From NCBI RefSeq assembly GCF_900637195.1, contig NZ_LR134356.1, positions 930,001 through 994,000 on the forward strand: 64,000 bases of DNA, read 5' to 3'. The notes under the pieces were generated by a model. It worked only from the letters and a program-made list of their open reading frames with translations, had not been told where the DNA came from and searched no databases. The DNA comes from Mycolicibacterium aurum (GTDB lineage Bacteria; Actinomycetota; Actinomycetes; Mycobacteriales; Mycobacteriaceae). Both the position numbers and the translations under genes were made by a program. Shown here piece after piece: positions 1 to 64,000 of the stretch (positions are counted from its first letter, which is position 1; every line of letters starts with the position of its first letter).

Positions 1-29
1 GCTGAGCGCGCACTAGGGAAGGGGTACCG

Positions 30-419
30 GTGGGCGATGCGGAGTTGCTCCAGATCGGCGAAGTCGCCGCGCGGACCGAGCTGTCCATCAAGACGATCCG
101 GCACTACGACGATGTCGGGGTGGTGACGCCGTCGGCGCGCTCTGCCGGGGGTTTCCGCCTCTACACTGCCGACGACGTGGGACGGCTGATCGCCATCCGC
201 CGGATGAAGCCGCTGGGGTTCACTCTCGACGAGATGCGCAATCTGCTTGAGGCACTGGATGTTCTGTCTTCCACCGAGGCCACCGATACCGAACGCGACC
301 AGGCCACAGCGTATCTGGCGGTGTGCCACACCCGCGCCCAGGACGCGTGTAAGACACTGGCCAAGCAGCTCGGCTATGCGCGGGAGCTGACCGAGCAACT
401 GGCGCGGTACGGCAGCTGA
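30..419 (+). CDS. MerR family transcriptional regulator
   Basis: A 129-residue protein with an N-terminal MerR winged helix-turn-helix. It reads ELLQIGEVAARTELSIKTIR then HYDDVGVVTPS and GGFRLYTADDV, which is the classic helix-turn-helix and wing arrangement (residues about 5-75). A coiled-coil dimerisation helix follows. The C-terminus has only one cysteine of note (in AVCHTRAQDAC there are two), without a clear metal-binding loop, so the effector cannot be named. The start is GTG, chosen because a purine-rich AGGGAAGGGG lies just upstream (about bases 15-24). The gene stands alone. Its target is unknown, but a divergent or autoregulated promoter left of the window is likely. Confidence 0.9.
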   Translation: MGDAELLQIGEVAARTELSIKTIRHYDDVGVVTPSARSAGGFRLYTADDVGRLIAIRRMKPLGFTLDEMRNLLEALDVLSSTEATDTERDQATAYLAVCHTRAQDACKTLAKQLGYARELTEQLARYGS

Positions 420-512
420 CCGATGTGGCGCCCACGCGCCGCGAACGCACGGTTTCTGAAGGAAACCGGCTGAGAGCCATCAGAATCCGTGCACTCGGGG
501 GCTCGTCAGAGG

Positions 513-1244
513 TTACGTGGCGGCGAGTTGGCGGGCGAGGTCGCGAAGGTCAGGGGCGACGATGTCCGGCTGCGGGATGTGTGCGGCCCTGAGGGCGGCG
601 TTGCCCGGTCGGGTGATGAGAGCGCCGCGCATACCGGTGGCTTGTGCGCCGAGGGTGTCCCAGCAGTGCGCGGCCACCATGATGCAGTCCGCCGGTTGCA
701 CCGCCAGATCCCGGAACACCTGCTGATAGACGGTCGGCTCCGGTTTGAACGCGCGGCAGGGATCGACGCTGAACTGCCTCTCGAAGTAGTCGCCGAGCCC
801 CGCGGTGTCGATCGGGCTCGGCCCGCCTGTACCTGTCGGCGAGTTGGTCAGGGTTACCAGCCGAAACCCGTTCTCCCGCAACGACTGAAGACCCTCTTCC
901 ACGTCCGGATGGGCCGGCATCGTGGACATGGCCAGCGACAACCGCTCACGCTCATAGTCGCTGATCGTGACGCCGCGGACGTCGGCCAGCATGTGCAACA
1001 CAGCGCGTCCGAGGCTGAAGAAGTCGAGGTAGGAACCCGAGAGCGTCAGCGTCATCGAGTACAGGACGAGCTGGGCGAACCATTCGCGCATCGACGCCGG
1101 GTCGCCGAAGATGTCGTCGAACATCGGTGTCAGCGACTCGATATCGAGCAGCGTCTCGTTGACATCGAACACCAGCACCCGGCCGGCCGGCGGCGTCAGT
1201 CGGGCACTCACCCGTTCGCGGCGCTCTCCCGCTGACTCCGTCAC
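513..1244 (-). CDS. HAD-superfamily hydrolase, haloacid dehalogenase type II
   Basis: HAD hydrolase of the L-2-haloacid dehalogenase type, which would hydrolyse a carbon-halogen (or phosphate) bond through an aspartyl enzyme intermediate. Visible motifs are motif I LVFDVNETLLD with the nucleophilic Asp, motif II LTNSP, the Lys of FKPEP, and AAHCWDTLGAQ, which takes the place of the usual AAHNWD motif. From GTG 1244 it is about 243 residues, normal for the family. GTG 1211 is an alternative start. The open frame continues to 1403, but that part overlaps the upstream TetR gene and is out of frame coding. The gene starts 7 bases after the TetR stop, so the two are probably co-transcribed. The substrate is unknown. 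Confidence 0.85.
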   Translation of the reverse strand: MTESAGERRERVSARLTPPAGRVLVFDVNETLLDIESLTPMFDDIFGDPASMREWFAQLVLYSMTLTLSGSYLDFFSLGRAVLHMLADVRGVTISDYERERLSLAMSTMPAHPDVEEGLQSLRENGFRLVTLTNSPTGTGGPSPIDTAGLGDYFERQFSVDPCRAFKPEPTVYQQVFRDLAVQPADCIMVAAHCWDTLGAQATGMRGALITRPGNAALRAAHIPQPDIVAPDLRDLARQLAAT

Positions 1245-1251
1245 CGACGGC

Positions 1252-1818
1252 TCAGGACGTCGACACGGCGCAGTAGACCAGGTCGGCGACGGTCTGGCAG
1301 TAGGCGTCGTCCACCAGCTCGCCGGTGTACATCGCGCGCATGTTGATGGGTGCGAACAACAGCTCCAGAACCGTCCGGTAGTCGACGTCGTCGCGCATCT
1401 CACCTCGCTCGCGGGCGCGGTCGAAGACCACGGCGAGCGTGGCTGCGCGGGCTCGCCAGGCCGACTGCCGGATCTCGACGCCGCCGTAGCGGATGTCGCT
1501 GATCAGATGTCCGCCGTGCAGCTTGCGCCCGGACTCCGAGGTCACCATGGCGGCCATCCGCACGGCCAGGTAGAACAGGTCACTGCGCAGCGAGCCGGTG
1601 TCCGGGGGAGCCGTGTCGCCGGGCCGCTGAGCCAGAGCGTCGAGGATCAGCAGCTCCGGATCGCGCCAGCGGCGCAGGATCGCGTCGGCATCCAGGCCGT
1701 GGCGGTGGGCCATGGCCCCGATGTCGAATCGGTCGATCCCCCACCGGGCCAGCTCGTCATGCACCGCCGCGACCACACGGTGTTGGTCGTCGTCGGTAAG
1801 TGAGTGTTCAACGGTCAT
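1252..1818 (-). CDS. TetR family transcriptional regulator
   Basis: A 188-residue protein starting at ATG 1818. The N-terminal 50 residues resemble a TetR DNA-binding domain (HRVVAAVHDELARWGIDRFD, then GLDADAILRRWRDPELLI). The rest is a helical TetR C-terminal ligand domain with LRSDLFYLAVRMAAM and VLELLFAPINMRA, in the manner of TetR_C regulators. It lies directly upstream of the HAD dehalogenase gene on the same strand and probably controls its own operon. The ligand is not predictable. The open frame reaches back to 2220, but only the portion from ATG 1818 looks like protein. Confidence 0.8.
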   Translation of the reverse strand: MTVEHSLTDDDQHRVVAAVHDELARWGIDRFDIGAMAHRHGLDADAILRRWRDPELLILDALAQRPGDTAPPDTGSLRSDLFYLAVRMAAMVTSESGRKLHGGHLISDIRYGGVEIRQSAWRARAATLAVVFDRARERGEMRDDVDYRTVLELLFAPINMRAMYTGELVDDAYCQTVADLVYCAVSTS

Positions 1819-1976
1819 GGTTCTCCCCGCGGTCCCAGTCAACGATGCCACAGCCGCGGGATCTGCCCGCACACATAGCGCCGGTGATACCGGCTTTTCA
1901 GAAACATCATTGTTTATCTCCGGCGGCCGACAGCGACCGGGTGCGTCACACCGGCGCCACCCGATAGATTCGGTCC

Positions 1977-2525
1977 ATGGCCGACACGGCGTGGGAGCTG
2001 GGCATCCCGGACGGGCAGCTGCTGCTGACCACCGGCGTAGCGGGCCCGGCGGCGAAGATGGGCCACCGGCTGACCATCGCGATGGACTGGACGGCCACCG
2101 TGCGGTGGCTCTCCGGCCGACCCGTGTCCGTCGAGCTGACGGTGGACGTGGACTCCCTCCAGGTGCAGCGGGGCGAGGGCGGCGTGACGGGATTGTCCGG
2201 CCCGGAGAAGGCGCTGGCACGGTCGAATGCCCTCAAGTGTCTCGATGCAAAGCGCTTCCCGCACATTCGCTTTCGAACAGACTCCGTGGAGGAGACGGCT
2301 GGCGGCTATCGCCTGATCGGCACGCTGGAGATCCACGGCACCGTCCGCGAGCAGGTGATCGACCTGCATGTGGAGGACGCCGGGGGCGCCTGGCGGATGT
2401 CGTGTGAGGCCGAGGTCTCCCAGGCCGACTTCGGGGTGAAGCCCTACTCGATGATGATGGGCGCCGTGAAGGTCGCCGACGTCGTGGCGGTCTCGTTCGC
2501 CGCGGAGCGCGCCAAGGACGGCTGA
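1977..2525 (+). CDS. YceI family protein
   Basis: A 182-residue YceI-family lipocalin-like protein. Such proteins bind isoprenoid-type lipids in the cell envelope or periplasm. Family features are a run of beta strands with VELTVDVDSLQV near residue 50, the KCLDAKRFPHIRF segment, and the C-terminal SQADFGVKPYSMMMGAVKVAD, which matches the usual YceI ending. No signal peptide is visible, as in many actinobacterial members. It is divergent from the TetR gene at 1818 and convergent with the MFS gene, whose stop lies 3 bases away. Confidence 0.85.
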   Translation: MADTAWELGIPDGQLLLTTGVAGPAAKMGHRLTIAMDWTATVRWLSGRPVSVELTVDVDSLQVQRGEGGVTGLSGPEKALARSNALKCLDAKRFPHIRFRTDSVEETAGGYRLIGTLEIHGTVREQVIDLHVEDAGGAWRMSCEAEVSQADFGVKPYSMMMGAVKVADVVAVSFAAERAKDG

Positions 2526-2528
2526 CGG

Positions 2529-4124
2529 TCACCGCAGCGGATCGTGCACCGCCAGGTAGTGCCGGGACACCGGGTCGCCCTGGGTGTGGCGCTCGACGGC
2601 CTGTTCGATGAGCAGATCCTGCCCCGTGAGGCGGGTGTAGTGCTGGTGCATGTGCTCACCCCAGGACCGCACGATGAACGTCTCGACGAAGGTCGACTCG
2701 GATTCCACGCTGCGGAACAGGCGCCACTGTGACGCTCCGGTGCGTTGGCGTGACCGTCCGAGCACGGCCATGGCCGCCAGGAACGCCTCCTCATCCTCCG
2801 GCATGACGCGGTAGGAGGTGAGTACCAGGACCGGGCCGTCGAGCGGCTCGGGTTCGAACACCAGGGTGGGCTCCGGCCAGTGCGTCGACGGTGACAGGTC
2901 GAGATTCCCGGTGTTGGCGTGCAACGGCCAGAACAGCGACGACACGGCGCAGACCAGCAGCAGGGCCATGCTCACCAACAGGCTGGTGACACTGGTGGTG
3001 GCGCCGGCGACCAAGCCCCACAGCAGTGATCCCAACGCCTGACCGCCCATGAAGACCAACTGGTACACCGACAACCCGCGGGCGCGCACCCAGGCCGGCA
3101 GGCTCAGTTGCATCGCGGCGTTCAGCGTCGACAGCGTCAGCAGCCATGCCGCGCCGCCGATCACCAGGGCCACCAGCACGATGCCGAAACTGTGCACCAG
3201 CGCCAGCACCGCGGTGGCAACGGCGAAGCCGGCCGCGCCGACGGTCAGTAAGGTGTTCTGACCGAAGCGAGACCGCAGGCGTGACAACAGGAACGCGCCG
3301 CAGACGGCGCCGACTCCCAGTGCCCCGAGCAGCAGCCCGTATCCCGACGACGAGAGCCCGAGTTGATCTTTGGCGATCACCGGGAGCAGGCCCCACAGCG
3401 CGCTGGCCGGTGCGATGAACAGTGCCGTGCGCAGGAGGATCCGCCGCACGATCGGCGAGCTGCGGATGAATCGTCCGCCCGCGTTCAGCGCTGCCAGCGC
3501 GCGCTCGGGCGGGTAGTTGTCCTCGACGGCGGGACGTCGCCACCAGATCAGCACGCACACGATCCCGACGAAGGAGACGGCGTTCAGCGCAAAGACCAGG
3601 GTCGGGCCCGTCAAGGACACCAGCGCACCGGCGATGGCCGGTCCGATGGCACGTGCCCCGTTCATGCTCATGCTGCCCAGTGCCGCCGCAGCCGGAATCT
3701 GCTCAGCAGGAACAAGATCGGGCTGGATCGCCTGCCAGGCCGGTGCGGTGAGCGCCTGCCCGCAGCCGATGACGAACAACAGCATCAACAGCACCGCCGG
3801 GGTGGTCAGGCCGGCGCCGGTCAGGGATGCGAGCAGGCCGACGCCGGCGGCCATCGCGCCCTGGGTGGCGATCAGCAGCCGACGTCGGTCGATGAGGTCG
3901 GCCAGCACGCCGGACGGCAGGGCCAGCAGCATCACCGGCAGCGTCGTCGCGGTCTGTACCAGCGGCACCAGCACGGCCGCGCGGGGATCGCCGACGAGCA
4001 TCCACTGCGCCCCGACGGTCTGCATCCAGGTGCCGAGGTTGGACACGAACTGCGCGATCCACAGCGCGCGGAAGACCGGCGATCGCAGCGGCGCCCACGT
4101 CGAGACCGACTGCGTCGAAGTCAT
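2529..4124 (-). CDS. MFS transporter (MFS_3/EntS-like) with C-terminal ABM-like domain
   Basis: About 531 residues. An MFS_3-type exporter core (residues 1-400) has around 11-12 hydrophobic helices and the diagnostic N-terminus LRSPVFRALWIAQFVSNLGTW. It ends in a soluble domain of about 110 residues containing VLVLTSYRVMPEDEEAFL and WRLFRSVES, resembling an antibiotic-biosynthesis-monooxygenase-like ferredoxin fold seen in this transporter family. ATG 4124 was chosen over GTG 4145 because AGGGGG stands 6-7 bases before it. The substrate is unknown; EntS-like members export siderophores or hydrophobic small molecules. It is convergent with the YceI gene. Confidence 0.85.
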   Translation of the reverse strand: MTSTQSVSTWAPLRSPVFRALWIAQFVSNLGTWMQTVGAQWMLVGDPRAAVLVPLVQTATTLPVMLLALPSGVLADLIDRRRLLIATQGAMAAGVGLLASLTGAGLTTPAVLLMLLFVIGCGQALTAPAWQAIQPDLVPAEQIPAAAALGSMSMNGARAIGPAIAGALVSLTGPTLVFALNAVSFVGIVCVLIWWRRPAVEDNYPPERALAALNAGGRFIRSSPIVRRILLRTALFIAPASALWGLLPVIAKDQLGLSSSGYGLLLGALGVGAVCGAFLLSRLRSRFGQNTLLTVGAAGFAVATAVLALVHSFGIVLVALVIGGAAWLLTLSTLNAAMQLSLPAWVRARGLSVYQLVFMGGQALGSLLWGLVAGATTSVTSLLVSMALLLVCAVSSLFWPLHANTGNLDLSPSTHWPEPTLVFEPEPLDGPVLVLTSYRVMPEDEEAFLAAMAVLGRSRQRTGASQWRLFRSVESESTFVETFIVRSWGEHMHQHYTRLTGQDLLIEQAVERHTQGDPVSRHYLAVHDPLR

Positions 4125-4313
4125 CGCCACCCCCTGGCTGTCCACTGTAGGCGGGCAGGTGCATCGAGATCGCGGTGTGGGTGCACCTCCTTTATCGAAT
4201 CTTCATCGGATGCTGAACAGCCCCATACGCCGACACGACAGGCTGGTGAGGCGGGGTGGGTGCACCGTGCCATCGGGCACGTGATGCCACCGCCAAGTCA
4301 GGAAGGAACTGCG

Positions 4314-4976
4314 ATGCGGCAGAGAAATCACGCGCTGGGGCTCGTGGCGGCGGGTGTGGTGGTCCTGGTGCTCGGTGCCTGTTCGACGGACAGCCAGACC
4401 GAGGCGTCGTCGAGCACCGCGGCGGCTCCGGCGACCACGCAAACCGGTACCGGCGCCGAGGCCACGCACAACCAGGCCGATGTGATGTTCGCCCGGATGA
4501 TGATTCCCCACCATCAGCAGGCCATCGAGATGAGCGACATGCTGCTCGGCAAGCAGGGCATCGACCCTCAGATACGGGAATTGGCCACGGCGATCAAGAA
4601 CGCCCAGGGCCCGGAGATCGAGCAGATGCAGAGCTGGCTGCAGGAGTGGGGAATGCCGGGCATGCCCGGCGGCGGGATGCCCGGCCACGACATGCCGGGG
4701 CACACCATGCCCGGCGGCGACATGGATGAAATGCCCGGAATGGCGGGTCACGGCATGATGTCGGCGGCCGACATGACGGCGTTGCAGAACGCCCAGGGCG
4801 ACGAAGCCGGGCGGTTGTTCCTGTCCCAGATGATCGAACATCACGAGGGTGCGATCACCATGGCCCAGCAGGAGATCGACACCGGGCAGTTCCCGGCGAC
4901 GGTCGACCTCGCGCGATCGATCGTCACCACGCAGCAGGAGGAGATCGTCACTATGAAGGGCCTGCTGGAGAAGTGA
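4314..4976 (+). CDS. DUF305 domain lipoprotein, Met/His-rich
   Basis: A 220-residue exported lipoprotein: the signal peptide has the lipobox VLGACS (Cys about residue 23). Two DUF305 halves follow, each with the family motif, MFARMMIPHHQQAIEMSDM and FLSQMIEHHEGAITMAQQE. Between them is a Met/Gly/Pro/His linker of repeated MPGxDMPGHxMPG units (about residues 120-150), the kind of sequence that binds Cu(I). DUF305 proteins are often found in copper-handling loci, but this role is inferred. The start follows AGGAAGGA at 4301-4308. The 3' end overlaps the convergent sensor kinase gene by 26 bases. Confidence 0.88.
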   Translation: MRQRNHALGLVAAGVVVLVLGACSTDSQTEASSSTAAAPATTQTGTGAEATHNQADVMFARMMIPHHQQAIEMSDMLLGKQGIDPQIRELATAIKNAQGPEIEQMQSWLQEWGMPGMPGGGMPGHDMPGHTMPGGDMDEMPGMAGHGMMSAADMTALQNAQGDEAGRLFLSQMIEHHEGAITMAQQEIDTGQFPATVDLARSIVTTQQEEIVTMKGLLEK

Positions 4977-6108
4977 CGCGCGTCGTCGGCAACGTGAGCG
5001 TGAACGCCGAGCCGCTGCCCGGTCCGGCACTTGTCGCGACGATGCTGCCGCCGTGGGCTTCCACGAGCGCCTTGGCTATCGCGAGCCCGATCCCGGCCCC
5101 GCCGTGGTCACGGTCCCGCGCGGCGTCGGCCCGGTAGAACCGTTCGAACACCCGGGGGAGGTGCTCGGCGGCGATGCCGTCTCCGCTGTCGGCGACGACG
5201 ATGGCCAGGTGATCTCCGTCGCGGTGGCACTCGACCCGCACCGAATCGCCAGAAGCGGTGTGCCGCAGAGCATTGTCGAGAAGATTGCCCAGCACCTGAG
5301 ACAGTCTCTGCTCGTCGGCCCACAACGGTGGCAGGCCCTCCGGCACCCGTACGTCGAGGGTGACGTCCTTCGCGTCGTAACGTTCCTGGGCGACCGCGGC
5401 GCACCGACGGATCAGACGATCCACGTCGACGGACGCGTAAGCCATTGCCACTGCGCTCTCTTCGGCCTTCGCCAGGGCGGCGACGTCCTCGGAGAAGCGG
5501 ACCAGCCGTCGGGTCTGATCGCGCAGCATCGCCGCGGTCTGCGGTGTGAGGGTGCGCACCCCGTCTTCGAGGGCTTCGATGTAGGCCTCCAGCACGGCGA
5601 CCGGTGTGCGGATCTCGTGCGCCAGGTCGCTGAACAGTTGCTGCCGTGTCGATTCGACCGCTTGCAGCCGGGCCGCCATCTGATTGAAGGCCAAGGCCAG
5701 CGTGTCGAAATCCTGGCCGAGGTGCGGTGGCGACACCCGGACGTCGTAGTGGCCCTCGGTGACGGCCGTCGCCGCCGAGGCCACCTCGGTGAGTGATTGC
5801 TGCAGACGGCGACTCACGTACCAGCTGACCGCCAGCGCCGCCAGAGCCGACACTGCCAGTGCGCCACCGATGGAGATGACCGTCGCATAGGCGTAGGCCT
5901 CCTCGGCGTGGAGCTGTTCCAGGGAGTGCATCGGCACCCCCGCCCGGTCCAGGTGTTCGCGGAAGAGCGGTGGCCCGACGAGGGCGGCCACCACCGAGGT
6001 CGTGGCCGCGCCCGCCGCCAGGACGATGGCCTGGGCGGCGAGCAGTCGCGGCCCGATGCCGGACCGTCGCCACCGCCGGGATACCTGTGCCGCCGACGTG
6101 GTGGTCAT
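4951..6108 (-). CDS. two-component sensor histidine kinase
   Basis: A 385-residue membrane kinase. Transmembrane helices lie at about residues 20-45 and 75-97, flanking a short extracytoplasmic sensor of only about 30 residues (HLDRAGVPMHSLEQLHAEE). HAMP follows (98-150), then HisKA with phospho-acceptor His164 in FSDLAHEIRTP, and HATPase_c with N-box NLLDNALRHT, DSGDGI and GGAGIGLAIAKALVEAHGG. The start overlaps the response-regulator stop as ATGA. Its neighbours, the DUF305 lipoprotein and the His-rich membrane protein, suggest a metal signal, but the short sensor has few obvious ligands. Confidence 0.93.
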   Translation of the reverse strand: MTTTSAAQVSRRWRRSGIGPRLLAAQAIVLAAGAATTSVVAALVGPPLFREHLDRAGVPMHSLEQLHAEEAYAYATVISIGGALAVSALAALAVSWYVSRRLQQSLTEVASAATAVTEGHYDVRVSPPHLGQDFDTLALAFNQMAARLQAVESTRQQLFSDLAHEIRTPVAVLEAYIEALEDGVRTLTPQTAAMLRDQTRRLVRFSEDVAALAKAEESAVAMAYASVDVDRLIRRCAAVAQERYDAKDVTLDVRVPEGLPPLWADEQRLSQVLGNLLDNALRHTASGDSVRVECHRDGDHLAIVVADSGDGIAAEHLPRVFERFYRADAARDRDHGGAGIGLAIAKALVEAHGGSIVATSAGPGSGSAFTLTLPTTRVTSPAGPS

Positions 6109-6860
6109 CGGCCCGGCCCCATCCGGTATCCGACGCCGCGCACCGTGAGGATGTAGCGCGGCTGCGCGGCGTCGTCACCGAGCTTTCGCCGCAGGTGCCC
6201 GATGTGCACATCGATGAGGTGTTCGTTGCCGACCCAGGCGCCGTCACGGATGGTTTCCAGAAGCTGGCGCCGGCTCAACACCATGCCGGGATGCGCCGAC
6301 AGCACATCGAGGATGTCGAACTCCGTGCGCGTCAACAGGATGGGATCACCGTCGATACGCACCTCGCGTGCGGCGACATCGATGCTCAGTGGGCCGACGC
6401 ACCGCGGTGGCGCCGTCTCGTGCGCGGCCGACGCCGCGGGGGTCGGCGCCAGGCGGGGCCGGCGAAGCATGGCCCGGATGCGGGCTACCAATTCACGCGG
6501 GCTGAACGGCTTGGTGACGTAGTCGTCGGCGCCGACAGTCAGACCGAGGACGGTGTCCATCTCGGTGTCACGGGCGGTGAGCATCACGACGTAGGCGTCG
6601 GAGAACGTCCGCAGTTGTCTGCACACCTCCAAACCGTCGATGCCGGGCAGGCCCAGATCGAGGATGACGACGTCGGGGTCGAGTTCACGCGCGACCGCGA
6701 TGGCGTCGACGCCGTTGTTGGCGACGATCGCCTCGAAGTGCTCTCGCTCCAGATAGCTGGCCACCACCTCGGCCAGCGGCACCTCGTCGTCCACCACCAG
6801 CGCGCGGTAACCTCGCGCACCCTCGGACGGCGACACGGTCGGGTTCTCCATGACATTCAT
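6105..6860 (-). CDS. OmpR/PhoB-family response regulator
   Basis: A 251-residue response regulator. The receiver domain has acidic pair DD 24-25, phospho-acceptor Asp68 in VVILDLGLPGIDGLEV and Lys117 in DDYVTKPFSPREL. The C-terminal winged helix of OmpR type contains LTRTEFDILDVLSAHPG, HIGHLRRKLGDD and YILTVRGVGYRM. ATG 6860 is used; ATG 6851 is three codons later. It is followed by the kinase through a 4-base ATGA overlap, so the pair is co-translated. It is downstream of the His-rich membrane protein on the same strand and may share its promoter. Targets are likely local. Confidence 0.92.
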   Translation of the reverse strand: MNVMENPTVSPSEGARGYRALVVDDEVPLAEVVASYLEREHFEAIVANNGVDAIAVARELDPDVVILDLGLPGIDGLEVCRQLRTFSDAYVVMLTARDTEMDTVLGLTVGADDYVTKPFSPRELVARIRAMLRRPRLAPTPAASAAHETAPPRCVGPLSIDVAAREVRIDGDPILLTRTEFDILDVLSAHPGMVLSRRQLLETIRDGAWVGNEHLIDVHIGHLRRKLGDDAAQPRYILTVRGVGYRMGPGR

Positions 6861-6927
6861 GGTGCCCGCTGAAAACCCGCGTGGCGTCCGACTGGCCACA
6901 TGGGCCGTCGGTGTGGCGGGGGCCGCG

Positions 6928-7623
6928 TCAGTGGGCGTGGTCGCCGTGGTCGCCGTGGCCGGCGTCCGCCGGCACCGCCGCGGGCAACGGGGCAACGAGT
7001 GGCGCCGGTGTGGCAGGCGCATCGACAACCGTGACGACCCGCGGTGACGCGGGGGCGGGATGCGGCTCGTGGTGGTCGGTGCCCGGCCCGTGATGATCCA
7101 CGTCCGCGACGGCGGGCCCGTGATGGCCGTGCCGCATGCCCGACGCGACGCCGACCGTCGACGCCAGCGCCACGACGGCGACGGCACCGACGGCGATGAG
7201 CGCCGTGGCGTGTGCGGGTATCGGCGCTCCGCGATAGCCGCGGTGCCACACCCAGCCGGCTCCCATGATGACGTAGACCTGAAGAAGTAGTGCGCACAGA
7301 TCCGCGGCCTGGATCAGCTCGGCGGTTCCGCCGTGCGGGCCGAACGGTGCGCCTGCGGTCCGCGACAACGCCCAGAGCGCGATGGCACCCCCGTTGATCA
7401 TGATTCCGGCGGCGAGCACCGGCGCGGTGGGCCGCGACAGCACCAGGGCCGCCCAGGTGAGCTGGAAGAGCGCGAGGAAGACGAAGAACAGGCCCGACAG
7501 AATCCACTCCTGCCAGTGCGTCGGGACGACCGCGAAGTGGATCACCGCCGCGCCGAGCGACGCCAACGCTGCCAAGCGTCCGGCGAGCCTGCTGTCCGTC
7601 GTGAAGGCGGGTCTGGGTGTCAC
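6928..7623 (-). CDS. membrane protein with His-rich C-terminal tail
   Basis: A 231-residue integral membrane protein of no family I can name. It has about five hydrophobic helices: residues 14-30, 40-62, 68-88, 105-127 and 138-160. A hydrophilic tail follows that is rich in His, including MRHGHHGP, DVDHHGP, DHHEPHP and the C-terminal HGDHGDHAH. His pairs of this kind commonly bind Zn, Cu or Ni, but metal binding is inferred only. It sits upstream of a response regulator/kinase pair and near a Met/His-rich DUF305 lipoprotein, a context that fits metal sensing or storage. Paired direct repeats lie in its promoter region. Confidence 0.75.
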   Translation of the reverse strand: MTPRPAFTTDSRLAGRLAALASLGAAVIHFAVVPTHWQEWILSGLFFVFLALFQLTWAALVLSRPTAPVLAAGIMINGGAIALWALSRTAGAPFGPHGGTAELIQAADLCALLLQVYVIMGAGWVWHRGYRGAPIPAHATALIAVGAVAVVALASTVGVASGMRHGHHGPAVADVDHHGPGTDHHEPHPAPASPRVVTVVDAPATPAPLVAPLPAAVPADAGHGDHGDHAH

Positions 7624-7699
7624 GCGTCCGATGATGGCAGCGCGCGGCGCGATAGTGACCAGGTGACATCACATCGCCACCTGACCGAGATACCCCCGT

Positions 7700-7737
7700 C
7701 ACCGCGGCACATCACCCTGTCCACCGCGACATATCAC
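7700..7737. promoter_or_regulatory. paired direct repeat, possible response-regulator site
   Basis: Two 16-base copies, CACCGCGGCACATCAC (7700-7715) and CACCGCGACATATCAC (7722-7737), match at 14 of 16 positions and are spaced 22 bases apart, about two helical turns. They lie 77-114 bases upstream of the His-rich membrane protein start and at the very end of the mksB coding region. A related ACATCAC occurs at about 7664-7674. Tandem half-sites at this spacing are typical of OmpR-family regulators. That the local response regulator binds here is inference. Confidence 0.35.
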
Positions 7738-10700
7738 ACCCCCGCGGGCACCCTCGCGCTCGCCCGCATCTCCCGGCGCAGCTCACCGAACTCCGAGATG
7801 GTCCGGGTGGCGATGGTCGCGACCGGGCGTGCGTTGCGTCCCGTCGCCTCTGTCTTGCTGACCATCACCACGCTGTCGATATACGGCTGAATGGTGGTCG
7901 CATTCTGCACCGTCGCCACGATCACCAGCTGGAAGCCGAACTTACGGAACGCCTGCAGTGCCTGCTGCGCGAACTGCGGATCGGACTTGCTGAACGCCTC
8001 ATCCAGCATCAGCTGCGCGAAAACCGGCCGGTTGTCCCCACTTTCGGGGCTGGCAAGGTTGAAGCTCAGCGCACCGGCCAGGCAGAACGCCATCAGCTTC
8101 TCCTGCTCGCCACCGGAGTTGTCCCCGGCGTTGCTGTGGGTCCGGATCAGCTCCTCGGAGGCGACGTCCCACTCCGCGCAGTCGAACGTGAAGCGGTTGC
8201 GCACATCCAGGGCGTCGCGCGTCCACGCCTTATCCTCCGGCGCCGTCGACGCCAGCCGGTTACGCAGCCGCAGGATGTCGGCGTACTGATCAAGGATCGC
8301 CTGCTTGTCGCCCAGGCCCACTTCGGCGATGCGCCGCGAGATGGCCCGCACGATCTCGGTCAGCTCGGCCACCGCGGTCAGGCTGCGCGGGGTGGCGCGC
8401 AGTGTCAGCCGGGTGCCGCGGTTGAACTCCACCGCCCCCAAACCGGTGTTGACGCGGTCGATCTGGTCGCTGATGCGGCGCGTCTCCTGCTCGGCCACCC
8501 GGTGCAGCGTGAGGATCGCGTCCGGAGCCTGCTCGGTGACCAGGCGCATCATCCGCTCGTAGGCTTCCGGCAGCTCCCGTTCGTCGATGTGCCGGCACAG
8601 GGCCACATAGTCGTGTACCCGCTCGTCGAAGTTGTCCGAGTCGTTGGGCACCGCGTCGGGGAATGCCGTGTCGAACGTGTTCAGGATGCGCGCCAGTTCG
8701 TCGTAGGACCGGCGCCTGCTCTCCCGCAGCTGCTCGCGTTCCTTCTTGATCGCAGTGAACAACGCGTCGCGGTGCGGTTCGGGGTCGAGCAGCTCCAGGC
8801 TCACCGGCACCTGGCCCGCGTACCGGTGCAGCAACTCCGTCAGCGGCTCCGAGACGAACGCCGGCTCCAGCCGCTCGGAGAGCTCCAGCAGCCTGGTCCG
8901 CCGCTGATCGAGATCATCGCGACGGGTCTGGATGGCCCCGCGCCTGGTCATGAATTTCTGGATCTGCGACCAGCATTCGTCCGCGCGGCCGTTGAGCGCC
9001 TCGATGTCGGGATGGTCGGCCAGCAGCAGCTCGTACTGCTCGCGCAGCCGGTCGGCGTGACCGTCGGCGGTCTCGGTGTCGATCTGGCTCCACTGCGGGA
9101 ACTGTTCGCAGATGGCCTTGCACGCTCCTGCCCGGTCGCGCCACTGCTGGCGTTGCGCCGCGATGTCGTCGGCGACGCGCCGTGCCTTCTGATAGGCCTC
9201 CTCGGCGGCCGCCAGGTCCACCGTGAGGGCGTTGATCTTCGCCGACACGTCGCCCTGGTACAGGTAGTCGGACTGCTTGAGCGGGCTGCGGTCGTCCTTG
9301 ATGGCCAGGCGGTCGGAGTCCTTGTAGAGACCGGTATCGGTGACCGCGCGGCGGAACCGCGCGAACACGTCCGGGCTGTCGACGCAGAGGTGATCGCCGG
9401 CACCGGTGACGACGTCGACCGCCTCGGCCGCGCAAGGGTGCCGGGGATCGACGGCGAAGAGCTTGCCCGCCAACGTGTTCGGCTCCGGTTCCACCGGTGT
9501 CGCGCCGAGGAACTTCGCGCGGACATGGTGCAGCTGCAGTCTGCCCCGCATGTTCGTCTCGTTGACGAAAGCCAGCACCTTCGTCCAGTGCTGATCGGGC
9601 ACCATCAGTCGCAGGCCGACGCCGCGCAGCACCTTCTCCACCGCGGTGCGCCAGCGGGTCTGATCCGGCTTGAGGTCCATCAGCTCCGCGATGTAGGGCA
9701 GGTCGGCCGCGTCCAGACCGACGGCGCCGCAGATCTGTTCACGCATGAGCAACGCGAACTCGGGCAGCGCGGAGCCCACGTGTTCGACCCGCTTGAGCTC
9801 CTTGGCGGCGTCGTCGCGGGTGATGCGCGCGGCCTTCTGTGCGTACTCGGCGTCGGTGGACGCCTCCCGGTTGCGTTCCACCTTGGCCAGCAGCTCGGTG
9901 GCCTGGCCCAGCAACTCTTCGCGCAGATTCCAGAATTCCTCTGCGGTGTCGGGGACCTCGAGATCCTGGGCGGACAGCATGTCCTCGTAGGCGGCGCGCC
10001 GGCGCTCGACCTGCTCGGCCTCGGTCTCGGCGGCGGTCACCTGTGACTGCAGCGGGGCGATGTTGGCGCTGGATCCGCTGATCTGAGCGTTGAGCGAATC
10101 TGCCTCGGCCTTGGCCAGATTCAGTGAGCGGGTGACGTCTTCGTATTCGTTCTCGAGTTGGTCGATGGTGGTGTCGAGCTGGCCGACCTGCGCCGGGCAC
10201 TGGGCCAGCCGTACGTGGTCGGTGTAGGCCCGCACCATGGGCAGGTCCACCAGGTCGATGATGCCGAGATCCGTGGACTCGGAGGCGTAGCGCTGCTGGA
10301 TCTTCTCGATGTCGCCGAGGATCTTGCGTTTGCGCTGTGCGACCGCCAGCAGCTCGCGGGCCTCCACCAGCGGGTCGATCTGCTTGAGCGCCTCCGGCAG
10401 CCGGCCCAGGCTCTCCGGCTCGTCCAGCATGAACTCACGGACGAACTGTTCCAGCCCGCCAACGCTTTTCAGCGATTTCGCCTTGCCCAGCAGCTGCTGG
10501 GCGGCATCCGATGCGCGGATCCCGATGGTGGCGTACAGCTGAGCCAGGTACTGCGACTCGACCTTGGTGGTGAACCGCCAGCCCAGACTTTTCCCGTCGC
10601 CCCGGTCATCCTTGAACACGCCCGTATCGAAACGCCCTGCCGCCCAGCGGTTGCAGATCTCCTCGATGTCGAGATCGCCGTCGCCCAGCACGAACCGGCT

Positions 10701-11117
10701 CGAGGAGTCGGCCCGGGACTCGCCGGTCAGCCACTTGAGCACCAGGCCCGTCACGGTGCGTCCGGAGTCGCCGGCGTAGGTGACCGCCACCGCCGACCAG
10801 GCGGTGCCGTCCCCGCGTAGGTACATCACCCGGCTGGTGCCACCGTCGCTGCGCTGGCCCCAGGCCCCGCGCACATACTTGTCGACGGTGCGCCGCCCGG
10901 CGCTGGAACCCGCTGCGGTGTTGTCGCCGGAGGCGTTGAAGTTGCGCCGGTTGAACGGCAGGAACCCCAGTGAAATCGCATCCAGCAGTGAGGATTTCCC
11001 GCTACCTGAGGCACCGGCGATCAGCGCGCCGCCCGCACTGAACGGGATCGAGTGGTAACCGTCGAACACACCCCAGTTGATGACCTGCAGCCGGGACAGG
11101 TGGAACTGTTCAGTCAT
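7734..11117 (-). CDS. mksB: MksB/JetC-like condensin ATPase (SMC/MukB-like)
   Basis: A 1127-residue SMC-like ATPase of the MksB/JetC (Wadjet) family. Walker [10 protein letters not shown] is at residues 35-43, close after an [14 protein letters not shown]-terminus. Long heptad-rich coiled coils surround a central hinge-like region. The ABC signature NSGGEQEKL is at about residue 1000 and Walker [13 protein letters not shown] at about 1035. Such proteins work with MksE and MksF kleisin-type partners to load on and extrude DNA, for chromosome organisation or plasmid restriction. The start overlaps the mksE stop by 8 bases. No mksG/jetD gene follows: the next gene is the His-rich membrane protein. 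Confidence 0.92.
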
Positions 11118-11805
11118 CGAGCTCGACCTCCTCGCCGGCGGGGGCGCCCCCGGTGAGCAGCAGCTCGAACTGCTGCTGCAACTCGGTGATCACGCTGGCC
11201 GTCATGACTGCTGTGATCACCGGGCTGATGGTGTAGCTGTCCTCGTCGTCACGGCTCCTGCGCAGGATCTCCAAGCCGGTCAGCCGCGCGATGGCACCGT
11301 CGACGCGGCCCGCGAATGTGACGGCGTCGCGGTCGGTTTCGTTGAGCACGCCGGAGAACAGGCCGTGCATCTCCTCGCGACTGATCAGCACGCTCTGTCC
11401 GCCTGCGGCCCGCATCATCTGCGCCAGGTGCAGCGCCAGGATCGAGTCGTAGGTGCCCAGTGGCTCGCGGCGGAGAAGCTTCATCCCCCGTGCCGACTCG
11501 TAGCGGGCCTGTTCGACGTACGCGACGTCGGAGCTGTCGACGATGCGCAGCAGCAGGTCCAGTTCGGAGAGCCGGGTGCTCAGTTGGGCGCGGTACTCCA
11601 GCACCCAGGCGTAGATGTCGCTGTCGGTCTCGGCGCTGATGTAGCGGCGTGTCAGCAGGTGCTGCAGCGCCCAGCAGGCACGGTCGGGGAGCTCGGAGAC
11701 GTCGCCGTCGAACCGTGGCCTGCGCTGGTGCGGGGGACGGGCGTTCTGGTCGACCTGCGGCAGTTCGGAAAACGCGGCGAGGTCGGCGTCTATCTCGGCG
11801 GTCAC
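11110..11805 (-). CDS. mksE: MksE/JetB-like condensin accessory protein (DUF4194)
   Basis: A 231-residue DUF4194 protein, the MukE/JetB-like winged-helix partner that binds the kleisin. It contains [41 protein letters not shown] and [20 protein letters not shown], which match the core of the family. A typical MksE length is 200-230. The GTG start at 11805 overlaps the mksF stop as GTGA, so the two are translationally coupled, and the 3' end overlaps mksB. The open frame extends to 12378, but that part is a shadow of mksF. A short acidic C-terminus (GEEVELDD) is present. Confidence 0.9.
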
Positions 11806-13283
11806 TGTGCAACTCCAGCAAGGGTGGTGATCGGTTCGGTGAACATCAGGTCGGGGACGGCGATCTCGCGGTCTGTGCCGTCGAGGGAGCGGAATCGGAC
11901 GGTCACCGAATCGCCTGGCTCGGCGTCGTTTTCGGATGCCTGCGGTTGCTGCTGCTTGAGCGCCCAGGACCACAGCACGATCACATGCCCGAGGTAGGCC
12001 CCCTGTCCTGAACGGCCGAGCATCTCGACCGCCTCCGGCAGCGACACCGGGGCCTTGGACACCGCGGCGTTGAGCATGTCCGACATCGCGGGCGCGTCCA
12101 CCTGGGTGGTCAGTGCGGAGAAGCTGGCGAGGTCGAGCGTGCCTGCGGCGGCTGCGGCCGGCTTGGGGCTGGACAGGTCGCCGATCTTGAAGCTCAGCGC
12201 GCCGACGGAGGTGATCGCGTGGCGGGCCAGGGGAAGCTCGAGGTCGATGCGCGAGTCGATGAGGCTGGTCCTCAGCAGGGCGCGCGCCGCGCCGATGGCC
12301 TCGTTGAGCTGGCGCGCCACGCCGCGGCTCTGCTCCAGCGTGCCGAAGGCGGTGAACCGTTTGACGCGCTGCGCACACCGCTGCTGGATGCGTTCCACCT
12401 CGTCGATCTGGTAGCCCACCAGCTCGAAGAACCCCGCCATCACCTTGCGCAGCTCCGGGTCAAGACCGGGCAGGGCGCCCGCGACCGCGGCCACGTCGGC
12501 CTCGAACTCGGCACGCTGGTCGGGGTCGTTGATCATCCGCAGGAACGCGCGGTGGCTGTCGCGGCCCTGGGAGTCCCACGCGGCCTGGTAGTCGGCGTAC
12601 ATCTGGCGCTGCCGGTCGCGGTACTCGACGTTGCTGTCGATCGGTTCGTCGAGGGCGGCGGTGGCCTGCTCGATCATGGTGGCGTACTGGCCGATGTCGG
12701 TGATCAGCCGCTCCATCTGCAGGGCGATGGCGCGGGCTTCGTCGTAGGAGTCGGTGAGGTCGACGTCGGTCCGGGGACGTTCGCCCTTGTCGAGTTCGTC
12801 GAGCTCGGCGTGCAGCGCCTCGATCTCGGCCTCGATGCTTTTGCGGATCCGGGCCGGGTCGGTGCCGACCTTCAGGGCGACGTGCTTGAGCCGGGAGGCG
12901 ATGCCGTTGATGGAGCCGCCGGTGGCGATGGTGTCGTTGCGGCGCATACCTCGTACGAGATCGAGTGCGCGCCGCGCATCCTGGGTGAGGTAGCAGACGT
13001 TCTGGTCGCTGCGTGGGTCGACGATGCGGTGCAGCCAGCCTTGGCTGGCCCAGGACTTGATCAGCGCGAGTCCGGACTGCGCGTCGTCGAGGTCGTCGAG
13101 GTCGCGCTCCAGGTGCACGACGAGCTCGGTCTCGGGGGTGACGCCGCCGGACAGGTGACGCTCCATCAACGTGGCGTAAAGGCCGAGGTTGCTGGTGGCC
13201 AGCAACCGGATCGCAGGCGAGCCCTGCAGGTCGCGATTGAGTTCGAGCAGGGTGGCCGCCGACAGCGTCGCGTTGTCGTCCAC
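11802..13283 (-). CDS. mksF: MksF/JetA-like kleisin subunit (DUF3375)
   Basis: A 493-residue DUF3375 protein, the MukF/JetA-type kleisin that links the two heads of the MksB dimer. The N-terminal winged helix includes LELNRDLQGSPAIRLLATSN and LYATLMERHLSGG. A long helical middle section has IRKSIEAEIEALHAELDEL, ALQMERLITDIGQYATMIEQ and RAFLRMINDPDQRAEFEADV. The C-terminal domain closes with [18 protein letters not shown]. Start GTG 13283 is preceded by AAGGGG, a good ribosome site; the upstream extension to 13511 looks non-coding. It is the first gene of the condensin operon. Confidence 0.9.
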   Translation of the reverse strand: MDDNATLSAATLLELNRDLQGSPAIRLLATSNLGLYATLMERHLSGGVTPETELVVHLERDLDDLDDAQSGLALIKSWASQGWLHRIVDPRSDQNVCYLTQDARRALDLVRGMRRNDTIATGGSINGIASRLKHVALKVGTDPARIRKSIEAEIEALHAELDELDKGERPRTDVDLTDSYDEARAIALQMERLITDIGQYATMIEQATAALDEPIDSNVEYRDRQRQMYADYQAAWDSQGRDSHRAFLRMINDPDQRAEFEADVAAVAGALPGLDPELRKVMAGFFELVGYQIDEVERIQQRCAQRVKRFTAFGTLEQSRGVARQLNEAIGAARALLRTSLIDSRIDLELPLARHAITSVGALSFKIGDLSSPKPAAAAAGTLDLASFSALTTQVDAPAMSDMLNAAVSKAPVSLPEAVEMLGRSGQGAYLGHVIVLWSWALKQQQPQASENDAEPGDSVTVRFRSLDGTDREIAVPDLMFTEPITTLAGVAQ

Positions 13284-13462
13284 CTGACCCCTTGCTCTGT
13301 GTTCATCGTGCCCGTGCCGGTTCGCCGACGCCCCAACATAGGCCACGGCGGGGACATCACCGGGTTGGGGGACGGGAGTGTCGCGAGGCTTCCCGACGGT
13401 GTATGTGACGGGTGTGACCAGCGAGATTGCAGTGCGTTCTGGGGCTGAGGAGACCGTCGCCA

Positions 13463-13513
13463 GAGTGCACACACGGTCGTGATTCCGCGCGATCCACGAC
13501 CCTGTGTGCACGC
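13463..13513. repeat. intergenic stem-loop element
   Basis: An inverted repeat with 19-base arms: GAGTGCACACACGGTCGTG (13463-13481) pairs with the complement of 13495-13513 with two mismatches around a 13-base loop. It lies in the 267-base divergent gap between mksF and the alpha/beta hydrolase gene. It has no trailing T-run and is between diverging genes, so a simple terminator is unlikely. It may be a dispersed REP-like element or a regulatory palindrome. The rest of the gap shows nothing else I can name. Confidence 0.6.
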
Positions 13514-13550
13514 TCGCGGAGCCTCACGTCCTCGTGTCAGGATGGCGGTC

Positions 13551-14297
13551 ATGACGGTGGTGTTCGTACACGGCAATCCGGAGACCGACGCGATCTGGGG
13601 GCCGTTGCTCGCGGTGCTCGGCCGCGACGATGTGGTGCTGCTGTCGCCGCCCGGCTTCGGCGCCCCGCTGCCCGACGGGTTCGGCGCGACCTTCCTGGAA
13701 TACCGCGATTGGCTGGAGGCCGAGTTGGAGAAGCTCGACGGCCCGGTCGATCTGGTCGGACACGACTGGGGCGGCGGGCACGTCGTCAACGTCGTGATGC
13801 ACCGGCCCGAACTGATCCGTAGCTGGGCCACCGACGTGGTCGGGCTGTTCGACGAGGACTACGTCTGGCACGACATGGCTCAGGTGTGGCAGACCCCGGG
13901 TGCGGGCGAGGAGATGCTGCAGAACATGATCGGCGGCGGCCTGCCCGCACGCACGGAACTGATGGTCTCGTTCGGTTTTCCCGAGGACGTCGCGGCGGCC
14001 GTGGCCGAACATCAGAACGACGACATGATCACGGCGATCCTGGCGTTGTACCGGTCGGCGGCCCAGCCGGCGATGGCCGACGCGGGCCGCGCGCTGGAGT
14101 CGGCCGCGACTCGACCGGGGCTGTCGCTGTTGGCGACCGCGGACCCCTTCATCGGCCAGAGTGACAATCGGCGACGCGCCGCCGACCGGGCGGGTGCGCG
14201 TACCGAAGTGCTTGAGGGCCTAGGCCATTGGTGGATGCTCGAAGATCCGCAGCGCGGAGCTGCGGCGCTGACGGAATTCTGGGCCACCCTGGAGTGA
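13551..14297 (+). CDS. alpha/beta hydrolase
   Basis: A 248-residue alpha/beta-hydrolase fold protein. It has the oxyanion HGNPETDAIW motif early, a nucleophile elbow GHDWGGGHVV in which the position usually held by Ser or Asp is Asp (haloalkane-dehalogenase/epoxide-hydrolase style GHDWG), and a late GLGHWWMLEDP that supplies the catalytic His. The Asp nucleophile suggests an epoxide hydrolase or haloalkane dehalogenase-like enzyme, though the cap is short. ATG 13551 has AGGA at 13539-13542; ATG 13542 is possible. It is convergent with the next gene. Confidence 0.8.
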   Translation: MTVVFVHGNPETDAIWGPLLAVLGRDDVVLLSPPGFGAPLPDGFGATFLEYRDWLEAELEKLDGPVDLVGHDWGGGHVVNVVMHRPELIRSWATDVVGLFDEDYVWHDMAQVWQTPGAGEEMLQNMIGGGLPARTELMVSFGFPEDVAAAVAEHQNDDMITAILALYRSAAQPAMADAGRALESAATRPGLSLLATADPFIGQSDNRRRAADRAGARTEVLEGLGHWWMLEDPQRGAAALTEFWATLE

Positions 14298-14313
14298 GGG
14301 TGCGAGGGGTCGC

Positions 14314-15456
14314 TCAGGACATCGGTACCGGGGCGGGCTTGCCCGCGGTGATCAGCTCTTCGCCCTGCTCGTAGTCGTCGTCGGCGTTGCAGGTGAGCAC
14401 GCCCACGACGGCGCCGTCGGACTCGTACCAGACGGTGAATCCGCCGGTCCGCTCGATCAGCCGGCTCCGCTGGTAGCCGTCTCCCCAGGCGTGGTACTTG
14501 ACATCTGTATCGCCGATCGTGGTCCAGAAGCCGGGAACGCCGGACCATGTCGCGTCGTCGTCGCCGGCGGCTCGCGCACCGGCGATCTCGCCCTGGTCTG
14601 CGGCGTCCTGCCAGTGCTCGACGGCGAGCGCCCGGCCTGCCCCCGCATTGACCGCGAATGCCACGTCGCCCGCCGCGTATACGCCGTCGAACCCGGTGCT
14701 CATATCGGCGCCGACCGGAATGTGACCGTCCCGCAATGTGATTCCGGCGGCCTCGGCCAATCCGGCGTTGGGGCTGACGCCCGTCGCGGCGAGGACCAGG
14801 TCAGCATCGAGCACCGTGCCGTCGTCGAGCTGGACAGAGCCGTCGCGCAGAGACGTGACCTTCGTGCCTCCGATGAATCGCACCCCGGTGGCCTCGACGA
14901 GCCGCAGGAGCTGCTTTCCCGCCTCGTCGCCGAGCCGTTTCTGCTGCGGCGCCTCGTCCGGGGCCACGAGAGTCACGGAAAGACCCTGTGCGGCAAAGGA
15001 AGCAGCGGCCTCGCAGCCGATGAATCCCGCCCCGACCACGACGGCGGTTTTCGCGGAGTTGGTCGCCTCGCGCAGGCGCTTGGCGTCGTCGAGGGATCGC
15101 AACTGCAGGGCCTGGTCGCCGCCCGGCACCGGCAGCGGTACCGGACTGGCCCCCGACGCCAGCACCAGTGACTCATACCGGTATTCGGCGTCACCTGCAG
15201 TGACAATCCGGTTGCTCAAGTCGATGTGCTGGACAGGTGTGCTCAGGTCGGTCGCGAGTGGTGTCGTGATGTCCATCGCGACGTCGTCGGTGTGGCCGCG
15301 CAGGAACTCCTTGCTCAGTGGCGGGCGCTGATAGGGCTGCTGGGTGTCGGCGGTGAAGATCCGCAGCGGGGCGTCGGGCCTGCGCGCGCGGAACGCCTCC
15401 GCGGCGCCGATGCCGGCCGGTCCACTTCCTATCACGATCAAGCCTGCGTCACTCAT
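14314..15456 (-). CDS. FAD-dependent NAD(P)H:ferredoxin/rubredoxin reductase-like oxidoreductase
   Basis: About 380 residues. A pyridine-nucleotide-disulphide-type reductase fold with FAD motif VIGSGPAGIGAAEAF at the N-terminus, NAD(P) motif VVVGAGFIGCEAAASFAAQG near 140, and the second FAD motif GVYAAGDVAFAV near 265. It has no redox-active CxxxxC pair, so it matches the ferredoxin/putidaredoxin-reductase group that passes electrons to an iron-sulphur protein or P450. It resembles the family in order and length (about 400). The partner is not nearby. ATG 15456 is used; GTG 15462 is an alternative. Confidence 0.85.
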   Translation of the reverse strand: MSDAGLIVIGSGPAGIGAAEAFRARRPDAPLRIFTADTQQPYQRPPLSKEFLRGHTDDVAMDITTPLATDLSTPVQHIDLSNRIVTAGDAEYRYESLVLASGASPVPLPVPGGDQALQLRSLDDAKRLREATNSAKTAVVVGAGFIGCEAAASFAAQGLSVTLVAPDEAPQQKRLGDEAGKQLLRLVEATGVRFIGGTKVTSLRDGSVQLDDGTVLDADLVLAATGVSPNAGLAEAAGITLRDGHIPVGADMSTGFDGVYAAGDVAFAVNAGAGRALAVEHWQDAADQGEIAGARAAGDDDATWSGVPGFWTTIGDTDVKYHAWGDGYQRSRLIERTGGFTVWYESDGAVVGVLTCNADDDYEQGEELITAGKPAPVPMS

Positions 15457-15512
15457 GCGCACCGACTACCCACCGCTGCCCGGGTACACACCGCGACATC
15501 AGCCCGTGGGTG

Positions 15513-15647
15513 TTACCGCCGCTGTGGCGGGCCCGGGTCGGGCGTGGTGGCAGGTCCCGGAGCGGTATCGGGAAGGTCGTCGGGCACGAGGCGCTCGGGC
15601 ACCTCGGTCGGGGTGAGGCGTTCTGGCGGCTCGGTAGGTGCAGTCAT
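15513..15647 (-). CDS. possible small Pro-rich protein (44 residues)
   Basis: An open frame of 44 codons from ATG 15647 to TAA at 15513, in the 230-base gap between the amine oxidase and reductase genes on the same strand. It begins MTAPTEPPERLTPTEVPERL and is almost entirely Pro, Thr, Glu and Asp, ending PPQRR. It contains an internal near-repeat, PPERLTPTEVPERLVPDD. No strong ribosome site is seen. It could be a short spacer-encoded peptide or chance; no family is recognised. Confidence 0.35.
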   Translation of the reverse strand: MTAPTEPPERLTPTEVPERLVPDDLPDTAPGPATTPDPGPPQRR

Positions 15648-15686
15648 GACTACGGCGTACCCGGCCGGGCCGCCTGGCAACCGGAA

Positions 15687-17051
15687 TCAGACGTGCGTCA
15701 TGGCGTCATGTTCGACGACCTCGAGCGCCGCCCGTTCGCCGGAGCGCACGGCGCCGTCGATGAATCCGTACATGTGTGCCGACGATTCTGTTCCGGCCCA
15801 GTGAATCCGTCCGCACGGCTCGCGCAACGCATGTCCGAACTCGGTGAGCACGCCGGGTGGAGCGTGGCAGATCATCCCACCACCGGAATAGCGCTCCACG
15901 GTCCAGTTCTGTTCGACGTAGTCGATCGGTGACAGCGCTCTGTCCCCGAACCGTTCGGCGACCGCGGACAGCATCGCCTGCCTCCGTTCGTCGGCGCCGA
16001 GCGTGCACAGCCGTCGCGCGTCGGGACCTTCGGTGATAGCTGTCAGGATCCCGGATGTTGCTGTGTCCGTGCAGGAATCGATGGTGAGGTTGGCGAACGT
16101 GCCGGGCCCGAACGACTGGCCGGACAGCCCGTCGGCCCGCCACCAGGGCTCGTCGTAGATCATTGCGATCTTGAACACCGCGCCGCTGGGCATGCGCTGG
16201 TGCAGGAAGTGACGATCCACCGACAGCAGCGGCTCGTAGATGATCTGCGAGGCGATGCAGAGCGGTACGGCGACCACGACCCGACGGGCCCGCACCGCCA
16301 TGTCGTCCGAGCGAACGCTGACGCTGTCGGCGTCCTGAGTGATGCTGCGCACGGGCTGAGACGGGTGGACGGCGTCGCCGAGTTCGGCGGCGATCGCGCG
16401 GTAGATCGCGCCCATGCCCCCGACCGGCCGGGCGTCCTCGGCGGCATCTTTCACTCCGAGGACGAAGCCCGGCCCACCCGAGCACGCCATCTGGTAGAGC
16501 GCGAACAGCAGCGAGACCTCGGAGGCGGCCGAGGTATACAACCCGGCGACGGCGGACTCCAGCAGCTGCCGTGCGGGCTTGGACAACGTGTGGCCCTCGA
16601 CCCACTTGGCCCATGTCAGTTTGTCCCAGTGCTTAGCCTTGGGCGCGTTCCACGGCGCGTCCGCCGGGATGGACTTGCACATCTGGGTGAGCTCGAGGAA
16701 CACCGCACCGATGTTGGCGACGGCGAACGGACTCATGGTCAGCGGGATGGTGCCGTGGTATCTGTACGTCTTGCCGTCGATGCACATCATGGCCTGACCC
16801 TCGGCGTACTGTTTGTACTCCGGGATGCCGAATTCCTGCATCAACGCGTAGATCCGATCCTGCCCCGGACCGATCCACGCGCCGCCTCGGTCGATCCACG
16901 AACCGTCCGAGCGGGTCTCGGTGAATGTGCGCCCGCCCACCCGGTCGCGGGCTTCCAACAGCGTCACAGAATGTCCGGCCTGCTTGAGGCGCAGCGCGGC
17001 GCTCAACCCGGCGAAACCCGCACCCACCACGCAGTAGTCCACGTCCACCAT
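15687..17051 (-). CDS. flavin monoamine oxidase family protein
   Basis: A 454-residue FAD-dependent amine oxidase. The N-terminus has the dinucleotide-binding CVVGAGFAGLSAALRLKQAG and RDRVGGRTFTE, and DRGGAWIGPGQDRIY follows. The C-terminal flavin signature IHWAGTESSAHMYGFIDGAV closes the FAD site. These match the MAO/putrescine-oxidase group, which oxidises primary or secondary amines to imines with release of hydrogen peroxide. Length is typical. Neighbours give little hint of the amine. A GC-rich hairpin precedes the start by about 55 bases. Confidence 0.9.
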   Translation of the reverse strand: MVDVDYCVVGAGFAGLSAALRLKQAGHSVTLLEARDRVGGRTFTETRSDGSWIDRGGAWIGPGQDRIYALMQEFGIPEYKQYAEGQAMMCIDGKTYRYHGTIPLTMSPFAVANIGAVFLELTQMCKSIPADAPWNAPKAKHWDKLTWAKWVEGHTLSKPARQLLESAVAGLYTSAASEVSLLFALYQMACSGGPGFVLGVKDAAEDARPVGGMGAIYRAIAAELGDAVHPSQPVRSITQDADSVSVRSDDMAVRARRVVVAVPLCIASQIIYEPLLSVDRHFLHQRMPSGAVFKIAMIYDEPWWRADGLSGQSFGPGTFANLTIDSCTDTATSGILTAITEGPDARRLCTLGADERRQAMLSAVAERFGDRALSPIDYVEQNWTVERYSGGGMICHAPPGVLTEFGHALREPCGRIHWAGTESSAHMYGFIDGAVRSGERAALEVVEHDAMTHV

Positions 17052-17105
17052 GTCGGCCCCGCTGGTCTCAGGCGCGGGGCCCTACGGTCGCGCGCAAACC
17101 TGTTG

Positions 17106-17128
17106 CGCCCCCGCCGATTTCGGGGGCG
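17106..17128 (-). terminator. GC-rich stem-loop between baeRF11 gene and amine oxidase
   Basis: A perfect 8-base stem CGCCCCCG/CGGGGGCG with a 7-base loop, about 95 bases after the baeRF11 stop on the minus strand and before the amine oxidase. There is no following T-run, so if it terminates transcription it is of the U-poor type seen in actinobacteria. It could equally be part of the amine oxidase leader. Confidence 0.35.
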
Positions 17129-17223
17129 AGAATGGCTGCCATAGACAAGCGTGCACCGTGTTGTTCACAGTGTCAATAGCGGTCCGCGGGGTCGTTGACC
17201 AGGGAACTGTCTGCCAGGAACTG

Positions 17224-18351
17224 TCAGGACAGCGGGAACCGGAGCGCGGCGACCGCCGTACCGTTCCAGATGTCGGCGGTGACCTCGGCCGGACGCACCG
17301 CAACCACGTCGCCGCCCCTGTCGAGCACCATGATCGCGATGCGCGACAGCAGGTCGTACCCGCCGTTGCCGTAGGTCACCCGACCGTTGGCCTCGTTGAA
17401 CCGCCCGATGACGTCCACGGTGAAGTCGTAGACCAGCGTGGAGATCGCCCCGGCAACCGCGGCGCGAGCGATGTCTGCGAGGTCGGTGGCGACCAGCCCA
17501 CGGGCGACGCCGTCGCCGATGGTGTCGACCAGCGCATCGGTGCGGCGTGTGTTGAGCTCCGACAGCGACGCCCGGATGGTGTCGTCGACTTGATCGGGTC
17601 GCAGCGAGTCGGGCGCACCGGGCACCGGAATAATCTCGTGCTTGCTGTCCAGTCCGCGGTAGATGCTCAGTATCGGGTCGGATGCGAACACGAAGAGCGG
17701 TGTGTGCGCGGCAGGATCGACGTGACCCAGCTCGGCCTCGACCGCCTCCGCCACGCGTCTCGCGTACGTCTCCAGCAGCACCTTCTTGCCTTCGTCGCCG
17801 ACGAGCCGGCGCACGTGGTCGCGGTCACGAACGGTCGCCCTGTTGGTCGCGTCGGCGACGTCGGTGGGGTGGTCGCCGAGCAGAGTCATCTCTTCTGCGC
17901 GCGACGTGGCGGTGGCGTGCCAGAGATTCCAGCCGTTGGCCGACAACGTCAGCGCGTACGCTTCCTGCGGTGTGGTGACGGCCCGAACCAACTGGCCGAT
18001 GTCGAAGTACGCCCCCAACTGCGACTGGTTGAGCAGAGCGTTGGGCAGGACGTACACCTCGTGAAAATCGTCGGCGATGAAGATGGCTAGCGAGCGCGAA
18101 AGGCGCAGCCAGACATCGGATTCCGCAATCTTTTCCCATCGCTCACGCAGGCGCTGCTCAACGCCGCGAGGGGTGGCGCGTTCTCGGAGCTCGCGCAACA
18201 TGCGGTCGACAGCGCTCTTGGCGGTCAGCAGGTTGTTGGTGCGTTGATCGGGTCCGGGCAGCGTCTCCACGTAGACCGTGATGGCCATCTCGTGCGGTTC
18301 TCCGAGCCGGCGCAGGTCGTTCGTATCGGGCAGTTGGTATCGCGTCACCAT
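17224..18351 (-). CDS. baeRF11-domain protein (archaeo-eukaryotic release-factor-like)
   Basis: A 375-residue protein matching the bacterial eRF1-like family baeRF11. It has the N-terminal ITVYVETLPGPDQRTNN, SLAIFIADDFHEVYVLP, FDIGQLVRAVTTPQEAYALTL, a central eRF1-domain-2-like core, and the C-terminal AIMVLDRGGDVVAVR segment. Members are predicted to act on stalled ribosomes or to hydrolyse peptidyl-tRNA, but function is unproven. ATG 18351 is preceded by AAAGGAG, a strong ribosome site, so the upstream in-frame codons to 18381 are excluded. Monocistronic. Confidence 0.8.
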   Translation of the reverse strand: MVTRYQLPDTNDLRRLGEPHEMAITVYVETLPGPDQRTNNLLTAKSAVDRMLRELRERATPRGVEQRLRERWEKIAESDVWLRLSRSLAIFIADDFHEVYVLPNALLNQSQLGAYFDIGQLVRAVTTPQEAYALTLSANGWNLWHATATSRAEEMTLLGDHPTDVADATNRATVRDRDHVRRLVGDEGKKVLLETYARRVAEAVEAELGHVDPAAHTPLFVFASDPILSIYRGLDSKHEIIPVPGAPDSLRPDQVDDTIRASLSELNTRRTDALVDTIGDGVARGLVATDLADIARAAVAGAISTLVYDFTVDVIGRFNEANGRVTYGNGGYDLLSRIAIMVLDRGGDVVAVRPAEVTADIWNGTAVAALRFPLS

Positions 18352-18478
18352 GCACTCCTTTGTGTCGGGTGTGCCTTCCACCGTAGGGAAGCCTCCCGTA
18401 TGGAACCGATGACAGCCGCGCGATTGTCGTCAACGCTGTTGCCCAACAGCATAGTTCACTATGAGCGAAACGTGCCGT

Positions 18479-19237
18479 TCAGCCGGCCATGACCATCCGG
18501 AGCAGCGCGGTGAGTCCCAGAGCCACGATCACGACCCGCAGCCAGACCGGGCTCAGCAGACGACCGTACTTGGCGCCCAGCCAGCCGCCGGCCAGCGCGC
18601 CCGCCGCGACGGCGCCGGCCACCGTCCACGCGATGCGGTCGAACGCCACGACCGTGTACGTGATCGCCGCTATCAGGTTGACCGCGCCGACCAGAAGATT
18701 CTTCAGACCGTTGGACATCTGAAGGTCCTGCGCCAAGAGCACCCCCAGCACGCCCATCAACAGAACGCCCTGTGCGGCAGCGAAGTACCCGCCGTAGACA
18801 CCGGCCAGGTATACCGCGACGACCAGCCCGGGACTCACCACCGGCGCTGCGCCGGGACGCCGCCTGGCCACCCACTTCTGCAGCCGCGGTTGCACGACGA
18901 CCAGGCCGAGCGCCGCGACGAGCAGCACCGGAACCACGACCTCGAAGGTGTCGTCGGGCAGCGCCAGGAGCAGGAAGGAGCCCGTCAGCGCGCCTGCGGC
19001 CGACGCCGGCAGCAGGGCCATCACGGTCCGTCGCTGGGCGGCGATCTCCCGCCGATACCCCCACGCGCCGCTGACCCCTCCCGCCACCAGACCGATCGCG
19101 TTGCTCATGGTCGCGACCACCGGCGGATAGCCAAGCGCGATCAGCACGGGGAAGGTCACTAGGGTGCCCGAGCCCACCACGGCGTTGATCCCGCCCGCCG
19201 CCAGCCCTGCCAGGATGACGATCGCGATCTCCAGCAC
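18479..19237 (-). CDS. TauE/SafE family anion exporter
   Basis: A 252-residue polytopic membrane protein with about 7-8 helices and the TauE/SafE N-terminal signature GLAAGGINAVVGSGTLVTFP, plus the internal repeat half GVYGGYFAAAQGVLLMG. The family exports sulphite, sulphoacetate or related anions. It starts at GTG 19237, 3 bases after the stop of the M20 gene, and is the last gene of a seven-gene minus-strand operon. That position supports removal of sulphite or a sulphonated product released by the upstream enzymes (inference). Confidence 0.9.
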   Translation of the reverse strand: MLEIAIVILAGLAAGGINAVVGSGTLVTFPVLIALGYPPVVATMSNAIGLVAGGVSGAWGYRREIAAQRRTVMALLPASAAGALTGSFLLLALPDDTFEVVVPVLLVAALGLVVVQPRLQKWVARRRPGAAPVVSPGLVVAVYLAGVYGGYFAAAQGVLLMGVLGVLLAQDLQMSNGLKNLLVGAVNLIAAITYTVVAFDRIAWTVAGAVAAGALAGGWLGAKYGRLLSPVWLRVVIVALGLTALLRMVMAG

Positions 19238-19240
19238 AGA

Positions 19241-20362
19241 TCAGCCGCACAGCGCCCGGGCGGCCTCGCTGAAGGCAGCCGCCGCCACTCGGCAGTCCGA
19301 GAGGGACACCGCCTCGGCAGTCACCACGCCCGCCCCGAAATCGCGCTTGCCCGGGCCGAACATGACGGTCGGGACCCCCAGTGAGCATCCGTACCCGGCG
19401 TCGAACGCGTTGCGGCTGTACATTGTCGGGAATCTGCCCAGCGCGCTCACCACCGGCGTCGCCGAGTCGACGAGCGCCGGGAACATCGATGCGCCGGCGG
19501 CGACGTCGAGCTCCGGCCACAGTCCGTCGAGATGACGGCGAAGTCCGTCGACCGCCTCGTCGGGACGCTCGCCGGGGAGCAGCCTGCGGTCCACCACGAC
19601 GCGCACGGTCGACGGCAGGGTGTGTGGCGCGATCGGGTCGCACCGGAATTGGTAGGGCGTTGCGGTGGCCGGCCCCAGATCGGGATGCGGCGGTGGCAGT
19701 GGAGTGTCGGACAGCCTGGCCACCACGGCGGCGGCCGGTGGAATCGGGTTGCGGCCGAGCTCGGGCTGACTGGAGTGCGACGACGAACCCCCAACGGTGA
19801 TCTCGACGTCGACGCGTCCCCGGTTGCCCAGGGACACCGCGAGGTTGGTTCCGAATGCCAGAATGGAATGCGCGACCCTGACCTCGAGGTCACCGTAGAT
19901 GCGCCGGGATCCGTCGTGGCTGCTGCGCCCCTCGCAGTTGACCGTCAGCCACACCGCGCGCCGCAGCGACGTCAAGTCCCGCACGGCGGCCAGGGCTGCC
20001 GCCATCGGCCCCTTGTTCTGATTGGCGCCCTGTCCCACCACCGTCGGACCGGACAGGCCCAGCGTCTCCCCGTCGACGACGCGGCCCGCGTGCGGATCGG
20101 CCATCAGATTTCCGTGCTGCGACACGATGTAGGTCTGCAGCAGGAGTCCGTCAGCGGTGTCGGGCCCGAACCGTGCCGCGATGTCACCGCAGGGATGACG
20201 GCGGATCTCGTCGGGCCCGAGCGCGTCGATCAGGGGGAGTACCGCGGAGTCCACGGCGTGGTGCAGCCGGCTGTCGCCGGGCAGGATCTCGGTGGCGCCC
20301 GCGGGTACCGACGTGTCGGTGCCGACGAGCGTGAGCAGCGTGCTCTCCAGGTAGTCCGCCAT
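19241..20362 (-). CDS. M20-family metallopeptidase/amidohydrolase-like protein
   Basis: A 373-residue protein of the M20/M28-type deacylase fold. It has a GQGANQNKGPMAAALAA segment in place of the usual metal-site G-x-x-D-x-K/G-x-x, a dimerisation-domain-like strand VDVEITVGGSSSHSSQPELG, and a C-terminal region with PTVMFGPGKRDFGAG. In classic M20 enzymes the metal ligands are His-Asp-Glu-Asp/Glu-His; here VVGQGANQNKG lacks the usual Asp, so catalysis may be changed. The family cleaves N-acyl or peptide bonds. The start overlaps the LLM stop by one base (TGATG). Confidence 0.8.
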   Translation of the reverse strand: MADYLESTLLTLVGTDTSVPAGATEILPGDSRLHHAVDSAVLPLIDALGPDEIRRHPCGDIAARFGPDTADGLLLQTYIVSQHGNLMADPHAGRVVDGETLGLSGPTVVGQGANQNKGPMAAALAAVRDLTSLRRAVWLTVNCEGRSSHDGSRRIYGDLEVRVAHSILAFGTNLAVSLGNRGRVDVEITVGGSSSHSSQPELGRNPIPPAAAVVARLSDTPLPPPHPDLGPATATPYQFRCDPIAPHTLPSTVRVVVDRRLLPGERPDEAVDGLRRHLDGLWPELDVAAGASMFPALVDSATPVVSALGRFPTMYSRNAFDAGYGCSLGVPTVMFGPGKRDFGAGVVTAEAVSLSDCRVAAAAFSEAARALCG

Positions 20363-21369
20363 CAACAGGCGGGCACCGGACCGCGGCGACGTTGCAGCTC
20401 GGGAAGCAACGTCTGCTCGGCCAGCGCCATCTGCTGCGGCTGATCGAATGACGCGAACCGCAGGATCGGGAGGTCCAGACCCCGCTCGAGGTACTGGTCG
20501 ATTCGTGCGAGCACATCGTCGGGAGTGCCGAAAGCTCCCCAACGGTCCAGGATCTCGTCGCTGCTGTCCATCGAGTAGTAGGTGTCGAGAAACCGTTTGC
20601 CCTCCGCCCGTGCCGCGGCCCGGTCATCGCCCAGGTTGATCATCAGGTGCGCCGACGACGTCATCGCCGACGCATCGCGCCCGGCGGCGTCCGCGGCGGT
20701 ACGGATCTCATCCCACTTGCGGCCGAACTCCTCGGGTGTCGTCACCGCCGTCTGCCAGCCGTCGGCCAGGGTGGCGACGCGCTCGATCGCGGCGCGGTAC
20801 CGGCGTTCGGGCATGCGGGCGGGGTCGGGGTTGCTCGCAATCCAGATGGGGCAGGGGTCCTGAATGGGCTTGGGTTCCAACGAGACTTCGGGAAACGACC
20901 AGAACTGGCCGTCCCACGACGTCGGGCCGTTCCACAGGGCACGCACCAGCCGGATGCCCTCTTCGAGACGCGGTACGCGCTCGCGGCTGGTGATGCCCGC
21001 CGCTGTCAGCTCGGCAGCGGCGTTGCCCCCGCTGCGTTCGGTCGTCGCACCCAGGCACACCGCGAGCAGTGCGCGCCCGCCCGAGAGCACATCGAGGCTG
21101 GCCCACTGTGCGGCGAAGACCACGGGCTGGCGGAGCGGGAACGTGGCCAGGCAGCACACCCCGAGCTTGACCCGCTCGGTGCGGGAGCTGATGGCGGCCA
21201 GGCTGGCGACCGCCTCCACCCTGGGCTTGGCGATGAGGCCGTCTCCGACCCAGACCGAATCGAAGAACTCACCTTTGTCGGCGAACTCGGCCAGCTCCAG
21301 CATCTCCGAGACACTGATGGCGCCGAACAGGATCCCGCGGTTGGGCAGGCTGAGGCCGATCCCCTTCAT
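20362..21369 (-). CDS. LLM-class flavin-dependent oxidoreductase
   Basis: A 335-residue luciferase-like TIM barrel. The N-terminus MKGIGLSLPNRG is followed by SVWVGDGLIAKPRVEAVASL, ERVKLGVCCLATFPLRQPVV and DVLSGGRALLAVCLGA, matching the bacterial luciferase-like family. Cofactor FMNH2 or F420 cannot be settled from sequence. The enzyme would oxygenate or oxidise a small organic molecule. It is fifth in an operon after ABC transporter and gamma-glutamyltransferase genes. Its position before a TauE/SafE exporter fits a desulphonating or N-oxidising role (inference). Confidence 0.88.
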   Translation of the reverse strand: MKGIGLSLPNRGILFGAISVSEMLELAEFADKGEFFDSVWVGDGLIAKPRVEAVASLAAISSRTERVKLGVCCLATFPLRQPVVFAAQWASLDVLSGGRALLAVCLGATTERSGGNAAAELTAAGITSRERVPRLEEGIRLVRALWNGPTSWDGQFWSFPEVSLEPKPIQDPCPIWIASNPDPARMPERRYRAAIERVATLADGWQTAVTTPEEFGRKWDEIRTAADAAGRDASAMTSSAHLMINLGDDRAAARAEGKRFLDTYYSMDSSDEILDRWGAFGTPDDVLARIDQYLERGLDLPILRFASFDQPQQMALAEQTLLPELQRRRGPVPAC

Positions 21370-21387
21370 GATGCTCCTCCGTAGTGG

Positions 21388-22923
21388 TCAGCAGACACCG
21401 ACGTAGCCGTCCTTGCGCCGGTCGGAGCCGCCCGTCAGTCCGGTGTCGGTGCGCAGGATCATCTGTGCACCGCCGCATTCGAATCGCGGCAGCTCGGTGA
21501 ACAGGTGCCCACGGCGGGCGAGTTCGGCTGCCGAGACATCGTCAAATCCCGCCTCCAGCCCGATCGTCCGGCCCTGCATGACGCGGAACCGCGGCGCGTC
21601 GACGGCCTGCTGGGCCGTCATGCCGCGGTCGATCACGTTGCGCAGGATCTGCAGCTGTCCCTGGGGTTGCATGAACCCGCCGACCACGCCGAGGCAGCCC
21701 CGGAACCCGGTCCCGTCACCCAGCATTGCCGGGATGATGGTGTGGTAGGGGCGCTTACCGCCCTCCGGGCGGTTGGGGTGGCCGTCGCGCAGTGTGAAAC
21801 CGTTGCCGCGATTGTGCAGCAGAACGCCGCTTCCTGGCGCCATCACCCCGGAACCGAAACTCTCGTAGAGGCTCTGGATGAGGGAGCAGGCCGCACCCTC
21901 CCGGTCCACCACGCACACGTACACCGTGTCCGACGGCACGCCGGGCGCTCTCGCGTCCGACGCCTCCGGACCGATCTGGTCGCGCAGCTTCGACAGCCGG
22001 TCTTCCTCCAGTAGGTCCGCCACCGGTACGGGACCGAAATGCGGATCGGCGACGTGGTCGGCGGCGTCGCCGAACGCAATCTTGAGGCACTCGATCAGGT
22101 GATGATCGGCCTCGCCCTGAGAGGTCAGCGGCAGATCCTGGTAGAGACGGGCCGCCTCCAGAACCACGACACCCTGTCCCGGCGGCGGCATTTCGTAAAT
22201 GTCGAGGCCGCGGAACTGGGCCGAGATCGGCGTGGACCATTCCGGGCCGCCCCAGCCGCTGAGATCGGATGCGCTCAGCGGCCCGCCCAGTTGCTGGACC
22301 GCGTCGACGAACCCGGCGGCGATGGCCCCCGTGTAGAACGGCTCGTGGCCGTCGTTGACGTAGCTCTCCAGTGCGTCGGCGAGCCCTGGGTTGACGAATG
22401 TCTCGCCCGCCTGCGGTACCTGACCGCCCGGCAGGAACACCTCCGCGGCAGCGGGATTGCGGCGTAACTTGTCCGCGCCGAGTTGCCATTCCTCGGCGAT
22501 GATGGGGGCCACGGTGAAGCCCGCGCGCGCCGTCTCGATGGCAGGGTGCAGGAGACGCCGGCTGCCCAGGCGGCCGTATCGATCGAGCAGTGCGGTCCAT
22601 CCCCAGGTGGCGCCGGGGACGGTGACGGTCCACGGCCCGTCGGGCGGCATGGCGTCGAATCCCTGCTCCCGCAGCGCCTGTACGGTCATGCCGCCGGGTG
22701 CACCTCCTGCCGCGGCCAGCCCGACCGGTTCGTCGGCGCCCGGCTCCCAATACAGCGCGAACAGGTCGCCGCCCACGCCGGTCGACCGCGGGTCGACGAC
22801 GGTGAGCATCGCCGCCGCCGCGACCGCAGCGTCGGCCGCTGTGCCACCCTCGTCGAGGACGGCGACCGCGGCGTCGACGGCGAGCGGATGGCTGGCGGCG
22901 ACCATGCCCGTGCCCTGGGTCAT
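21388..22923 (-). CDS. gamma-glutamyltransferase family protein
   Basis: A 511-residue Ntn-hydrolase of the GGT family. The N-terminal ASHPLAVDAAVAVLDEGG and GVGGDLFALYW, and C-terminal GGFMQPQGQLQILRNVID are family hallmarks. The expected self-processing nucleophile is Thr333 in SDTVYVCVVD. It starts directly at MTQGTG with no signal peptide, so unlike exported GGTs it is probably cytoplasmic, which suits hydrolysis of an imported gamma-glutamyl or amide compound. The start overlaps the binding-protein stop as ATGA. Confidence 0.9.
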   Translation of the reverse strand: MTQGTGMVAASHPLAVDAAVAVLDEGGTAADAAVAAAAMLTVVDPRSTGVGGDLFALYWEPGADEPVGLAAAGGAPGGMTVQALREQGFDAMPPDGPWTVTVPGATWGWTALLDRYGRLGSRRLLHPAIETARAGFTVAPIIAEEWQLGADKLRRNPAAAEVFLPGGQVPQAGETFVNPGLADALESYVNDGHEPFYTGAIAAGFVDAVQQLGGPLSASDLSGWGGPEWSTPISAQFRGLDIYEMPPPGQGVVVLEAARLYQDLPLTSQGEADHHLIECLKIAFGDAADHVADPHFGPVPVADLLEEDRLSKLRDQIGPEASDARAPGVPSDTVYVCVVDREGAACSLIQSLYESFGSGVMAPGSGVLLHNRGNGFTLRDGHPNRPEGGKRPYHTIIPAMLGDGTGFRGCLGVVGGFMQPQGQLQILRNVIDRGMTAQQAVDAPRFRVMQGRTIGLEAGFDDVSAAELARRGHLFTELPRFECGGAQMILRTDTGLTGGSDRRKDGYVGVC

Positions 22924-23909
22924 TTGGCGCCGGACACTTCGTTGATCACGTCGAAGTCGACCATTGAGGGATCGGCGGGTTGGTTGTACTCACCGAGTGA
23001 CTGGAAGAACGCGTCCATACCGGCCCAGCTTTCTGCAGACAACGGTGCGGTGCCGGCCTTCGGGTAGAACGACGCCTCGCTGTAGTACTGATAGATCTGG
23101 GGCAGGAAGTCCTCACGTACGTCGGGCAGTTGCTCCTTGACGGCGGCGGTCCACGCGGCCTCGTCCTGGTAGAACTCGTCGTAGGCGGTCTGCACATTTG
23201 TCAGGAAGTCGACGACCCGGTCCCGATTGGACTCAAGGAACGTGCCGGAGGTGACCCAGACGGTGTTGAACGCGCTGGCGCTGTCACCCTTGAGGTCGCT
23301 CCAGTCCCCGAGGACGGTGAACTCGCCCTCGTCCTGGAGTGTCAGTACGTCGCCGAATTCCAGTGCGGTGGCGTCGATCTGCTGACCGAGCATGGCCGCG
23401 GCCCGATTGGGTGACTCCGGCAGCACACTCCAGTTGATCTGGTTCTCCAGATCGGGACCGGTCTGCCGGGCGAGTTCGCGCGGCAGGGTCTCGGTGGGCG
23501 AACCAGGTCCGTGATAGGCGACGCGGGCGCCGGCGAGGTCACCGATGTTTTGGTACTGCGACTGCGCGACGAGCACGAACTCGGGGATGACCTGGCTGAC
23601 GTAGACGATCTTGACGTCGATGCCGCTCTGCGCTGCCTTGATGGCCGACGCGCCGTCCATGTTGCCGATGTCGAAGTTGCCGTTCTGCAAACCGGCGACG
23701 ACGGCGCTGTCCTCGTTGAGCGCGGTGATCTCGGCGCCGGCCTTCTGCGCACCGAGGTAGTCGGCGATGTCCGCGGGGTCGAGGTCCGAGGCGAACGCCA
23801 CCTTCAGCGGCGCTGTCGAGTTGTCCTGCGAGCCTTCGCTGCCCGACGAACAGCCCGCGAGGGCCAGCGCGGCCACGGCCACCACCGCGCCGATACGTGT
23901 GAACTTCAT
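22920..23909 (-). CDS. ABC transporter substrate-binding lipoprotein (NMT1/TauA-like)
   Basis: A 329-residue lipoprotein with signal peptide and lipobox LALAGCSS (Cys20). The mature part is an NMT1/TauA-like periplasmic-binding protein of type II: LKVAFASDLDPADIADYLGAQ, VVAGLQNGNFDIGNMDGASA and VAYHGPGSPTETLPREL. The family binds nitrate, taurine, aliphatic sulphonates or thiamine precursors. It is third in the operon after ATPase and permease, and its 3' end overlaps the GGT-like gene. Confidence 0.9.
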   Translation of the reverse strand: MKFTRIGAVVAVAALALAGCSSGSEGSQDNSTAPLKVAFASDLDPADIADYLGAQKAGAEITALNEDSAVVAGLQNGNFDIGNMDGASAIKAAQSGIDVKIVYVSQVIPEFVLVAQSQYQNIGDLAGARVAYHGPGSPTETLPRELARQTGPDLENQINWSVLPESPNRAAAMLGQQIDATALEFGDVLTLQDEGEFTVLGDWSDLKGDSASAFNTVWVTSGTFLESNRDRVVDFLTNVQTAYDEFYQDEAAWTAAVKEQLPDVREDFLPQIYQYYSEASFYPKAGTAPLSAESWAGMDAFFQSLGEYNQPADPSMVDFDVINEVSGAK

Positions 23910-23937
23910 GATGTTCCCTTCTGGTCGACTGACTCTG

Positions 23938-24750
23938 TTAAGCGTGGATGCCGCGGTGCCACGGCATGAGACGGCGTTCGAGGACCTGCACCGCGGCCGC
24001 GAGTGTCACGCCGAGCAGTGCGAGCACGATGACCCCGACGAACACTTTGTCCGTGCGGTAGTAGTTGGCGGCGGTGCTGATAAGTCCTCCGAGCCCGGTG
24101 ACGGCGAACAGCAGCTCGGCGACGACCATGCCCTTGACGGCGCGCGAGATGCCCATCCGGAGCCCGGCGAAGATGTAGGGCAGCGAGGCGTAGGACACCA
24201 CCTTGGTGAACAGCTGAAAGCGGCTGGCGCCGAATGCTCGTGCCGCGTCGACCAGGTTGCGGTCGACGTTGCGCACCCCGGTGTAGGTGCTGATGAGGAT
24301 CTCGAATACGCAGAACAGGAAGACGGTGACGGTGCGCGCCGTGAATCCCAGACCGAACCAGATGATGAACATCGGGACCAGTGCCGCGGTCGGTACCACG
24401 TAGAGCGCCGATACGAAAGGATTGAGCGTGCGACCGGCCGGCCCGTACCAGCCCATGAAGAAACCGACGGCGATTCCGACCACGATCGCCAGGCAGAAGC
24501 CCACCAGTAGTGAACTGAGACTGTCCAGCACGGCACGCAGGAGCTCGCCGGTCTCCCACATCTCCCAGAAGGCACCCGGCAGCTTCGAGGGCGGCGCGAG
24601 GAAGAAGTCTCCGACGATCCGTCCCGCGATCTCCCAGACTGTCAGGACCACCACGACGAGGACCACCTGAACCAGGCGTTCCCAGTTGAAGACTTTGCGC
24701 TGCACCAGTTGTGCGGTGGTGATTCGTTCGCGCTCGATGACTGCAGGCAT
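23938..24750 (-). CDS. ABC transporter permease (TauC/SsuC type)
   Basis: A 270-residue inner-membrane permease with six predicted helices. The EAA loop contains DAARAFGASRFQLFTKVVSYASLP followed by YIFAGLRMGISRAVKGMVVAELL, as in TauC/SsuC permeases. It pairs with the ATPase at 24778 (27-base gap) and the lipoprotein at 22920. It would import a sulphonate- or amide-like compound. Confidence 0.92.
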   Translation of the reverse strand: MPAVIERERITTAQLVQRKVFNWERLVQVVLVVVVLTVWEIAGRIVGDFFLAPPSKLPGAFWEMWETGELLRAVLDSLSSLLVGFCLAIVVGIAVGFFMGWYGPAGRTLNPFVSALYVVPTAALVPMFIIWFGLGFTARTVTVFLFCVFEILISTYTGVRNVDRNLVDAARAFGASRFQLFTKVVSYASLPYIFAGLRMGISRAVKGMVVAELLFAVTGLGGLISTAANYYRTDKVFVGVIVLALLGVTLAAAVQVLERRLMPWHRGIHA

Positions 24751-24777
24751 GCTTGTCCGATCGGGTGAAGGGGAGGG

Positions 24778-25566
24778 TTACAGGAGTTCTTCCAGGCGGG
24801 TGCGCAGTGCGCGGGCCGCGGGGTCGTTGATCAGCTCGGTGCGAGACCGCGGACGGTCGATCGGGACATCGACGTCGGCGCGTACCTTGCCGTCCGACAT
24901 CACCACGACGCGGTCCGACAGCAGCATCGCCTCTTCGATCGAGTGCGTCACGAACAGCACCGACCGCTTCTCCTGGCTCCAGATGCGCATCAACTCGGTT
25001 TGCATGTGCTGGCGGGTAATCGCGTCGAGCGCGCCGAACGGCTCGTCCATGAGCAGCACCTGCGGCTCGAGCGCCAGCGCGCGGGCTATCCCGACGCGTT
25101 GCTGCATACCGCCGGACAGCTCACCCGGGTAGTGATCGAAAAACCCGGCGAGTCCGACCAATTCGAGGTACTTATCGGCGCGGGGGCGGCGCTCGGCGCG
25201 CGGGATGCCGGCGAACTGCAGCGATTCGATGATGTTCTGCCGCACGGTGCGCCACGGCAACAGCGACGGCTGTTGGAACACGACGCCGCGGTCGGTGCCG
25301 GTGCCGGTGACCGTCTTACCGTTGACCTCGACACGACCGGCCGACGCAGGAAGCAGTCCGGCGATCACCTTGAGCACCGTGGTCTTCCCGCAGCCGGACG
25401 GACCAACCAGGGACACGAACTCCTCCGGGCGGACGGCGAGGTCGACACCGCTCAGCGCATAGGTGCGGACGATCTCCCGCCCACTGATCCGTTCGTAGAC
25501 CTTGGTCAGGCCCGCGATCGTGATGGCGTCTGTCGCGACGGAGGACTCCACGGTCGCCGGTGCCAT
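24778..25566 (-). CDS. ABC transporter ATP-binding protein (TauB/SsuB type)
   Basis: A 262-residue ATPase. Walker A is GPSGCGKTTVLK, followed by Q-loop VFQQPSLLPWR, signature LSGGMQQRVGIARAL, Walker B VLLMDEPFGALD and switch His in VLFVTHSIEEAMLLSDRVVV. This is the nitrate/taurine/sulphonate group. First gene of the seven-gene operon running to 18479. The start lies 20 bases from a TTGTATACAG palindrome, the likely GntR operator. Confidence 0.94.
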   Translation of the reverse strand: MAPATVESSVATDAITIAGLTKVYERISGREIVRTYALSGVDLAVRPEEFVSLVGPSGCGKTTVLKVIAGLLPASAGRVEVNGKTVTGTGTDRGVVFQQPSLLPWRTVRQNIIESLQFAGIPRAERRPRADKYLELVGLAGFFDHYPGELSGGMQQRVGIARALALEPQVLLMDEPFGALDAITRQHMQTELMRIWSQEKRSVLFVTHSIEEAMLLSDRVVVMSDGKVRADVDVPIDRPRSRTELINDPAARALRTRLEELL

Positions 25567-25585
25567 ACCAGCTCCTCTCGGTATG

Positions 25586-25595
25586 TTGTATACAG
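25586..25595. promoter_or_regulatory. probable GntR operator, copy 1 (TTGTATACAG)
   Basis: TTGTATACAG, centred on the palindrome TGTATACA, lies 20 bases before the ATP-binding protein start. An inverse copy is found 19 bases before the isochorismatase-like gene. FCD-type GntR regulators commonly bind GTATAC-centred palindromes, and the gntR gene lies between the two sites. These two are the only intergenic GTATAC cores I noticed in the window; the others lie inside genes. Confidence 0.65.
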
Positions 25596-25665
25596 AGAGT
25601 GGACCACCGGAGTGTTTCCTGAGTATTTCGTGCGAGTTTACTGTGTGCGTCTAATGTCGTCGGCG

Positions 25666-26358
25666 TCAGGCGGTTGCGGTCTCGGCTGCCGCCCGGCTGC
25701 GGTACATGTCGGCGGTGGCCATCGTGTGGGCCCGCATCAAGGTGGACGCGTGCGCAGCATCCCGGGCTCGCAGCGCGTCGATGATGCGCCGGTGCTCGTT
25801 CCACGACGCCATGCCGCGCACATCGGCAACCGACGAAAAATACCAGCGGACACGCTTTTTCATCATGGAGAGGGTGGAGTGCAGCATGCCGTTGCCCGAC
25901 CACTCGCTGATCCGGTCGTGAAAGGCCGAGTTGGCCGACACGATCCCCTGCACGTCGCCCGACTCGACTGCGCTGACCCCCTCGCGCCAGATCTCCTCAA
26001 GGACGTCGAGCTGCTCGGCGGTGACCCGGCTGGCGGCACGTTCGGCGGCGTAGGACTCCAGCAGCGTCCGCATGTCGAAGAAGTCGTCGATCTCGTCAGG
26101 AGTGGGGGCGTGCACGTAGGCTCCGGTGCGGGGGTGGATGTCCACCCAGCCGGTACGGGCCAGCATGGTCAACGCTTCTCGGACGGGGTTGCGACTCACG
26201 CCCAGCGCGGCGGCGAGCTCGTTCTCCAGCAGGCGCTCTCCGGGCTGCAGCACCCGCCGCACGATCAGGTCCTCGAGCGTCGAGTAGACGCGTTCGCGCA
26301 GTACCGGGCCCTGCTGGATGGCCGGAATCGACTGTGAAGCAGTCTCACTGGCTGCCAA
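25666..26358 (-). CDS. GntR family (FadR/FCD) transcriptional regulator
   Basis: A 230-residue regulator. The N-terminal winged helix has LRERVYSTLEDLIVRRVLQP, GERLLENELAAALGVSRNP and VREALTMLARTGWV. The FCD ligand domain has DFFDMRTLLESYAAERAA, NSAFHDRISEWSGN and the Asp/His residues that bind a metal in this domain. It starts at TTG 26358 behind GGAGGAGG (strong ribosome site, 6 bases away) and overlaps the isochorismatase-like gene by 14 bases. Likely an effector-responsive repressor of itself and of the ABC operon, through the two TTGTATACAG sites (inference). Confidence 0.9.
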   Translation of the reverse strand: MAASETASQSIPAIQQGPVLRERVYSTLEDLIVRRVLQPGERLLENELAAALGVSRNPVREALTMLARTGWVDIHPRTGAYVHAPTPDEIDDFFDMRTLLESYAAERAASRVTAEQLDVLEEIWREGVSAVESGDVQGIVSANSAFHDRISEWSGNGMLHSTLSMMKKRVRWYFSSVADVRGMASWNEHRRIIDALRARDAAHASTLMRAHTMATADMYRSRAAAETATA

Positions 26359-27013
26359 CGCCGACCTCCTCCGCTCGGCGGGCCGGTGTCCACCGCGAGA
26401 CGAGTTCGTCCGCCGTCGTCACCAGTCCGAAGTGCTTGCCCACTACGCGGACCGACGCATCGTGTGCCGCTTGGGAGTACGACGCCGCGCAGTCCTGCAC
26501 AAGCGTGACATAGAAATCGTGAAAAAGGCCGTCGCGAAGCGATGATTCCACGCAGACCTCGGTGGCGACGCCGGCGAACAGAACCGAGCCGACGCCCAGC
26601 GACCGCAGGGTGAGCGACAGGTTGGTGCCGACGAAGGCCGAGAAGCGATTCTTGATGATCACGTGGTCGCCGAATGCTGGTGCAACGCCGAAGAATTCCG
26701 CACCCCAGCTGCCGGTCCTGCAGGTGACCCCGGTGCGCTCGGTGCCGTCGCCGTCGCCGAGGCGGCCCAGCCAGGCCGGGCTGTCGTTGGACGGATCATG
26801 CACGGTGCGCACGAAGACTACCGGGATCCCGGCGCCTCGGGCGGCCTCGATGAGCCTCTGGAGCCGTGGCACCATCGCGTCGATAAACTGCAGGTCGAAG
26901 CCATATCCGGCGGGCAGCGATCCCTGCGGACTACAGAAGTCGTTCTGTACGTCGACGACAACGAGCGCGGCATGACCGGGCATGTGCCGGTCACTCTCGG
27001 AGAGCCGAACCAC
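26345..27013 (-). CDS. cysteine hydrolase, isochorismatase-like
   Basis: A 222-residue isochorismatase-fold hydrolase. The catalytic triad is Asp21 in LVVVDVQNDFC, Lys121 in VIIKNRFSAF and Cys154 in GVATEVCVESSLRDG. Members hydrolyse amides (nicotinamide, N-carbamoyl compounds, biuret) or vinyl ethers. GTG 27013 was chosen because GGAGG precedes it by 5 bases and the operator-like palindrome would otherwise fall inside the coding region. The frame reaches 27205, but that part is Arg-rich and unconvincing. It is first in an operon with gntR. Confidence 0.9.
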   Translation of the reverse strand: MVRLSESDRHMPGHAALVVVDVQNDFCSPQGSLPAGYGFDLQFIDAMVPRLQRLIEAARGAGIPVVFVRTVHDPSNDSPAWLGRLGDGDGTERTGVTCRTGSWGAEFFGVAPAFGDHVIIKNRFSAFVGTNLSLTLRSLGVGSVLFAGVATEVCVESSLRDGLFHDFYVTLVQDCAASYSQAAHDASVRVVGKHFGLVTTADELVSRWTPARRAEEVGVGSQ

Positions 27014-27031
27014 AAGTTCCTCCCGGGTGTA

Positions 27032-27041
27032 CTGTATACAA
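27032..27041. promoter_or_regulatory. probable GntR operator, copy 2 (CTGTATACAA, inverse of copy 1)
   Basis: On the minus strand this reads TTGTATACAG, exactly the same decamer as at 25586-25595, and lies 19 bases before the GTG start of the isochorismatase-like gene. The near-identical distance at both promoters argues for a shared repressor site. The rest of the gap to 27233 holds no gene or structure that I can recognise. Confidence 0.65.
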
Positions 27042-27233
27042 GACCGTAGCAGCCAGGGCGTCGCGGCGCAGCCCGTGACGGGGCGGTCCGCGATGATGTC
27101 GCCGAGAAGTCCCTGGCGGCAATGATATCCGGCCTTGGTGGGCCTCGCCTTGTAGCCAGGCGCCGTCCGGAAGGCGCGCTGAGCGGACCATGTCCTCTTC
27201 GCCACTCGGGTACTGCAGTGGTGGGACAGCGCG

Positions 27234-28262
27234 TCACACGAGGGTGCGTAGCACTGCCAGCGCGTCGTCGACCTCGGCCTCGGTGGTCGACCACGAGCAG
27301 ACGAACCGCACCACCGGCACGCCGACGTCGGGCTGGTGCGCGAGGTAGTGCTCGGCCAGGCCGCGATGACTATGCGCGTCGAGCTTGACGAAGATCTCGT
27401 TGGATTCGGCCGGGGCCGCCAGCTGCAGGCCGAGTGCCTCCAGCCCGGTGCTCAGGCGTCGGGCCATCGCGTTGGCGTGCGCCGCGTTGCGCAGCCACAG
27501 GCCGTCGTCGAAGAGCGCGGTGAACTGGGCGGCGATGAACCGGTGCTTGCTCGCCAGATGGCCGATCTGCTTCTGCACGAACCGGATTCCGTCGAACTGC
27601 TCTGGACGCCGGACCAGGACCGCATCACCGAACAACATGCCGTTCTTCGTGCCGCCCACGCTGACGATGTCGGCGTCACCGATGGCCTCCAGCGGCGAGA
27701 CGCCGAGTGCGGCAATGGCATTGGCAATGCGGGCGCCGTCGATGTGAACGAGGAGCCCGAGGTTGTGCGCGCAGTCGACGAATTCGCGCAGGGCGGCGGC
27801 CGTCCACACCCTGCCGTTCTCCGTCGACTGGGTCACCGACACGATGCGCGGTTGTGAGTGGTGCACCGCGCTGCGGCCGAGCACCCTGCGCTCCAGCTCC
27901 TGCGGAGTGATCAGCCCGTCGGCGCTCGCCAGCCTGGTGAGCTGGGCGCCGGAGAGTCGGACCGGCCCGCCGGCCTCGTCGACGAGGACGTGGGCGACGT
28001 CGCTGCAGAAGATCTCGTGCCACGGCCGGACCGCCGACGCGAGCGCGATGATGTTGGCCGCTGTGCCGGTGAAGGCGAAGAGCACGTCCGCATCGGGGGA
28101 GTCGAAGGCGGCCCTGATGGCATCGACGGCGTGCGCGGTCACCGGGTCGTCGCCGTAGGAGGGCGCCGGCCCGTCGTTGACACGGTTGAGGGCTTCGAGG
28201 ACCAACGGGTGCGCCGGCGCGGCGTTGTCCGAGGCGAAGGCGGAGGACGGCACGCCCCCCAT
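27234..28262 (-). CDS. threonine aldolase family / beta-eliminating lyase, PLP-dependent
   Basis: A 342-residue PLP enzyme of fold type I, low-specificity threonine aldolase family. It has FASDNAAPAHPLVLEALNRV, FAFTGTAANIIALAS, the PLP-binding HIDGARIANAIAAL and the Lys site in VSVGGTKNGMLFGDAV. The reaction would be cleavage of beta-hydroxy amino acids to glycine and an aldehyde. ATG 28262 was chosen because family members start just before FxSDN. ATG 28310 is possible but has no ribosome site. Confidence 0.88.
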   Translation of the reverse strand: MGGVPSSAFASDNAAPAHPLVLEALNRVNDGPAPSYGDDPVTAHAVDAIRAAFDSPDADVLFAFTGTAANIIALASAVRPWHEIFCSDVAHVLVDEAGGPVRLSGAQLTRLASADGLITPQELERRVLGRSAVHHSQPRIVSVTQSTENGRVWTAAALREFVDCAHNLGLLVHIDGARIANAIAALGVSPLEAIGDADIVSVGGTKNGMLFGDAVLVRRPEQFDGIRFVQKQIGHLASKHRFIAAQFTALFDDGLWLRNAAHANAMARRLSTGLEALGLQLAAPAESNEIFVKLDAHSHRGLAEHYLAHQPDVGVPVVRFVCSWSTTEAEVDDALAVLRTLV

Positions 28263-28326
28263 TGTGCACTCGTCGCCGAACCGGGCGTGAGGGTCGTGAT
28301 CTGCGGCCATATCGCGACCGGGAATC

Positions 28327-30699
28327 TCAGTTCGGCGCGTGGGTGGCGAGCCAGGTGAAGAACTCGTCGGCACAGAACACCGGCTTGCCGTACTCCTGCG
28401 CCTTGCGGGCCTTACCCGACTGCGTGCCTGCCTCGGCCGTCACCAGCACGTCGCAGCGGGTCTTGGTCACCGTCTTCACCGGCACCAGCCCGGCCGCGGC
28501 GGCCAAGAGCTCCATGTCGTCGCGCTCGACGATCCGGCCCGCGGGATCCTGGGCCGTGCCGGTGAAACAGATGCGCGCACCGGAGGTCAGCACCCCGTCG
28601 ATGTCGTGCTGGACGAGAAGATCTGCCCCGGTGAGGATCTCGACACCGAGAAGTTCTTCGGCCGCCTGCAACCGGGACACCACGTCGTTGGTCAGCTGCA
28701 CCCGGCCCGCCGCCGCCCGCAGCTGATCGGCGACCGACTGCCGCGCCGCGGCCTCCCAGCCGGTGTCGTCGGCACGCTGCGGTGCCGCCCCGCCCAGCAG
28801 TACTGCGCCGACGTCGCGGCTGATCCGCATCAGCGCCGACAGGCCCGGCAGGTGATCGGCCACCGGTGTCGCCACCGTGGAATCCCGGCTGACCAGCAGC
28901 CCTGCCGCCTCGACGGCTTCGGGTTCGTCGAAGGCCGACGAGCCGGCCTCCGCTTCGGTGACCCGGTGGGCGTCCAGCGCCGAGCGGGCCCGCTCCAGCG
29001 CGGTGCGGCCCTGGATACGGGTACCGCGCAGTTCCACTCCCAGCGGCATCGTCGTCACATATCCGAGCCGCTTGAGCTCGAAATCGAGCAGGCCCAGCTG
29101 CTCGTCCACGCCGACACCCACTGGCGTGCACCCCGCCAGCATCGGCGCGATCACCGCCCACGCCTCCCGCAGCGTGGGTGCCAACAGCACGTCGGACACC
29201 GTGATGCCGAATGCTGTTCGCGCGTCAGCGAGATCGCGCTGCGGGTTGATCAGCGTGGTCACCGCGGTGCCGTCGTCGAACGCCACCGCCAGCTCGACGG
29301 GGCGGGGCCGCGACATGCGGCCCTCGTCGCCGACCGTCAGCATGCCGATCGCGCAGTACCGCCGCGCGCCGGAGTCGCCCGCCGGGGTGCGCAGGAAACG
29401 TGCGATCCGGCGATCCGTCTTCAGATCCTTTGGCAGCACAGGTCTTTTCAGCACCAGCCCAGCCAGCGACGTGCACCGGCTCAGCGCCACGTACAGCTGA
29501 CCGGTGGAGAACATGCCTCCGGTGAGGTCGACGACCACCCGGTCCAGCGTCTGCCCCTGGCTCTTGTGGATCGTGATCGCCCACGCCAACTTGAACGGCA
29601 GCTGCGTGTACGACCCGACCACCTCCCGGCCCAGTGACGCGCCCGAGGCCACCGGCCGCGTCACCTCCCACGTGAACGGCGAGACGTCCGCGCTCGTACC
29701 GTCCGGGAATTCGACCTCGACGACGGCGCCGTACCGGTCGTAACCCACTCCGGCGACGCGGCCGACGGTGCCGTTGACCCAGCGGTTGCCCTGGTCGTTG
29801 TTGAGCATCATCACCTGCGCGCCGACCTTGAACCGCAGTGTCTCCTCGACCGGTGGGTCGAACAGCGCCAGGTCACCCGAGGCCTTCGCGTGGTGCACCA
29901 TCTCGTCGCCGGGGAGCCGCTCCAGCTGCTGGCGGTTGCGGGCCGTGACGAGTCGGTTGGTCGGCGCCAGCGTCAGCCAGAACTCGTCGTCGGGTGGGAC
30001 GAAGTCCTTGTCGGCGCGCGCATTGAGCTGCTCCTGGGCGTGCCCGAGGAGCACACCTTCGCGGATCTCGTTGAGAATGGCCGTCATCCGGTCATCGCCG
30101 AGCTGACGGAACACCGTCGTCAGCGACACCGTCGGGAAGTCGTCGCGGTGGAACGAGCGAGCCGAGAAGAAGTACGGGGTCTCGTAGGTGGTCGTGAAGT
30201 AGCCGGCTTCGTCCTCGCGGACCACCGGCGGCAGCTGATACAGGTCGCCGACCAGCACGATCTGGACGCCGCCGAACGGCGTGCCCGGGGCAGGCCCGAA
30301 TCGCTCCAGGGCCGCGGCGACCATGTCGAAGACGTCGGCACGCACCATCGACGCCTCGTCGATGATCAGCGTCTGCAGCGAGGCCAGCGTCTTGGTGAAC
30401 CGTCCCGGCCGGTACTCTCCGCGCCGGATCTCGTCCAGCGTCGTCGTCGAGCGGAAACCGAACATCCGGTGGATCGTGTAGCCGTCGACGTTCAGCGCGG
30501 CGATACCCGTCGGCGCCACCACGACCACGTGGCGATCGGTGTCGGCCATGAAGCGGCGGATCAGCGTCGACTTGCCCGTGCCTGCCTTGCCGGTGAGGAA
30601 TACGTGCCTGCCGCCGGCCAGCAGGTCCAGCGCGGAGCGGAACTCCTCGGTCAGGACGAAGCCGGGCATGGACGCCCAGATTACGCGCGGCCTGCTCAT
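28327..30699 (-). CDS. Pif1/RecD-like helicase with DnaQ-like segment and BRCT domain
   Basis: 790 residues. The N-terminal SF1B helicase core has Walker A GKAGTGKST (37-45), Walker B LIIDEASM (111-118), VLVGDLYQLPPVV, and C-terminal HKSQGQTLDRVVVDL (378-392) and YVALSRC (403-409), typical of Pif1 and RecD2. A middle segment (about 467-560) resembles a DnaQ exonuclease but keeps few catalytic acids (AVAFDDGTAV, GVDEQLGLLDFELKRLG), so is probably inactive. A BRCT domain ends the protein (about 707-790, ARICFTGTA to EYGKPVFCADEFFTWL). It likely resolves DNA structures at forks. It is divergent from the DUF732 gene. Confidence 0.85.
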   Translation of the reverse strand: MSRPRVIWASMPGFVLTEEFRSALDLLAGGRHVFLTGKAGTGKSTLIRRFMADTDRHVVVVAPTGIAALNVDGYTIHRMFGFRSTTTLDEIRRGEYRPGRFTKTLASLQTLIIDEASMVRADVFDMVAAALERFGPAPGTPFGGVQIVLVGDLYQLPPVVREDEAGYFTTTYETPYFFSARSFHRDDFPTVSLTTVFRQLGDDRMTAILNEIREGVLLGHAQEQLNARADKDFVPPDDEFWLTLAPTNRLVTARNRQQLERLPGDEMVHHAKASGDLALFDPPVEETLRFKVGAQVMMLNNDQGNRWVNGTVGRVAGVGYDRYGAVVEVEFPDGTSADVSPFTWEVTRPVASGASLGREVVGSYTQLPFKLAWAITIHKSQGQTLDRVVVDLTGGMFSTGQLYVALSRCTSLAGLVLKRPVLPKDLKTDRRIARFLRTPAGDSGARRYCAIGMLTVGDEGRMSRPRPVELAVAFDDGTAVTTLINPQRDLADARTAFGITVSDVLLAPTLREAWAVIAPMLAGCTPVGVGVDEQLGLLDFELKRLGYVTTMPLGVELRGTRIQGRTALERARSALDAHRVTEAEAGSSAFDEPEAVEAAGLLVSRDSTVATPVADHLPGLSALMRISRDVGAVLLGGAAPQRADDTGWEAAARQSVADQLRAAAGRVQLTNDVVSRLQAAEELLGVEILTGADLLVQHDIDGVLTSGARICFTGTAQDPAGRIVERDDMELLAAAAGLVPVKTVTKTRCDVLVTAEAGTQSGKARKAQEYGKPVFCADEFFTWLATHAPN

Positions 30700-30735
30700 G
30701 CGGTGGCGCCTGAGGGTAGGGCAGGATGGGCAGCT

Positions 30736-31050
30736 GTGACATCGCTGAAAATGGCCGGGATGGCCGCCCTCATCGGCTCCGCCGCGCTGCTCACCGCCGC
30801 CCCCGCGGTCGCCGATGACGAAACCTTCCTCGAAGTCCTCGACCTGATGGGCGTTCCCGTCGCCGAACCCGCGTCAGCGGTGGAGATGGGACTGGCGGTG
30901 TGTGCAGGCCTCGACGGGGGTCAGCCGCTGCAGACCGTCGCCGACGGCATCGCTGCGGCCAACGGTCTCACCCCCGAACAGTCCGGCATGGTCGTCGGCG
31001 CCTCCGTGGCGGCGTACTGCGATCACCACCGCGCCCTCGTCGGCGGCTGA
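30736..31050 (+). CDS. DUF732 small secreted protein
   Basis: A 104-residue exported protein of the mycobacterial DUF732 family. The signal peptide MAGMAALIGSAALLTAAPAVA ends in AVA, so cleavage before DDETF is expected. The mature part has ETFLEVLDLMGVPVAEPASA, two cysteines (VCAGLD and AAYCDHH) that may pair, and ends RALVGG. GTG 30736 is chosen, with AGGA about 9 bases before. The function of the family is unknown. Divergent from the helicase gene by 36 bases. Confidence 0.85.
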   Translation: MTSLKMAGMAALIGSAALLTAAPAVADDETFLEVLDLMGVPVAEPASAVEMGLAVCAGLDGGQPLQTVADGIAAANGLTPEQSGMVVGASVAAYCDHHRALVGG

Positions 31051-31053
31051 CGC

Positions 31054-31746
31054 TCAGTCGCCCGAGCGGCTCGCGCGCCAACTCCGCACGCCGCGGCGCA
31101 CGGCGAACGCACCCAGCACCGCCGTGACACACCAGACGACGATCGCCGTGACGGCCAGCGGTGCGGAGAATTCACCGATCGACGCGCCCAGCGCGGTGTA
31201 CACGAACGCCCGCGGTGCCGAGCCGATCAGCGCCCCGGCGGCCATCTGCCACATCGGCACGCCGAACGCCCCGAAGGCAAAGGACGCCAGGGCGTCGGAA
31301 ATGCCGGGGACGAAGCGCTGCAGCACCACCGCCCACAGCCCGCCGCGCTGGATCATCCCGTCGATGCGATCCGAGCGCTGCGACCCCAGCAGCGCCCGCG
31401 CGCTGTCCCGCCCGGCTCGGCGGCCGGCGTAAGCCGAAATGAGCGCGTTTCCGACCGTCGCGCCCAGCGTGACGAAGGTGCCCAGCACCGGCCCGAACAG
31501 GAACCCGCTGCCCGCCGCCAACAGCGGCCCCGGCACCAGCAGGGCGCCCAGGACCGCCGACACCACCACGTACGTCAGGGGCGCCAGCGGGCCCGTCGAC
31601 TCGATCAGCCGACGCACCGCGTCGATGTCGATCACCCGCTCGATTGCTGTGAAATAGAACAGCACCGTCAAAACCGCGACGACCAGCGCCAGCCGGACCA
31701 GCGCGCGCCGTTTCGAGTTTTCGGGAACACCGACGGGATCAACCAT
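31054..31746 (-). CDS. TVP38/TMEM64 (SNARE-associated/DedA-like) membrane protein
   Basis: A 230-residue membrane protein with about five or six helices and the VTT-domain hallmarks: LAAGSGFLFGPVLGTFVTLG, GNALISAYAGRRAGR, LQRFVPGISDALASFAFGAF and MAAGALIGSAPRAFVYTALG. Such proteins are predicted lipid scramblases or transporters. ATG 31746. It is convergent with DUF732 and divergent from the winged-helix gene. Confidence 0.85.
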   Translation of the reverse strand: MVDPVGVPENSKRRALVRLALVVAVLTVLFYFTAIERVIDIDAVRRLIESTGPLAPLTYVVVSAVLGALLVPGPLLAAGSGFLFGPVLGTFVTLGATVGNALISAYAGRRAGRDSARALLGSQRSDRIDGMIQRGGLWAVVLQRFVPGISDALASFAFGAFGVPMWQMAAGALIGSAPRAFVYTALGASIGEFSAPLAVTAIVVWCVTAVLGAFAVRRGVRSWRASRSGD

Positions 31747-31785
31747 GGCAGAACAATCCTGCCGCACCCCGTTAAGTTGGCAGAC

Positions 31786-32412
31786 GTGAGTGTGACGCCG
31801 GGGGATCTGACAGGAACGGAACGGGCGGTGCTGCTGGTGCTGATGGCCGAATCGCGGCCGGTACCCAACCCGGAACTGGCCGCGCTGGGCCCTGCTCTGG
31901 ACAAACCCGGCCGAGACAAGCTCAACAGCCTCGGTCTGATCGAATCCGAGCGTGTCGGAAACAGATTCGTCCACGAGCTCACCGACAGCGGCTGGCGACT
32001 GTGCCGCGATCTCGTCGATGCAGGACCGCCGCCTCGCTCGACCGGTTCGGCAAAGACGGTCTACACCGTGCTCGGCGCCCTCGGCCGGTACCTGAGCCAC
32101 GCCGACCTCAGCCTGGCCGACGTCTTCGGCGTCACCGAGTCGTCCATGGCGGCGTCCACCACCGAGGACCGAATCCGCGACGCGTACGGGCGGCTGGCAC
32201 CGCGCCCCGGTGGCTGGGTCTCGCTGACCCGGCTGCGCGCCGAGTTGGACGTGCCCCGCACCGACGTCGACGCCGCGCTGGTCGCGCTGCACCGCGCGCC
32301 GGGCGTCAGCGTGATCCCGCAGGAAGACCAGAAAGTCCTGACCGCCGAGGACCGCGCCGCGGCCGTCGTCATCGGGGATCGGGCCAAGCACCTGATCGCG
32401 ATCGAGGCGTGA
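31786..32412 (+). CDS. winged-helix-like protein paired with AAA/HerA ATPase
   Basis: A 208-residue protein of no family I can name. The first 70 residues look like a MarR-type winged helix (TGTERAVLLVLMAESRPVPN, LNSLGLIESERVGNRFVHEL, TDSGWRLC), and a second helical unit follows after residue 100 (VFGVTESSMAAST, RLRAELDVPRTDVDAALVAL). It may bind DNA or serve as a kleisin/MukE-like adaptor. GTG 31786 is used; TTG 31777 is possible. The stop shares its A with the ATG of the next gene, so the two are coupled. Confidence 0.6.
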   Translation: MSVTPGDLTGTERAVLLVLMAESRPVPNPELAALGPALDKPGRDKLNSLGLIESERVGNRFVHELTDSGWRLCRDLVDAGPPPRSTGSAKTVYTVLGALGRYLSHADLSLADVFGVTESSMAASTTEDRIRDAYGRLAPRPGGWVSLTRLRAELDVPRTDVDAALVALHRAPGVSVIPQEDQKVLTAEDRAAAVVIGDRAKHLIAIEA

Positions 32413-35400
32413 TGGACGCGCTCCACCGGGATGCGCTCGCCTCGCTGCGGCTGACGTGGGCACCGACGTCGGACGACCTGTGGCGACCCCAGGCGGCCAC
32501 CCACGTGACGGGCCTCAACGAGCACGCCGTCGACGACGTGATGGATGCGTTCGGCGACGCGCTGCGCGTTGAGACGTCCAATCCGCTGGGAGTCGTCATC
32601 CGCGGCCCGGCGGGATCGGGCAAGACCCACCTGCTCGGCCAGATCCGCGAACGCGTGCAGGCCGACGGCGGCTTCTTCTTCGTCGTCGAACTGCTCGACG
32701 CCGCCAGCTTCTGGCAGTCGGTGCGCAGCGGCATCCTGGAGAGCCTCGGCCGCCCGGGCGCTCAGCGCGAGACGCAGCTGAAGGACCTGCTGTGGGAGCT
32801 GTCGTCGCTGGCGCACGTCTCGCGTGCCGATCGCCGGGCCATCATCGGTGACGACGACCTGGACGCCGAGACGCTCTACCGCTTCATCAAGGCGATGTCA
32901 TCGGCCGCGAAAGAGACTGTGCGGCAATGTCATCAGACGCTGCGCGCGCTGGTACTGCTGGGGTCCAACGACTTCATCGCCCACGACATCGGTGAGGGCT
33001 TCCTGCAGGGCAGTGAGGAGTTCAGCGTCGAAGAGCGCGGCCCGTGGGGATTGCGCGCGGCGCCGGCGTCGGCGCAGGAGTGCGTCCGCGACATCACGCG
33101 TCTGGTCGCGCTGGCGGGACCATCGCTGCTCGCCGTCGACCAGATCGACACGCTGCTGGCGCAATCGCTGGCAGGGACTGCCGGAGACGGGGTACTCGAG
33201 CAGGTCGCCCACGGGTTGATGTCGTTGCGGCAGACGACGCGGCGCACCGTGCCGGTGGTAGCCTGCCTGCCCGCGGTGTGGGAACACATTCAGGACCGCG
33301 CCGCAGCCAGTGTCGCCGACCGCTTCCGGATGACCGGCGTGCTTACACCGTTGCCCAGCGCCGACGTCGGCCGCGCCATCCTGGAGCGCAGGTTCGCCGC
33401 GAGCTACGCCTCAGCAGGATTCACGCCGCCGTATCCGAGTTGGCCGCTGGCGCCGGCGGCGTTCGAGGAGGCGCCGTCCTACACGCCGCGCCAGTTGCTG
33501 ATCCGGGCCGACACCCACGTGCGGGAGTGCCTCAAGCACGGCGACGTCGTCGAGCTCGAACGCTTGAGCGCCGATGCGCAGCCGTCATGGGAACCGCGTG
33601 ACGTCGACGGAACAGCCTCGGCCTCTTCGGCTTTGGACCGGCGGTTCGCCGAGTACCGGCGGCGGGCGGTGCCCGAGGCAGCGGTGGCGCACGACGGCGA
33701 GGACATCACGATGCCCGAGCTGCTGTCGGCGGCGTTGCGGGCATGGATCACCGAGCGTGACGGCGAGAGCACGTTCGTGTCCGATCCGCCGCCGGGGACC
33801 CACGTCATGCTGCACGCCCGGCTGCGCGAAAGCCTGGACAGCGACACCGACGACGAGCGGCACTGGGCGTTCCGTGCCATCGCGGCGACCAACGCCAGCG
33901 CTGCCCTGAGCCGCATACGGAAGGCGTTGACGGCCACCGGGTTCACGTCCGGATCGGACCGTCGACACCTGTTCCTGCTGCGCAACGCGCCGTGGCCGAG
34001 CGGTAGGACCACCGCTGCGGAGATCGACGCATTCCACGCGGCCGGCGGGCGTACCCTGCCGCTGTCGGAAGATGACGTGCGCACCATGACGGCGCTGCGG
34101 GACCTGATCAACGACGACGATCCCGAACTGCCCGCGTGGCTGAGGGCCCGCAGACCCGCCCACGGGCTGAGGTTGCTGGCGGACACGCTGGCGGCCGACG
34201 ACGACGCGCCCGAGCCCGTGGCCGTCGTGGCAGACGACGAGCCAGAGTCTGCTCCTGAACCCGTCGCCGACTACACCGTCTCCGCGACGGAGATACCCCT
34301 CGGTCTGGATCTGACAACCGAAGAGCCTGTGACCATTCCGCTGTCGGCGCTGCGTAAGCATGTCGCGATCTTCGCCGGCTCCGGGTCGGGCAAGACGGTA
34401 CTGATCCGCCGCCTCGTCGAGGAGTGCGCGCTCCGGGGCGTGTCGTCGATCGTGCTCGATCCCAACAACGACCTGTCCCGGCTGGGGACGGCGTGGCCGC
34501 AGCAGCCGTCCGGATGGCGGCAGTCCGACGACGCGCGTGCCGACGACTATCTGACCAACACCGATGTCAAGATCTGGACGCCGCGCCGAACCAACGGCCG
34601 CCCGCTGTCGTTCCAGCCGCTACCCGACTTCTCCAGCGTCGTCGACGATTTTGACGAGTTCACCGAGGCTGTGGAATCGGCATGCGAGGCGCTGGAACCG
34701 CGGGCCCTGATATCGGGGAAGACACAGAAGGCCACTCGTGCTCGGGCTGTACTCCGGGAAGCGTTGCAGCACTTCGGCAGAACATCGGAGCCGACGCTCG
34801 GCGGGTTCATCCGGTTGCTCGCCGACCTGCCCGAGGACGTCAGCGACATTGCGGGTGCGCATGAGATCGCCGGTGACCTGTCGCAGAACCTGCGGGCGGC
34901 GATGGTCAACGACCCGATGTTCGGCGGCGGCGGTACGCCCGTCGACCCGGGAGTGCTGCTGACACCGTCCGACGGACACCGCGCCCGGGTATCGGTGATC
35001 AGCATGATCGGTCTGTCCTCGGACGACCAGCGGCAGAGTTTCGTCAACCAGCTGCAGATGGCGCTGTTCGCCTGGATCAAGCGCCATCCGGCCGGTGATC
35101 GCCCGCTCGGCGGCCTGCTCGTGATGGACGAGGCCCAGAACTTCGCGCCCGCCAAGGGATTCACCGCGTGCACCCGCAGCACGCTGGCGCTGTCGTCGCA
35201 GGCCCGCAAATACGGCCTCGGCCTGGTCTTCGCGACGCAGGCGCCCAAGGGCCTCAACCACAACATCCCCGGAAACGCCGCCACGCAGTTCTACGGGCTG
35301 CTGAACTCACCCGCCCAGATCGACACGGCCCGCGAGATGGCCCGCGCCAAAGGCGGATTGATCGATGACATCAGCAGGCTGCGGGCCGGCAACTTCTACG

Positions 35401-35513
35401 TCGCGACCGAGGGTGAGTCCTTTCACCGGGTCGTCGCTCCGTGGTGCCTGTCCCACCACCCGGCGAGTCCACCGTCAGCCGAAGACGTGCTCGCCCTGGC
35501 GACTTCGGCGTGA
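32412..35513 (+). CDS. large ATPase with N-terminal AAA and C-terminal HerA/VirB4-type domains
   Basis: 1033 residues with two P-loop ATPases. The N-terminal AAA unit has Walker A GPAGSGKTH (65-72) and LLAVDQIDTLL in a Walker B-like position, followed by a helical lid region. After an acidic linker (about 590-630, DDDAPEPVAVV and on) comes a HerA/DUF87-type motor with Walker A GSGSGKTVLIRR (656-662), VLDPNNDLSR, Walker B GLLVMDEAQNFAPAK (about 902-908), ATQAPKGLNHNI and the Asn-rich sensor. It would be a DNA- or protein-translocating motor with an ATP-switch front end, probably a hexamer. Translation is coupled with the winged-helix gene. No nuclease sits beside it. Confidence 0.8.
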   Translation: MDALHRDALASLRLTWAPTSDDLWRPQAATHVTGLNEHAVDDVMDAFGDALRVETSNPLGVVIRGPAGSGKTHLLGQIRERVQADGGFFFVVELLDAASFWQSVRSGILESLGRPGAQRETQLKDLLWELSSLAHVSRADRRAIIGDDDLDAETLYRFIKAMSSAAKETVRQCHQTLRALVLLGSNDFIAHDIGEGFLQGSEEFSVEERGPWGLRAAPASAQECVRDITRLVALAGPSLLAVDQIDTLLAQSLAGTAGDGVLEQVAHGLMSLRQTTRRTVPVVACLPAVWEHIQDRAAASVADRFRMTGVLTPLPSADVGRAILERRFAASYASAGFTPPYPSWPLAPAAFEEAPSYTPRQLLIRADTHVRECLKHGDVVELERLSADAQPSWEPRDVDGTASASSALDRRFAEYRRRAVPEAAVAHDGEDITMPELLSAALRAWITERDGESTFVSDPPPGTHVMLHARLRESLDSDTDDERHWAFRAIAATNASAALSRIRKALTATGFTSGSDRRHLFLLRNAPWPSGRTTAAEIDAFHAAGGRTLPLSEDDVRTMTALRDLINDDDPELPAWLRARRPAHGLRLLADTLAADDDAPEPVAVVADDEPESAPEPVADYTVSATEIPLGLDLTTEEPVTIPLSALRKHVAIFAGSGSGKTVLIRRLVEECALRGVSSIVLDPNNDLSRLGTAWPQQPSGWRQSDDARADDYLTNTDVKIWTPRRTNGRPLSFQPLPDFSSVVDDFDEFTEAVESACEALEPRALISGKTQKATRARAVLREALQHFGRTSEPTLGGFIRLLADLPEDVSDIAGAHEIAGDLSQNLRAAMVNDPMFGGGGTPVDPGVLLTPSDGHRARVSVISMIGLSSDDQRQSFVNQLQMALFAWIKRHPAGDRPLGGLLVMDEAQNFAPAKGFTACTRSTLALSSQARKYGLGLVFATQAPKGLNHNIPGNAATQFYGLLNSPAQIDTAREMARAKGGLIDDISRLRAGNFYVATEGESFHRVVAPWCLSHHPASPPSAEDVLALATSA

Positions 35514-35526
35514 GAGGAGCTCGACT

Positions 35527-36579
35527 GTGTCCCATCGTTACGTCGTGATCGGTGCCGGTGCCATCGGCGGGACCATCGGCGGCGTGCTCGCCCGCGCCGG
35601 TGCCGACGTGGTGCTGGTGGCCCGCGGCGCGCATGCGCGTGCCCTCGCCGACAATGGTCTGACGCTGCGCACCCCCGACGGCGCGTTCCAGATCCCGGTC
35701 TCTGTCGCCGCGGCTCCGGACGAGGTCCGCCTGACGGCCCGCGATGTCCTGGTGTTCGCGACCAAGACCCATCAACTGGACGCTGCGCTGCAGGAGTGGG
35801 TCGACCGGCCGGTGTTCGACGGCGACGCCGCGGTGGGCAGCGCAGGTGAGGTACTGCCTGTCCTGGCGGCCCTCAACGGCGTTGTGGCCGAGGACAAGGC
35901 GCTGCGCTTCTTCGCCAGGGTCTTCGGAGTGTGCGTCTGGATGCCTGCCGCCCACGTCACACCCGGCGAGGTGATCACGAAGTCATGGCCGGTGGCAGGA
36001 CATTTCCACGTGGCACGCTGGCCTGCCGCCCTGGCGACGCCTGAGGACCGTGCGCTGCTCGAGGACATCGCCGCCACCTGGACGCCGGCCGGCATCCTCG
36101 TCGCGCTCCCGCCCGACGTCGCACCGTGGAAGTACAACAAGCTGCTGAGCAACCTCAGCAACGCCGTTGTCGCACTGACAGGTTCGGAGCGCGACGGCGA
36201 GGTCGCCACTGCGGTCAGGAACGAGGGCGAGGCGGTGCTGGCGGAGGCCGGCATCGAGTACGTGTCGTTCGAGGTGTCGACCGCCGCTCGCGCACAGGGC
36301 CCGACGATGCGGCCGGTGGCCGGCGCCGAGGAGGTGATCTCGAACTCGACGTGGCAGTCCCTGGCCCGCCGCAGCGGCAGCGTCGAGACCGATTTCCTCA
36401 ACGGTGAGATCGTGCGCATCGCACACGGGTGCGCAGCTGCAGCGCCGTTGAACACGGCCCTGGCCCGGTTGGCCAGGGACACCGCGCATTCCGGCCGCGG
36501 CCCCGGGGAGCTCGCTGAACACGAGCTCGCCAAGCTGCTGGGCCTGACCGATGGTGCCGCCACCGAGAGGGACTCATGA
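35527..36579 (+). CDS. 2-dehydropantoate 2-reductase-like (PanE family) oxidoreductase
   Basis: A 350-residue NADPH-binding protein of the ketopantoate-reductase family. Rossmann motif VVIGAGAIGGTIGGVLARAG stands at the start, then DVVLVARGAHARALADNG, the Lys of ATKTHQLD, and a C-terminal helical domain with PWKYNKLLSNLSNAVVAL. Start GTG 35527 follows GAGAGGAGC. Its stop overlaps the sulfurtransferase start (ATGA), so it may act in sulphur or alpha-keto acid metabolism and not in pantothenate synthesis. The substrate is unknown. Confidence 0.85.
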   Translation: MSHRYVVIGAGAIGGTIGGVLARAGADVVLVARGAHARALADNGLTLRTPDGAFQIPVSVAAAPDEVRLTARDVLVFATKTHQLDAALQEWVDRPVFDGDAAVGSAGEVLPVLAALNGVVAEDKALRFFARVFGVCVWMPAAHVTPGEVITKSWPVAGHFHVARWPAALATPEDRALLEDIAATWTPAGILVALPPDVAPWKYNKLLSNLSNAVVALTGSERDGEVATAVRNEGEAVLAEAGIEYVSFEVSTAARAQGPTMRPVAGAEEVISNSTWQSLARRSGSVETDFLNGEIVRIAHGCAAAAPLNTALARLARDTAHSGRGPGELAEHELAKLLGLTDGAATERDS

Positions 36580-37412
36580 GCGCTCGTGATCAGGTATTCG
36601 TCACCGCCGCCGAGTTGGCGCGCAGGCTCGACGCCGGTGAGCCCATCACCCTGCTGGACGTCCGGTGGTCACTGCCCCAGCCCGACGGCACCGCGGCCTA
36701 CGCGGCAGGCCATCTGCCCGGGGCGGTGTACGTATCGCTGGACGATGAACTCACCGACCACAGCGTCGACGGGCGCGGCCGCCACCCACTACCCTCCGGA
36801 TCTGCCCTGCAGGAAGCGGCGCGGCGCTGGGGTGTCCGTACCGGGGTCCCCGTCGTGGTCTACGACGACTGGAACCGCGCAGGGTCAGCCCGCGCCTGGT
36901 GGGTGCTGACCGCGGCGGGCATCGCCGATGTCCGCATCCTGGACGGCGGCCTCGCTGCTTGGAACGGTGAATTGGAGACCGGCTCAGTGACTCCCGAGCC
37001 CGGCGACATTGCCGTCGCGCACGAGGACCTATATGCCGGGGCGCGCAGCGCCGTCACTGCAGACGAGGCCGTCGACTCGCCGGTACTTGTCGATGCCCGC
37101 GCACCCGAGCGCTACCGCGGCGACAACGAGCCCGTCGACACGGTCGCAGGGCACATTCCGGGCGCGGTGAACGTGCCGAGCACCAGCCTGCTCACCGCCG
37201 GCGGTGCCCTGCTGCCGGACGCCGACCTGACCGACCTGTTCAGCGCCAGTGGCGTGCGACCCGGGGCCGCCGTCGCGGCGTACTGCGGATCGGGCGTGAC
37301 GGCGGCGGTCGTCGTCGCGGCGCTGGCGTCGGTGGGCGTGGATGCGGCGCTGTTCCCCGGGTCGTGGTCCCAGTGGAGCGCAGAACCCGGCCGCGAGGTG
37401 GCACGCGGCTGA
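36576..37412 (+). CDS. rhodanese-type sulfurtransferase (two-domain)
   Basis: A 278-residue tandem rhodanese. The N-terminal inactive copy has ITLLDVRWSLPQPDG and AGHLPGAVYVSLDDEL. The C-terminal active copy has VLVDARAPERYRGDNEPVDT, AGHIPGAVNVPSTSLL and the catalytic loop AAYCGSGVTAAVV, whose Cys carries the persulphide. It transfers sulphur from thiosulphate or 3-mercaptopyruvate. The start overlaps the PanE-like gene by 4 bases. A stem-loop element follows 8 bases after the stop. It is one of three sulfurtransferases in this region. Confidence 0.92.
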   Translation: MSARDQVFVTAAELARRLDAGEPITLLDVRWSLPQPDGTAAYAAGHLPGAVYVSLDDELTDHSVDGRGRHPLPSGSALQEAARRWGVRTGVPVVVYDDWNRAGSARAWWVLTAAGIADVRILDGGLAAWNGELETGSVTPEPGDIAVAHEDLYAGARSAVTADEAVDSPVLVDARAPERYRGDNEPVDTVAGHIPGAVNVPSTSLLTAGGALLPDADLTDLFSASGVRPGAAVAAYCGSGVTAAVVVAALASVGVDAALFPGSWSQWSAEPGREVARG

Positions 37413-37420
37413 CGTTCTCT

Positions 37421-37474
37421 GGCGATTTGGGCGTGCCAGGGGGCGCCAGCGGCAACCCAGCACGCCGAAATCGC
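37421..37474. repeat. dispersed stem-loop repeat, copy A
   Basis: Arms GCGATTTGGGCGTGCC (37422-37437) and AGCACGCCGAAATCGC (37459-37474) pair over about 15 bases with one internal mismatch, around a loop containing GGCGCCAGCGGCAACCC. A second copy with the same loop lies at 53119-53170. Placed just after the sulfurtransferase stop, it could act as a terminator or a REP-like element. Coding of the following flavoprotein begins some 20-100 bases later. Confidence 0.75.
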
Positions 37475-37496
37475 AGAAAGAATCGCGGCGATTGCA

Positions 37497-39128
37497 TTGC
37501 TGTCGGGACGCCCCGCGATCGGGAAGGATTGCCGGGCGGCGCAACTCGGCGCCGCGCACCCCGGGAAGGCGACTCGACTGACCACCTCGCGAGAAGCCGA
37601 GACCCTCGCAGCTGACGTGCTCGTGATCGGCGGCGGACCCGCGGGCACGTGGGCGGCGATCAAGGCCGCGGAGGCCGGTGCCGATGTCATCGTCGCCGAC
37701 AAGGGGTACACGGGCGCCAGCGGCGCGACGGCGTCGGCCGGGACGGGAGTCTGGTACGTCGACGACGTTCCCGAACTGCGTGAGGCCGCGATGGCCAAGC
37801 GTGAACTGATCGGTGGCCACCTCACCGACCGCCGCTGGATGAGCCGCGTCCTGGACGACACGATCGTGCGGATGGACGAGCTCGCGCGGATCCAGCGCTA
37901 CCCGTTCCCCGTCGACGAGAACGGCACCCAGATCCGCGAGGACCTCCAAGGTCCGGAATACATGCGACGCCAGCGGATTCGGCTGCAGCGCCTAAGTGTT
38001 CGCATCCTCGACCATACGCCCGCCCTGCACCTGCTGGCTGATCGCGACGGCACCGTCTCCGGCGCGGTCGCAGTCCGCCGCGCCGACGGGACCCGGGTGA
38101 GGATCACCGCGGGGGCGGTTGTGCTGGCCACCGGTGGGTGCGCGTTCCAGTCGAAGACCATGGGGTGCGACACCGACACCGGTGACGGCGCTCTGATGGC
38201 CGTCGAGGCCGGTGCGGTGCTGTCGGGCATGGAGTTCTCCAACGCCTACGCGGTGGCACCGAAGGACACGTCGATGACGAAGAACGCCTACTACGCGTGG
38301 GCGTCGTTCTACCGTGCCGACGGCTCCTTCCTCGAAGCCCCGGGCGCTACCAAGGACCGCAGGCTCATCGCGCAGACCCTCCTGGACGAGCCGGTGTACG
38401 CCCGCCTGGACCGGGCCGCCGAGTCTGACCGCGCCACGATGCGCACCGGACAACCGAATTTCTTCCTGATCTTCGACAGGCTCGGCATCGACCCCTTCAC
38501 CGACCTCTTCGAGATCACGCTGCTGTGCGAGGGTACGGTTCGCGGCACCGGTGGTGTGCGCATCGCCGGGAATGACTGCGCCACTGATGTTCCCGGGCTC
38601 TATGCGGCGGGTGACACGGCCACGCGACAGCTGATCGCGGGCGCCTACACCGGTGGTGGCGCGCACAACGCGTCCTGGGCCGCCTGCTCGGGAGCGTGGG
38701 CAGGCCGCGGTGCCGCCGACTTCGCCCATACCAGGGGACGGCCGCCGGAGCGGCTGACCGACGTGGGTGGCCTGGGGGTGGCACCGGAAGCGCTGCCGGA
38801 GGTTCGCCGCCTGTCGACGGCCTACGAGATCAACTACCTACGCCATGCCGACCGGCTGACGCCCGCGCTCGCCGAGCTCGACACCCTCTGGGGGACGGCG
38901 CGGGCCGGAACGGGGCTGCGTGCCCGCGAGACTGCCGCGATGCTGGCGCACGGCCGGTGGATGTATCACGCGGCACTGCGCCGTACCGAATCCCGCGGCA
39001 TGCACCAGCGATTCGACTTCCCCGACATCGATCCAGCGCAGCAGCAGCGGCTGGTCACCGGCGGCCTCGACGAGGTGTGGACCCAGCCCGAGTCACGCTG
39101 GCTGGCCGACCGGGAGCGCGCCGCATGA
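37497..39128 (+). CDS. AprA-like FAD-dependent oxidoreductase (fumarate reductase/succinate dehydrogenase flavoprotein fold)
   Basis: A flavoprotein of about 517-543 residues. The FAD motif is ADVLVIGGGPAGTWAAIKAA with ADKGYTGASGATASAG, then VVLATGGCAFQSKTMGCDT, and the second FAD contact VPGLYAAGDTATRQ. It resembles adenylylsulphate reductase alpha and related fumarate-reductase flavoproteins. It is translated as a pair with the 4Fe-4S ferredoxin (ATGA overlap), like AprAB. The start is uncertain. TTG 37497 gives an unconvincing Arg/Ala-rich leader; the homologous part begins near 37600, and CTG 37578 after GGGAAGG is an alternative. It may be a sulphur-linked oxidoreductase, not proven. Confidence 0.85.
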   Translation: MLSGRPAIGKDCRAAQLGAAHPGKATRLTTSREAETLAADVLVIGGGPAGTWAAIKAAEAGADVIVADKGYTGASGATASAGTGVWYVDDVPELREAAMAKRELIGGHLTDRRWMSRVLDDTIVRMDELARIQRYPFPVDENGTQIREDLQGPEYMRRQRIRLQRLSVRILDHTPALHLLADRDGTVSGAVAVRRADGTRVRITAGAVVLATGGCAFQSKTMGCDTDTGDGALMAVEAGAVLSGMEFSNAYAVAPKDTSMTKNAYYAWASFYRADGSFLEAPGATKDRRLIAQTLLDEPVYARLDRAAESDRATMRTGQPNFFLIFDRLGIDPFTDLFEITLLCEGTVRGTGGVRIAGNDCATDVPGLYAAGDTATRQLIAGAYTGGGAHNASWAACSGAWAGRGAADFAHTRGRPPERLTDVGGLGVAPEALPEVRRLSTAYEINYLRHADRLTPALAELDTLWGTARAGTGLRARETAAMLAHGRWMYHAALRRTESRGMHQRFDFPDIDPAQQQRLVTGGLDEVWTQPESRWLADRERAA

Positions 39129-39457
39129 TCGAAATCGTGGACGCGGATCGATGCATCACCTGCGACCGCTGCATCGAGGTGTGTCCGACGAGGGTCTTCG
39201 ACCGCGGCGAGGACGGGATCCCGGTGATCGCCCGCCACGACAGCTGCCAGACGTGCTTCCAGTGCGAGGCGTACTGTCCGGTGGACGCGTTGTTCGTTGC
39301 GCCCCTGGTGTATCCCGTGGCCGACGACTCGCGCTTCCGCGACGTCGACGCCCTGCAGGAAGCCGGCCTGATCGGCGGCTACCGGGCGGTGTTGGGCTGG
39401 GGACGAGGCCGGTCGCCGGGCGCCCGCAGCGCGGTGCAACCCCAGGCGCCGCACTAG
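39125..39457 (+). CDS. ferredoxin family protein, 2[4Fe-4S]
   Basis: A 110-residue bacterial ferredoxin with two Cys clusters: CITCDRCIEVCP near residue 10 and CQTCFQCEAYCP near residue 42, each able to ligate a 4Fe-4S centre. The C-terminus (LQEAGLIGGYRAVLGWGRGR and on) is extended, as in AprB-like partners. ATG 39125 overlaps the flavoprotein stop as ATGA. It would pass electrons to or from the flavoprotein. Convergent with the MFS gene, one base between stops. Confidence 0.93.
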   Translation: MIEIVDADRCITCDRCIEVCPTRVFDRGEDGIPVIARHDSCQTCFQCEAYCPVDALFVAPLVYPVADDSRFRDVDALQEAGLIGGYRAVLGWGRGRSPGARSAVQPQAPH

Positions 39458-39458
39458 G

Positions 39459-40769
39459 TCACGGCTGCGGGTCGTCCCGGTCGTAGTTCCGGAACGACGG
39501 CGTGCGGCGCGTCAGGAACCAGACCACCAGCAGTATGGCAATGCCGCCAGCGACCAGCGGGCTCCAGATCGCGAACATACTGGCGACCGCGCCGGTGACC
39601 ACATCGCCGACCCGCGGACCGCCGGTGACGATGATCGAAAAGATGCTCTGAACGCGACCCCGCAGGGCGTCAGGCACGGCGGCCTGCAGAATCGCCCCGC
39701 GGAAGATCGCGGACACCGCATCGGCGGCGCCACCGATCGCGAGCGTGATCGCAAGAGCAGCGATCGCCACGGTGTTGGTCCCAGAACTCGGACGAATCAC
39801 GGCAAGGAGCAGGATCACTCCCGCAACGGCGATCGTCGCGGCGTAGATGTAGGACACCACGATGATCGCGACGCCCTGACGTCGCACTGTGCCCGTCCAC
39901 CCGGAGAACAGGGAAATAAGCACCGCGCCCGCCGCGAACGACGCCGACAGCACGCCGACAGTGGTCACCCCGCCACCGAGGGTCACCGCCCCCAGCGCGG
40001 GGTACAACACACGGGGCTGGGCAAGCGCCATCGCGAACAGGTCGATCGTCAGCGCGAAGCGAATGTTGTCTGCACGGCGCAGGTAACCCAGCCCGTCGCG
40101 GACCGCGCGCAGAGCCCCCACCGCGGCAGCGCGGGTCTCGTCGAGCGGGCGCAGCGCAGGCAGCGCCCACACCCCGAGAAAGGCCGCCGTGTGCAGCACG
40201 GCGTCGATCAGGAACGCGGCCTGGAACCCGCCCGCACCGACCGCGGCGGCACCGATCAGCGGACCGAGCGTCGCCATCAGACCCATATTGATGCCGTTGA
40301 GTGCGCCTGCGGCAGGGAGCAATTCGCGGGGCAGCAGTCGCGGGATGATGGCGCGCCTGGTGATTCCACCGACGGTGCCCGCGACCGCGTTGACTGTCGC
40401 CGCCGTGTACAGCACCCACAACGAACTACCGCCGACGATGGCATGTACGGCCAGCACGACGATGGCCAGCCAGGAGATCACCGAGGCGATCATCGCCACC
40501 CATCGGCGGTCGAATCGGTCGGCCAGCGTGCCGCCATAGAGGCCGAGAATGACCATGGGTCCCAACGCGATACCGGCGATCAGCGACACGGCGAAGGTCG
40601 ACGATGTGATGGCATAGACCTGGAGCGCGACCGTGACGACGGTCATCTCCTGGCCGATGCTGCCGAGCGCCGTACCGAGCCAGAGCCGGGTGAAGGCCCG
40701 GCTGTGGCGAAATGGTGTCAGATCGAGAAAGACACGCCGCTTCCCCGTTCGTTCGGTCGGCGGCGTCAC
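39459..40769 (-). CDS. MFS transporter (MFS_3/EntS-like)
   Basis: A 436-residue MFS permease with about 12 helices. It opens FLDLTPFRHSRAFTRLWLG, with GPMVILGLYGGTLADRFDRR as the loop-2-3 motif, and ends TRRTPSFRNYDRDDPQP. Start GTG 40769 shares GTGA with the sulfurtransferase stop, so it is the second gene of that transcription unit. GTG 40802 would overlap far more. The pairing suggests export or import of a sulphur compound. The substrate is unknown. Confidence 0.87.
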   Translation of the reverse strand: MTPPTERTGKRRVFLDLTPFRHSRAFTRLWLGTALGSIGQEMTVVTVALQVYAITSSTFAVSLIAGIALGPMVILGLYGGTLADRFDRRWVAMIASVISWLAIVVLAVHAIVGGSSLWVLYTAATVNAVAGTVGGITRRAIIPRLLPRELLPAAGALNGINMGLMATLGPLIGAAAVGAGGFQAAFLIDAVLHTAAFLGVWALPALRPLDETRAAAVGALRAVRDGLGYLRRADNIRFALTIDLFAMALAQPRVLYPALGAVTLGGGVTTVGVLSASFAAGAVLISLFSGWTGTVRRQGVAIIVVSYIYAATIAVAGVILLLAVIRPSSGTNTVAIAALAITLAIGGAADAVSAIFRGAILQAAVPDALRGRVQSIFSIIVTGGPRVGDVVTGAVASMFAIWSPLVAGGIAILLVVWFLTRRTPSFRNYDRDDPQP

Positions 40770-41599
40770 CGCACGAGGGAGCGGGCCGGATCGGCTGCCC
40801 ACTCGGAGGCAGACCCGACGTACAGGCGGGCCCGCACCCCGAGCACGGCCAGCACGAAGACCTCCAGCGCCGCCGCCACCCCGGTGCCGCAGTATGCCGC
40901 CGGCTCCGCGCCCGTGGGTATCCCGAGACCGGCCACGCGGTCACGGAGCTGTTCATCGGGTAGCAGAAAGCCCGCGGCGTCGAAGAATTCGGCAACCGGT
41001 GCGCTGCGGGCTCCCGGGATGTGCCCGGCCCCTGCATCGGTGGGATGGGTGAACTTGGCGGCCGGCCGTGCGTCGAAAAGCAGGCCGCGCTCAGCGAACG
41101 ACGGCACCTCCCCGATCTCCACCACCGGCAGCCCACCGGGGCGAATCGCGAAGTCGCTCTCGGGCCGGACGTCACCCGGCTCCCCTGACTCGAGCGCGCC
41201 GGTCCAGCCGTCGACTCCGCCGTCGAGCAGTCGCACCGAGTCCACGCCCGCCCATCGCAACAGCCACCATGCCCGCGCCGGGGCGGGGGACCGGGCAGAT
41301 CCGTAGATGACGACGGGCGTGCCGGTGTCGATGCCCCAGCGCCGCAGGGTTTTCTCGAATTCGGCAGCGCCGGGCAGCGGGCGCTTTCCATTTCGTCCCG
41401 TACTCGGTCCGGCGAGATCGGCGTCGACATCCACGAATTGCGCCCCGGGCAGGTGGGCGCTCAGATAAGCCGCCCTGTCGGCATGATCGGCCGGCATCGC
41501 ATGCCGTACGTCGAGCACAACCGTCTCGGGTCGTCGGGTGAGCCATGCGGTCAGCTCGGCCGGGCCGATCAGGTGGGCGGAGCGGGCCGCCTCACTCAT
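40766..41599 (-). CDS. rhodanese-type sulfurtransferase (two-domain)
   Basis: A 277-residue tandem rhodanese. The N-terminal half has VVLDVRHAMPADHADRAAYL and AHLPGAQFVDVDADLAGPS. The C-terminal half has RGLLFDARPAAKFTHPTDAG, AGHIPGARSAPVAEF and catalytic AAYCGTGVAAALEV with the active Cys. It is similar in layout to the enzyme at 36576 but divergent in sequence. It starts a two-gene operon with the MFS permease and is divergent from a third sulfurtransferase across an AT-rich 237-base gap. Confidence 0.92.
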   Translation of the reverse strand: MSEAARSAHLIGPAELTAWLTRRPETVVLDVRHAMPADHADRAAYLSAHLPGAQFVDVDADLAGPSTGRNGKRPLPGAAEFEKTLRRWGIDTGTPVVIYGSARSPAPARAWWLLRWAGVDSVRLLDGGVDGWTGALESGEPGDVRPESDFAIRPGGLPVVEIGEVPSFAERGLLFDARPAAKFTHPTDAGAGHIPGARSAPVAEFFDAAGFLLPDEQLRDRVAGLGIPTGAEPAAYCGTGVAAALEVFVLAVLGVRARLYVGSASEWAADPARSLVR

Positions 41600-41836
41600 G
41601 TGTGTCCTCCATCGTCGATCACGAATTATGTTTCATAACATTGCCCAGGGTCGATGAGGCCGAGAAAAAATACGCGTGACGCGAACTCCTCATCCGCAGC
41701 GTACGGCAGGTATCGGTACTTATTCTCGCGGTAAGAGAAAATATGGACGCCACCCCGGGCGGCTTTTAATGTGCTTGCAAGCCAACACATTTTGTATCAA
41801 AGACATTTGTAACAATAAACCCCGGGATGGCCCCAC
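41600..41836. promoter_or_regulatory. AT-rich divergent promoter region of sulfur island
   Basis: A 237-base gap clearly richer in A and T than its surroundings, between two divergent sulfurtransferase genes. Palindromes visible are TTATGTTTCATAA (about 41626-41638) near the minus-strand start, and TTCTC/GAGAA arms around GCGGTAA (about 41723-41739) in the middle. TTTGTATC and TTTGTAAC occur as a near repeat at about 41791-41813, close before the plus-strand start. These are candidate sites for a sulphur regulator such as the MocR-type protein at 51762. No binding protein can be assigned. Confidence 0.6.
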
Positions 41837-42679
41837 ATGACCCTGATCACCCAGAGCGTGATCTCCGTCGAGGAACTGGACGCGACGCTCGACGACCCCA
41901 AGCTGGCGGTCATCGAAGTGCACGCCGCGGCTCCCGACGGCCCAGTGATCCCCGGTGCTCGCCCGGTGTTCTGGAAGGACCTCGCCTGGCACCCGCTGGA
42001 ACGCGAACTGGCCACCGGCGCCGAACTGTCGGAGCGTCTGTTCGCGCTGGGCGCCGGCGAGGGATCCCGGATCGTGCTCGCCGGTGACCCCACCCAGTTC
42101 GCGGCATATGTGCTGTGGACACTGCGGGTTCGCGGCTACACCGACGTCGCCTACCTGGACGGCGGACTGGAGGCATGGCGGGCCGGCGGGTTGCGCACCG
42201 GCGGCACCGTCGAGCGGACCGCACCCGAAGCGCGGCTGCCGGTCCCCGAACCCACCGAGGCCGACGAACGCCTGCGGATCGGACGGGATGACGTCCGCGC
42301 CCTGCTGGGCCGCGACGACGTCGTGATCCTGGACTACCGCACCCCCCAGGAGTACAGCGGCGCGCGTGTCAGCGGCCCGAACGCCCCGATCGACCACGGT
42401 GCCGAGCGGCACGGCCGCATCCCCGGTGCGAAGCACCTGTTCTTCCGCGACCTGCTCGACGAGTACGGCCGGCTGCGTGAGCGGGCCGAGCTCCAGCATC
42501 TGGTGGACGAGAAGGTAGGCGACACAGCGGCTCTCATCGTCAACTACTGCCGGCTGTCGCACCGGTCCACACTCGGGTGGATCGCGCTGTCTGAAGTGCT
42601 GGGCTACGACAACGTGCGCGTGTACGACGGCTCATGGACCGAATGGGGGAGCATCGTCGGCTTCCCGGTAGAGAGGTAG
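41837..42679 (+). CDS. rhodanese-type sulfurtransferase (two-domain)
   Basis: A 280-residue tandem rhodanese. The N-terminal domain (LAVIEVHAAAPDGPVIPGAR and AAYVLWTLRVRGYTDVAYLD) lacks its Cys. The C-terminal domain has VVILDYRTPQEYSGARV, RIPGAKHLFFRDLL and the catalytic NYCRLSHRSTLGW, the CRxxHRS form seen in CysA-type thiosulphate sulfurtransferases. It is first in a plus-strand gene run with an LLM monooxygenase 6 bases later and an ABC transporter, so it probably handles sulphur released by those enzymes (inference). Confidence 0.92.
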   Translation: MTLITQSVISVEELDATLDDPKLAVIEVHAAAPDGPVIPGARPVFWKDLAWHPLERELATGAELSERLFALGAGEGSRIVLAGDPTQFAAYVLWTLRVRGYTDVAYLDGGLEAWRAGGLRTGGTVERTAPEARLPVPEPTEADERLRIGRDDVRALLGRDDVVILDYRTPQEYSGARVSGPNAPIDHGAERHGRIPGAKHLFFRDLLDEYGRLRERAELQHLVDEKVGDTAALIVNYCRLSHRSTLGWIALSEVLGYDNVRVYDGSWTEWGSIVGFPVER

Positions 42680-42685
42680 AGAACG

Positions 42686-44065
42686 ATGACTTTCCCACAT
42701 GATTCGATCACGTTAAATCTCAACCTGATTCCGGGCGGCGTGTTCCCGGGCGCCTGGCGCGCCGGCCACGGTGACGCCCAGCAGTACAGCAGCCTCGAGC
42801 ACTACATCGAGGTTGCCAAGATCGCCGAGCGAGGCCTCTTTGACGCCGTGTTCCTCGCCGACACCCCGGTGTGGCGTTACCGCGGCGAGTACCGACCCTT
42901 CCGCGGTCTCGACCCGACGCTCGCGTTCGCCGCCGTCGCGCAACACACCAGCCACATCGGCCTGGTCGCCACCGGATCCAGCTCGTACAACTCGGCCTAC
43001 AATCTGGCGCGCCGTATCTCGACGCTGGACCACATCAGCAATGGTCGCGCCGCATGGAACATCGTCGCCACCAACGGCGACGACGTGGCGCGCAACTTCG
43101 GCCGTGAGCACGGACTCGACCACGATGCCCGCTATCAGCGCGCTCACGAGTTCGTCGAGGCCGTCATCGCGCTGTGGGACGGCTGGGCCGACGATGCATG
43201 GGTGGCCGACCGGGAGACCGGTACCTACGTCGACGAAGCGCGGATTCGCGCCGTCGACTACACCGGCGAGCACGTGAAAACCTCAGGCCCACTGCCGCTT
43301 CCACGCTCACCGCAGGGCCATCCGGTTCTGGTGCAGGCCGGGTCCTCGCCGGACGGCATCGGCCTGGCATCGCGGTTCGCGGACGCCGTCTACACCGTGC
43401 AGCCGACCATCGAATCAGCGATCGCGTTCCGCAACACCGTCCGCGAACGCGCCGCCGGCTGGGGCCGCAACCCCGACACCATCCGCGTGCTCCCCGGCCT
43501 CATCACGCTGGTCGCTCCCACCGAGGCCGAGGCCCGCAAGCGCGAGATCGAACTGCGGGAGTTGCACACCGAGCGCTTCGCCATCAACGCGCTGGCCCTG
43601 CAGATCGGTGTGCCGGTAGAAGCTCTGGATCTGGACAAGGAACTACCGTGGGACCTCGTTCCCGCGGACGGCGAACTCGGCGCCTCCGGCGGGCATTTCG
43701 CCGCGCTGATCGGCACCGCCCGGCGCGAGAAGTTCACCGTGCGCGAGATCATCGCCCGCCAGGGCGGTGGTCTGACCCACGTCACCGCGATCGGCTCACC
43801 CGAACAGGTCGCCGACCAGATCGAGACCTGGGTGCAGGCCGGGGCTTCCGACGGCTTCAACATCATGTCGGCCCAATTACCCGATGTGGCGACCGAATTC
43901 GTCGACCACGTGGTGCCGCTGCTGCAGCGCAAGGGCATCTTCCGCACCGAGTACCCGGGCACGACGCTGCGCGACACCCTCGGGCTCGAGCGTCCCGGCG
44001 ACGGATTCGACGACCATGTCCACACCAAGAGCCTGCATACGGTAGGGGAGGCAGCGTTCGGCTGA
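42686..44065 (+). CDS. LLM-class flavin monooxygenase, NtaA/SnaA/DszA family
   Basis: A 459-residue FMNH2-dependent monooxygenase of the NtaA/SnaA/DszA group. It opens SITLNLNLIPGGVFPGAW, with AKIAERGLFDAVFLADTPVW, LDHISNGRAAWNIVATNG, HPVLVQAGSSPDGIGLASRF and a C-terminal DGFNIMSAQLPDVATEFVDH. Members open N- or S-heterocycles or C-S bonds (DszA oxidises dibenzothiophene sulphone). It would need a flavin reductase, which is not nearby. Six bases after a sulfurtransferase, upstream of an ABC transporter. Confidence 0.92.
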   Translation: MTFPHDSITLNLNLIPGGVFPGAWRAGHGDAQQYSSLEHYIEVAKIAERGLFDAVFLADTPVWRYRGEYRPFRGLDPTLAFAAVAQHTSHIGLVATGSSSYNSAYNLARRISTLDHISNGRAAWNIVATNGDDVARNFGREHGLDHDARYQRAHEFVEAVIALWDGWADDAWVADRETGTYVDEARIRAVDYTGEHVKTSGPLPLPRSPQGHPVLVQAGSSPDGIGLASRFADAVYTVQPTIESAIAFRNTVRERAAGWGRNPDTIRVLPGLITLVAPTEAEARKREIELRELHTERFAINALALQIGVPVEALDLDKELPWDLVPADGELGASGGHFAALIGTARREKFTVREIIARQGGGLTHVTAIGSPEQVADQIETWVQAGASDGFNIMSAQLPDVATEFVDHVVPLLQRKGIFRTEYPGTTLRDTLGLERPGDGFDDHVHTKSLHTVGEAAFG

Positions 44066-44085
44066 CCGGCCGACTGCGCAAATCT

Positions 44086-45123
44086 ATGACCGTCCTCGAG
44101 ACCTCGCACACCAGCCTGCCCGGCGCGGACGCCGCGGTGGCCCAGGATTCTGGGCGCACCGCGCCGCCGCGGCAGGTGGGCCGCTGGGCAGGTGTCGCCT
44201 TCCAGGCCCGCTACATCGGCGAGAAGCTCTTCGCTGCCGTGGTGGTGCTGTGGTTGGCGGCGTCGGCGGCGTTCCTGGCCGTACATCTGTCTCCGGGTGA
44301 CCCGGTCACGCTGCTGATGGGGGAATTCGACACACCGGAGCTGAGAGCCACCATCGAGGCGCAGTGGGGTCTGGACAAGTCACTGTTCGCGCAGTACATC
44401 GACTTCCTCGCCCGACTGGTGCACGGCGACTTCGGGATGTCGTATGTGCAGCGAGTTCCGGTGAGTGACATCCTGTTCAGCCACCGCCTGGTCGCCAGCG
44501 CACAGCTCACGACCGCGGCCACGCTGATCGCGGTCGTCGTCGCCGTAGTCGTCGCGGTCACCACGGCGGGCCGCAAGGGCATCGGCACCCGGATCACCTA
44601 CCTCGGTGAGCTGACCTTCGCCTCGATCCCGACGTTCTGGCTGGGCATCGTCTTCATCACCGTGCTGTCGTTCCAGCTGGGCCTGCTGCCCGTGGTCGGC
44701 GGCAGCAAGCTGGAGAACCTCATCCTGCCGAGCCTCACGCTGGGGCTGCCCTTGGCGGCGGTGCTGTCGCAGGTGCTACGGGAGGGGATCGAGCGTTCAC
44801 TGGAGCAGCCCTACGCCGTCACGGCTCTGTCCCGCGGAATCTCGCCGTGGCAGCTCAAGATCCGGCACGGGTTGCGGCACGCCCTGATCCCGGCTGCCAC
44901 CCTGGCCGGTTGGTCGGTGGGCGGCATGCTCACCGGCACGGTCATCGTCGAGCAGGTCTTCGGCCGACCGGGCATCGGTCAGGCCACAGTGGTCGCCGTC
45001 ACCCGACAGGACGTCCCGGTGGTTCTCGGCATCACGTTGCTGGCAGTCGCCCTGTACGTGGCCGTCAACACCGTGGTCGACATCGTCTACCTGTGGATCG
45101 ATCCGCGGATGCGGGTGCGCTAG
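44086..45123 (+). CDS. ABC transporter permease (DppB-like)
   Basis: A 345-residue permease of the peptide/nickel family: a leading 40-residue soluble part, then six helices, with LHSPGDPVTLLMG-type loop (AVHLSPGDPVTLLMGEFDTP), GLDKSLFAQYIDFLARLVHGD, and the EAA loop AVTALSRGISPWQLKIRHGL followed by GRPGIGQATVVAV. It is followed at once by the DppC-like permease (no gap), then the ATPase and binding protein. It imports oligopeptides, glycosides or similar solutes. Confidence 0.92.
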   Translation: MTVLETSHTSLPGADAAVAQDSGRTAPPRQVGRWAGVAFQARYIGEKLFAAVVVLWLAASAAFLAVHLSPGDPVTLLMGEFDTPELRATIEAQWGLDKSLFAQYIDFLARLVHGDFGMSYVQRVPVSDILFSHRLVASAQLTTAATLIAVVVAVVVAVTTAGRKGIGTRITYLGELTFASIPTFWLGIVFITVLSFQLGLLPVVGGSKLENLILPSLTLGLPLAAVLSQVLREGIERSLEQPYAVTALSRGISPWQLKIRHGLRHALIPAATLAGWSVGGMLTGTVIVEQVFGRPGIGQATVVAVTRQDVPVVLGITLLAVALYVAVNTVVDIVYLWIDPRMRVR

Positions 45124-45984
45124 ATGGCAACGACTTTCGCGTTCCCCGGGCGCTCGCTGTCCTCGGGCCTGACACGCTTCCGGCACACCGGCCTGCTGAT
45201 CGCTGCGTCCATCCTGGTGCTGCTCATGATCGCCGTGGTGTTCCCCGGGTTGTTCACCGGCCGCGACCCGCTGGCCAGCGACATGTCGAATGCCCTTGCC
45301 GCCCCCAGCTTCGAGCACATCTTCGGTACCGACCATCTCGGGCGCGACGTGTGGTCGCGCGTCGTGCACGGCGCCCGCTACTCGATTCTCATCGGCGTTG
45401 CTTCCACCGCGCTCGGCGTTGTGATCGGCGTGCTGTTCGGGCTGATCGCCGGCGTAGCGCATCGCCGCATCGACGAGGGTATCTCCCGCGTGTTCGACGC
45501 GGTCGGCGCGTTCCCCGACCTGCTGTTCGCGCTGATGCTCATCACGCTGACCGGCCCGGGCACCGGAAATGTCATCGCCGCCATCGCGATCGCGTCGGCA
45601 CCCCGATACGGCCGTGTGGTGCGCGCCGAGACGCTGCGCGTGCGTGAGTCCGACTACGTCGCGCAGTCTCGGTTGGCCATCGCCTCCGCGGCTCGCCGCA
45701 CCGTCCGCCACGTCCTCCCGAATGCTCTGGGCACGGTGCCGGTGCTCGCGACGCTGGGCATAGGCACCGCGATCATCGGTGCCGCCGGGCTGAGCTTCCT
45801 GGGCTTCGGGCCGACACCGCCGCTGCCCGAATGGGGCTCGATGCTGTCGGATGCGCGCCAGGACCTGCGGATTGCGTGGTGGGTCGGCTTCTTCCCCGGG
45901 TTGTTCATCACCATCACCGTGGTCAGTGTGTCGATCGTGGGCAGGAACCTGCAGCGTCGCTTCGAGCGGAGGGTGCAGCCATGA
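45124..45984 (+). CDS. ABC transporter permease (DppC-like)
   Basis: A 286-residue permease of the DppC/OppC type: GTDHLGRDVWSRVVHGARYS near residue 65 is the family signature, with VRAETLRVRESDYVAQSRLA and GLSFLGFGPTPPLPEWGSML. The stop overlaps the ATPase start as ATGA. It makes the second half of the import channel. ATG 45124 follows the DppB-like stop with no gap. Confidence 0.93.
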   Translation: MATTFAFPGRSLSSGLTRFRHTGLLIAASILVLLMIAVVFPGLFTGRDPLASDMSNALAAPSFEHIFGTDHLGRDVWSRVVHGARYSILIGVASTALGVVIGVLFGLIAGVAHRRIDEGISRVFDAVGAFPDLLFALMLITLTGPGTGNVIAAIAIASAPRYGRVVRAETLRVRESDYVAQSRLAIASAARRTVRHVLPNALGTVPVLATLGIGTAIIGAAGLSFLGFGPTPPLPEWGSMLSDARQDLRIAWWVGFFPGLFITITVVSVSIVGRNLQRRFERRVQP

Positions 45985-47633
45985 CGGTGGCACCGACGGA
46001 GATCGCCGCACCACTCGACGGGCAGACCGGCGACGTCCTTATGGACGTCAAGGGCCTGACGGTGTCCTTCGACAGCGTGCGTGGAGCGGACGGCGACCCG
46101 GTCTCCGTCGTCTCCGACGTCGACTTCACGGTCCGGCGCGGGCGCATTCTCGCGATCGTCGGCGAGTCCGGCTCAGGCAAGTCGGTGACGGCTCGCACGC
46201 TGGTGGGACTCGCCGGTGACGGAAGCCGCGTCGAGGCAGCGACGTTCGAGGTCGGTGGCGTCGACACTCGGAACTTCGGGGAGAAAGACTGGCGCAGAGT
46301 GCGCGGCAGCCAGATCGGCTTCGTGCTGCAAGACGCGCTGACCTCGCTCGACCCACTGCGGACCGTGCAGGCCGAAGTATCCGAGGCGCTGCGCCTCCCC
46401 CGTCGACAACGCGTTGCCGCCGTCGAGGAGCTACTGGATTCGGTCGGCATACCCGATCCGGCGTATCGCAGGCGCAACTACCCGCATCAACTCTCCGGCG
46501 GGCTGCGGCAGCGTGCGCTGATCGCGTCGGCGCTGGCCGGACGACCCAACGTGCTGATCGCCGACGAGCCAACAACAGCGCTCGACGTCACCGTCCAGGC
46601 ACGCATCCTGGCACTGCTGCGCGCACTGGCCGACGACGGTCGCGGCGTGCTGTTGATCAGCCACGACCTCGCCGTGGTGTCGAAGGTCGCTGACGACGTG
46701 GTGGTGATGCACAACGGCCGGATCGTCGAGCACGGCCCCGTCGCCGACGTGATCCACGACCCGAAGCACGACTACACGCGCAAGCTGGTCGCGGCGGTAC
46801 CCGGACGCGACACCCGAGGGCGTCTGCTCAGCGACCCGGAAAAGGCAGCACCGCAGCCAGATTCGGTAGGGCCTGAGGTTGTCGCCGACATCGCAGGTGT
46901 CGGCAAGTTCTACCGGCAGGGCCGCCGTCACGAGTTCACCGCCGCCGAGCACGTCACGTTCGCGATCCGGCGCAGCGAGATCGTCGGCCTGGTGGGGGAG
47001 TCGGGCTCGGGAAAGTCGACGGTGGCGCGCATCGTCACCGGACTGCTGGCTCCCGACGCCGGACACGTCGAAATCGGCGGGCGCCGCTGGACGGGCCGAC
47101 GCGGACACGAGCCGCCGCGGCTCGGCGCAGTCCAACTGGTGGCGCAGGACTCTGTCGGATCGTTCGACCCCCGGTACACGGTGCGCGAAATCATCGCCGA
47201 GACTGTCGCTCTGGGCCGTCAGGGCAAGACCGAACGCGATGCCCGCATCCGCGAACTCCTCGACCTCGTCCACCTGCCCGCCGCGGTGATCGACCGGCAT
47301 CCGCGCTCGCTGTCCGGCGGACAGCGCCAGCGAGTGTCGATCGCGCGCGCTCTGGGCTCCGACCCCGAGCTGCTGGTCTGCGACGAGGCGGTGTCGGCGC
47401 TCGATGTCTCTATCCAGGCCCAGATACTCGACCTGCTACTGGAGATCCGTGCCATCCGAAAGACAGCGCTGCTGTTCATTTCTCATGACATCGGCGTGGT
47501 CCATCACATAGCCGACCGGGTTCTGGTCATGCACCGGGGCCGCGTCGTCGAAGAAGGCACCGCCGACGAGGTGTTCGACTCCCCGCGTGACCCGTACACG
47601 CAGGCCCTGCTACAGGCGGTGCCGACACTGTGA
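45981..47633 (+). CDS. ABC transporter ATP-binding protein, fused DppD-DppF
   Basis: A 550-residue double ATPase. First half: Walker [14 protein letters not shown], signature [15 protein letters not shown] and Walker [17 protein letters not shown]. Second half: Walker [14 protein letters not shown], signature [15 protein letters not shown] and Walker [17 protein letters not shown]. The C-terminal halves carry oligopeptide-transporter-type motifs such as [16 protein letters not shown] and [17 protein letters not shown]. The DppD and DppF functions are in one chain, so this transporter needs no further ATPase. A small hairpin (47678-47694) lies before the binding protein. Confidence 0.94.
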
Positions 47634-47720
47634 GCTGTCGCAGCTGACGCCCCGCTGACCCCCAATTCACACCATGACCGCACAAGGCGTGCGGCCTTCA
47701 CACGAGATGGAACGAACGAT

Positions 47721-49382
47721 ATGACCCTCAACAGACCCATCCTGCGGTGGTTGACCCTCGCTGTGGCTGCACTCCTGATGCTGACCGCATGCGGCAGCGA
47801 CTCCGGAAGCGGTTCAGGCAGTGGCGAACCCGTCAAGGGAGGTGCACTGACCGTCGCCCAGGCCGATTACCCCGAAGAGGGGATGAACCCCCACGTGCGT
47901 GGCTGCTGCACCGAGGTGCAGGTCCTGCGCAACGTCTACGACAGCCTCGTGTCGATCGACTACGACGAGTCGATCCACCCCTGGCTGGCCGAGAAGTGGG
48001 ACCGCTCCCCGGACGGCCTGGTCTACACATTCACCCTCCGACAGGGCGTGAAGTTCACCGACGGTGAGCCGTTCAACGCGGCCGCGGTCAAGGCAAACTT
48101 CGACAAGATCATCACCGACAAGGAATACGCACCGTCGACCGCGAAGAGCACCTTCCAGACGCTCAAGGCGACCGAGGTCGTCGACGAGTACACCGTGCGC
48201 ACCGTGCTGTCCGAGCCGACCGCCAACTGGCTGAATACCCTTGCGTCGCTGCAGGGCGGCCAGATCTCACCGAAGTCGCTGCAGAATCCCGATGTCGCCG
48301 CCGGTGGCGTCGGCATCGCGGGCACCGGTCCGTTCATCCTCACCGAGGTGGTCGAGGGCGCCGAGCTCCGGTTCACGCGCAACGAGGACTACAACTGGCC
48401 GTCGGCGCTGGCCAAGCACGAGGGCCCCGCGTATCTCGACGAGCTCATTGTCAAGATCGTCCCGGAGCCGAATGTGCGCGCAGGTCTGCTGAGTTCACGT
48501 GAGGTCGACGCGATCGCCCAGGTCGCGCCCGCCGACATCGCACAGTTCGACGGCGTCGACGGCTTCCAGTTCGAATGGAAACCGTCCAACGTCTCGCCGT
48601 ACTCGCTGTACTTCAACGTCACCGGCGACAACACCAAGGACGTTCGGGTGCGTCGTGCGCTGCGAGAAGCCGTCGACCTGAACCCGATCATCGACACCGT
48701 GCTGCAGGGCAGCTCGGAGCGGGCATGGGGCATCGTCGGACCGCAGAGTCCCTACTACGACCCCAAGTTCGAGAACGCCTACGGCGGCAACGTCGAACTG
48801 GCCAACCAGCTTCTCGACGAGGCCGGCTGGACCGGACGTGACAGCGACGGTTACCGCACCAATGCGGCCGGGCAGCGTCTCGTCATCCGGTTGATCGCCA
48901 CCGAGCCCAAGCCGCCGCTGTCCACCGTGCTTGAGGCCTACCAGGCCGAGCTGCGCACCAACGCAGGCGTCGAGGTCGATCTGCAGTTCCGTGACGAGGG
49001 CACCGTCGACGTGGTCCGCGAGACCAACGCCTACGAAGCATTCCCGCGCGCTGTCGGCGGTGTTGACATCGGTGTGGTGCTGGAGAAGATCTACGAGACC
49101 GGCGGCGCGATCAACGGGCCCAAGCTGGAGGACCCACAGGTCGACGGATGGCTGGCCGATGGCCGCACCGCTCTCGACGAGCAGGACCGGAAGGCGGCCT
49201 ACGACAAGGTTGCCCAGTTCGCACTGATCGACGACGTGACGACGCTGCCGCTGTACACGGAGCGCTACAACGCGGCAGCCACCAGCCGGGTCAACGAGAT
49301 CGAGCGCTGGCTCGACGCACCGCGAGGCATGGTGAACTTCTGGGCCTACGACACGTGGCTCGGCGATGACTCCGCCACCTAA
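47721..49382 (+). CDS. ABC transporter substrate-binding lipoprotein (SBP family 5)
   Basis: A 553-residue lipoprotein; lipobox LMLTACGSD with Cys around residue 21. A SBP-bac-5 (DppA/OppA) fold follows with GGALTVAQADYPEEGMNPHV, VYDSLVSIDYDESIHPWLAE, VYTFTLRQGVKFTDGEPFNA and RYNAAATSRVNEIERWLDAP. It captures the solute for the peptide-type importer just upstream. It is translated 88 bases after the ATPase and overlaps the LLM gene start by 17 bases. Confidence 0.93.
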   Translation: MTLNRPILRWLTLAVAALLMLTACGSDSGSGSGSGEPVKGGALTVAQADYPEEGMNPHVRGCCTEVQVLRNVYDSLVSIDYDESIHPWLAEKWDRSPDGLVYTFTLRQGVKFTDGEPFNAAAVKANFDKIITDKEYAPSTAKSTFQTLKATEVVDEYTVRTVLSEPTANWLNTLASLQGGQISPKSLQNPDVAAGGVGIAGTGPFILTEVVEGAELRFTRNEDYNWPSALAKHEGPAYLDELIVKIVPEPNVRAGLLSSREVDAIAQVAPADIAQFDGVDGFQFEWKPSNVSPYSLYFNVTGDNTKDVRVRRALREAVDLNPIIDTVLQGSSERAWGIVGPQSPYYDPKFENAYGGNVELANQLLDEAGWTGRDSDGYRTNAAGQRLVIRLIATEPKPPLSTVLEAYQAELRTNAGVEVDLQFRDEGTVDVVRETNAYEAFPRAVGGVDIGVVLEKIYETGGAINGPKLEDPQVDGWLADGRTALDEQDRKAAYDKVAQFALIDDVTTLPLYTERYNAAATSRVNEIERWLDAPRGMVNFWAYDTWLGDDSAT

Positions 49383-50406
49383 CCCCTCCGACGTTGAGAC
49401 TGCGACCAGGGTGCCGAATTCACGGCATTCTTCGCCACCAGCGCAGTCTCAACGCACGGTACCCGAGTTCGGGATCTTCTTCCGACTCAATGACACCGAG
49501 GCAGACCCGGTCCGGCAGTACCACGACGGTCTCGACCTGATCTCCTACGCCGAGGAACTCGGGTTGTCGACGGCGTGGATCACCTCGCACCACTTCCGGT
49601 CGGACAAGGGCACCATCGCCTCACCGTTGGTGTTCCTGGCCGCGGCGAGTCAGCGCACGAGTCGCATCAAGCTCGGCGCAGGCGTCGTCGTCATCACGTT
49701 GGAGAACCCGATCCGGGTCGCCGAAGACGCCGTGATCGCCGACGCGCTGTCGAATGGCAGACTGCAGCTGGGTCTCGGTTCCGGCCTTGAGGATTGGGCG
49801 TTCGGTCCGTTCGGTGTCGACTGGGATGACCGGCTGCGGGTGTATGCGCACAAGGTGGCGCGGCTGCGATCGGTACTCAACGGCGACGACCTCGGCGGTG
49901 GCCGCACGCTGTATCCGCCCGCGGGAAACTTGCGGCAGCGGCTGTGGCGGGTGGCCAGCGATCCGGCGCACGCCGAGGAGATCGGCCGGGTCGGGGACAA
50001 CCTGCTGTTGCGGTCGTCGAAGGCGCTGACGTTCGAGGGCAATCTGGCCCGCCACAGCGAGGCGATCGATGCGTTCCGGTCCCATGCCGGTCCGCACCAG
50101 CGCATCGCCGCGTCGCGTACCGTGATAGTCGCCGAGACGGTCGCGAAAGCCCGGGAGCTGGCCGGGCAGCACGCGATCGACCTGCACCTCAAGCATGGTA
50201 ACGGCGAGCCCTGGTACGGCGACCCGGAGCTGGTGCGCGACCGGCTGCGTCACGATCCCGAACTCGACCACGTCGACGAGGTGCTGTTGCAGGTCGCGCC
50301 GGCCAAGCTGACGTTGGCGCAGTGGAAGGCAAGCCTGGCGTTGACCGTGTCGGAAGTGCTTGAGCCCGTGCGCAAAGAAGGGCGCGAGTATGCCCGAATC
50401 TCGTGA
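49366..50406 (+). CDS. LLM-class flavin-dependent oxidoreductase
   Basis: A 346-residue luciferase-like protein: VPEFGIFFRLNDTEADPVRQ, YAEELGLSTAWITSHHF, IKLGAGVVVITLENPIR, and ALSNGRLQLGLGSGLEDW fit the family. The first 30 codons are Pro/Ser-rich and contain a 13-base inverted repeat (49392-49454), so the annotated ATG 49366 may not be the true start. Homology begins only near codon 33, and no ATG or better GTG is in frame between. It overlaps the binding-protein gene by 17 bases. Alone, it is smaller than NtaA-type enzymes. Confidence 0.85.
   Translation: MTPPPNPSDVETATRVPNSRHSSPPAQSQRTVPEFGIFFRLNDTEADPVRQYHDGLDLISYAEELGLSTAWITSHHFRSDKGTIASPLVFLAAASQRTSRIKLGAGVVVITLENPIRVAEDAVIADALSNGRLQLGLGSGLEDWAFGPFGVDWDDRLRVYAHKVARLRSVLNGDDLGGGRTLYPPAGNLRQRLWRVASDPAHAEEIGRVGDNLLLRSSKALTFEGNLARHSEAIDAFRSHAGPHQRIAASRTVIVAETVAKARELAGQHAIDLHLKHGNGEPWYGDPELVRDRLRHDPELDHVDEVLLQVAPAKLTLAQWKASLALTVSEVLEPVRKEGREYARIS
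49392..49454. repeat. nested stem-loop within start of LLM gene
   Basis: A perfect 13-base inverted repeat, CGTTGAGACTGCG (49392-49404) and CGCAGTCTCAACG (49442-49454), encloses a smaller stem TGCCG-AATTCA-CGGCA (about 49412-49427). It follows the binding-protein stop by only a few bases and lies inside the proposed 5' end of the LLM gene. Such a structure would control translation of the LLM gene or be an inserted REP-type element. Confidence 0.7.
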
Positions 50407-51733
50407 CGCAGGGTTGATCCTCAACCTCAACCTGCTTCCCGGCGGTACCGCCAAGGGATCGTGGCGGCTCGACGACCGCGATCCGTCGTGGTTCGTGTCC
50501 CACCACCATTACGTCGAGGCCGCGCAAATCGCGGAGCGGGGGAAGTTCCAGGCAGTGTTCCTCGCCGACACCCCGGCATGGGACGACGCGTACTGGCACC
50601 ATCCGTGGCGGGCGCTGACGCCGTTCATCGCACTGACCGCCATCGCCGCGCGCACCGACCGGGTCGGACTGATCGGCACCGCGTCGACGTCCTACAACGA
50701 CCCGTTCAACCTGGCTCGCCAGGTCGCATCCCTGGACCTGGTGAGTGACGGCCGCGCCGCGTGGAACTACGTCGTCACCGCAGGGGACCGTCCGGCCCGC
50801 AATTTCTCGCGGGCGCAGGCGGATCCGAAGGACGAGCGGTACGCACGCGCGGAAGAGTTCGTCGACGCCGTGGTCGCGCTGTGGGAGGCGTGGGAGCCCG
50901 ATCCGATTGCCGGGGACCGCACCGTCGGTGACTATCTACGGCCCGGTGCCATCCGACCCGCGGCGTTCGCGGGGGAGCGCATCCAAGTGGCCGGTGAACC
51001 GTTGGTCCCGCCGTCGCCTCAGGGACGTCCGCTGCTCGTACAGGCGGGCGCCTCGGAGCGGGGTATCGCACTGGCCGCCCGCACTGCCGACGCGGTGTAC
51101 ACCCACCAGACCGAGATCGACGATGGTGTCGTCTACCGGAACCTGTTGCGGGGCAAAGCTGCCAACGCCGGGCGTGACCCCCACACACTGAAAGTGCTGC
51201 CGGGATTCTTCGTGGTGATCGGGGACACTGAGACCGCCGCGCGGCAACGTCACCAGGAACTCACCGAGGCGACACCCGATGCGGTGCGGCTGTCCTTCTT
51301 CGCGCGGCAGCTCGGCATCCCGGTGTCGGAGTTCCACATCGACCGTCCGCTGCCATTCGACCTCATCGCCAAGGCCGAGATCAGCCGGACCGCGGCCAGC
51401 GAGCTCGACCGGCTACTCGACGCGGCGGCACGGGACAACCTCACCGCCCGTGAGGTCCTGGCATTGCGGCACAACGGGACACAGCACGTGTCGGTGATCG
51501 GGACACCCGAACAGGTGGCCGACACGATCACCGCGTGGTACCTGGCGGGCGCCGCCGACGGGTTCAACCTGCACGTCGCCAGCTCGCCGAGCGTGCTTAC
51601 CGATTTCGTCGATCACGTGGTGCCGCTGCTGCAGGCCGGCGGGGTGTTCCACCACGACTATGAAGGAACCACTCTGCGTGAGCACTACGGTCTTGCCCCG
51701 CACCGGTTGTCTGCGGGCGTACTGAGTTCATGA
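50390..51733 (+). CDS. LLM-class flavin monooxygenase, NtaA/SnaA/DszA family
   Basis: A 447-residue paralogue of the enzyme at 42686: GLILNLNLLPGGTAKGSWRL, AQIAERGKFQAVFLADTPAW, LDLVSDGRAAWNYVVTAGD, RPLLVQAGASERGIALAART and DGFNLHVASSPSVLTDFVDH. ATG 50390 was chosen because AAGAAGGG precedes it; it overlaps the previous LLM gene by 17 bases. The island thus has two NtaA-type and one shorter LLM enzyme, consistent with successive oxidations of a substrate (inference). Confidence 0.92.
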   Translation: MPESRDAGLILNLNLLPGGTAKGSWRLDDRDPSWFVSHHHYVEAAQIAERGKFQAVFLADTPAWDDAYWHHPWRALTPFIALTAIAARTDRVGLIGTASTSYNDPFNLARQVASLDLVSDGRAAWNYVVTAGDRPARNFSRAQADPKDERYARAEEFVDAVVALWEAWEPDPIAGDRTVGDYLRPGAIRPAAFAGERIQVAGEPLVPPSPQGRPLLVQAGASERGIALAARTADAVYTHQTEIDDGVVYRNLLRGKAANAGRDPHTLKVLPGFFVVIGDTETAARQRHQELTEATPDAVRLSFFARQLGIPVSEFHIDRPLPFDLIAKAEISRTAASELDRLLDAAARDNLTAREVLALRHNGTQHVSVIGTPEQVADTITAWYLAGAADGFNLHVASSPSVLTDFVDHVVPLLQAGGVFHHDYEGTTLREHYGLAPHRLSAGVLSS

Positions 51734-51761
51734 CGGGCAGCCTGCGCGATCGGGGGCGACG

Positions 51762-53111
51762 GTGACCGAGCACATCGACGCCGCGTGGCTCGCGCAGCGA
51801 CTTCGCGCCACCTCGTCGAAAGACCTGGGGCATGGGCTGACCCGACTCATCGACGGTGGCGAGTTGACACCGGGTGCACACCTGCCCACGATCCGGGATT
51901 TCGCCAGGGCCGCCGGGGTCAGTCCGGGAACGGTGATGACGGCGTGGAGCCGCGTCCGTGACTCCGGGCGGCTGCACACCCGTCGCCGCGGAGGCACTGT
52001 CGTAGCGGATCCGTACCGCCCGGCGCCCGCGTCGCCGAACGGTCACGTGGACTGGCCCCAGATCGAGATCTCCTTGGTGACGCCCGATCCCGCGCTGCAG
52101 CCCGACCTCGGTGCGGCTCTCGCCGACGCGCTGACCGGCACCGCCGACCTGCACAATCCCTCGCGGGCGTACATCACCGACCGGTTGCGGCGCAGTGTGG
52201 AACACAGCTGGCCGTTCGCCGCGCAGGCCTGGAACTGCGTCGGCGGAGGCAGCGAAGCGGTCGCGCTCGCCACCGCCGCGGCCGCATCCGGCGGGTCCGT
52301 CGGCGTCGAGGAGCCCGTCAGCCCTGGTTATCTCGATCTCCTGCGTCAACTCGGTATAACGGCGGTGGGCGTACGCGCCGACCACAGCGGACCGACCGTC
52401 GCCTCGGTGACAGACGCCGTACGCCGGGGTGTCACCGCGCTGGTACTGCAGCCGAGCGGGGCGTACGCGATGAGCGGTGCGTTGACCGCGGAACGGGCCC
52501 GCGAACTGGCCGACGCGGTGGGGCCCGACACGTGGGTGGTCGAAGACGACAGTGCCGGACCACTCGCATCCGCTGAGCCGGCCTCGCTGGGTGCTCATCA
52601 TCCCGACCGCGTCGTGCGGATCCGCAGCTACTGCAAAGCTTTCGGCATCGACCTGCGCACGGCCGTGCTCGGGGGTAGTGCCGAGCTCATCGACCGAACC
52701 GTACGGCTGCGTAGCTTCGGGATGGCCTCCAACAGCCGAGTGCTGCAGAACGCGCTGGCACATTTGATCGACGACCCGGACACCCAGGATGCGATGATCC
52801 GGGCCCGTGGCCGCTACGGCCTGCGGCGGCGGGCGGTGCTGAGCGCGTTCACCCGGGTGGGCCTGCGTGCGTCCGCCAGCCCGGACGGTTTCGTCGTCTG
52901 GGTACGGGTGCCGGACGAGACGTCGGCGCTCATCAACCTCGCCAGGCACGGGATCGTCGCAGCGGCGGGAGCGAAGTCGTTCGTCACCACTACCGAAGGT
53001 CTGCTGCGGTTCTCGATCCTGCAGCTGCCCGAGGACTCCGACCACCTCGATCGCCTCGCCGAGGCGGTCTGTGCCGCGGTCAACTCGGCCGACCGCGAGT
53101 ACTTCGACTGA
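51762..53111 (+). CDS. MocR-type transcriptional regulator (GntR-aminotransferase fusion)
   Basis: A 449-residue protein. An N-terminal GntR winged helix (LTRLIDGGELTPGAHLPTIR and FARAAGVSPGTVMTAWSRVR) is joined to an aminotransferase class I fold. The latter has AWNCVGGGSEAVALATAAA, VEEPVSPGYLDLL and IRSYCKAFGIDLRTAVLGG, in which the Lys after Cys is the likely PLP-binding residue. MocR proteins regulate vitamin B6, taurine and amino-acid pathways. GTG 51762. It probably regulates the preceding sulphur and ABC genes. It ends 8 bases before a stem-loop. Confidence 0.88.
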   Translation: MTEHIDAAWLAQRLRATSSKDLGHGLTRLIDGGELTPGAHLPTIRDFARAAGVSPGTVMTAWSRVRDSGRLHTRRRGGTVVADPYRPAPASPNGHVDWPQIEISLVTPDPALQPDLGAALADALTGTADLHNPSRAYITDRLRRSVEHSWPFAAQAWNCVGGGSEAVALATAAAASGGSVGVEEPVSPGYLDLLRQLGITAVGVRADHSGPTVASVTDAVRRGVTALVLQPSGAYAMSGALTAERARELADAVGPDTWVVEDDSAGPLASAEPASLGAHHPDRVVRIRSYCKAFGIDLRTAVLGGSAELIDRTVRLRSFGMASNSRVLQNALAHLIDDPDTQDAMIRARGRYGLRRRAVLSAFTRVGLRASASPDGFVVWVRVPDETSALINLARHGIVAAAGAKSFVTTTEGLLRFSILQLPEDSDHLDRLAEAVCAAVNSADREYFD

Positions 53112-53118
53112 CCTTCAT

Positions 53119-53170
53119 GGCGACTTCGGCGTGCCAGGTGGCGCCAGCGGCAACCCGGCACGCCGAAATC
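53119..53170. repeat. dispersed stem-loop repeat, copy B
   Basis: GGCGACTTCGGCGTGCC (53119-53135) pairs with GGCACGCCGAAATC (53157-53170), around a loop CAGCGGCAACCC-containing spacer identical in core to the repeat at 37421-37474. It sits between the MocR stop (53111) and the APC stop (53169), so it may serve as a bidirectional terminator. The last two bases overlap the APC stop codon. Confidence 0.75.
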
Positions 53171-54527
53171 ATGGGGCTTCTTGGAGGTCGAGCACCGGGG
53201 TGGGACGGGTGAAGCCGCGGGTCACACCCAGTAGCCAGACGAAGCCGACGGCCAGCCAGATCAGGCCGATCACCAGGGTCATGCCCGACAGACTGGTCCA
53301 CAGCCACACCGTCAGCAGGAAGCCGATAGCGGGTGCGATCAGGTTGAGCACGACGTTGCTGCGGTCCTTCAGGTCGATGAAGTAGTGCTTGATCACCGAC
53401 AGGTTCACCACCGAGAATGCCACCAGCGCACCGAAACTGACCAGCGACGCCAGTGTGGCCAGATCGATCACGATGGCCAGGAGCGAAATCACGCTGACGA
53501 CGAGGATCGCGTACACCGGTGTGCTGTACTTGACCGAGACGTGCCCGAACAGCTTGCGCGGCAGGACACCGTCGCGGCCCATCGCGAAGAGGATGCGGGC
53601 CACCGAGGCCTGCGATGTGAGCGCCGAGCCGGTCGCGCCCGCCACATATGCGGCGGTGAAGAAGATGTTGAGGAACGAGCCACCGGCGGCGACCATGACG
53701 TCGAGTGAGCCGGAGTCGACGTCGGCGAACTCGTTGGACGGGAAGACCAGCTGCGAGACGTAGGACAGCAGGATGAAGATGATGCCAGAGACGATGGTGG
53801 CGATCATGATGGCCTGCGGCACCGTACGTCTGGCGTCCTTGGCTTCCTCGGACAGCGTGGACACCGCGTCGAAGCCGAGGAAGGACAGGCACAGGATGGC
53901 CGCGCCTGCGAGCACCGGGCTCATGCCGGGTGCGCTGCCGTCGCCGGTGAACGGCGCCAGCAGATCGATGGTGCCGTAACCGGAGAACTTGACCACCGCG
54001 AGGACGACGAAGACCGCGATGAAGATCGCCTGGATGGCGATGATCAGGAAGTTGGCGCGTGCCACCGACACGATGCCGACGATGTTGAGCACCGTCACGA
54101 TCGCGATGGTGACCAGGATGATCACCCATTCGGGCAGCGCGGGCACCGCGGCATTGAGGTAGAGGCCGATGACGAGATAGTTGAGCATCGGCAGGAACAG
54201 GTAGTCCAGCATCAGCGACCACCCGGCCAGGAAGCCGGCCGGAGCCCCGAACGTGCGCTGCGTGTAGGTGTAGGCCGACCCGGCCACCGGGATCGCCGCG
54301 GCCATCCGGGCATAGGACAGCGCGGTGAACACCATCGCGATCAGCGTGACGATGTAGGCCAACGGAAGGCGGCCACCGGAGGTCTCGGTGACGATGCCGT
54401 AAGTGGTGAACACCGTCAGCGGCACCATGTACACCAGACCGAACAACACCAGCGACGGCAGGCCCAACGCCCGCTTGAGATGACCCGTGTCGGTGTCTGC
54501 GAGGAATCGAGAGCTCTCAGAGGTCAC
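53169..54527 (-). CDS. APC family amino acid permease
   Basis: A 452-residue membrane protein with about 12 helices: LKRALGLPSLVLFGLVYMVP, LSYARMAAAIPVAGSAYTYT, FLGFDAVSTLSEEAKDARRT and GRDGVLPRKLFGHVSVKYST are typical of APC permeases (PuuP/amine-type). The GTG start lies behind AAAGG. Co-transcribed behind the amidohydrolase (2-base gap) and nitrilase. The cluster suggests uptake of an amine or amide that these enzymes degrade (inference). Confidence 0.93.
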   Translation of the reverse strand: MTSESSRFLADTDTGHLKRALGLPSLVLFGLVYMVPLTVFTTYGIVTETSGGRLPLAYIVTLIAMVFTALSYARMAAAIPVAGSAYTYTQRTFGAPAGFLAGWSLMLDYLFLPMLNYLVIGLYLNAAVPALPEWVIILVTIAIVTVLNIVGIVSVARANFLIIAIQAIFIAVFVVLAVVKFSGYGTIDLLAPFTGDGSAPGMSPVLAGAAILCLSFLGFDAVSTLSEEAKDARRTVPQAIMIATIVSGIIFILLSYVSQLVFPSNEFADVDSGSLDVMVAAGGSFLNIFFTAAYVAGATGSALTSQASVARILFAMGRDGVLPRKLFGHVSVKYSTPVYAILVVSVISLLAIVIDLATLASLVSFGALVAFSVVNLSVIKHYFIDLKDRSNVVLNLIAPAIGFLLTVWLWTSLSGMTLVIGLIWLAVGFVWLLGVTRGFTRPTPVLDLQEAP

Positions 54528-54529
54528 GG

Positions 54530-56173
54530 TCAGCCTTTCGATTCGAGGTACATCTGCTCACCACGCAGATAGGTGGCCCGGACGCCTACCGCGGGCAGGT
54601 CCAGGGGTGGAGTGGAGCGAGGATCACGTGGCAGCCAGACCATGTCGGCGCTGGCTCCGGGTGCCAGCACCCCCCAGACGCCCTCGGCGAAGGCCTGATT
54701 CGCCACGCCCGCCGTGTAGGAGGACAGCGCGCGCTCGGGAGGCAGCACCTCGTGCGGGGTCCATCCGCCCTCGGGGGTGCCGTCGGAGGTGCGGCGCGAC
54801 GTCGCGACCGCGATCCCGTCCAGCGGTGCACCCGAGGAGACAGGCCAATCCGAGCCGAAGGCCAGCGGCGCGCCGGAGGTGTCCAGCGTGTTGATCGGGT
54901 ACTGCTTGTCGGCGCGGTCGGTGCCGAGCCGCGGGATGGTGAGCACAGTCATCAGCGCGTCCAGCTGAGCCCACAGCGGCTGCATGTTCGGGATGACCCC
55001 GAGAGCGGCGAAGCGCGCCAGGTCGTCGTCGTCGACGAGCTGGCAGTGCGCGATGACCGGTCGTCTGTCGCGCGAGCCGTTCTGTGCCACAACGTATTCG
55101 ATCGCATCCAAGGCCTGGCGGACCGCGGCGTCACCGATGGCGTGGATGTGGATCTGCAAACCCAGTTCGTCGACCTGGCGGGCTGCCTCGGCGAGGGTGT
55201 CACCTTCCCAGTTCCGCATGCCAAGGTTGCCCCCCGAGTCGCTTCGCTCCTGCCCTCCGGAATGGCTGTGCAGGCCCGAACAGTACGGCGCCAGCAGCGC
55301 CCCGGTCTCGTTCTCGACGACGCCGTCGGCGAAGAACTTCACCGTCCGCGCGGTCAGCAGCGGGTTGCCCGCGTCCTCGACGAGACGGCGTTGCTCGGCG
55401 AATTGCGTGATCTGACTGTCGAAGTGGCGCGGATCGGCGTACAGCGCCAGATTGAACCGCATGCGCAGCGCGTCGCGGCGGGCCGCCTCGACGTAGGTGG
55501 CGACGTCGGCGGGCTCGACCCACGCGTCCTGCACCCACGTGACGCCACGGGCGAGGTAGTAGTCGGCGGCGGTGCCGAGGGCGTCGATGCGCAGCTGCTC
55601 GTCGCGGGGTGGCATCACGTTCATCACCAGGTCGACGGCGCCCCATTCGCGCAGCGTGCCGAGCACCGAGCCGTCGTCGCGGTGCGGGATGGAGCCGAGC
55701 ACCGGGTCCGGGGTGTCGGCGGTGATCCCGGCCCGCTCCAGCGCCACCGAGTTGCACCACACCGTGTGGTAGTCCCACGCCCGCAGCACCACCGGCCGGT
55801 CCGGCACCGCGGCGTCGAGCCACCGGGCGTCGAACAGGCCGCCTTCGGCCAGGCTTCCGTCGTAGGAGGCCCCGACGATCCACTCCTCGTCAGGGTTCTC
55901 GTCGGCGAAACGCTTGACGGCGAGCACGATCTCGTCCACCGACGCGCACCCGCGCACCGCGGGACCGACCGCCTCCAGCCCCCCGTACAGGGGATGGGCA
56001 TGGCCGTCGCCGAACGACGGCATCAGGAAGCCGCCGCCCAGGTCCACGGTCGTCGCGTCGTGTCCGCGCGCGTCGTCGCCGATCGCGGCGACCACACCGT
56101 CGACGACGAGCAGTGCGTCCGTCTCGTCCCGGCCGGTCCAGATCACGCCGCCGGTGAACAGAGTCGAGCTCAT
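54530..56173 (-). CDS. amidohydrolase family protein (YtcJ-like)
   Basis: A 547-residue metal-dependent amidohydrolase of the YtcJ type. It has the metal motif FGDGHAHPLYGG, ARTVKFFADGVVENETGALL, IHAIGDAAVRQALDAIEY with a metal-binding His, and PVIAHCQLVDDDDLARF. C-terminal LAFGSDWPVSSGAPLDG carries the conserved Asp. It would cleave amide or imine bonds. The start overlaps the nitrilase stop (ATGA); both are driven by the promoter in front of the nitrilase. Confidence 0.9.
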   Translation of the reverse strand: MSSTLFTGGVIWTGRDETDALLVVDGVVAAIGDDARGHDATTVDLGGGFLMPSFGDGHAHPLYGGLEAVGPAVRGCASVDEIVLAVKRFADENPDEEWIVGASYDGSLAEGGLFDARWLDAAVPDRPVVLRAWDYHTVWCNSVALERAGITADTPDPVLGSIPHRDDGSVLGTLREWGAVDLVMNVMPPRDEQLRIDALGTAADYYLARGVTWVQDAWVEPADVATYVEAARRDALRMRFNLALYADPRHFDSQITQFAEQRRLVEDAGNPLLTARTVKFFADGVVENETGALLAPYCSGLHSHSGGQERSDSGGNLGMRNWEGDTLAEAARQVDELGLQIHIHAIGDAAVRQALDAIEYVVAQNGSRDRRPVIAHCQLVDDDDLARFAALGVIPNMQPLWAQLDALMTVLTIPRLGTDRADKQYPINTLDTSGAPLAFGSDWPVSSGAPLDGIAVATSRRTSDGTPEGGWTPHEVLPPERALSSYTAGVANQAFAEGVWGVLAPGASADMVWLPRDPRSTPPLDLPAVGVRATYLRGEQMYLESKG

Positions 56174-57150
56174 TTGACCACCGCCGTGGCGCCGTGGCCG
56201 GTGCCGTACGGTGCCTGTGTGTCAACGGGTTTCGTCAACGCTCCGTAGGTGTCAGGGCGGCGGGTGAGCAGGAACGGGAACAGCTCCAGCCAGTCCCGTC
56301 GCTGGTCGAGATCAAGATCGGCCACCAGCACCGCCTCCTCATCGCGTGGCGCCTGGATCAGCACGCGCCCGTAGGGATCTGAGATGAACGACGACCCGTA
56401 GAACGTGACGGCCCCCTCGTCGCCGACCCGGTTGGGCACGATCATGAACACGCCACTGGAGATGCCGTTGGCGACGATGACCTGCTGCCACAGCGGGCGG
56501 GTGTCGAAGTCGGGAAACACCGGCTCGGAGCCGATGGCGGTCGGGTAGACCACGATCTCGGCGCCGCCCAGGGAGTAGCTACGCGCCACCTCGGGAAACC
56601 ACTCGTCCCAGCAGGTCGGCAGTCCGATGCGAGCGTCGAGCCCCTCGGGTGCATACACCGGGTAGGGATCGTCGGCGGGACCGGGCCGGAAGTAGGTGTC
56701 CTCGTAGTAACCCGCCGAGATCGGAATGTGCAGCTTGTGTGTCTTGGCTACCAATTCGCCTGCGGGAGAGACCAATATCGCCGTGTTCAGTCCGAGACCG
56801 TCGGGCCCGGGGGAGCGTTGGTAGAGCGAGGCGTGCACGAAGATGCCGTTCGCGGTGGCGGATTCGGCCGCGAGCGCGAAGGTGGGACCGTCGGTCAGAT
56901 CCTCGGCGAGCGCGCCGGGATTGTCGCCGCCCGGCTGATCAGCCGGGTACCGCAGCAGCGTGATCTCGGGCAGGAACACGGCCGTCGCCCCGGCGGCGGC
57001 GGCCTGGTCGATCCCCGACCGCAGGACCTGCGCCAGCTCCGCGGCGTCGGCGCGCCATCGGTGCTGGACCACGCCGACGCGCAACGGCGGACGCGCAGAC
57101 TCCGTCGAGCGCGACAGTGGCGGCGCGGCGGGGGCCGTGAGAACGATCAT
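56170..57150 (-). CDS. carbon-nitrogen hydrolase (nitrilase superfamily, N-carbamoylputrescine amidase-like)
   Basis: A 326-residue nitrilase-fold enzyme with its catalytic triad: Glu62 in VFLPEITLLRYP, a Lys in AKTHKLHIPISAGYYE, and Cys180 in LPTCWDEWFPE. The KLHIP and CWDEWFPE context matches N-carbamoylputrescine amidase and beta-ureidopropionase groups, so an N-carbamoyl or amide substrate is likely. First gene of the operon with the amidohydrolase and APC permease. The start is 11 bases from a TetR-type palindrome. Confidence 0.92.
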   Translation of the reverse strand: MIVLTAPAAPPLSRSTESARPPLRVGVVQHRWRADAAELAQVLRSGIDQAAAAGATAVFLPEITLLRYPADQPGGDNPGALAEDLTDGPTFALAAESATANGIFVHASLYQRSPGPDGLGLNTAILVSPAGELVAKTHKLHIPISAGYYEDTYFRPGPADDPYPVYAPEGLDARIGLPTCWDEWFPEVARSYSLGGAEIVVYPTAIGSEPVFPDFDTRPLWQQVIVANGISSGVFMIVPNRVGDEGAVTFYGSSFISDPYGRVLIQAPRDEEAVLVADLDLDQRRDWLELFPFLLTRRPDTYGALTKPVDTQAPYGTGHGATAVVK

Positions 57151-57160
57151 CCAGCTCCTA

Positions 57161-57179
57161 AAACGAATGAAGTTCGTTT
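57161..57179. promoter_or_regulatory. TetR-type operator palindrome
   Basis: AAACGAA-TGAAG-TTCGTTT, a perfect inverted repeat with 7-base arms and 5-base spacer, between the divergent nitrilase (start 57150) and TetR gene (start 57224). It is well placed to repress both. Confidence 0.7.
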
Positions 57180-57223
57180 ATTGTGAACTGACTCACCCAG
57201 CACCGCAAGAGGGGAAGCAGGGG

Positions 57224-57823
57224 ATGGGCCGACCGTCGAAGCCACTGCTGTCGGTCGACCTGATCGCGCAGGCGGCCCTGGACCTCGTGCGCAGCACAGG
57301 CGGATTCACGATGCCGGGGGTCGCGCGCAAGCTGCGGGTGCAGCCGTCGTCGCTGTACAACCACGTGTCCGGGCGCGACGCGATCGTCGAGTTGCTGCGC
57401 GAGCGCGCCATGTCGGAGGTGCAGCTTCCCGCCGACGATCCGGACCTGCCGTGGCGTGACGTCGTGGCCGGCATCGCGCGTTCCTACCGGTCCAGCTTCG
57501 CGCGTTACCCCCAGCTGATCCCGCTGCTCACCGAGTACGCCGTCAACAGCCCGCAGGCCCTGACGATGTACAACGCGCTGGCCGTGACGTTGCGCCGGGC
57601 GGGCTTCAGCCCGGCGGACACCCTGCGGTCGATCACGCTGGTGGACAGCTTCGTGCTGGGCGCAGCGCTCGACGTGGCCGCGCCGGACGAGCCGTGGCGC
57701 ACCCGCGACGAGGTCGGCCCCGAGCTGGCGGCGGCACTCGCGACCGGTGCGCCCAAACCGCAGCGCGCCGACGACGCCTTCGAGTACGGGCTGGCGGTAC
57801 TGCTGCGGGGTCTGGAGCCGTGA
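57224..57823 (+). CDS. TetR family transcriptional regulator
   Basis: A 199-residue TetR regulator. The HTH part reads LLSVDLIAQAALDLVRSTGG, FTMPGVARKLRVQPSSLYNH, VSGRDAIVELLRERA. The C-terminal TetR_C domain has ARYPQLIPLLTEYAVNSP and LVDSFVLGAALDVAAPDEPW. It starts at ATG 57224 with AAGAGGGGAAGC upstream. Divergent from nitrilase across a palindromic operator (57161-57179). It probably represses the amide operon until its ligand is present. Confidence 0.9.
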   Translation: MGRPSKPLLSVDLIAQAALDLVRSTGGFTMPGVARKLRVQPSSLYNHVSGRDAIVELLRERAMSEVQLPADDPDLPWRDVVAGIARSYRSSFARYPQLIPLLTEYAVNSPQALTMYNALAVTLRRAGFSPADTLRSITLVDSFVLGAALDVAAPDEPWRTRDEVGPELAAALATGAPKPQRADDAFEYGLAVLLRGLEP

Positions 57824-57827
57824 CGGG

Positions 57828-58589
57828 CTAGAGCTGGACGCCGCGGGTGAGCGCGCCGTCGACGAGGAGGTTGGTGCCGGTGATGAAGCTGGCGGCGGAA
57901 CTGGACAGGAACACCACCGCGTTGGCGACCTCCTGCGGCGTCGCCATCCGGCCCGTCGGGTTCAGCGCCAGCGCCTGGGCGAACAGTTCCGGGTTGTTCT
58001 CCTCGATCGACGGCCACACCCCGCCGGGGAAGTAGGTGTTGCCGGGGCTGACGGTGTTCGCCCGAACCCCTTGCGCCGCATATTTGTACGCGACTCCCTG
58101 GGTGTAGTGGGTGATCGCGGCCTTCATGGTGCCGTAGGGTCCTGCCGCGAAATCGATCTCACGGCCCGACACGCTGGAGATCGTCACGATCGATCCGCTG
58201 CCCGCGGCGAGCAGATGCGGAAGTGCGGCGTCGACCAGGCTGACGGTGCCCAGCAGGTCGACCTCGAACGTGGTGCGCCAGTTCTCTGCTGTCTCGGGGA
58301 TGGCCAGCGCACTGACGTTGGCGACCACGCCGTCGAGCCCGCCGAGCGATTCCGCAGCCGAGGCCACCCACGCGGTCACCGCGTCGGCGTCGCCCACGTC
58401 GACGGCGGTGCCGAGCGCGGCCGCGCCACCGGCGGTCAGTTCCGTCTGCGCCTGCGTCACCGCTTCGGCGGTGCGCGCGCAGTAGGCGACCGCGGCGCCC
58501 TCGGCGAGAAGTCCCTCCACCACGGCGCGGCCGATGCCACGGGTGCCGCCGGTGACGGCGAAGCGCTTACCTGTCAGTCCAAGGTCCAT
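57828..58589 (-). CDS. SDR family oxidoreductase
   Basis: A 253-residue classical short-chain dehydrogenase. NAD(P)-binding AVTGGTRGIGRAV is at the start. VVANVSAL replaces the usual NNAG. SSVSGREIDF precedes the catalytic motif YGTMK, followed by VRANTVSPG. The last residues GTNLLVDGALTRG are typical. ATG 58589 follows AGGA. The substrate is unknown. It is convergent with tetR (4 bases between stops). Confidence 0.93.
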   Translation of the reverse strand: MDLGLTGKRFAVTGGTRGIGRAVVEGLLAEGAAVAYCARTAEAVTQAQTELTAGGAAALGTAVDVGDADAVTAWVASAAESLGGLDGVVANVSALAIPETAENWRTTFEVDLLGTVSLVDAALPHLLAAGSGSIVTISSVSGREIDFAAGPYGTMKAAITHYTQGVAYKYAAQGVRANTVSPGNTYFPGGVWPSIEENNPELFAQALALNPTGRMATPQEVANAVVFLSSSAASFITGTNLLVDGALTRGVQL

Positions 58590-58649
58590 GGCCGTCATCC
58601 TGCTCGGAATCCGGCCGATGCGCGACCCGATGGGGCACGACGTGGTGAG

Positions 58650-59663
58650 TCAGTACGAGATGGAGCCGAGAGATCTTGCTGCCGAACGCAATTCCGCATG
58701 CATGCCCGCATAGGCCGGGGCGGCGGGCAGCAGCCGCTTGTCGATCTTGGTCACCGCGCTGTAGTTGGTGTCCACGACGTTGGCGATCGGAGTCAGCGAG
58801 ATCTGGGTGAGCAGCTGATAGGCGTCGAGCCGGTCGAGGCCGTACAACTCGCCCAGCCAGGTGATCATCTCGACCTGACCGGCACGCCATGCCTCCTCCA
58901 GCGGACGCCCCGAACCCACGCACATCAGATGGGTGTCGGTTTCCAGGCGGGGCCACGTCGGGCCACCGCCCTTGATCAGGTCGACGATCACGGTGACGTG
59001 CATCGCGCCCTCGACAGCGGTCCCGCACGACTCGCCCTCACCCTGGCGGTAGTGCCCGTCGCCGAGGGAGAACAGCGCGCCGGGCACGTTGACCCGCAGG
59101 AAGCACGTGGCACCGGCCGCCATCTCCGGGGTGTCCATGTTGCCGCCGAACGCGTCGGGCACCAAGGAGGTCCGCACCTCGCGGCGCTTGGGGGCCACGC
59201 CGATGGTGCCCAGCATCGGATTGGCGGGCAACGCCAGGCTGAAGTCGCTGCCCTGCGCGCGAAACGCCACTGTCTTTGCCGCAGAATCGTATTCGTAGAT
59301 GTAGGTGCGCTCGGGAAGCGGGTCCTGCAGCGTGGGGCTGGCAGGCACACTCGTCAGCCCGCCGAAGAACGGGATCAGGGTGGAGGCACCCCAGCTGCGG
59401 GCCGGCGTGAGGTCGACCAGGTGGACGGCCAGCGTGTCACCGGGTTCGGCGCCGTCGATCCAGAACGGCCCGGTCTGCGGGTTCAGGTCCTCGGTGTCCA
59501 GTGCGGAGGTGGCGACGTCGGCGGCGCTGGTGATCCGCCCGCCGTAGGCGTCCTCGGTCCACAGGGTCAGCACGGTCGACGGCCGGATCCGCATGACCGG
59601 CTCCGCGCCGCCGAAGGTGAAGGCGAACTGTTCGGGCGTCGGGATGAAGGTGACGTGGTCCAT
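58650..59663 (-). CDS. acetamidase/formamidase family protein
   Basis: A 337-residue FmdA/AmdA-family enzyme: PNPMLG-like LPANPMLGTIGVAPKRREVR, AFGGNMDTPEMAAGATCFLR, VNVPGALFSLGDGHYRQGEG and VEGAMHVTVIVDL are signature regions, with a metal-binding H-D at GDGHYRQGE. It hydrolyses short amides to acids and ammonia. Upstream is an extended stem-loop (59703-59770) shared with the divergent F420-type gene. Confidence 0.9.
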   Translation of the reverse strand: MDHVTFIPTPEQFAFTFGGAEPVMRIRPSTVLTLWTEDAYGGRITSAADVATSALDTEDLNPQTGPFWIDGAEPGDTLAVHLVDLTPARSWGASTLIPFFGGLTSVPASPTLQDPLPERTYIYEYDSAAKTVAFRAQGSDFSLALPANPMLGTIGVAPKRREVRTSLVPDAFGGNMDTPEMAAGATCFLRVNVPGALFSLGDGHYRQGEGESCGTAVEGAMHVTVIVDLIKGGGPTWPRLETDTHLMCVGSGRPLEEAWRAGQVEMITWLGELYGLDRLDAYQLLTQISLTPIANVVDTNYSAVTKIDKRLLPAAPAYAGMHAELRSAARSLGSISY

Positions 59664-59702
59664 GCGGCCATCCTCGTCCGGTCGCGTCGCGACTGCAGCG
59701 TG

Positions 59703-59770
59703 CGCCGCGAAATAGCATTCCGGGTCGTGATCGGAGGCCGATCCACAGCCCGGAATGATATTTCGCGGCG
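59703..59770. repeat. long nested palindrome in divergent promoter
   Basis: 22-base arms, 59703-59724 and 59749-59770, pair with one mismatch. The left arm starts CGCCGCGAAATAGCATTCCG. The 24-base loop itself holds GATCGG-AGG-CCGATC. It fills the 131-base gap between the acetamidase and the deazaflavin-oxidoreductase gene. The 24 bases from its end to ATG 59795 leave room for only a short leader. Confidence 0.75.
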
Positions 59771-59794
59771 GGGGGGCCGACCTACGATGGCGGG

Positions 59795-60226
59795 ATGGGT
59801 GAGGACGACCTGAGCGGCGAACGCGATTTCAACCAGCGCAACATCGACGAGTTCCGCGCCAACGGCGGCAAGGTCGGCGGCCAGTTCGAGGGATTCCCGC
59901 TGCTGCTGCTGACCTCGACGGGAGCCAAGAGCGGTCAGCCCCGCGTGACCCCGACCGCGTACTTCGAGATCGACGGGCGGATCTACATCGTGGGCTCGGC
60001 CGCAGGCCGCGACAGCGATCCGGCGTGGGCGTTCAACCTGCGCGCCCACCCCGAGGCCAGCGTGGAGATCGGCACCGACCCGCCTCGGCCCGTCGCCGCT
60101 CGGGAGCTGCCGCGCGCCGAACGGGACGCGATCTATCCCGCCGTCGTCGAGCAGGCGCCGGGCTTCGCCGAGTACGAGAAGCGCACCGACCGCGTCATCC
60201 CCGTGTTCGAGCTGGTGCCGGCCTAG
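59795..60226 (+). CDS. nitroreductase family deazaflavin-dependent oxidoreductase (Ddn-like)
   Basis: A 143-residue Ddn-family protein of the split-barrel F420-binding group. It has FNQRNIDEFRANGGKVGGQF, LLLLTSTGAKSGQPRVTPTA, IYIVGSAAGRDSDPAWAFNL, RAHPEASVEIG and KRTDRVIPVFEL. Members use reduced F420 to reduce quinones or nitro compounds, or protect against oxidants. F420-using proteins of this type are abundant in mycobacteria. The start lies 24 bases after a long palindrome. Confidence 0.93.
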   Translation: MGEDDLSGERDFNQRNIDEFRANGGKVGGQFEGFPLLLLTSTGAKSGQPRVTPTAYFEIDGRIYIVGSAAGRDSDPAWAFNLRAHPEASVEIGTDPPRPVAARELPRAERDAIYPAVVEQAPGFAEYEKRTDRVIPVFELVPA

Positions 60227-60363
60227 GGAACGTGACCACCGAGGACGCACAGGTGCGTGCAATCCGCAGCGGTGGCTGAGCACGGATTGTTCGAAGTAGG
60301 CGCCATCGGCCCAAAAATTTGCGATCGTGTCAATAGACGTATCGCAGCAAAGGGGCTGGGGCC

Positions 60364-61236
60364 ATGCTCAGACAACTCTTCCCGCTGATGGCCGCAGGGC
60401 TGCTGATAGTTTCCTGCGCAAGCTCGCAACAGCCACCAGCCGAGGCCCCCGACGCCTCGACGGCGGATGGCGGCCCGCCGTCGGGCAAGGTCGACGCCGA
60501 ACAGGATCCTGACCCGGTTCCCGAGGGTGGCGGTTCGATGATCGTGACCTATCAGGACGCGACCACTCCCGAGGCGATCGCCGGGCGCGACCTGATGCAG
60601 GGCAATGAGCTGCTCGAGGACTTCGCCGACGACATCAACCAGACGCTGAATCTCCCGTACGACATCCAGTTGCACGGCACGCAATGCGATCAGGCGAACG
60701 CGTTCTGGAGCGAGAGCGAGAACACGATCACCATCTGCTACGAAGACGCATCCAACAGTCAGCGAATCTTCACCGAGGCGGGGGACCCCGATCCCGACGC
60801 CGCGGCGATCAACGCGGAGTACGCGACCTTCTATCACGAGGTCGGCCACATGGCGATCAGCGTGTACGACCTGCCGGTCACCGGGCGCGAAGAGGATGTC
60901 GCCGATCAACTGGCCGCCTACATCCTGCTGACGCCGGGCGACGACGGTCAGAGCGATCCGGAGTCGGTGCAGGCGGTGAAGGACTTCGCGCGGGTGTTCA
61001 ACGCGTCGGGGGCAGAAACCACGGAGGTGGACCCCGGCGCACTCGCCGACGAGCACTCGCTGGACATGCAGCGCGTGTACAACCTGGACTGCTGGATCTA
61101 CGGGTCGAACCCCGACGCCAACGCCGACCTGGTCACCAGCGGGCAGCTGCCCGAGGACCGTGCGGACGGATGCCAGGCGGAGTGGGAACAGCTCGACAAC
61201 GCGTGGTCGACACTGCTGGACCCGTACTTCAAGTAG
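60364..61236 (+). CDS. DUF4344 lipoprotein metallopeptidase
   Basis: A 290-residue exported lipoprotein, lipobox LLIVSCAS with Cys18, then a Pro/Asp-rich linker. The DUF4344 domain holds a zinc-binding HEVGH (158-162) in TFYHEVGHMAISVYDLP, with EDVADQLAAYILL (about 177) as the third-ligand Glu region. Three or four Cys are likely paired. Cleaves an unknown envelope target. ATG 60364 after AAAGGGG. Convergent with the Ag85-type gene. Confidence 0.9.
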   Translation: MLRQLFPLMAAGLLIVSCASSQQPPAEAPDASTADGGPPSGKVDAEQDPDPVPEGGGSMIVTYQDATTPEAIAGRDLMQGNELLEDFADDINQTLNLPYDIQLHGTQCDQANAFWSESENTITICYEDASNSQRIFTEAGDPDPDAAAINAEYATFYHEVGHMAISVYDLPVTGREEDVADQLAAYILLTPGDDGQSDPESVQAVKDFARVFNASGAETTEVDPGALADEHSLDMQRVYNLDCWIYGSNPDANADLVTSGQLPEDRADGCQAEWEQLDNAWSTLLDPYFK

Positions 61237-61239
61237 CGA

Positions 61240-62349
<1,110 letters not shown>

Positions 62350-62388
62350 TTATCGAGACGTTGCCGTGGCGATTCGAGCGCGCCCGAT

Positions 62389-63105
62389 TCACCGAAAGGC
62401 GGCGGCCAGCGGCGATGGAGAGGACGGAGTCAGCGGGGTGGTGAGCATGACGGGCGCCTGCGCCATGAATCGCGGTGTCACGCCTCGGTGTTCGTCAGCC
62501 GCATGCACGGTGAACGGGTGCACGATGTACATGTCGCCAGGGGAGCCGGTGGCGTGGCGGACGGGCCGCCGGGAGCTCGCCGCGGCGACCAGGGCGGCGG
62601 CTTCGGCGGCGTCGAGCGCGCGCTCGTCGAGGGTGGCCGCGGTGTCGCGGTGCGAGCCCACCCTAATCCGGGTCGGCGCGTCATCGATCGTCACCTCGGA
62701 CAGCAGGGTCAACAGCAGCACAGTGTGCGGCCGGCCGGTCACCGCCCAGGAGCCGTCGGGACACGGCGTGTTGAGATCGACGTGCCAGCCCCGATCGTCG
62801 ACAGACGAGGGCAGCGGAAACCGGACCGGGATGTTGCCCAGTGATCCGCGCGGCAGCCAGGCGCCGGCACCGCAGATCTGATCCAGTGCGTCAGCAAGCC
62901 GCCGACTGGCCGCGATCTCGCCGAGCGGCCCGTCGCCGCTGAGGTCGGCAGCCCACAGCACCGGCTGTGTCCACGAGGCCGGGTCGTCCGACGACAAACC
63001 CAGTTGCTTCCACAGCATCGCGCGCGCCGCGTCGGCAACATCCCTCCGCACAGCGTGGTCGACTTTGAGGTATCCGTCGCGGACGAAGGCATCGATGTCG
63101 ACCAT
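62389..63105 (-). CDS. phytanoyl-CoA dioxygenase family protein
   Basis: A 238-residue Fe(II)/2-oxoglutarate dioxygenase-like protein. Metal site His108-x-Asp110 in RGWHVDLNTP with a distal His in YIVHPFTVHAADEHRG, and a 2-oxoglutarate-contact Arg in TPRFMAQAPV. It opens MVDIDAFVRDGYLKVDHAV as in many PhyH members. It would hydroxylate an unknown small molecule. It stands alone between Ag85 and the PGRS-like gene. Confidence 0.88.
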   Translation of the reverse strand: MVDIDAFVRDGYLKVDHAVRRDVADAARAMLWKQLGLSSDDPASWTQPVLWAADLSGDGPLGEIAASRRLADALDQICGAGAWLPRGSLGNIPVRFPLPSSVDDRGWHVDLNTPCPDGSWAVTGRPHTVLLLTLLSEVTIDDAPTRIRVGSHRDTAATLDERALDAAEAAALVAAASSRRPVRHATGSPGDMYIVHPFTVHAADEHRGVTPRFMAQAPVMLTTPLTPSSPSPLAAAFR

Positions 63106-63226
63106 GACGTCAGCGTGGCACAGATATGACGCTGCCCACCAATGGTTTTCGGGCAGAAATACCGACGGGCACGGTGTCGACCGCCGCAGCGGCCTGCACC
63201 GTGCCCGCAGGAGGTTCCGTCAGGTG

Positions 63227-64000
63227 TCAGGAGCTCGAGGCGGTGCCGCCGTCATTGCCGTCGTTGCCCTGGTTGCCGTCCGCGGCGCCACCGCGGCCGC
63301 CGGCGCCGCCGTTGCCACCGGTGCCGGCCTTGCCCGCACCCGGGGTCGCGTTGCCGCCGTTGCCGCCGTTGCCACCGATGCCGGTGCCCTCGGTGACGGC
63401 CGAACCGCCGTCGCCACCGGTGCCGCCGTTGCCGCCACGAGCGATTCCGCCGGAGGCGTTTCCGCCGTTGCGTCCCACGCCGCCGTTGCCGCCGATGGAG
63501 CCGCCGTCGCCGCCGTTGCCACCGCGGCCGCCGGTGGTGTTGCCGCCTTCGGTCGACGTCGCGCTGCCGCCGACGCCACCGCGGCCGCCGAGACCGGTGA
63601 GCTCGGCGCTGCCGCCGGAGCCCGCAGAGCCGCCCGTGGCGGTGCCCGCTTCCGAGGTGGCGGAACCGCCGCCGCCACCGTTGGCGGCGCGGGAGGCCAG
63701 GCGATCGCCGCCGTTGCCGCCGTTGCCGCCCACCGCTTTACCTTCCTGGTAGGCCGTGGCATTGCCGCCCTTGCCGCCGTTTCCGCTCAGATCGGGCGTG
63801 GCCCCACCGGAGACGAGGCCGTAGCCGCCGCTGCCGCCGCTGCCGCCGGTGGCGGTCTGCGAGGAGGTGCCGCCCGTCCCGTCCGCCGCACCGACCGTGG
63901 CCGCGCCGCCTGCGCCGCCCGCACCGGGGCCGAGTGCAACACCGGAATCGTCACCGGGCAAAGGCAATCCGATGTTCGCGGTGCCGCCGGTGCCACCTGC
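63227..64000 (-). CDS. PGRS-like Gly-rich repeat protein (5' end beyond window)
   Basis: Minus-strand reading frame with stop at 63227-63229, open to the right edge. At least 257 codons, built of GG-x-GG-x repeats such as GGNGGNGG, GGTGGDGG, AGGTGGTANIG and GGRGGVGG. It lacks any visible PE or PPE domain because the start is outside. PGRS-type proteins of mycobacteria are surface-exposed or secreted and Gly/Ala-rich; the C-terminus here ends NDGGTASSS. The internal TTG at 63967 is not taken as a start because the repeats continue through it. The GCC-rich codon repeat may be prone to length change. Confidence 0.8.
   Translation of the reverse strand, partial: AGGTGGTANIGLPLPGDDSGVALGPGAGGAGGAATVGAADGTGGTSSQTATGGSGGSGGYGLVSGGATPDLSGNGGKGGNATAYQEGKAVGGNGGNGGDRLASRAANGGGGGSATSEAGTATGGSAGSGGSAELTGLGGRGGVGGSATSTEGGNTTGGRGGNGGDGGSIGGNGGVGRNGGNASGGIARGGNGGTGGDGGSAVTEGTGIGGNGGNGGNATPGAGKAGTGGNGGAGGRGGAADGNQGNDGNDGGTASSS

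Follow-up and report, generated by a model that had tools for sequence, protein, structure and literature searches.

The gene pair at positions 31786–35513 of the DNA stretch analysed here (64,000 nucleotides, henceforth the window) represents, by our estimate with about even chances, the core of an anti-invader system that lacks a nuclease and would grip and pump foreign DNA instead of cutting it. The ancestral operon probably comprised a predicted DUF559-type nuclease together with genes 1 and 2. The pair here has no such gene beside it, probably through loss, and would thus likely resist foreign DNA with no cutting enzyme of its own, a defence role that we infer from the comparisons below. 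The two genes are kept together, occupy an accessory location and continue to evolve under purifying selection.

Gene pair and accessory segment

Gene 1 (31786–32412; forward strand, as for all gene features below) encodes a protein of 208 aa with two winged-helix-like units, a predicted DNA reader, and overlaps by one base (TGATG) with gene 2 (32412–35513), which encodes a 1033-aa protein with an Orc/Cdc6-like AAA+ ATPase fused to a HerA/FtsK-like ATPase. The original prediction of two overlapping genes with a winged helix and two P-loops was thus confirmed. Outside annotated records, genes were called by codon usage as learned from the window and the fetched loci, with approximate start sites. 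In gene 1, an N-terminal MarR-like winged helix (residues 1–80; 31786–32025) precedes a second winged-helix-like unit (residues 126–206; 32161–32403), which is assigned from secondary structure only and carries a conserved C-terminal HLIxI motif. Searches of Pfam, NCBIfam, PHROG and PADLOC assigned the protein to none of their families and gave just a sub-threshold match to DUF7158. Fold searches, performed with whole models for both proteins, returned a winged helix for gene 1.

Within the AAA+ half of gene 2, the Walker A motif (residues 65–72; 32604–32627) contains K71 and T72 in 95/95 members, and the Walker B motif (residues 239–246; 33126–33149) reads D243-Q244-I-D246, with D243, Q244 and D246 equally invariant (95/95). 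In AAA+ ATPases, glutamate is usual at the position held by Q244. A DRFR motif (residues 303–306; 33318–33329), of which R304 is found in 95/95, is a candidate arginine finger. The middle alpha/beta domain (residues 430–550; 33699–34061) shows the secondary structure order a-b-b-b-a-b-a-b and is a candidate inactive restriction-endonuclease fold; a profile search of PDB sequences yielded two weak, unrelated matches only. An acidic disordered linker (residues 597–616; 34200–34259; pLDDT under 50) leads to the HerA/FtsK-like motor (residues 619–1028; 34266–35495), whose closest folds are the DndH C-domain and HerA. This second P-loop retains its catalytic residues in 95/95 members, with K661 and T662 in Walker A (residues 655–662; 34374–34397) and D906 and E907 in Walker B (residues 902–909, LLVMDEAQ; 35115–35138). 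Arginine finger R932 (92/95) and sensor Q943 (93/95), both present in the window (35205–35240), are features of the HerA/FtsK class (PMC10853773).

The pair lies on an accessory segment (31764–39460) that is missing from the relative G027. This largely colinear genome aligns to the window until 31763 and resumes at 39461, the 57 bp between representing the empty site, so that 7.7 kb of the window have no counterpart there. Four further called genes of the segment encode a ketopantoate-reductase-like protein (labelled by eye), a rhodanese, an FAD oxidoreductase and a 110-aa protein. Genes 1 and 2 occur together in all 80 named loci, i.e., the best 80 of 293 relatives, including L144, whose contig ends within gene 1. 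Furthermore, gene 1 and full-length gene 2 share their distribution across 61 genomes, both being present in the same 12, which supports the proposed DNA-translocase-type ATPase with a winged-helix partner. At class level, the system is present in 32/296 genomes and 13/114 genera. Relatives of gene 2 were found in none of 50,697 phage records, and a search of viral contigs with two peptide patterns gave 23 pattern matches, none a relative of gene 2.

Within the genus, 54 of 198 genomes carry the pair, which is accordingly not a conserved core element, and this patchy distribution is consistent with the anti-invader possibility raised in the original prediction. One might instead assume that the pair was co-opted for a host task after nuclease loss, for example the handling of chromosomal or plasmid DNA. 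Its conservation across many rapidly growing mycobacteria and the stable neighbours inside subclades would fit such a settled host function. However, only about a quarter of the genus genomes have the pair, the close relative G027 lacks the segment and the neighbours vary among subclades, and we thus regard this explanation as unlikely.

The seven flanking genes scanned with Pfam encode a rhodanese, an FAD oxidoreductase, an MFS protein, a VTT protein, a PIF1-like helicase, a beta-eliminating lyase and an isochorismatase. The helicase (28327–30699) was rejected as a partner: it is found in 11/61 genomes, of which six lack the pair and five belong to the nine genus genomes that carry it; in G034 a distance of 1.8 Mb separates helicase and pair, and in G019 and G028 they are on different contigs. 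The other neighbours were rejected likewise, as members of a subclade share the pair's neighbours but flanking genes change between subclades. Recurring in the slot upstream of the pair are only the nuclease and, in their respective clades, STAND/WD40 and P-loop proteins.

A plasmid- or conjugation-control element, with gene 1 as TubR-like DNA-binding adaptor and gene 2 as coupling-type ATPase, is improbable. TubR is no better a match to gene 1 than many MarR-type folds, with which it ties, the VirB4 and TrwB matches leave the Orc-like AAA+ half of gene 2 uncovered, and none of the seven flanking genes scanned is a transfer or partition gene. Among 72,556 plasmid records, three match gene 2 (Nonomuraea, Tsukamurella and Methylobacterium). 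Since the Nonomuraea 'plasmid' measures 11.8 Mb and the Tsukamurella one has ribosomal-protein genes, Methylobacterium is the single case of plasmid carriage.

The upstream nuclease

A predicted nuclease ORF lies directly upstream of the pair in 38 of the 80 loci (best 80 of 293 relatives). All 38 matches are open frames of at least 290 aa; the codon-usage caller missed or clipped six of them, which a direct frame check found to be open. A C-terminal DUF559 was detected in 4/4 operon-type representatives scanned, and the candidate active-site residues E250, D284, E295, D297, H301 and others are invariant in 26/26 aligned nucleases, full-length copies that we selected. Nuclease distances co-vary with those of gene 2 (r = 0.91, 32 loci). 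Given this co-divergence and the fact that the outlying rows of Methylobacterium and Tsukamurella also have the nuclease, it is probable that the operon originally included the DUF559 nuclease and that this lineage lost it. Consequently, the original view that a missing nuclease partner is a trait of the system is not supported. Rhodococcus, Streptosporangiales and Micromonosporaceae rows are further in line with this ancestry.

In the window, no match to the operon nuclease was found in the 3 kb upstream, and the VTT gene is separated from gene 1 by 39 bp. Across the mycobacterial clade the nuclease is missing in 31/40 rows, and scars are kept in 2/40 (L122 and L097); the deletion scar in one relative measures about 0.94 kb. 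The L122 scar is visible only when aligned to near relatives. When the 101 loci lacking a full nuclease were searched for remnants with a nuclease profile, only L097 came out under 0.05; L001–L046 contributed at most 1.2 kb of upstream sequence each, and several genomes were entered twice. The trees suggest that the nuclease was probably lost several separate times in mycobacteria, a count that presumes no regain; the mycobacterial nucleases form one clade (support 100/99), which supports but does not prove this premise. The gene 2 tree is a quick LG+G4 reconstruction in which the long branches L147 and L148 meet and from which L101 and L103 were excluded, their gene 2 being called at 684 and 319 aa.

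Genes 1 and 2 remain under purifying selection after nuclease loss. Median dN/dS of gene 2 is 0.11–0.18 in three nuclease-less clades vs. 0.13–0.20 in three nuclease-bearing sets, and that of gene 1 exceeds that of gene 2 in all six sets compared. If the pair were decaying neutrally as a leftover of a broken-down defence system, as the vanished nuclease gene and the scars in L122 and L097 could suggest, such constraint would hardly be found. For both genes, the medians in nuclease-less mycobacterial clades (0.11–0.36) are as in nuclease-bearing ones and the Walker motifs are intact, making neutral decay very improbable indeed.

The same unchanged dN/dS would be expected if the pair still used a nuclease encoded elsewhere, for example a generic DUF559 protein, so that the cutter would have been exchanged or unlinked, not given up. 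G000 has eight DUF559 matches. Per genome, the counts are 8, 3, 9, 1, 2, 1, 5, 6 and 6 (mean 4.6) for the nine genus members with the pair, compared to 1 to 7 (mean 3.3) for the 28 without it, both raw means. However, these ranges overlap widely. The best G000 relative of the operon nuclease, C1:787019, shares 38% identity over 71 aa, yet the match spans only the C-terminal DUF559 part. This explanation has in our opinion a minor share of the probability, and a core acting without its own nuclease is the reading we follow below.

Relation to described systems

The original prediction regarded the pair as an undescribed system, which is too strong, since its domain set, minus the active nuclease, is close to that of the Orc/CDC6-HerA/FtsK capture systems, predicted anti-invader systems (PMC10853773, Nucleic Acids Res. 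2024). Both have an Orc/Cdc6-type AAA+ ATPase, a HerA/FtsK motor that shows the Q sensor and the arginine finger, and a protein in which winged-helix-like units occur more than once (PMC10853773). A predicted active endonuclease is shared as well, but is encoded only in relatives of the present pair. The capture systems hold their active restriction endonuclease in the operon, whereas the window has none and 38 of the best 80 of 293 relatives have one. In addition, the nuclease of the pair's family is DUF559, a name absent from the main text of PMC10853773. An inactive restriction-endonuclease domain is located in capture systems between the AAA+ core and a C-terminal winged helix; the secondary structure order of gene 2 residues 430–550 is compatible and may correspond to it. 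The winged-helix protein of the capture systems is, in a subset, a fast-evolving one with two to four copies, related to DndG/SspB (PMC10853773). Gene 1 has a winged helix and a median dN/dS above that of gene 2, and may or may not belong to this subset. Repeated nuclease loss in mycobacteria finds no mention in the consulted passages of PMC10853773.

Other systems share parts of this architecture. In DndFGH, DndH has a mean length of 1700 residues and eight domains, a nuclease among them (PMC10853773), in contrast to the 1033 residues and Orc-like AAA+ half of gene 2, whose DndH match is confined to the motor. No DndF- or DndG-like gene was recognised in the seven flanking genes scanned. The anti-phage complexes HerA-DUF4297 and HerA-Sir2 (Nezha) have a free-standing HerA paired with an effector. 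Their HerA-class motor resembles that of gene 2 (matches to 8zit, 8xav, 8wld and 8j4u), but the latter is fused to an AAA+ ATPase and its constant partner is a winged-helix protein; neither gene 1 nor the seven flanking genes matched DUF4297 or Sir2. MADS is a cluster of mad1–mad8 genes. The PADLOC profile mad8 (314 positions) matches gene 2 residues 627–1001 (2.4e-23) and thus spans the motor only, and Pfam detected no methyltransferase or kinase in the seven flanking genes. BREX-related HerA/FtsK capture systems combine, as here, HerA/FtsK, an Orc/Cdc6-type ATPase and winged-helix proteins, and have PglZ, DUF6079 and DUF4007 (PMC12839542), none of which occurs in the seven flanking genes scanned.

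Proposed mechanism and neighbouring genes

The winged helices of gene 1 may recognise DNA and pass it to gene 2, whose N-terminal AAA+ half would bind ATP and load or clamp onto DNA. Little hydrolysis by this half is predicted from the D-Q Walker B that all members share. The C-terminal HerA/FtsK half, given its motifs, would hydrolyse ATP and translocate DNA. In relatives that keep the upstream nuclease, once fused to TIR, this enzyme might then cut or kill. Since the operon nuclease gene is absent here, the motor is proposed to act directly, by preventing the invader from replicating, becoming established or transferring, or to recruit an unlinked nuclease.

HerA-class motors in immunity are usually regarded as partners of a nuclease or an NAD-consuming effector. 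One might speculate that mycobacteria possess nuclease-independent DNA-motor immunity, in which an Orc-like AAA+ ring is frozen by its Walker B D-Q as an ATP-bound clamp on foreign DNA, the fused HerA/FtsK ring pumps this DNA and a two-winged-helix reader guides, the nuclease being discarded repeatedly because grip and pump suffice. This extended scenario is tentative and in our view rather doubtful. With the effector gene probably lost repeatedly and reader and motor strongly selected, defence by a motor without effector becomes directly testable, and rapidly growing mycobacteria are genetically tractable hosts for which many phages have been collected. From the invariant D-Q Walker B, each chain is further expected to contain one ATPase acting as a switch and one acting as a motor.

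One nuclease copy is fused to a TIR domain (PF13676, 1.4e-34). In 8 of the 80 loci (best 80 of 293 relatives) a divergent STAND/WD40-type gene, of which one was scanned, occupies the nuclease slot, accompanied in 6/8 by a Trypco1-type gene, and L133 and L181 have a P-loop protein there. TIR and STAND associations were reported for related Orc/Cdc6 neighbourhoods (PMC10853773). Nuclease, TIR-nuclease, STAND/WD40 and P-loop proteins in one slot would represent a natural effector-swap series on one sensor-motor core.

Finally, PADLOC families were compared between 82 randomly sampled genes of the 120 near the system and all 82 far genes, from 35 of the 46 loci L101–L146. Eleven loci had been set aside beforehand, five from the mycobacterial clade (L102, L104, L105, L106 and L122) and six for their close kinship to other loci (L110, L115, L127, L131, L136 and L141). 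Both sets were freed of system genes (nuclease, genes 1 and 2, WD40 and Trypco1), with the P-loop gene of L133 staying in the near set. For the defence-island enrichment raised in the original prediction, this gave 78 families near vs. 32 far from the system, counted as families and not as genes, from which an enrichment of genes does not follow, with 25 of the 32 far families listed. Among the 25 near families listed (of 78), 21 belong to a single type, PD-T4-6, and each of these models has two matching genes.

A two-gene unit and, in relatives, a predicted upstream nuclease

Gene 1 and gene 2 go together. The original prediction placed them with one base in common, and the same coordinates were found again: gene 1 (31786-32412, 208 aa) encodes a predicted winged-helix protein and gene 2 (32412-35513, 1033 aa) an Orc/Cdc6-like AAA+ ATPase fused to a HerA/FtsK-like motor. 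A scan of genome contigs gave at least 293 relatives, the best 80 of which are referred to as named loci. Gene 2 is adjoined by gene 1 in all 80, and 56 of the 80 called junctions (window counted in) carry TGATG at the gene 1 stop. Relatives place the host among the mycobacteria: the closest named loci belong to Mycolicibacterium, with 84-85% gene 2 identity. Among 61 genomes (the window's own and 60 relatives) the identical 12 hold gene 1 and full-length gene 2.

In 38 of the 80 named loci, a nuclease relative is encoded 5' of gene 1 on the same strand, every one with an open frame of at least 290 aa. DUF559 was present in all four copies scanned. Of 35 called cases, 32 have the nuclease stop at -68 to +14 bases from the start of gene 1. 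The Tsukamurella record names its upstream gene DUF559 as well, and the order nuclease, gene 1, gene 2 also occurs on a Methylobacterium plasmid record; the best 120 of 275 relatives of this Methylobacterium gene 2 are named mainly Methylobacterium and Methylorubrum, and some bear the names Lichenibacterium or Rhodopseudomonas. Nuclease and gene 2 distances are correlated (r = 0.91, 32 loci, Mantel p 0.001), and the mycobacterial nucleases form a single clade (support 100/99). The simplest reading of these sequences would be an ancestral three-gene operon of nuclease, gene 1 and gene 2.

Probable loss of the nuclease, and other genes in its slot

Neither a nuclease nor any other tested-for upstream gene was found in 32 of the 80 named loci, namely 30 mycobacterial ones, the Amycolatopsis locus L133 and L144, which stops at a contig edge. 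In the 40 rows of the mycobacterial clade of a quick gene 2 tree, the nuclease is absent from 31, present in 7 and reduced to scars in 2. A deletion is seen in one locus (L122): between flanks 91-94% identical to those of L091, some 70 bp stand where about 0.94 kb of nuclease gene would be, and genes 1 and 2 of this locus were called full length. Both genes remain under purifying selection. For gene 2, median dN/dS was 0.149, 0.178 and 0.110 across three clades that lack the nuclease, against 0.149, 0.125 and 0.202 across three sets that have it; the respective values for gene 1 were 0.208, 0.360 and 0.165, and 0.325, 0.220 and 0.253. All of these are rough, as they come from a simple pairwise calculation in which synonymous distances had medians of 0.3-1.1. 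The pair may draw on a nuclease supplied in trans or have a host role.

Other genes occupy the nuclease slot elsewhere. Eight of the 80 named loci, all within one clade of the gene 2 tree, carry a divergent gene there, accompanied in six by a Trypco1-type gene; a scan of the L114 copy, the only one so treated, showed STAND and WD40 regions. In L133 (7089-9257) and L181 (3925-6150) the slot encodes a protein of 722-741 aa, 48% identical between the two, with a P-loop-like GGSSxGKTRSL spotted by eye and no match in a Pfam scan. The nuclease of L183 is fused to a TIR domain (PF13676, 1.4e-34; one genome copy scanned), which forms the N-terminal part of the fusion (2846-4882), and the nuclease of L185 (3690-5843) has an N-terminal extension in a resembling layout. 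For related Orc/Cdc6 neighbourhoods, PMC10853773 reports TIR and STAND.

Relation to described systems

'HerA/FtsK capture' systems were predicted in PMC10853773 (Nucleic Acids Res. 2024), with an Orc/CDC6 ATPase, HerA/FtsK, winged-helix proteins and both an inactive and an active restriction endonuclease as their components. The window pair shares both ATPase features with this set, but the active nuclease is missing. The middle domain of gene 2 is a candidate for the inactive endonuclease, and gene 1 may be kin to the winged-helix proteins of the capture systems. Consequently, we regard the pair as similar to these systems, as there described, without filing it as a unit among them. The pair would work like a capture system and likely descends from one. 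BREX-related cousins are described in PMC12839542. The literature searched on DUF559 with DUF87, with a TIR domain, or with HerA and defence gave no description of the gene set, which the NAR 2024 supplement may list.

Distribution and insertion sites

Gene 2 was found in 54 of 198 genus genomes and in 32 of 296 class genomes (13 of 114 genera). One relative's genome (G027) is without segment 31764-39460, is matched by the window on either side, and has a helicase-to-VTT gap about 2.3 kb longer than the window's. The PIF1-like helicase gene (28327-30699) next to this accessory segment also has a patchy distribution, occurring in 11 of 61 genomes. Six pair-free genomes were examined for its surroundings, and in five of them it is flanked by none of the window's neighbouring genes.

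The system is inserted between rplN (L14) and rpsQ (S17) in eight Rhodococcus-type loci (L107-L112, L127, L141) and in Tsukamurella (L148), with only the rpsQ side visible in a ninth Rhodococcus-type locus (L115); rplN-rpsQ is a repeated insertion site inside the ribosomal gene cluster. L148 ('plasmid 22') is a 224-kb plasmid-labelled record bearing S10/spc ribosomal protein genes; either the label is wrong and this is part of a chromosome, or the plasmid may hold essential genes. Adjacent gene 2 copies occur in L182 (6500-9709 and 11842-16185), the longer of which (1447 aa) has a HerA motor without arginine finger and sensor Q; both are likewise lost in the L178 copy (1412 aa). In the Rhodococcus-type loci L108-L112, L115, L127 and L141, the system repeatedly has as a neighbour a member of protein cluster c48; most of these proteins are 400-460 aa long, and by eye they look TerD-like.
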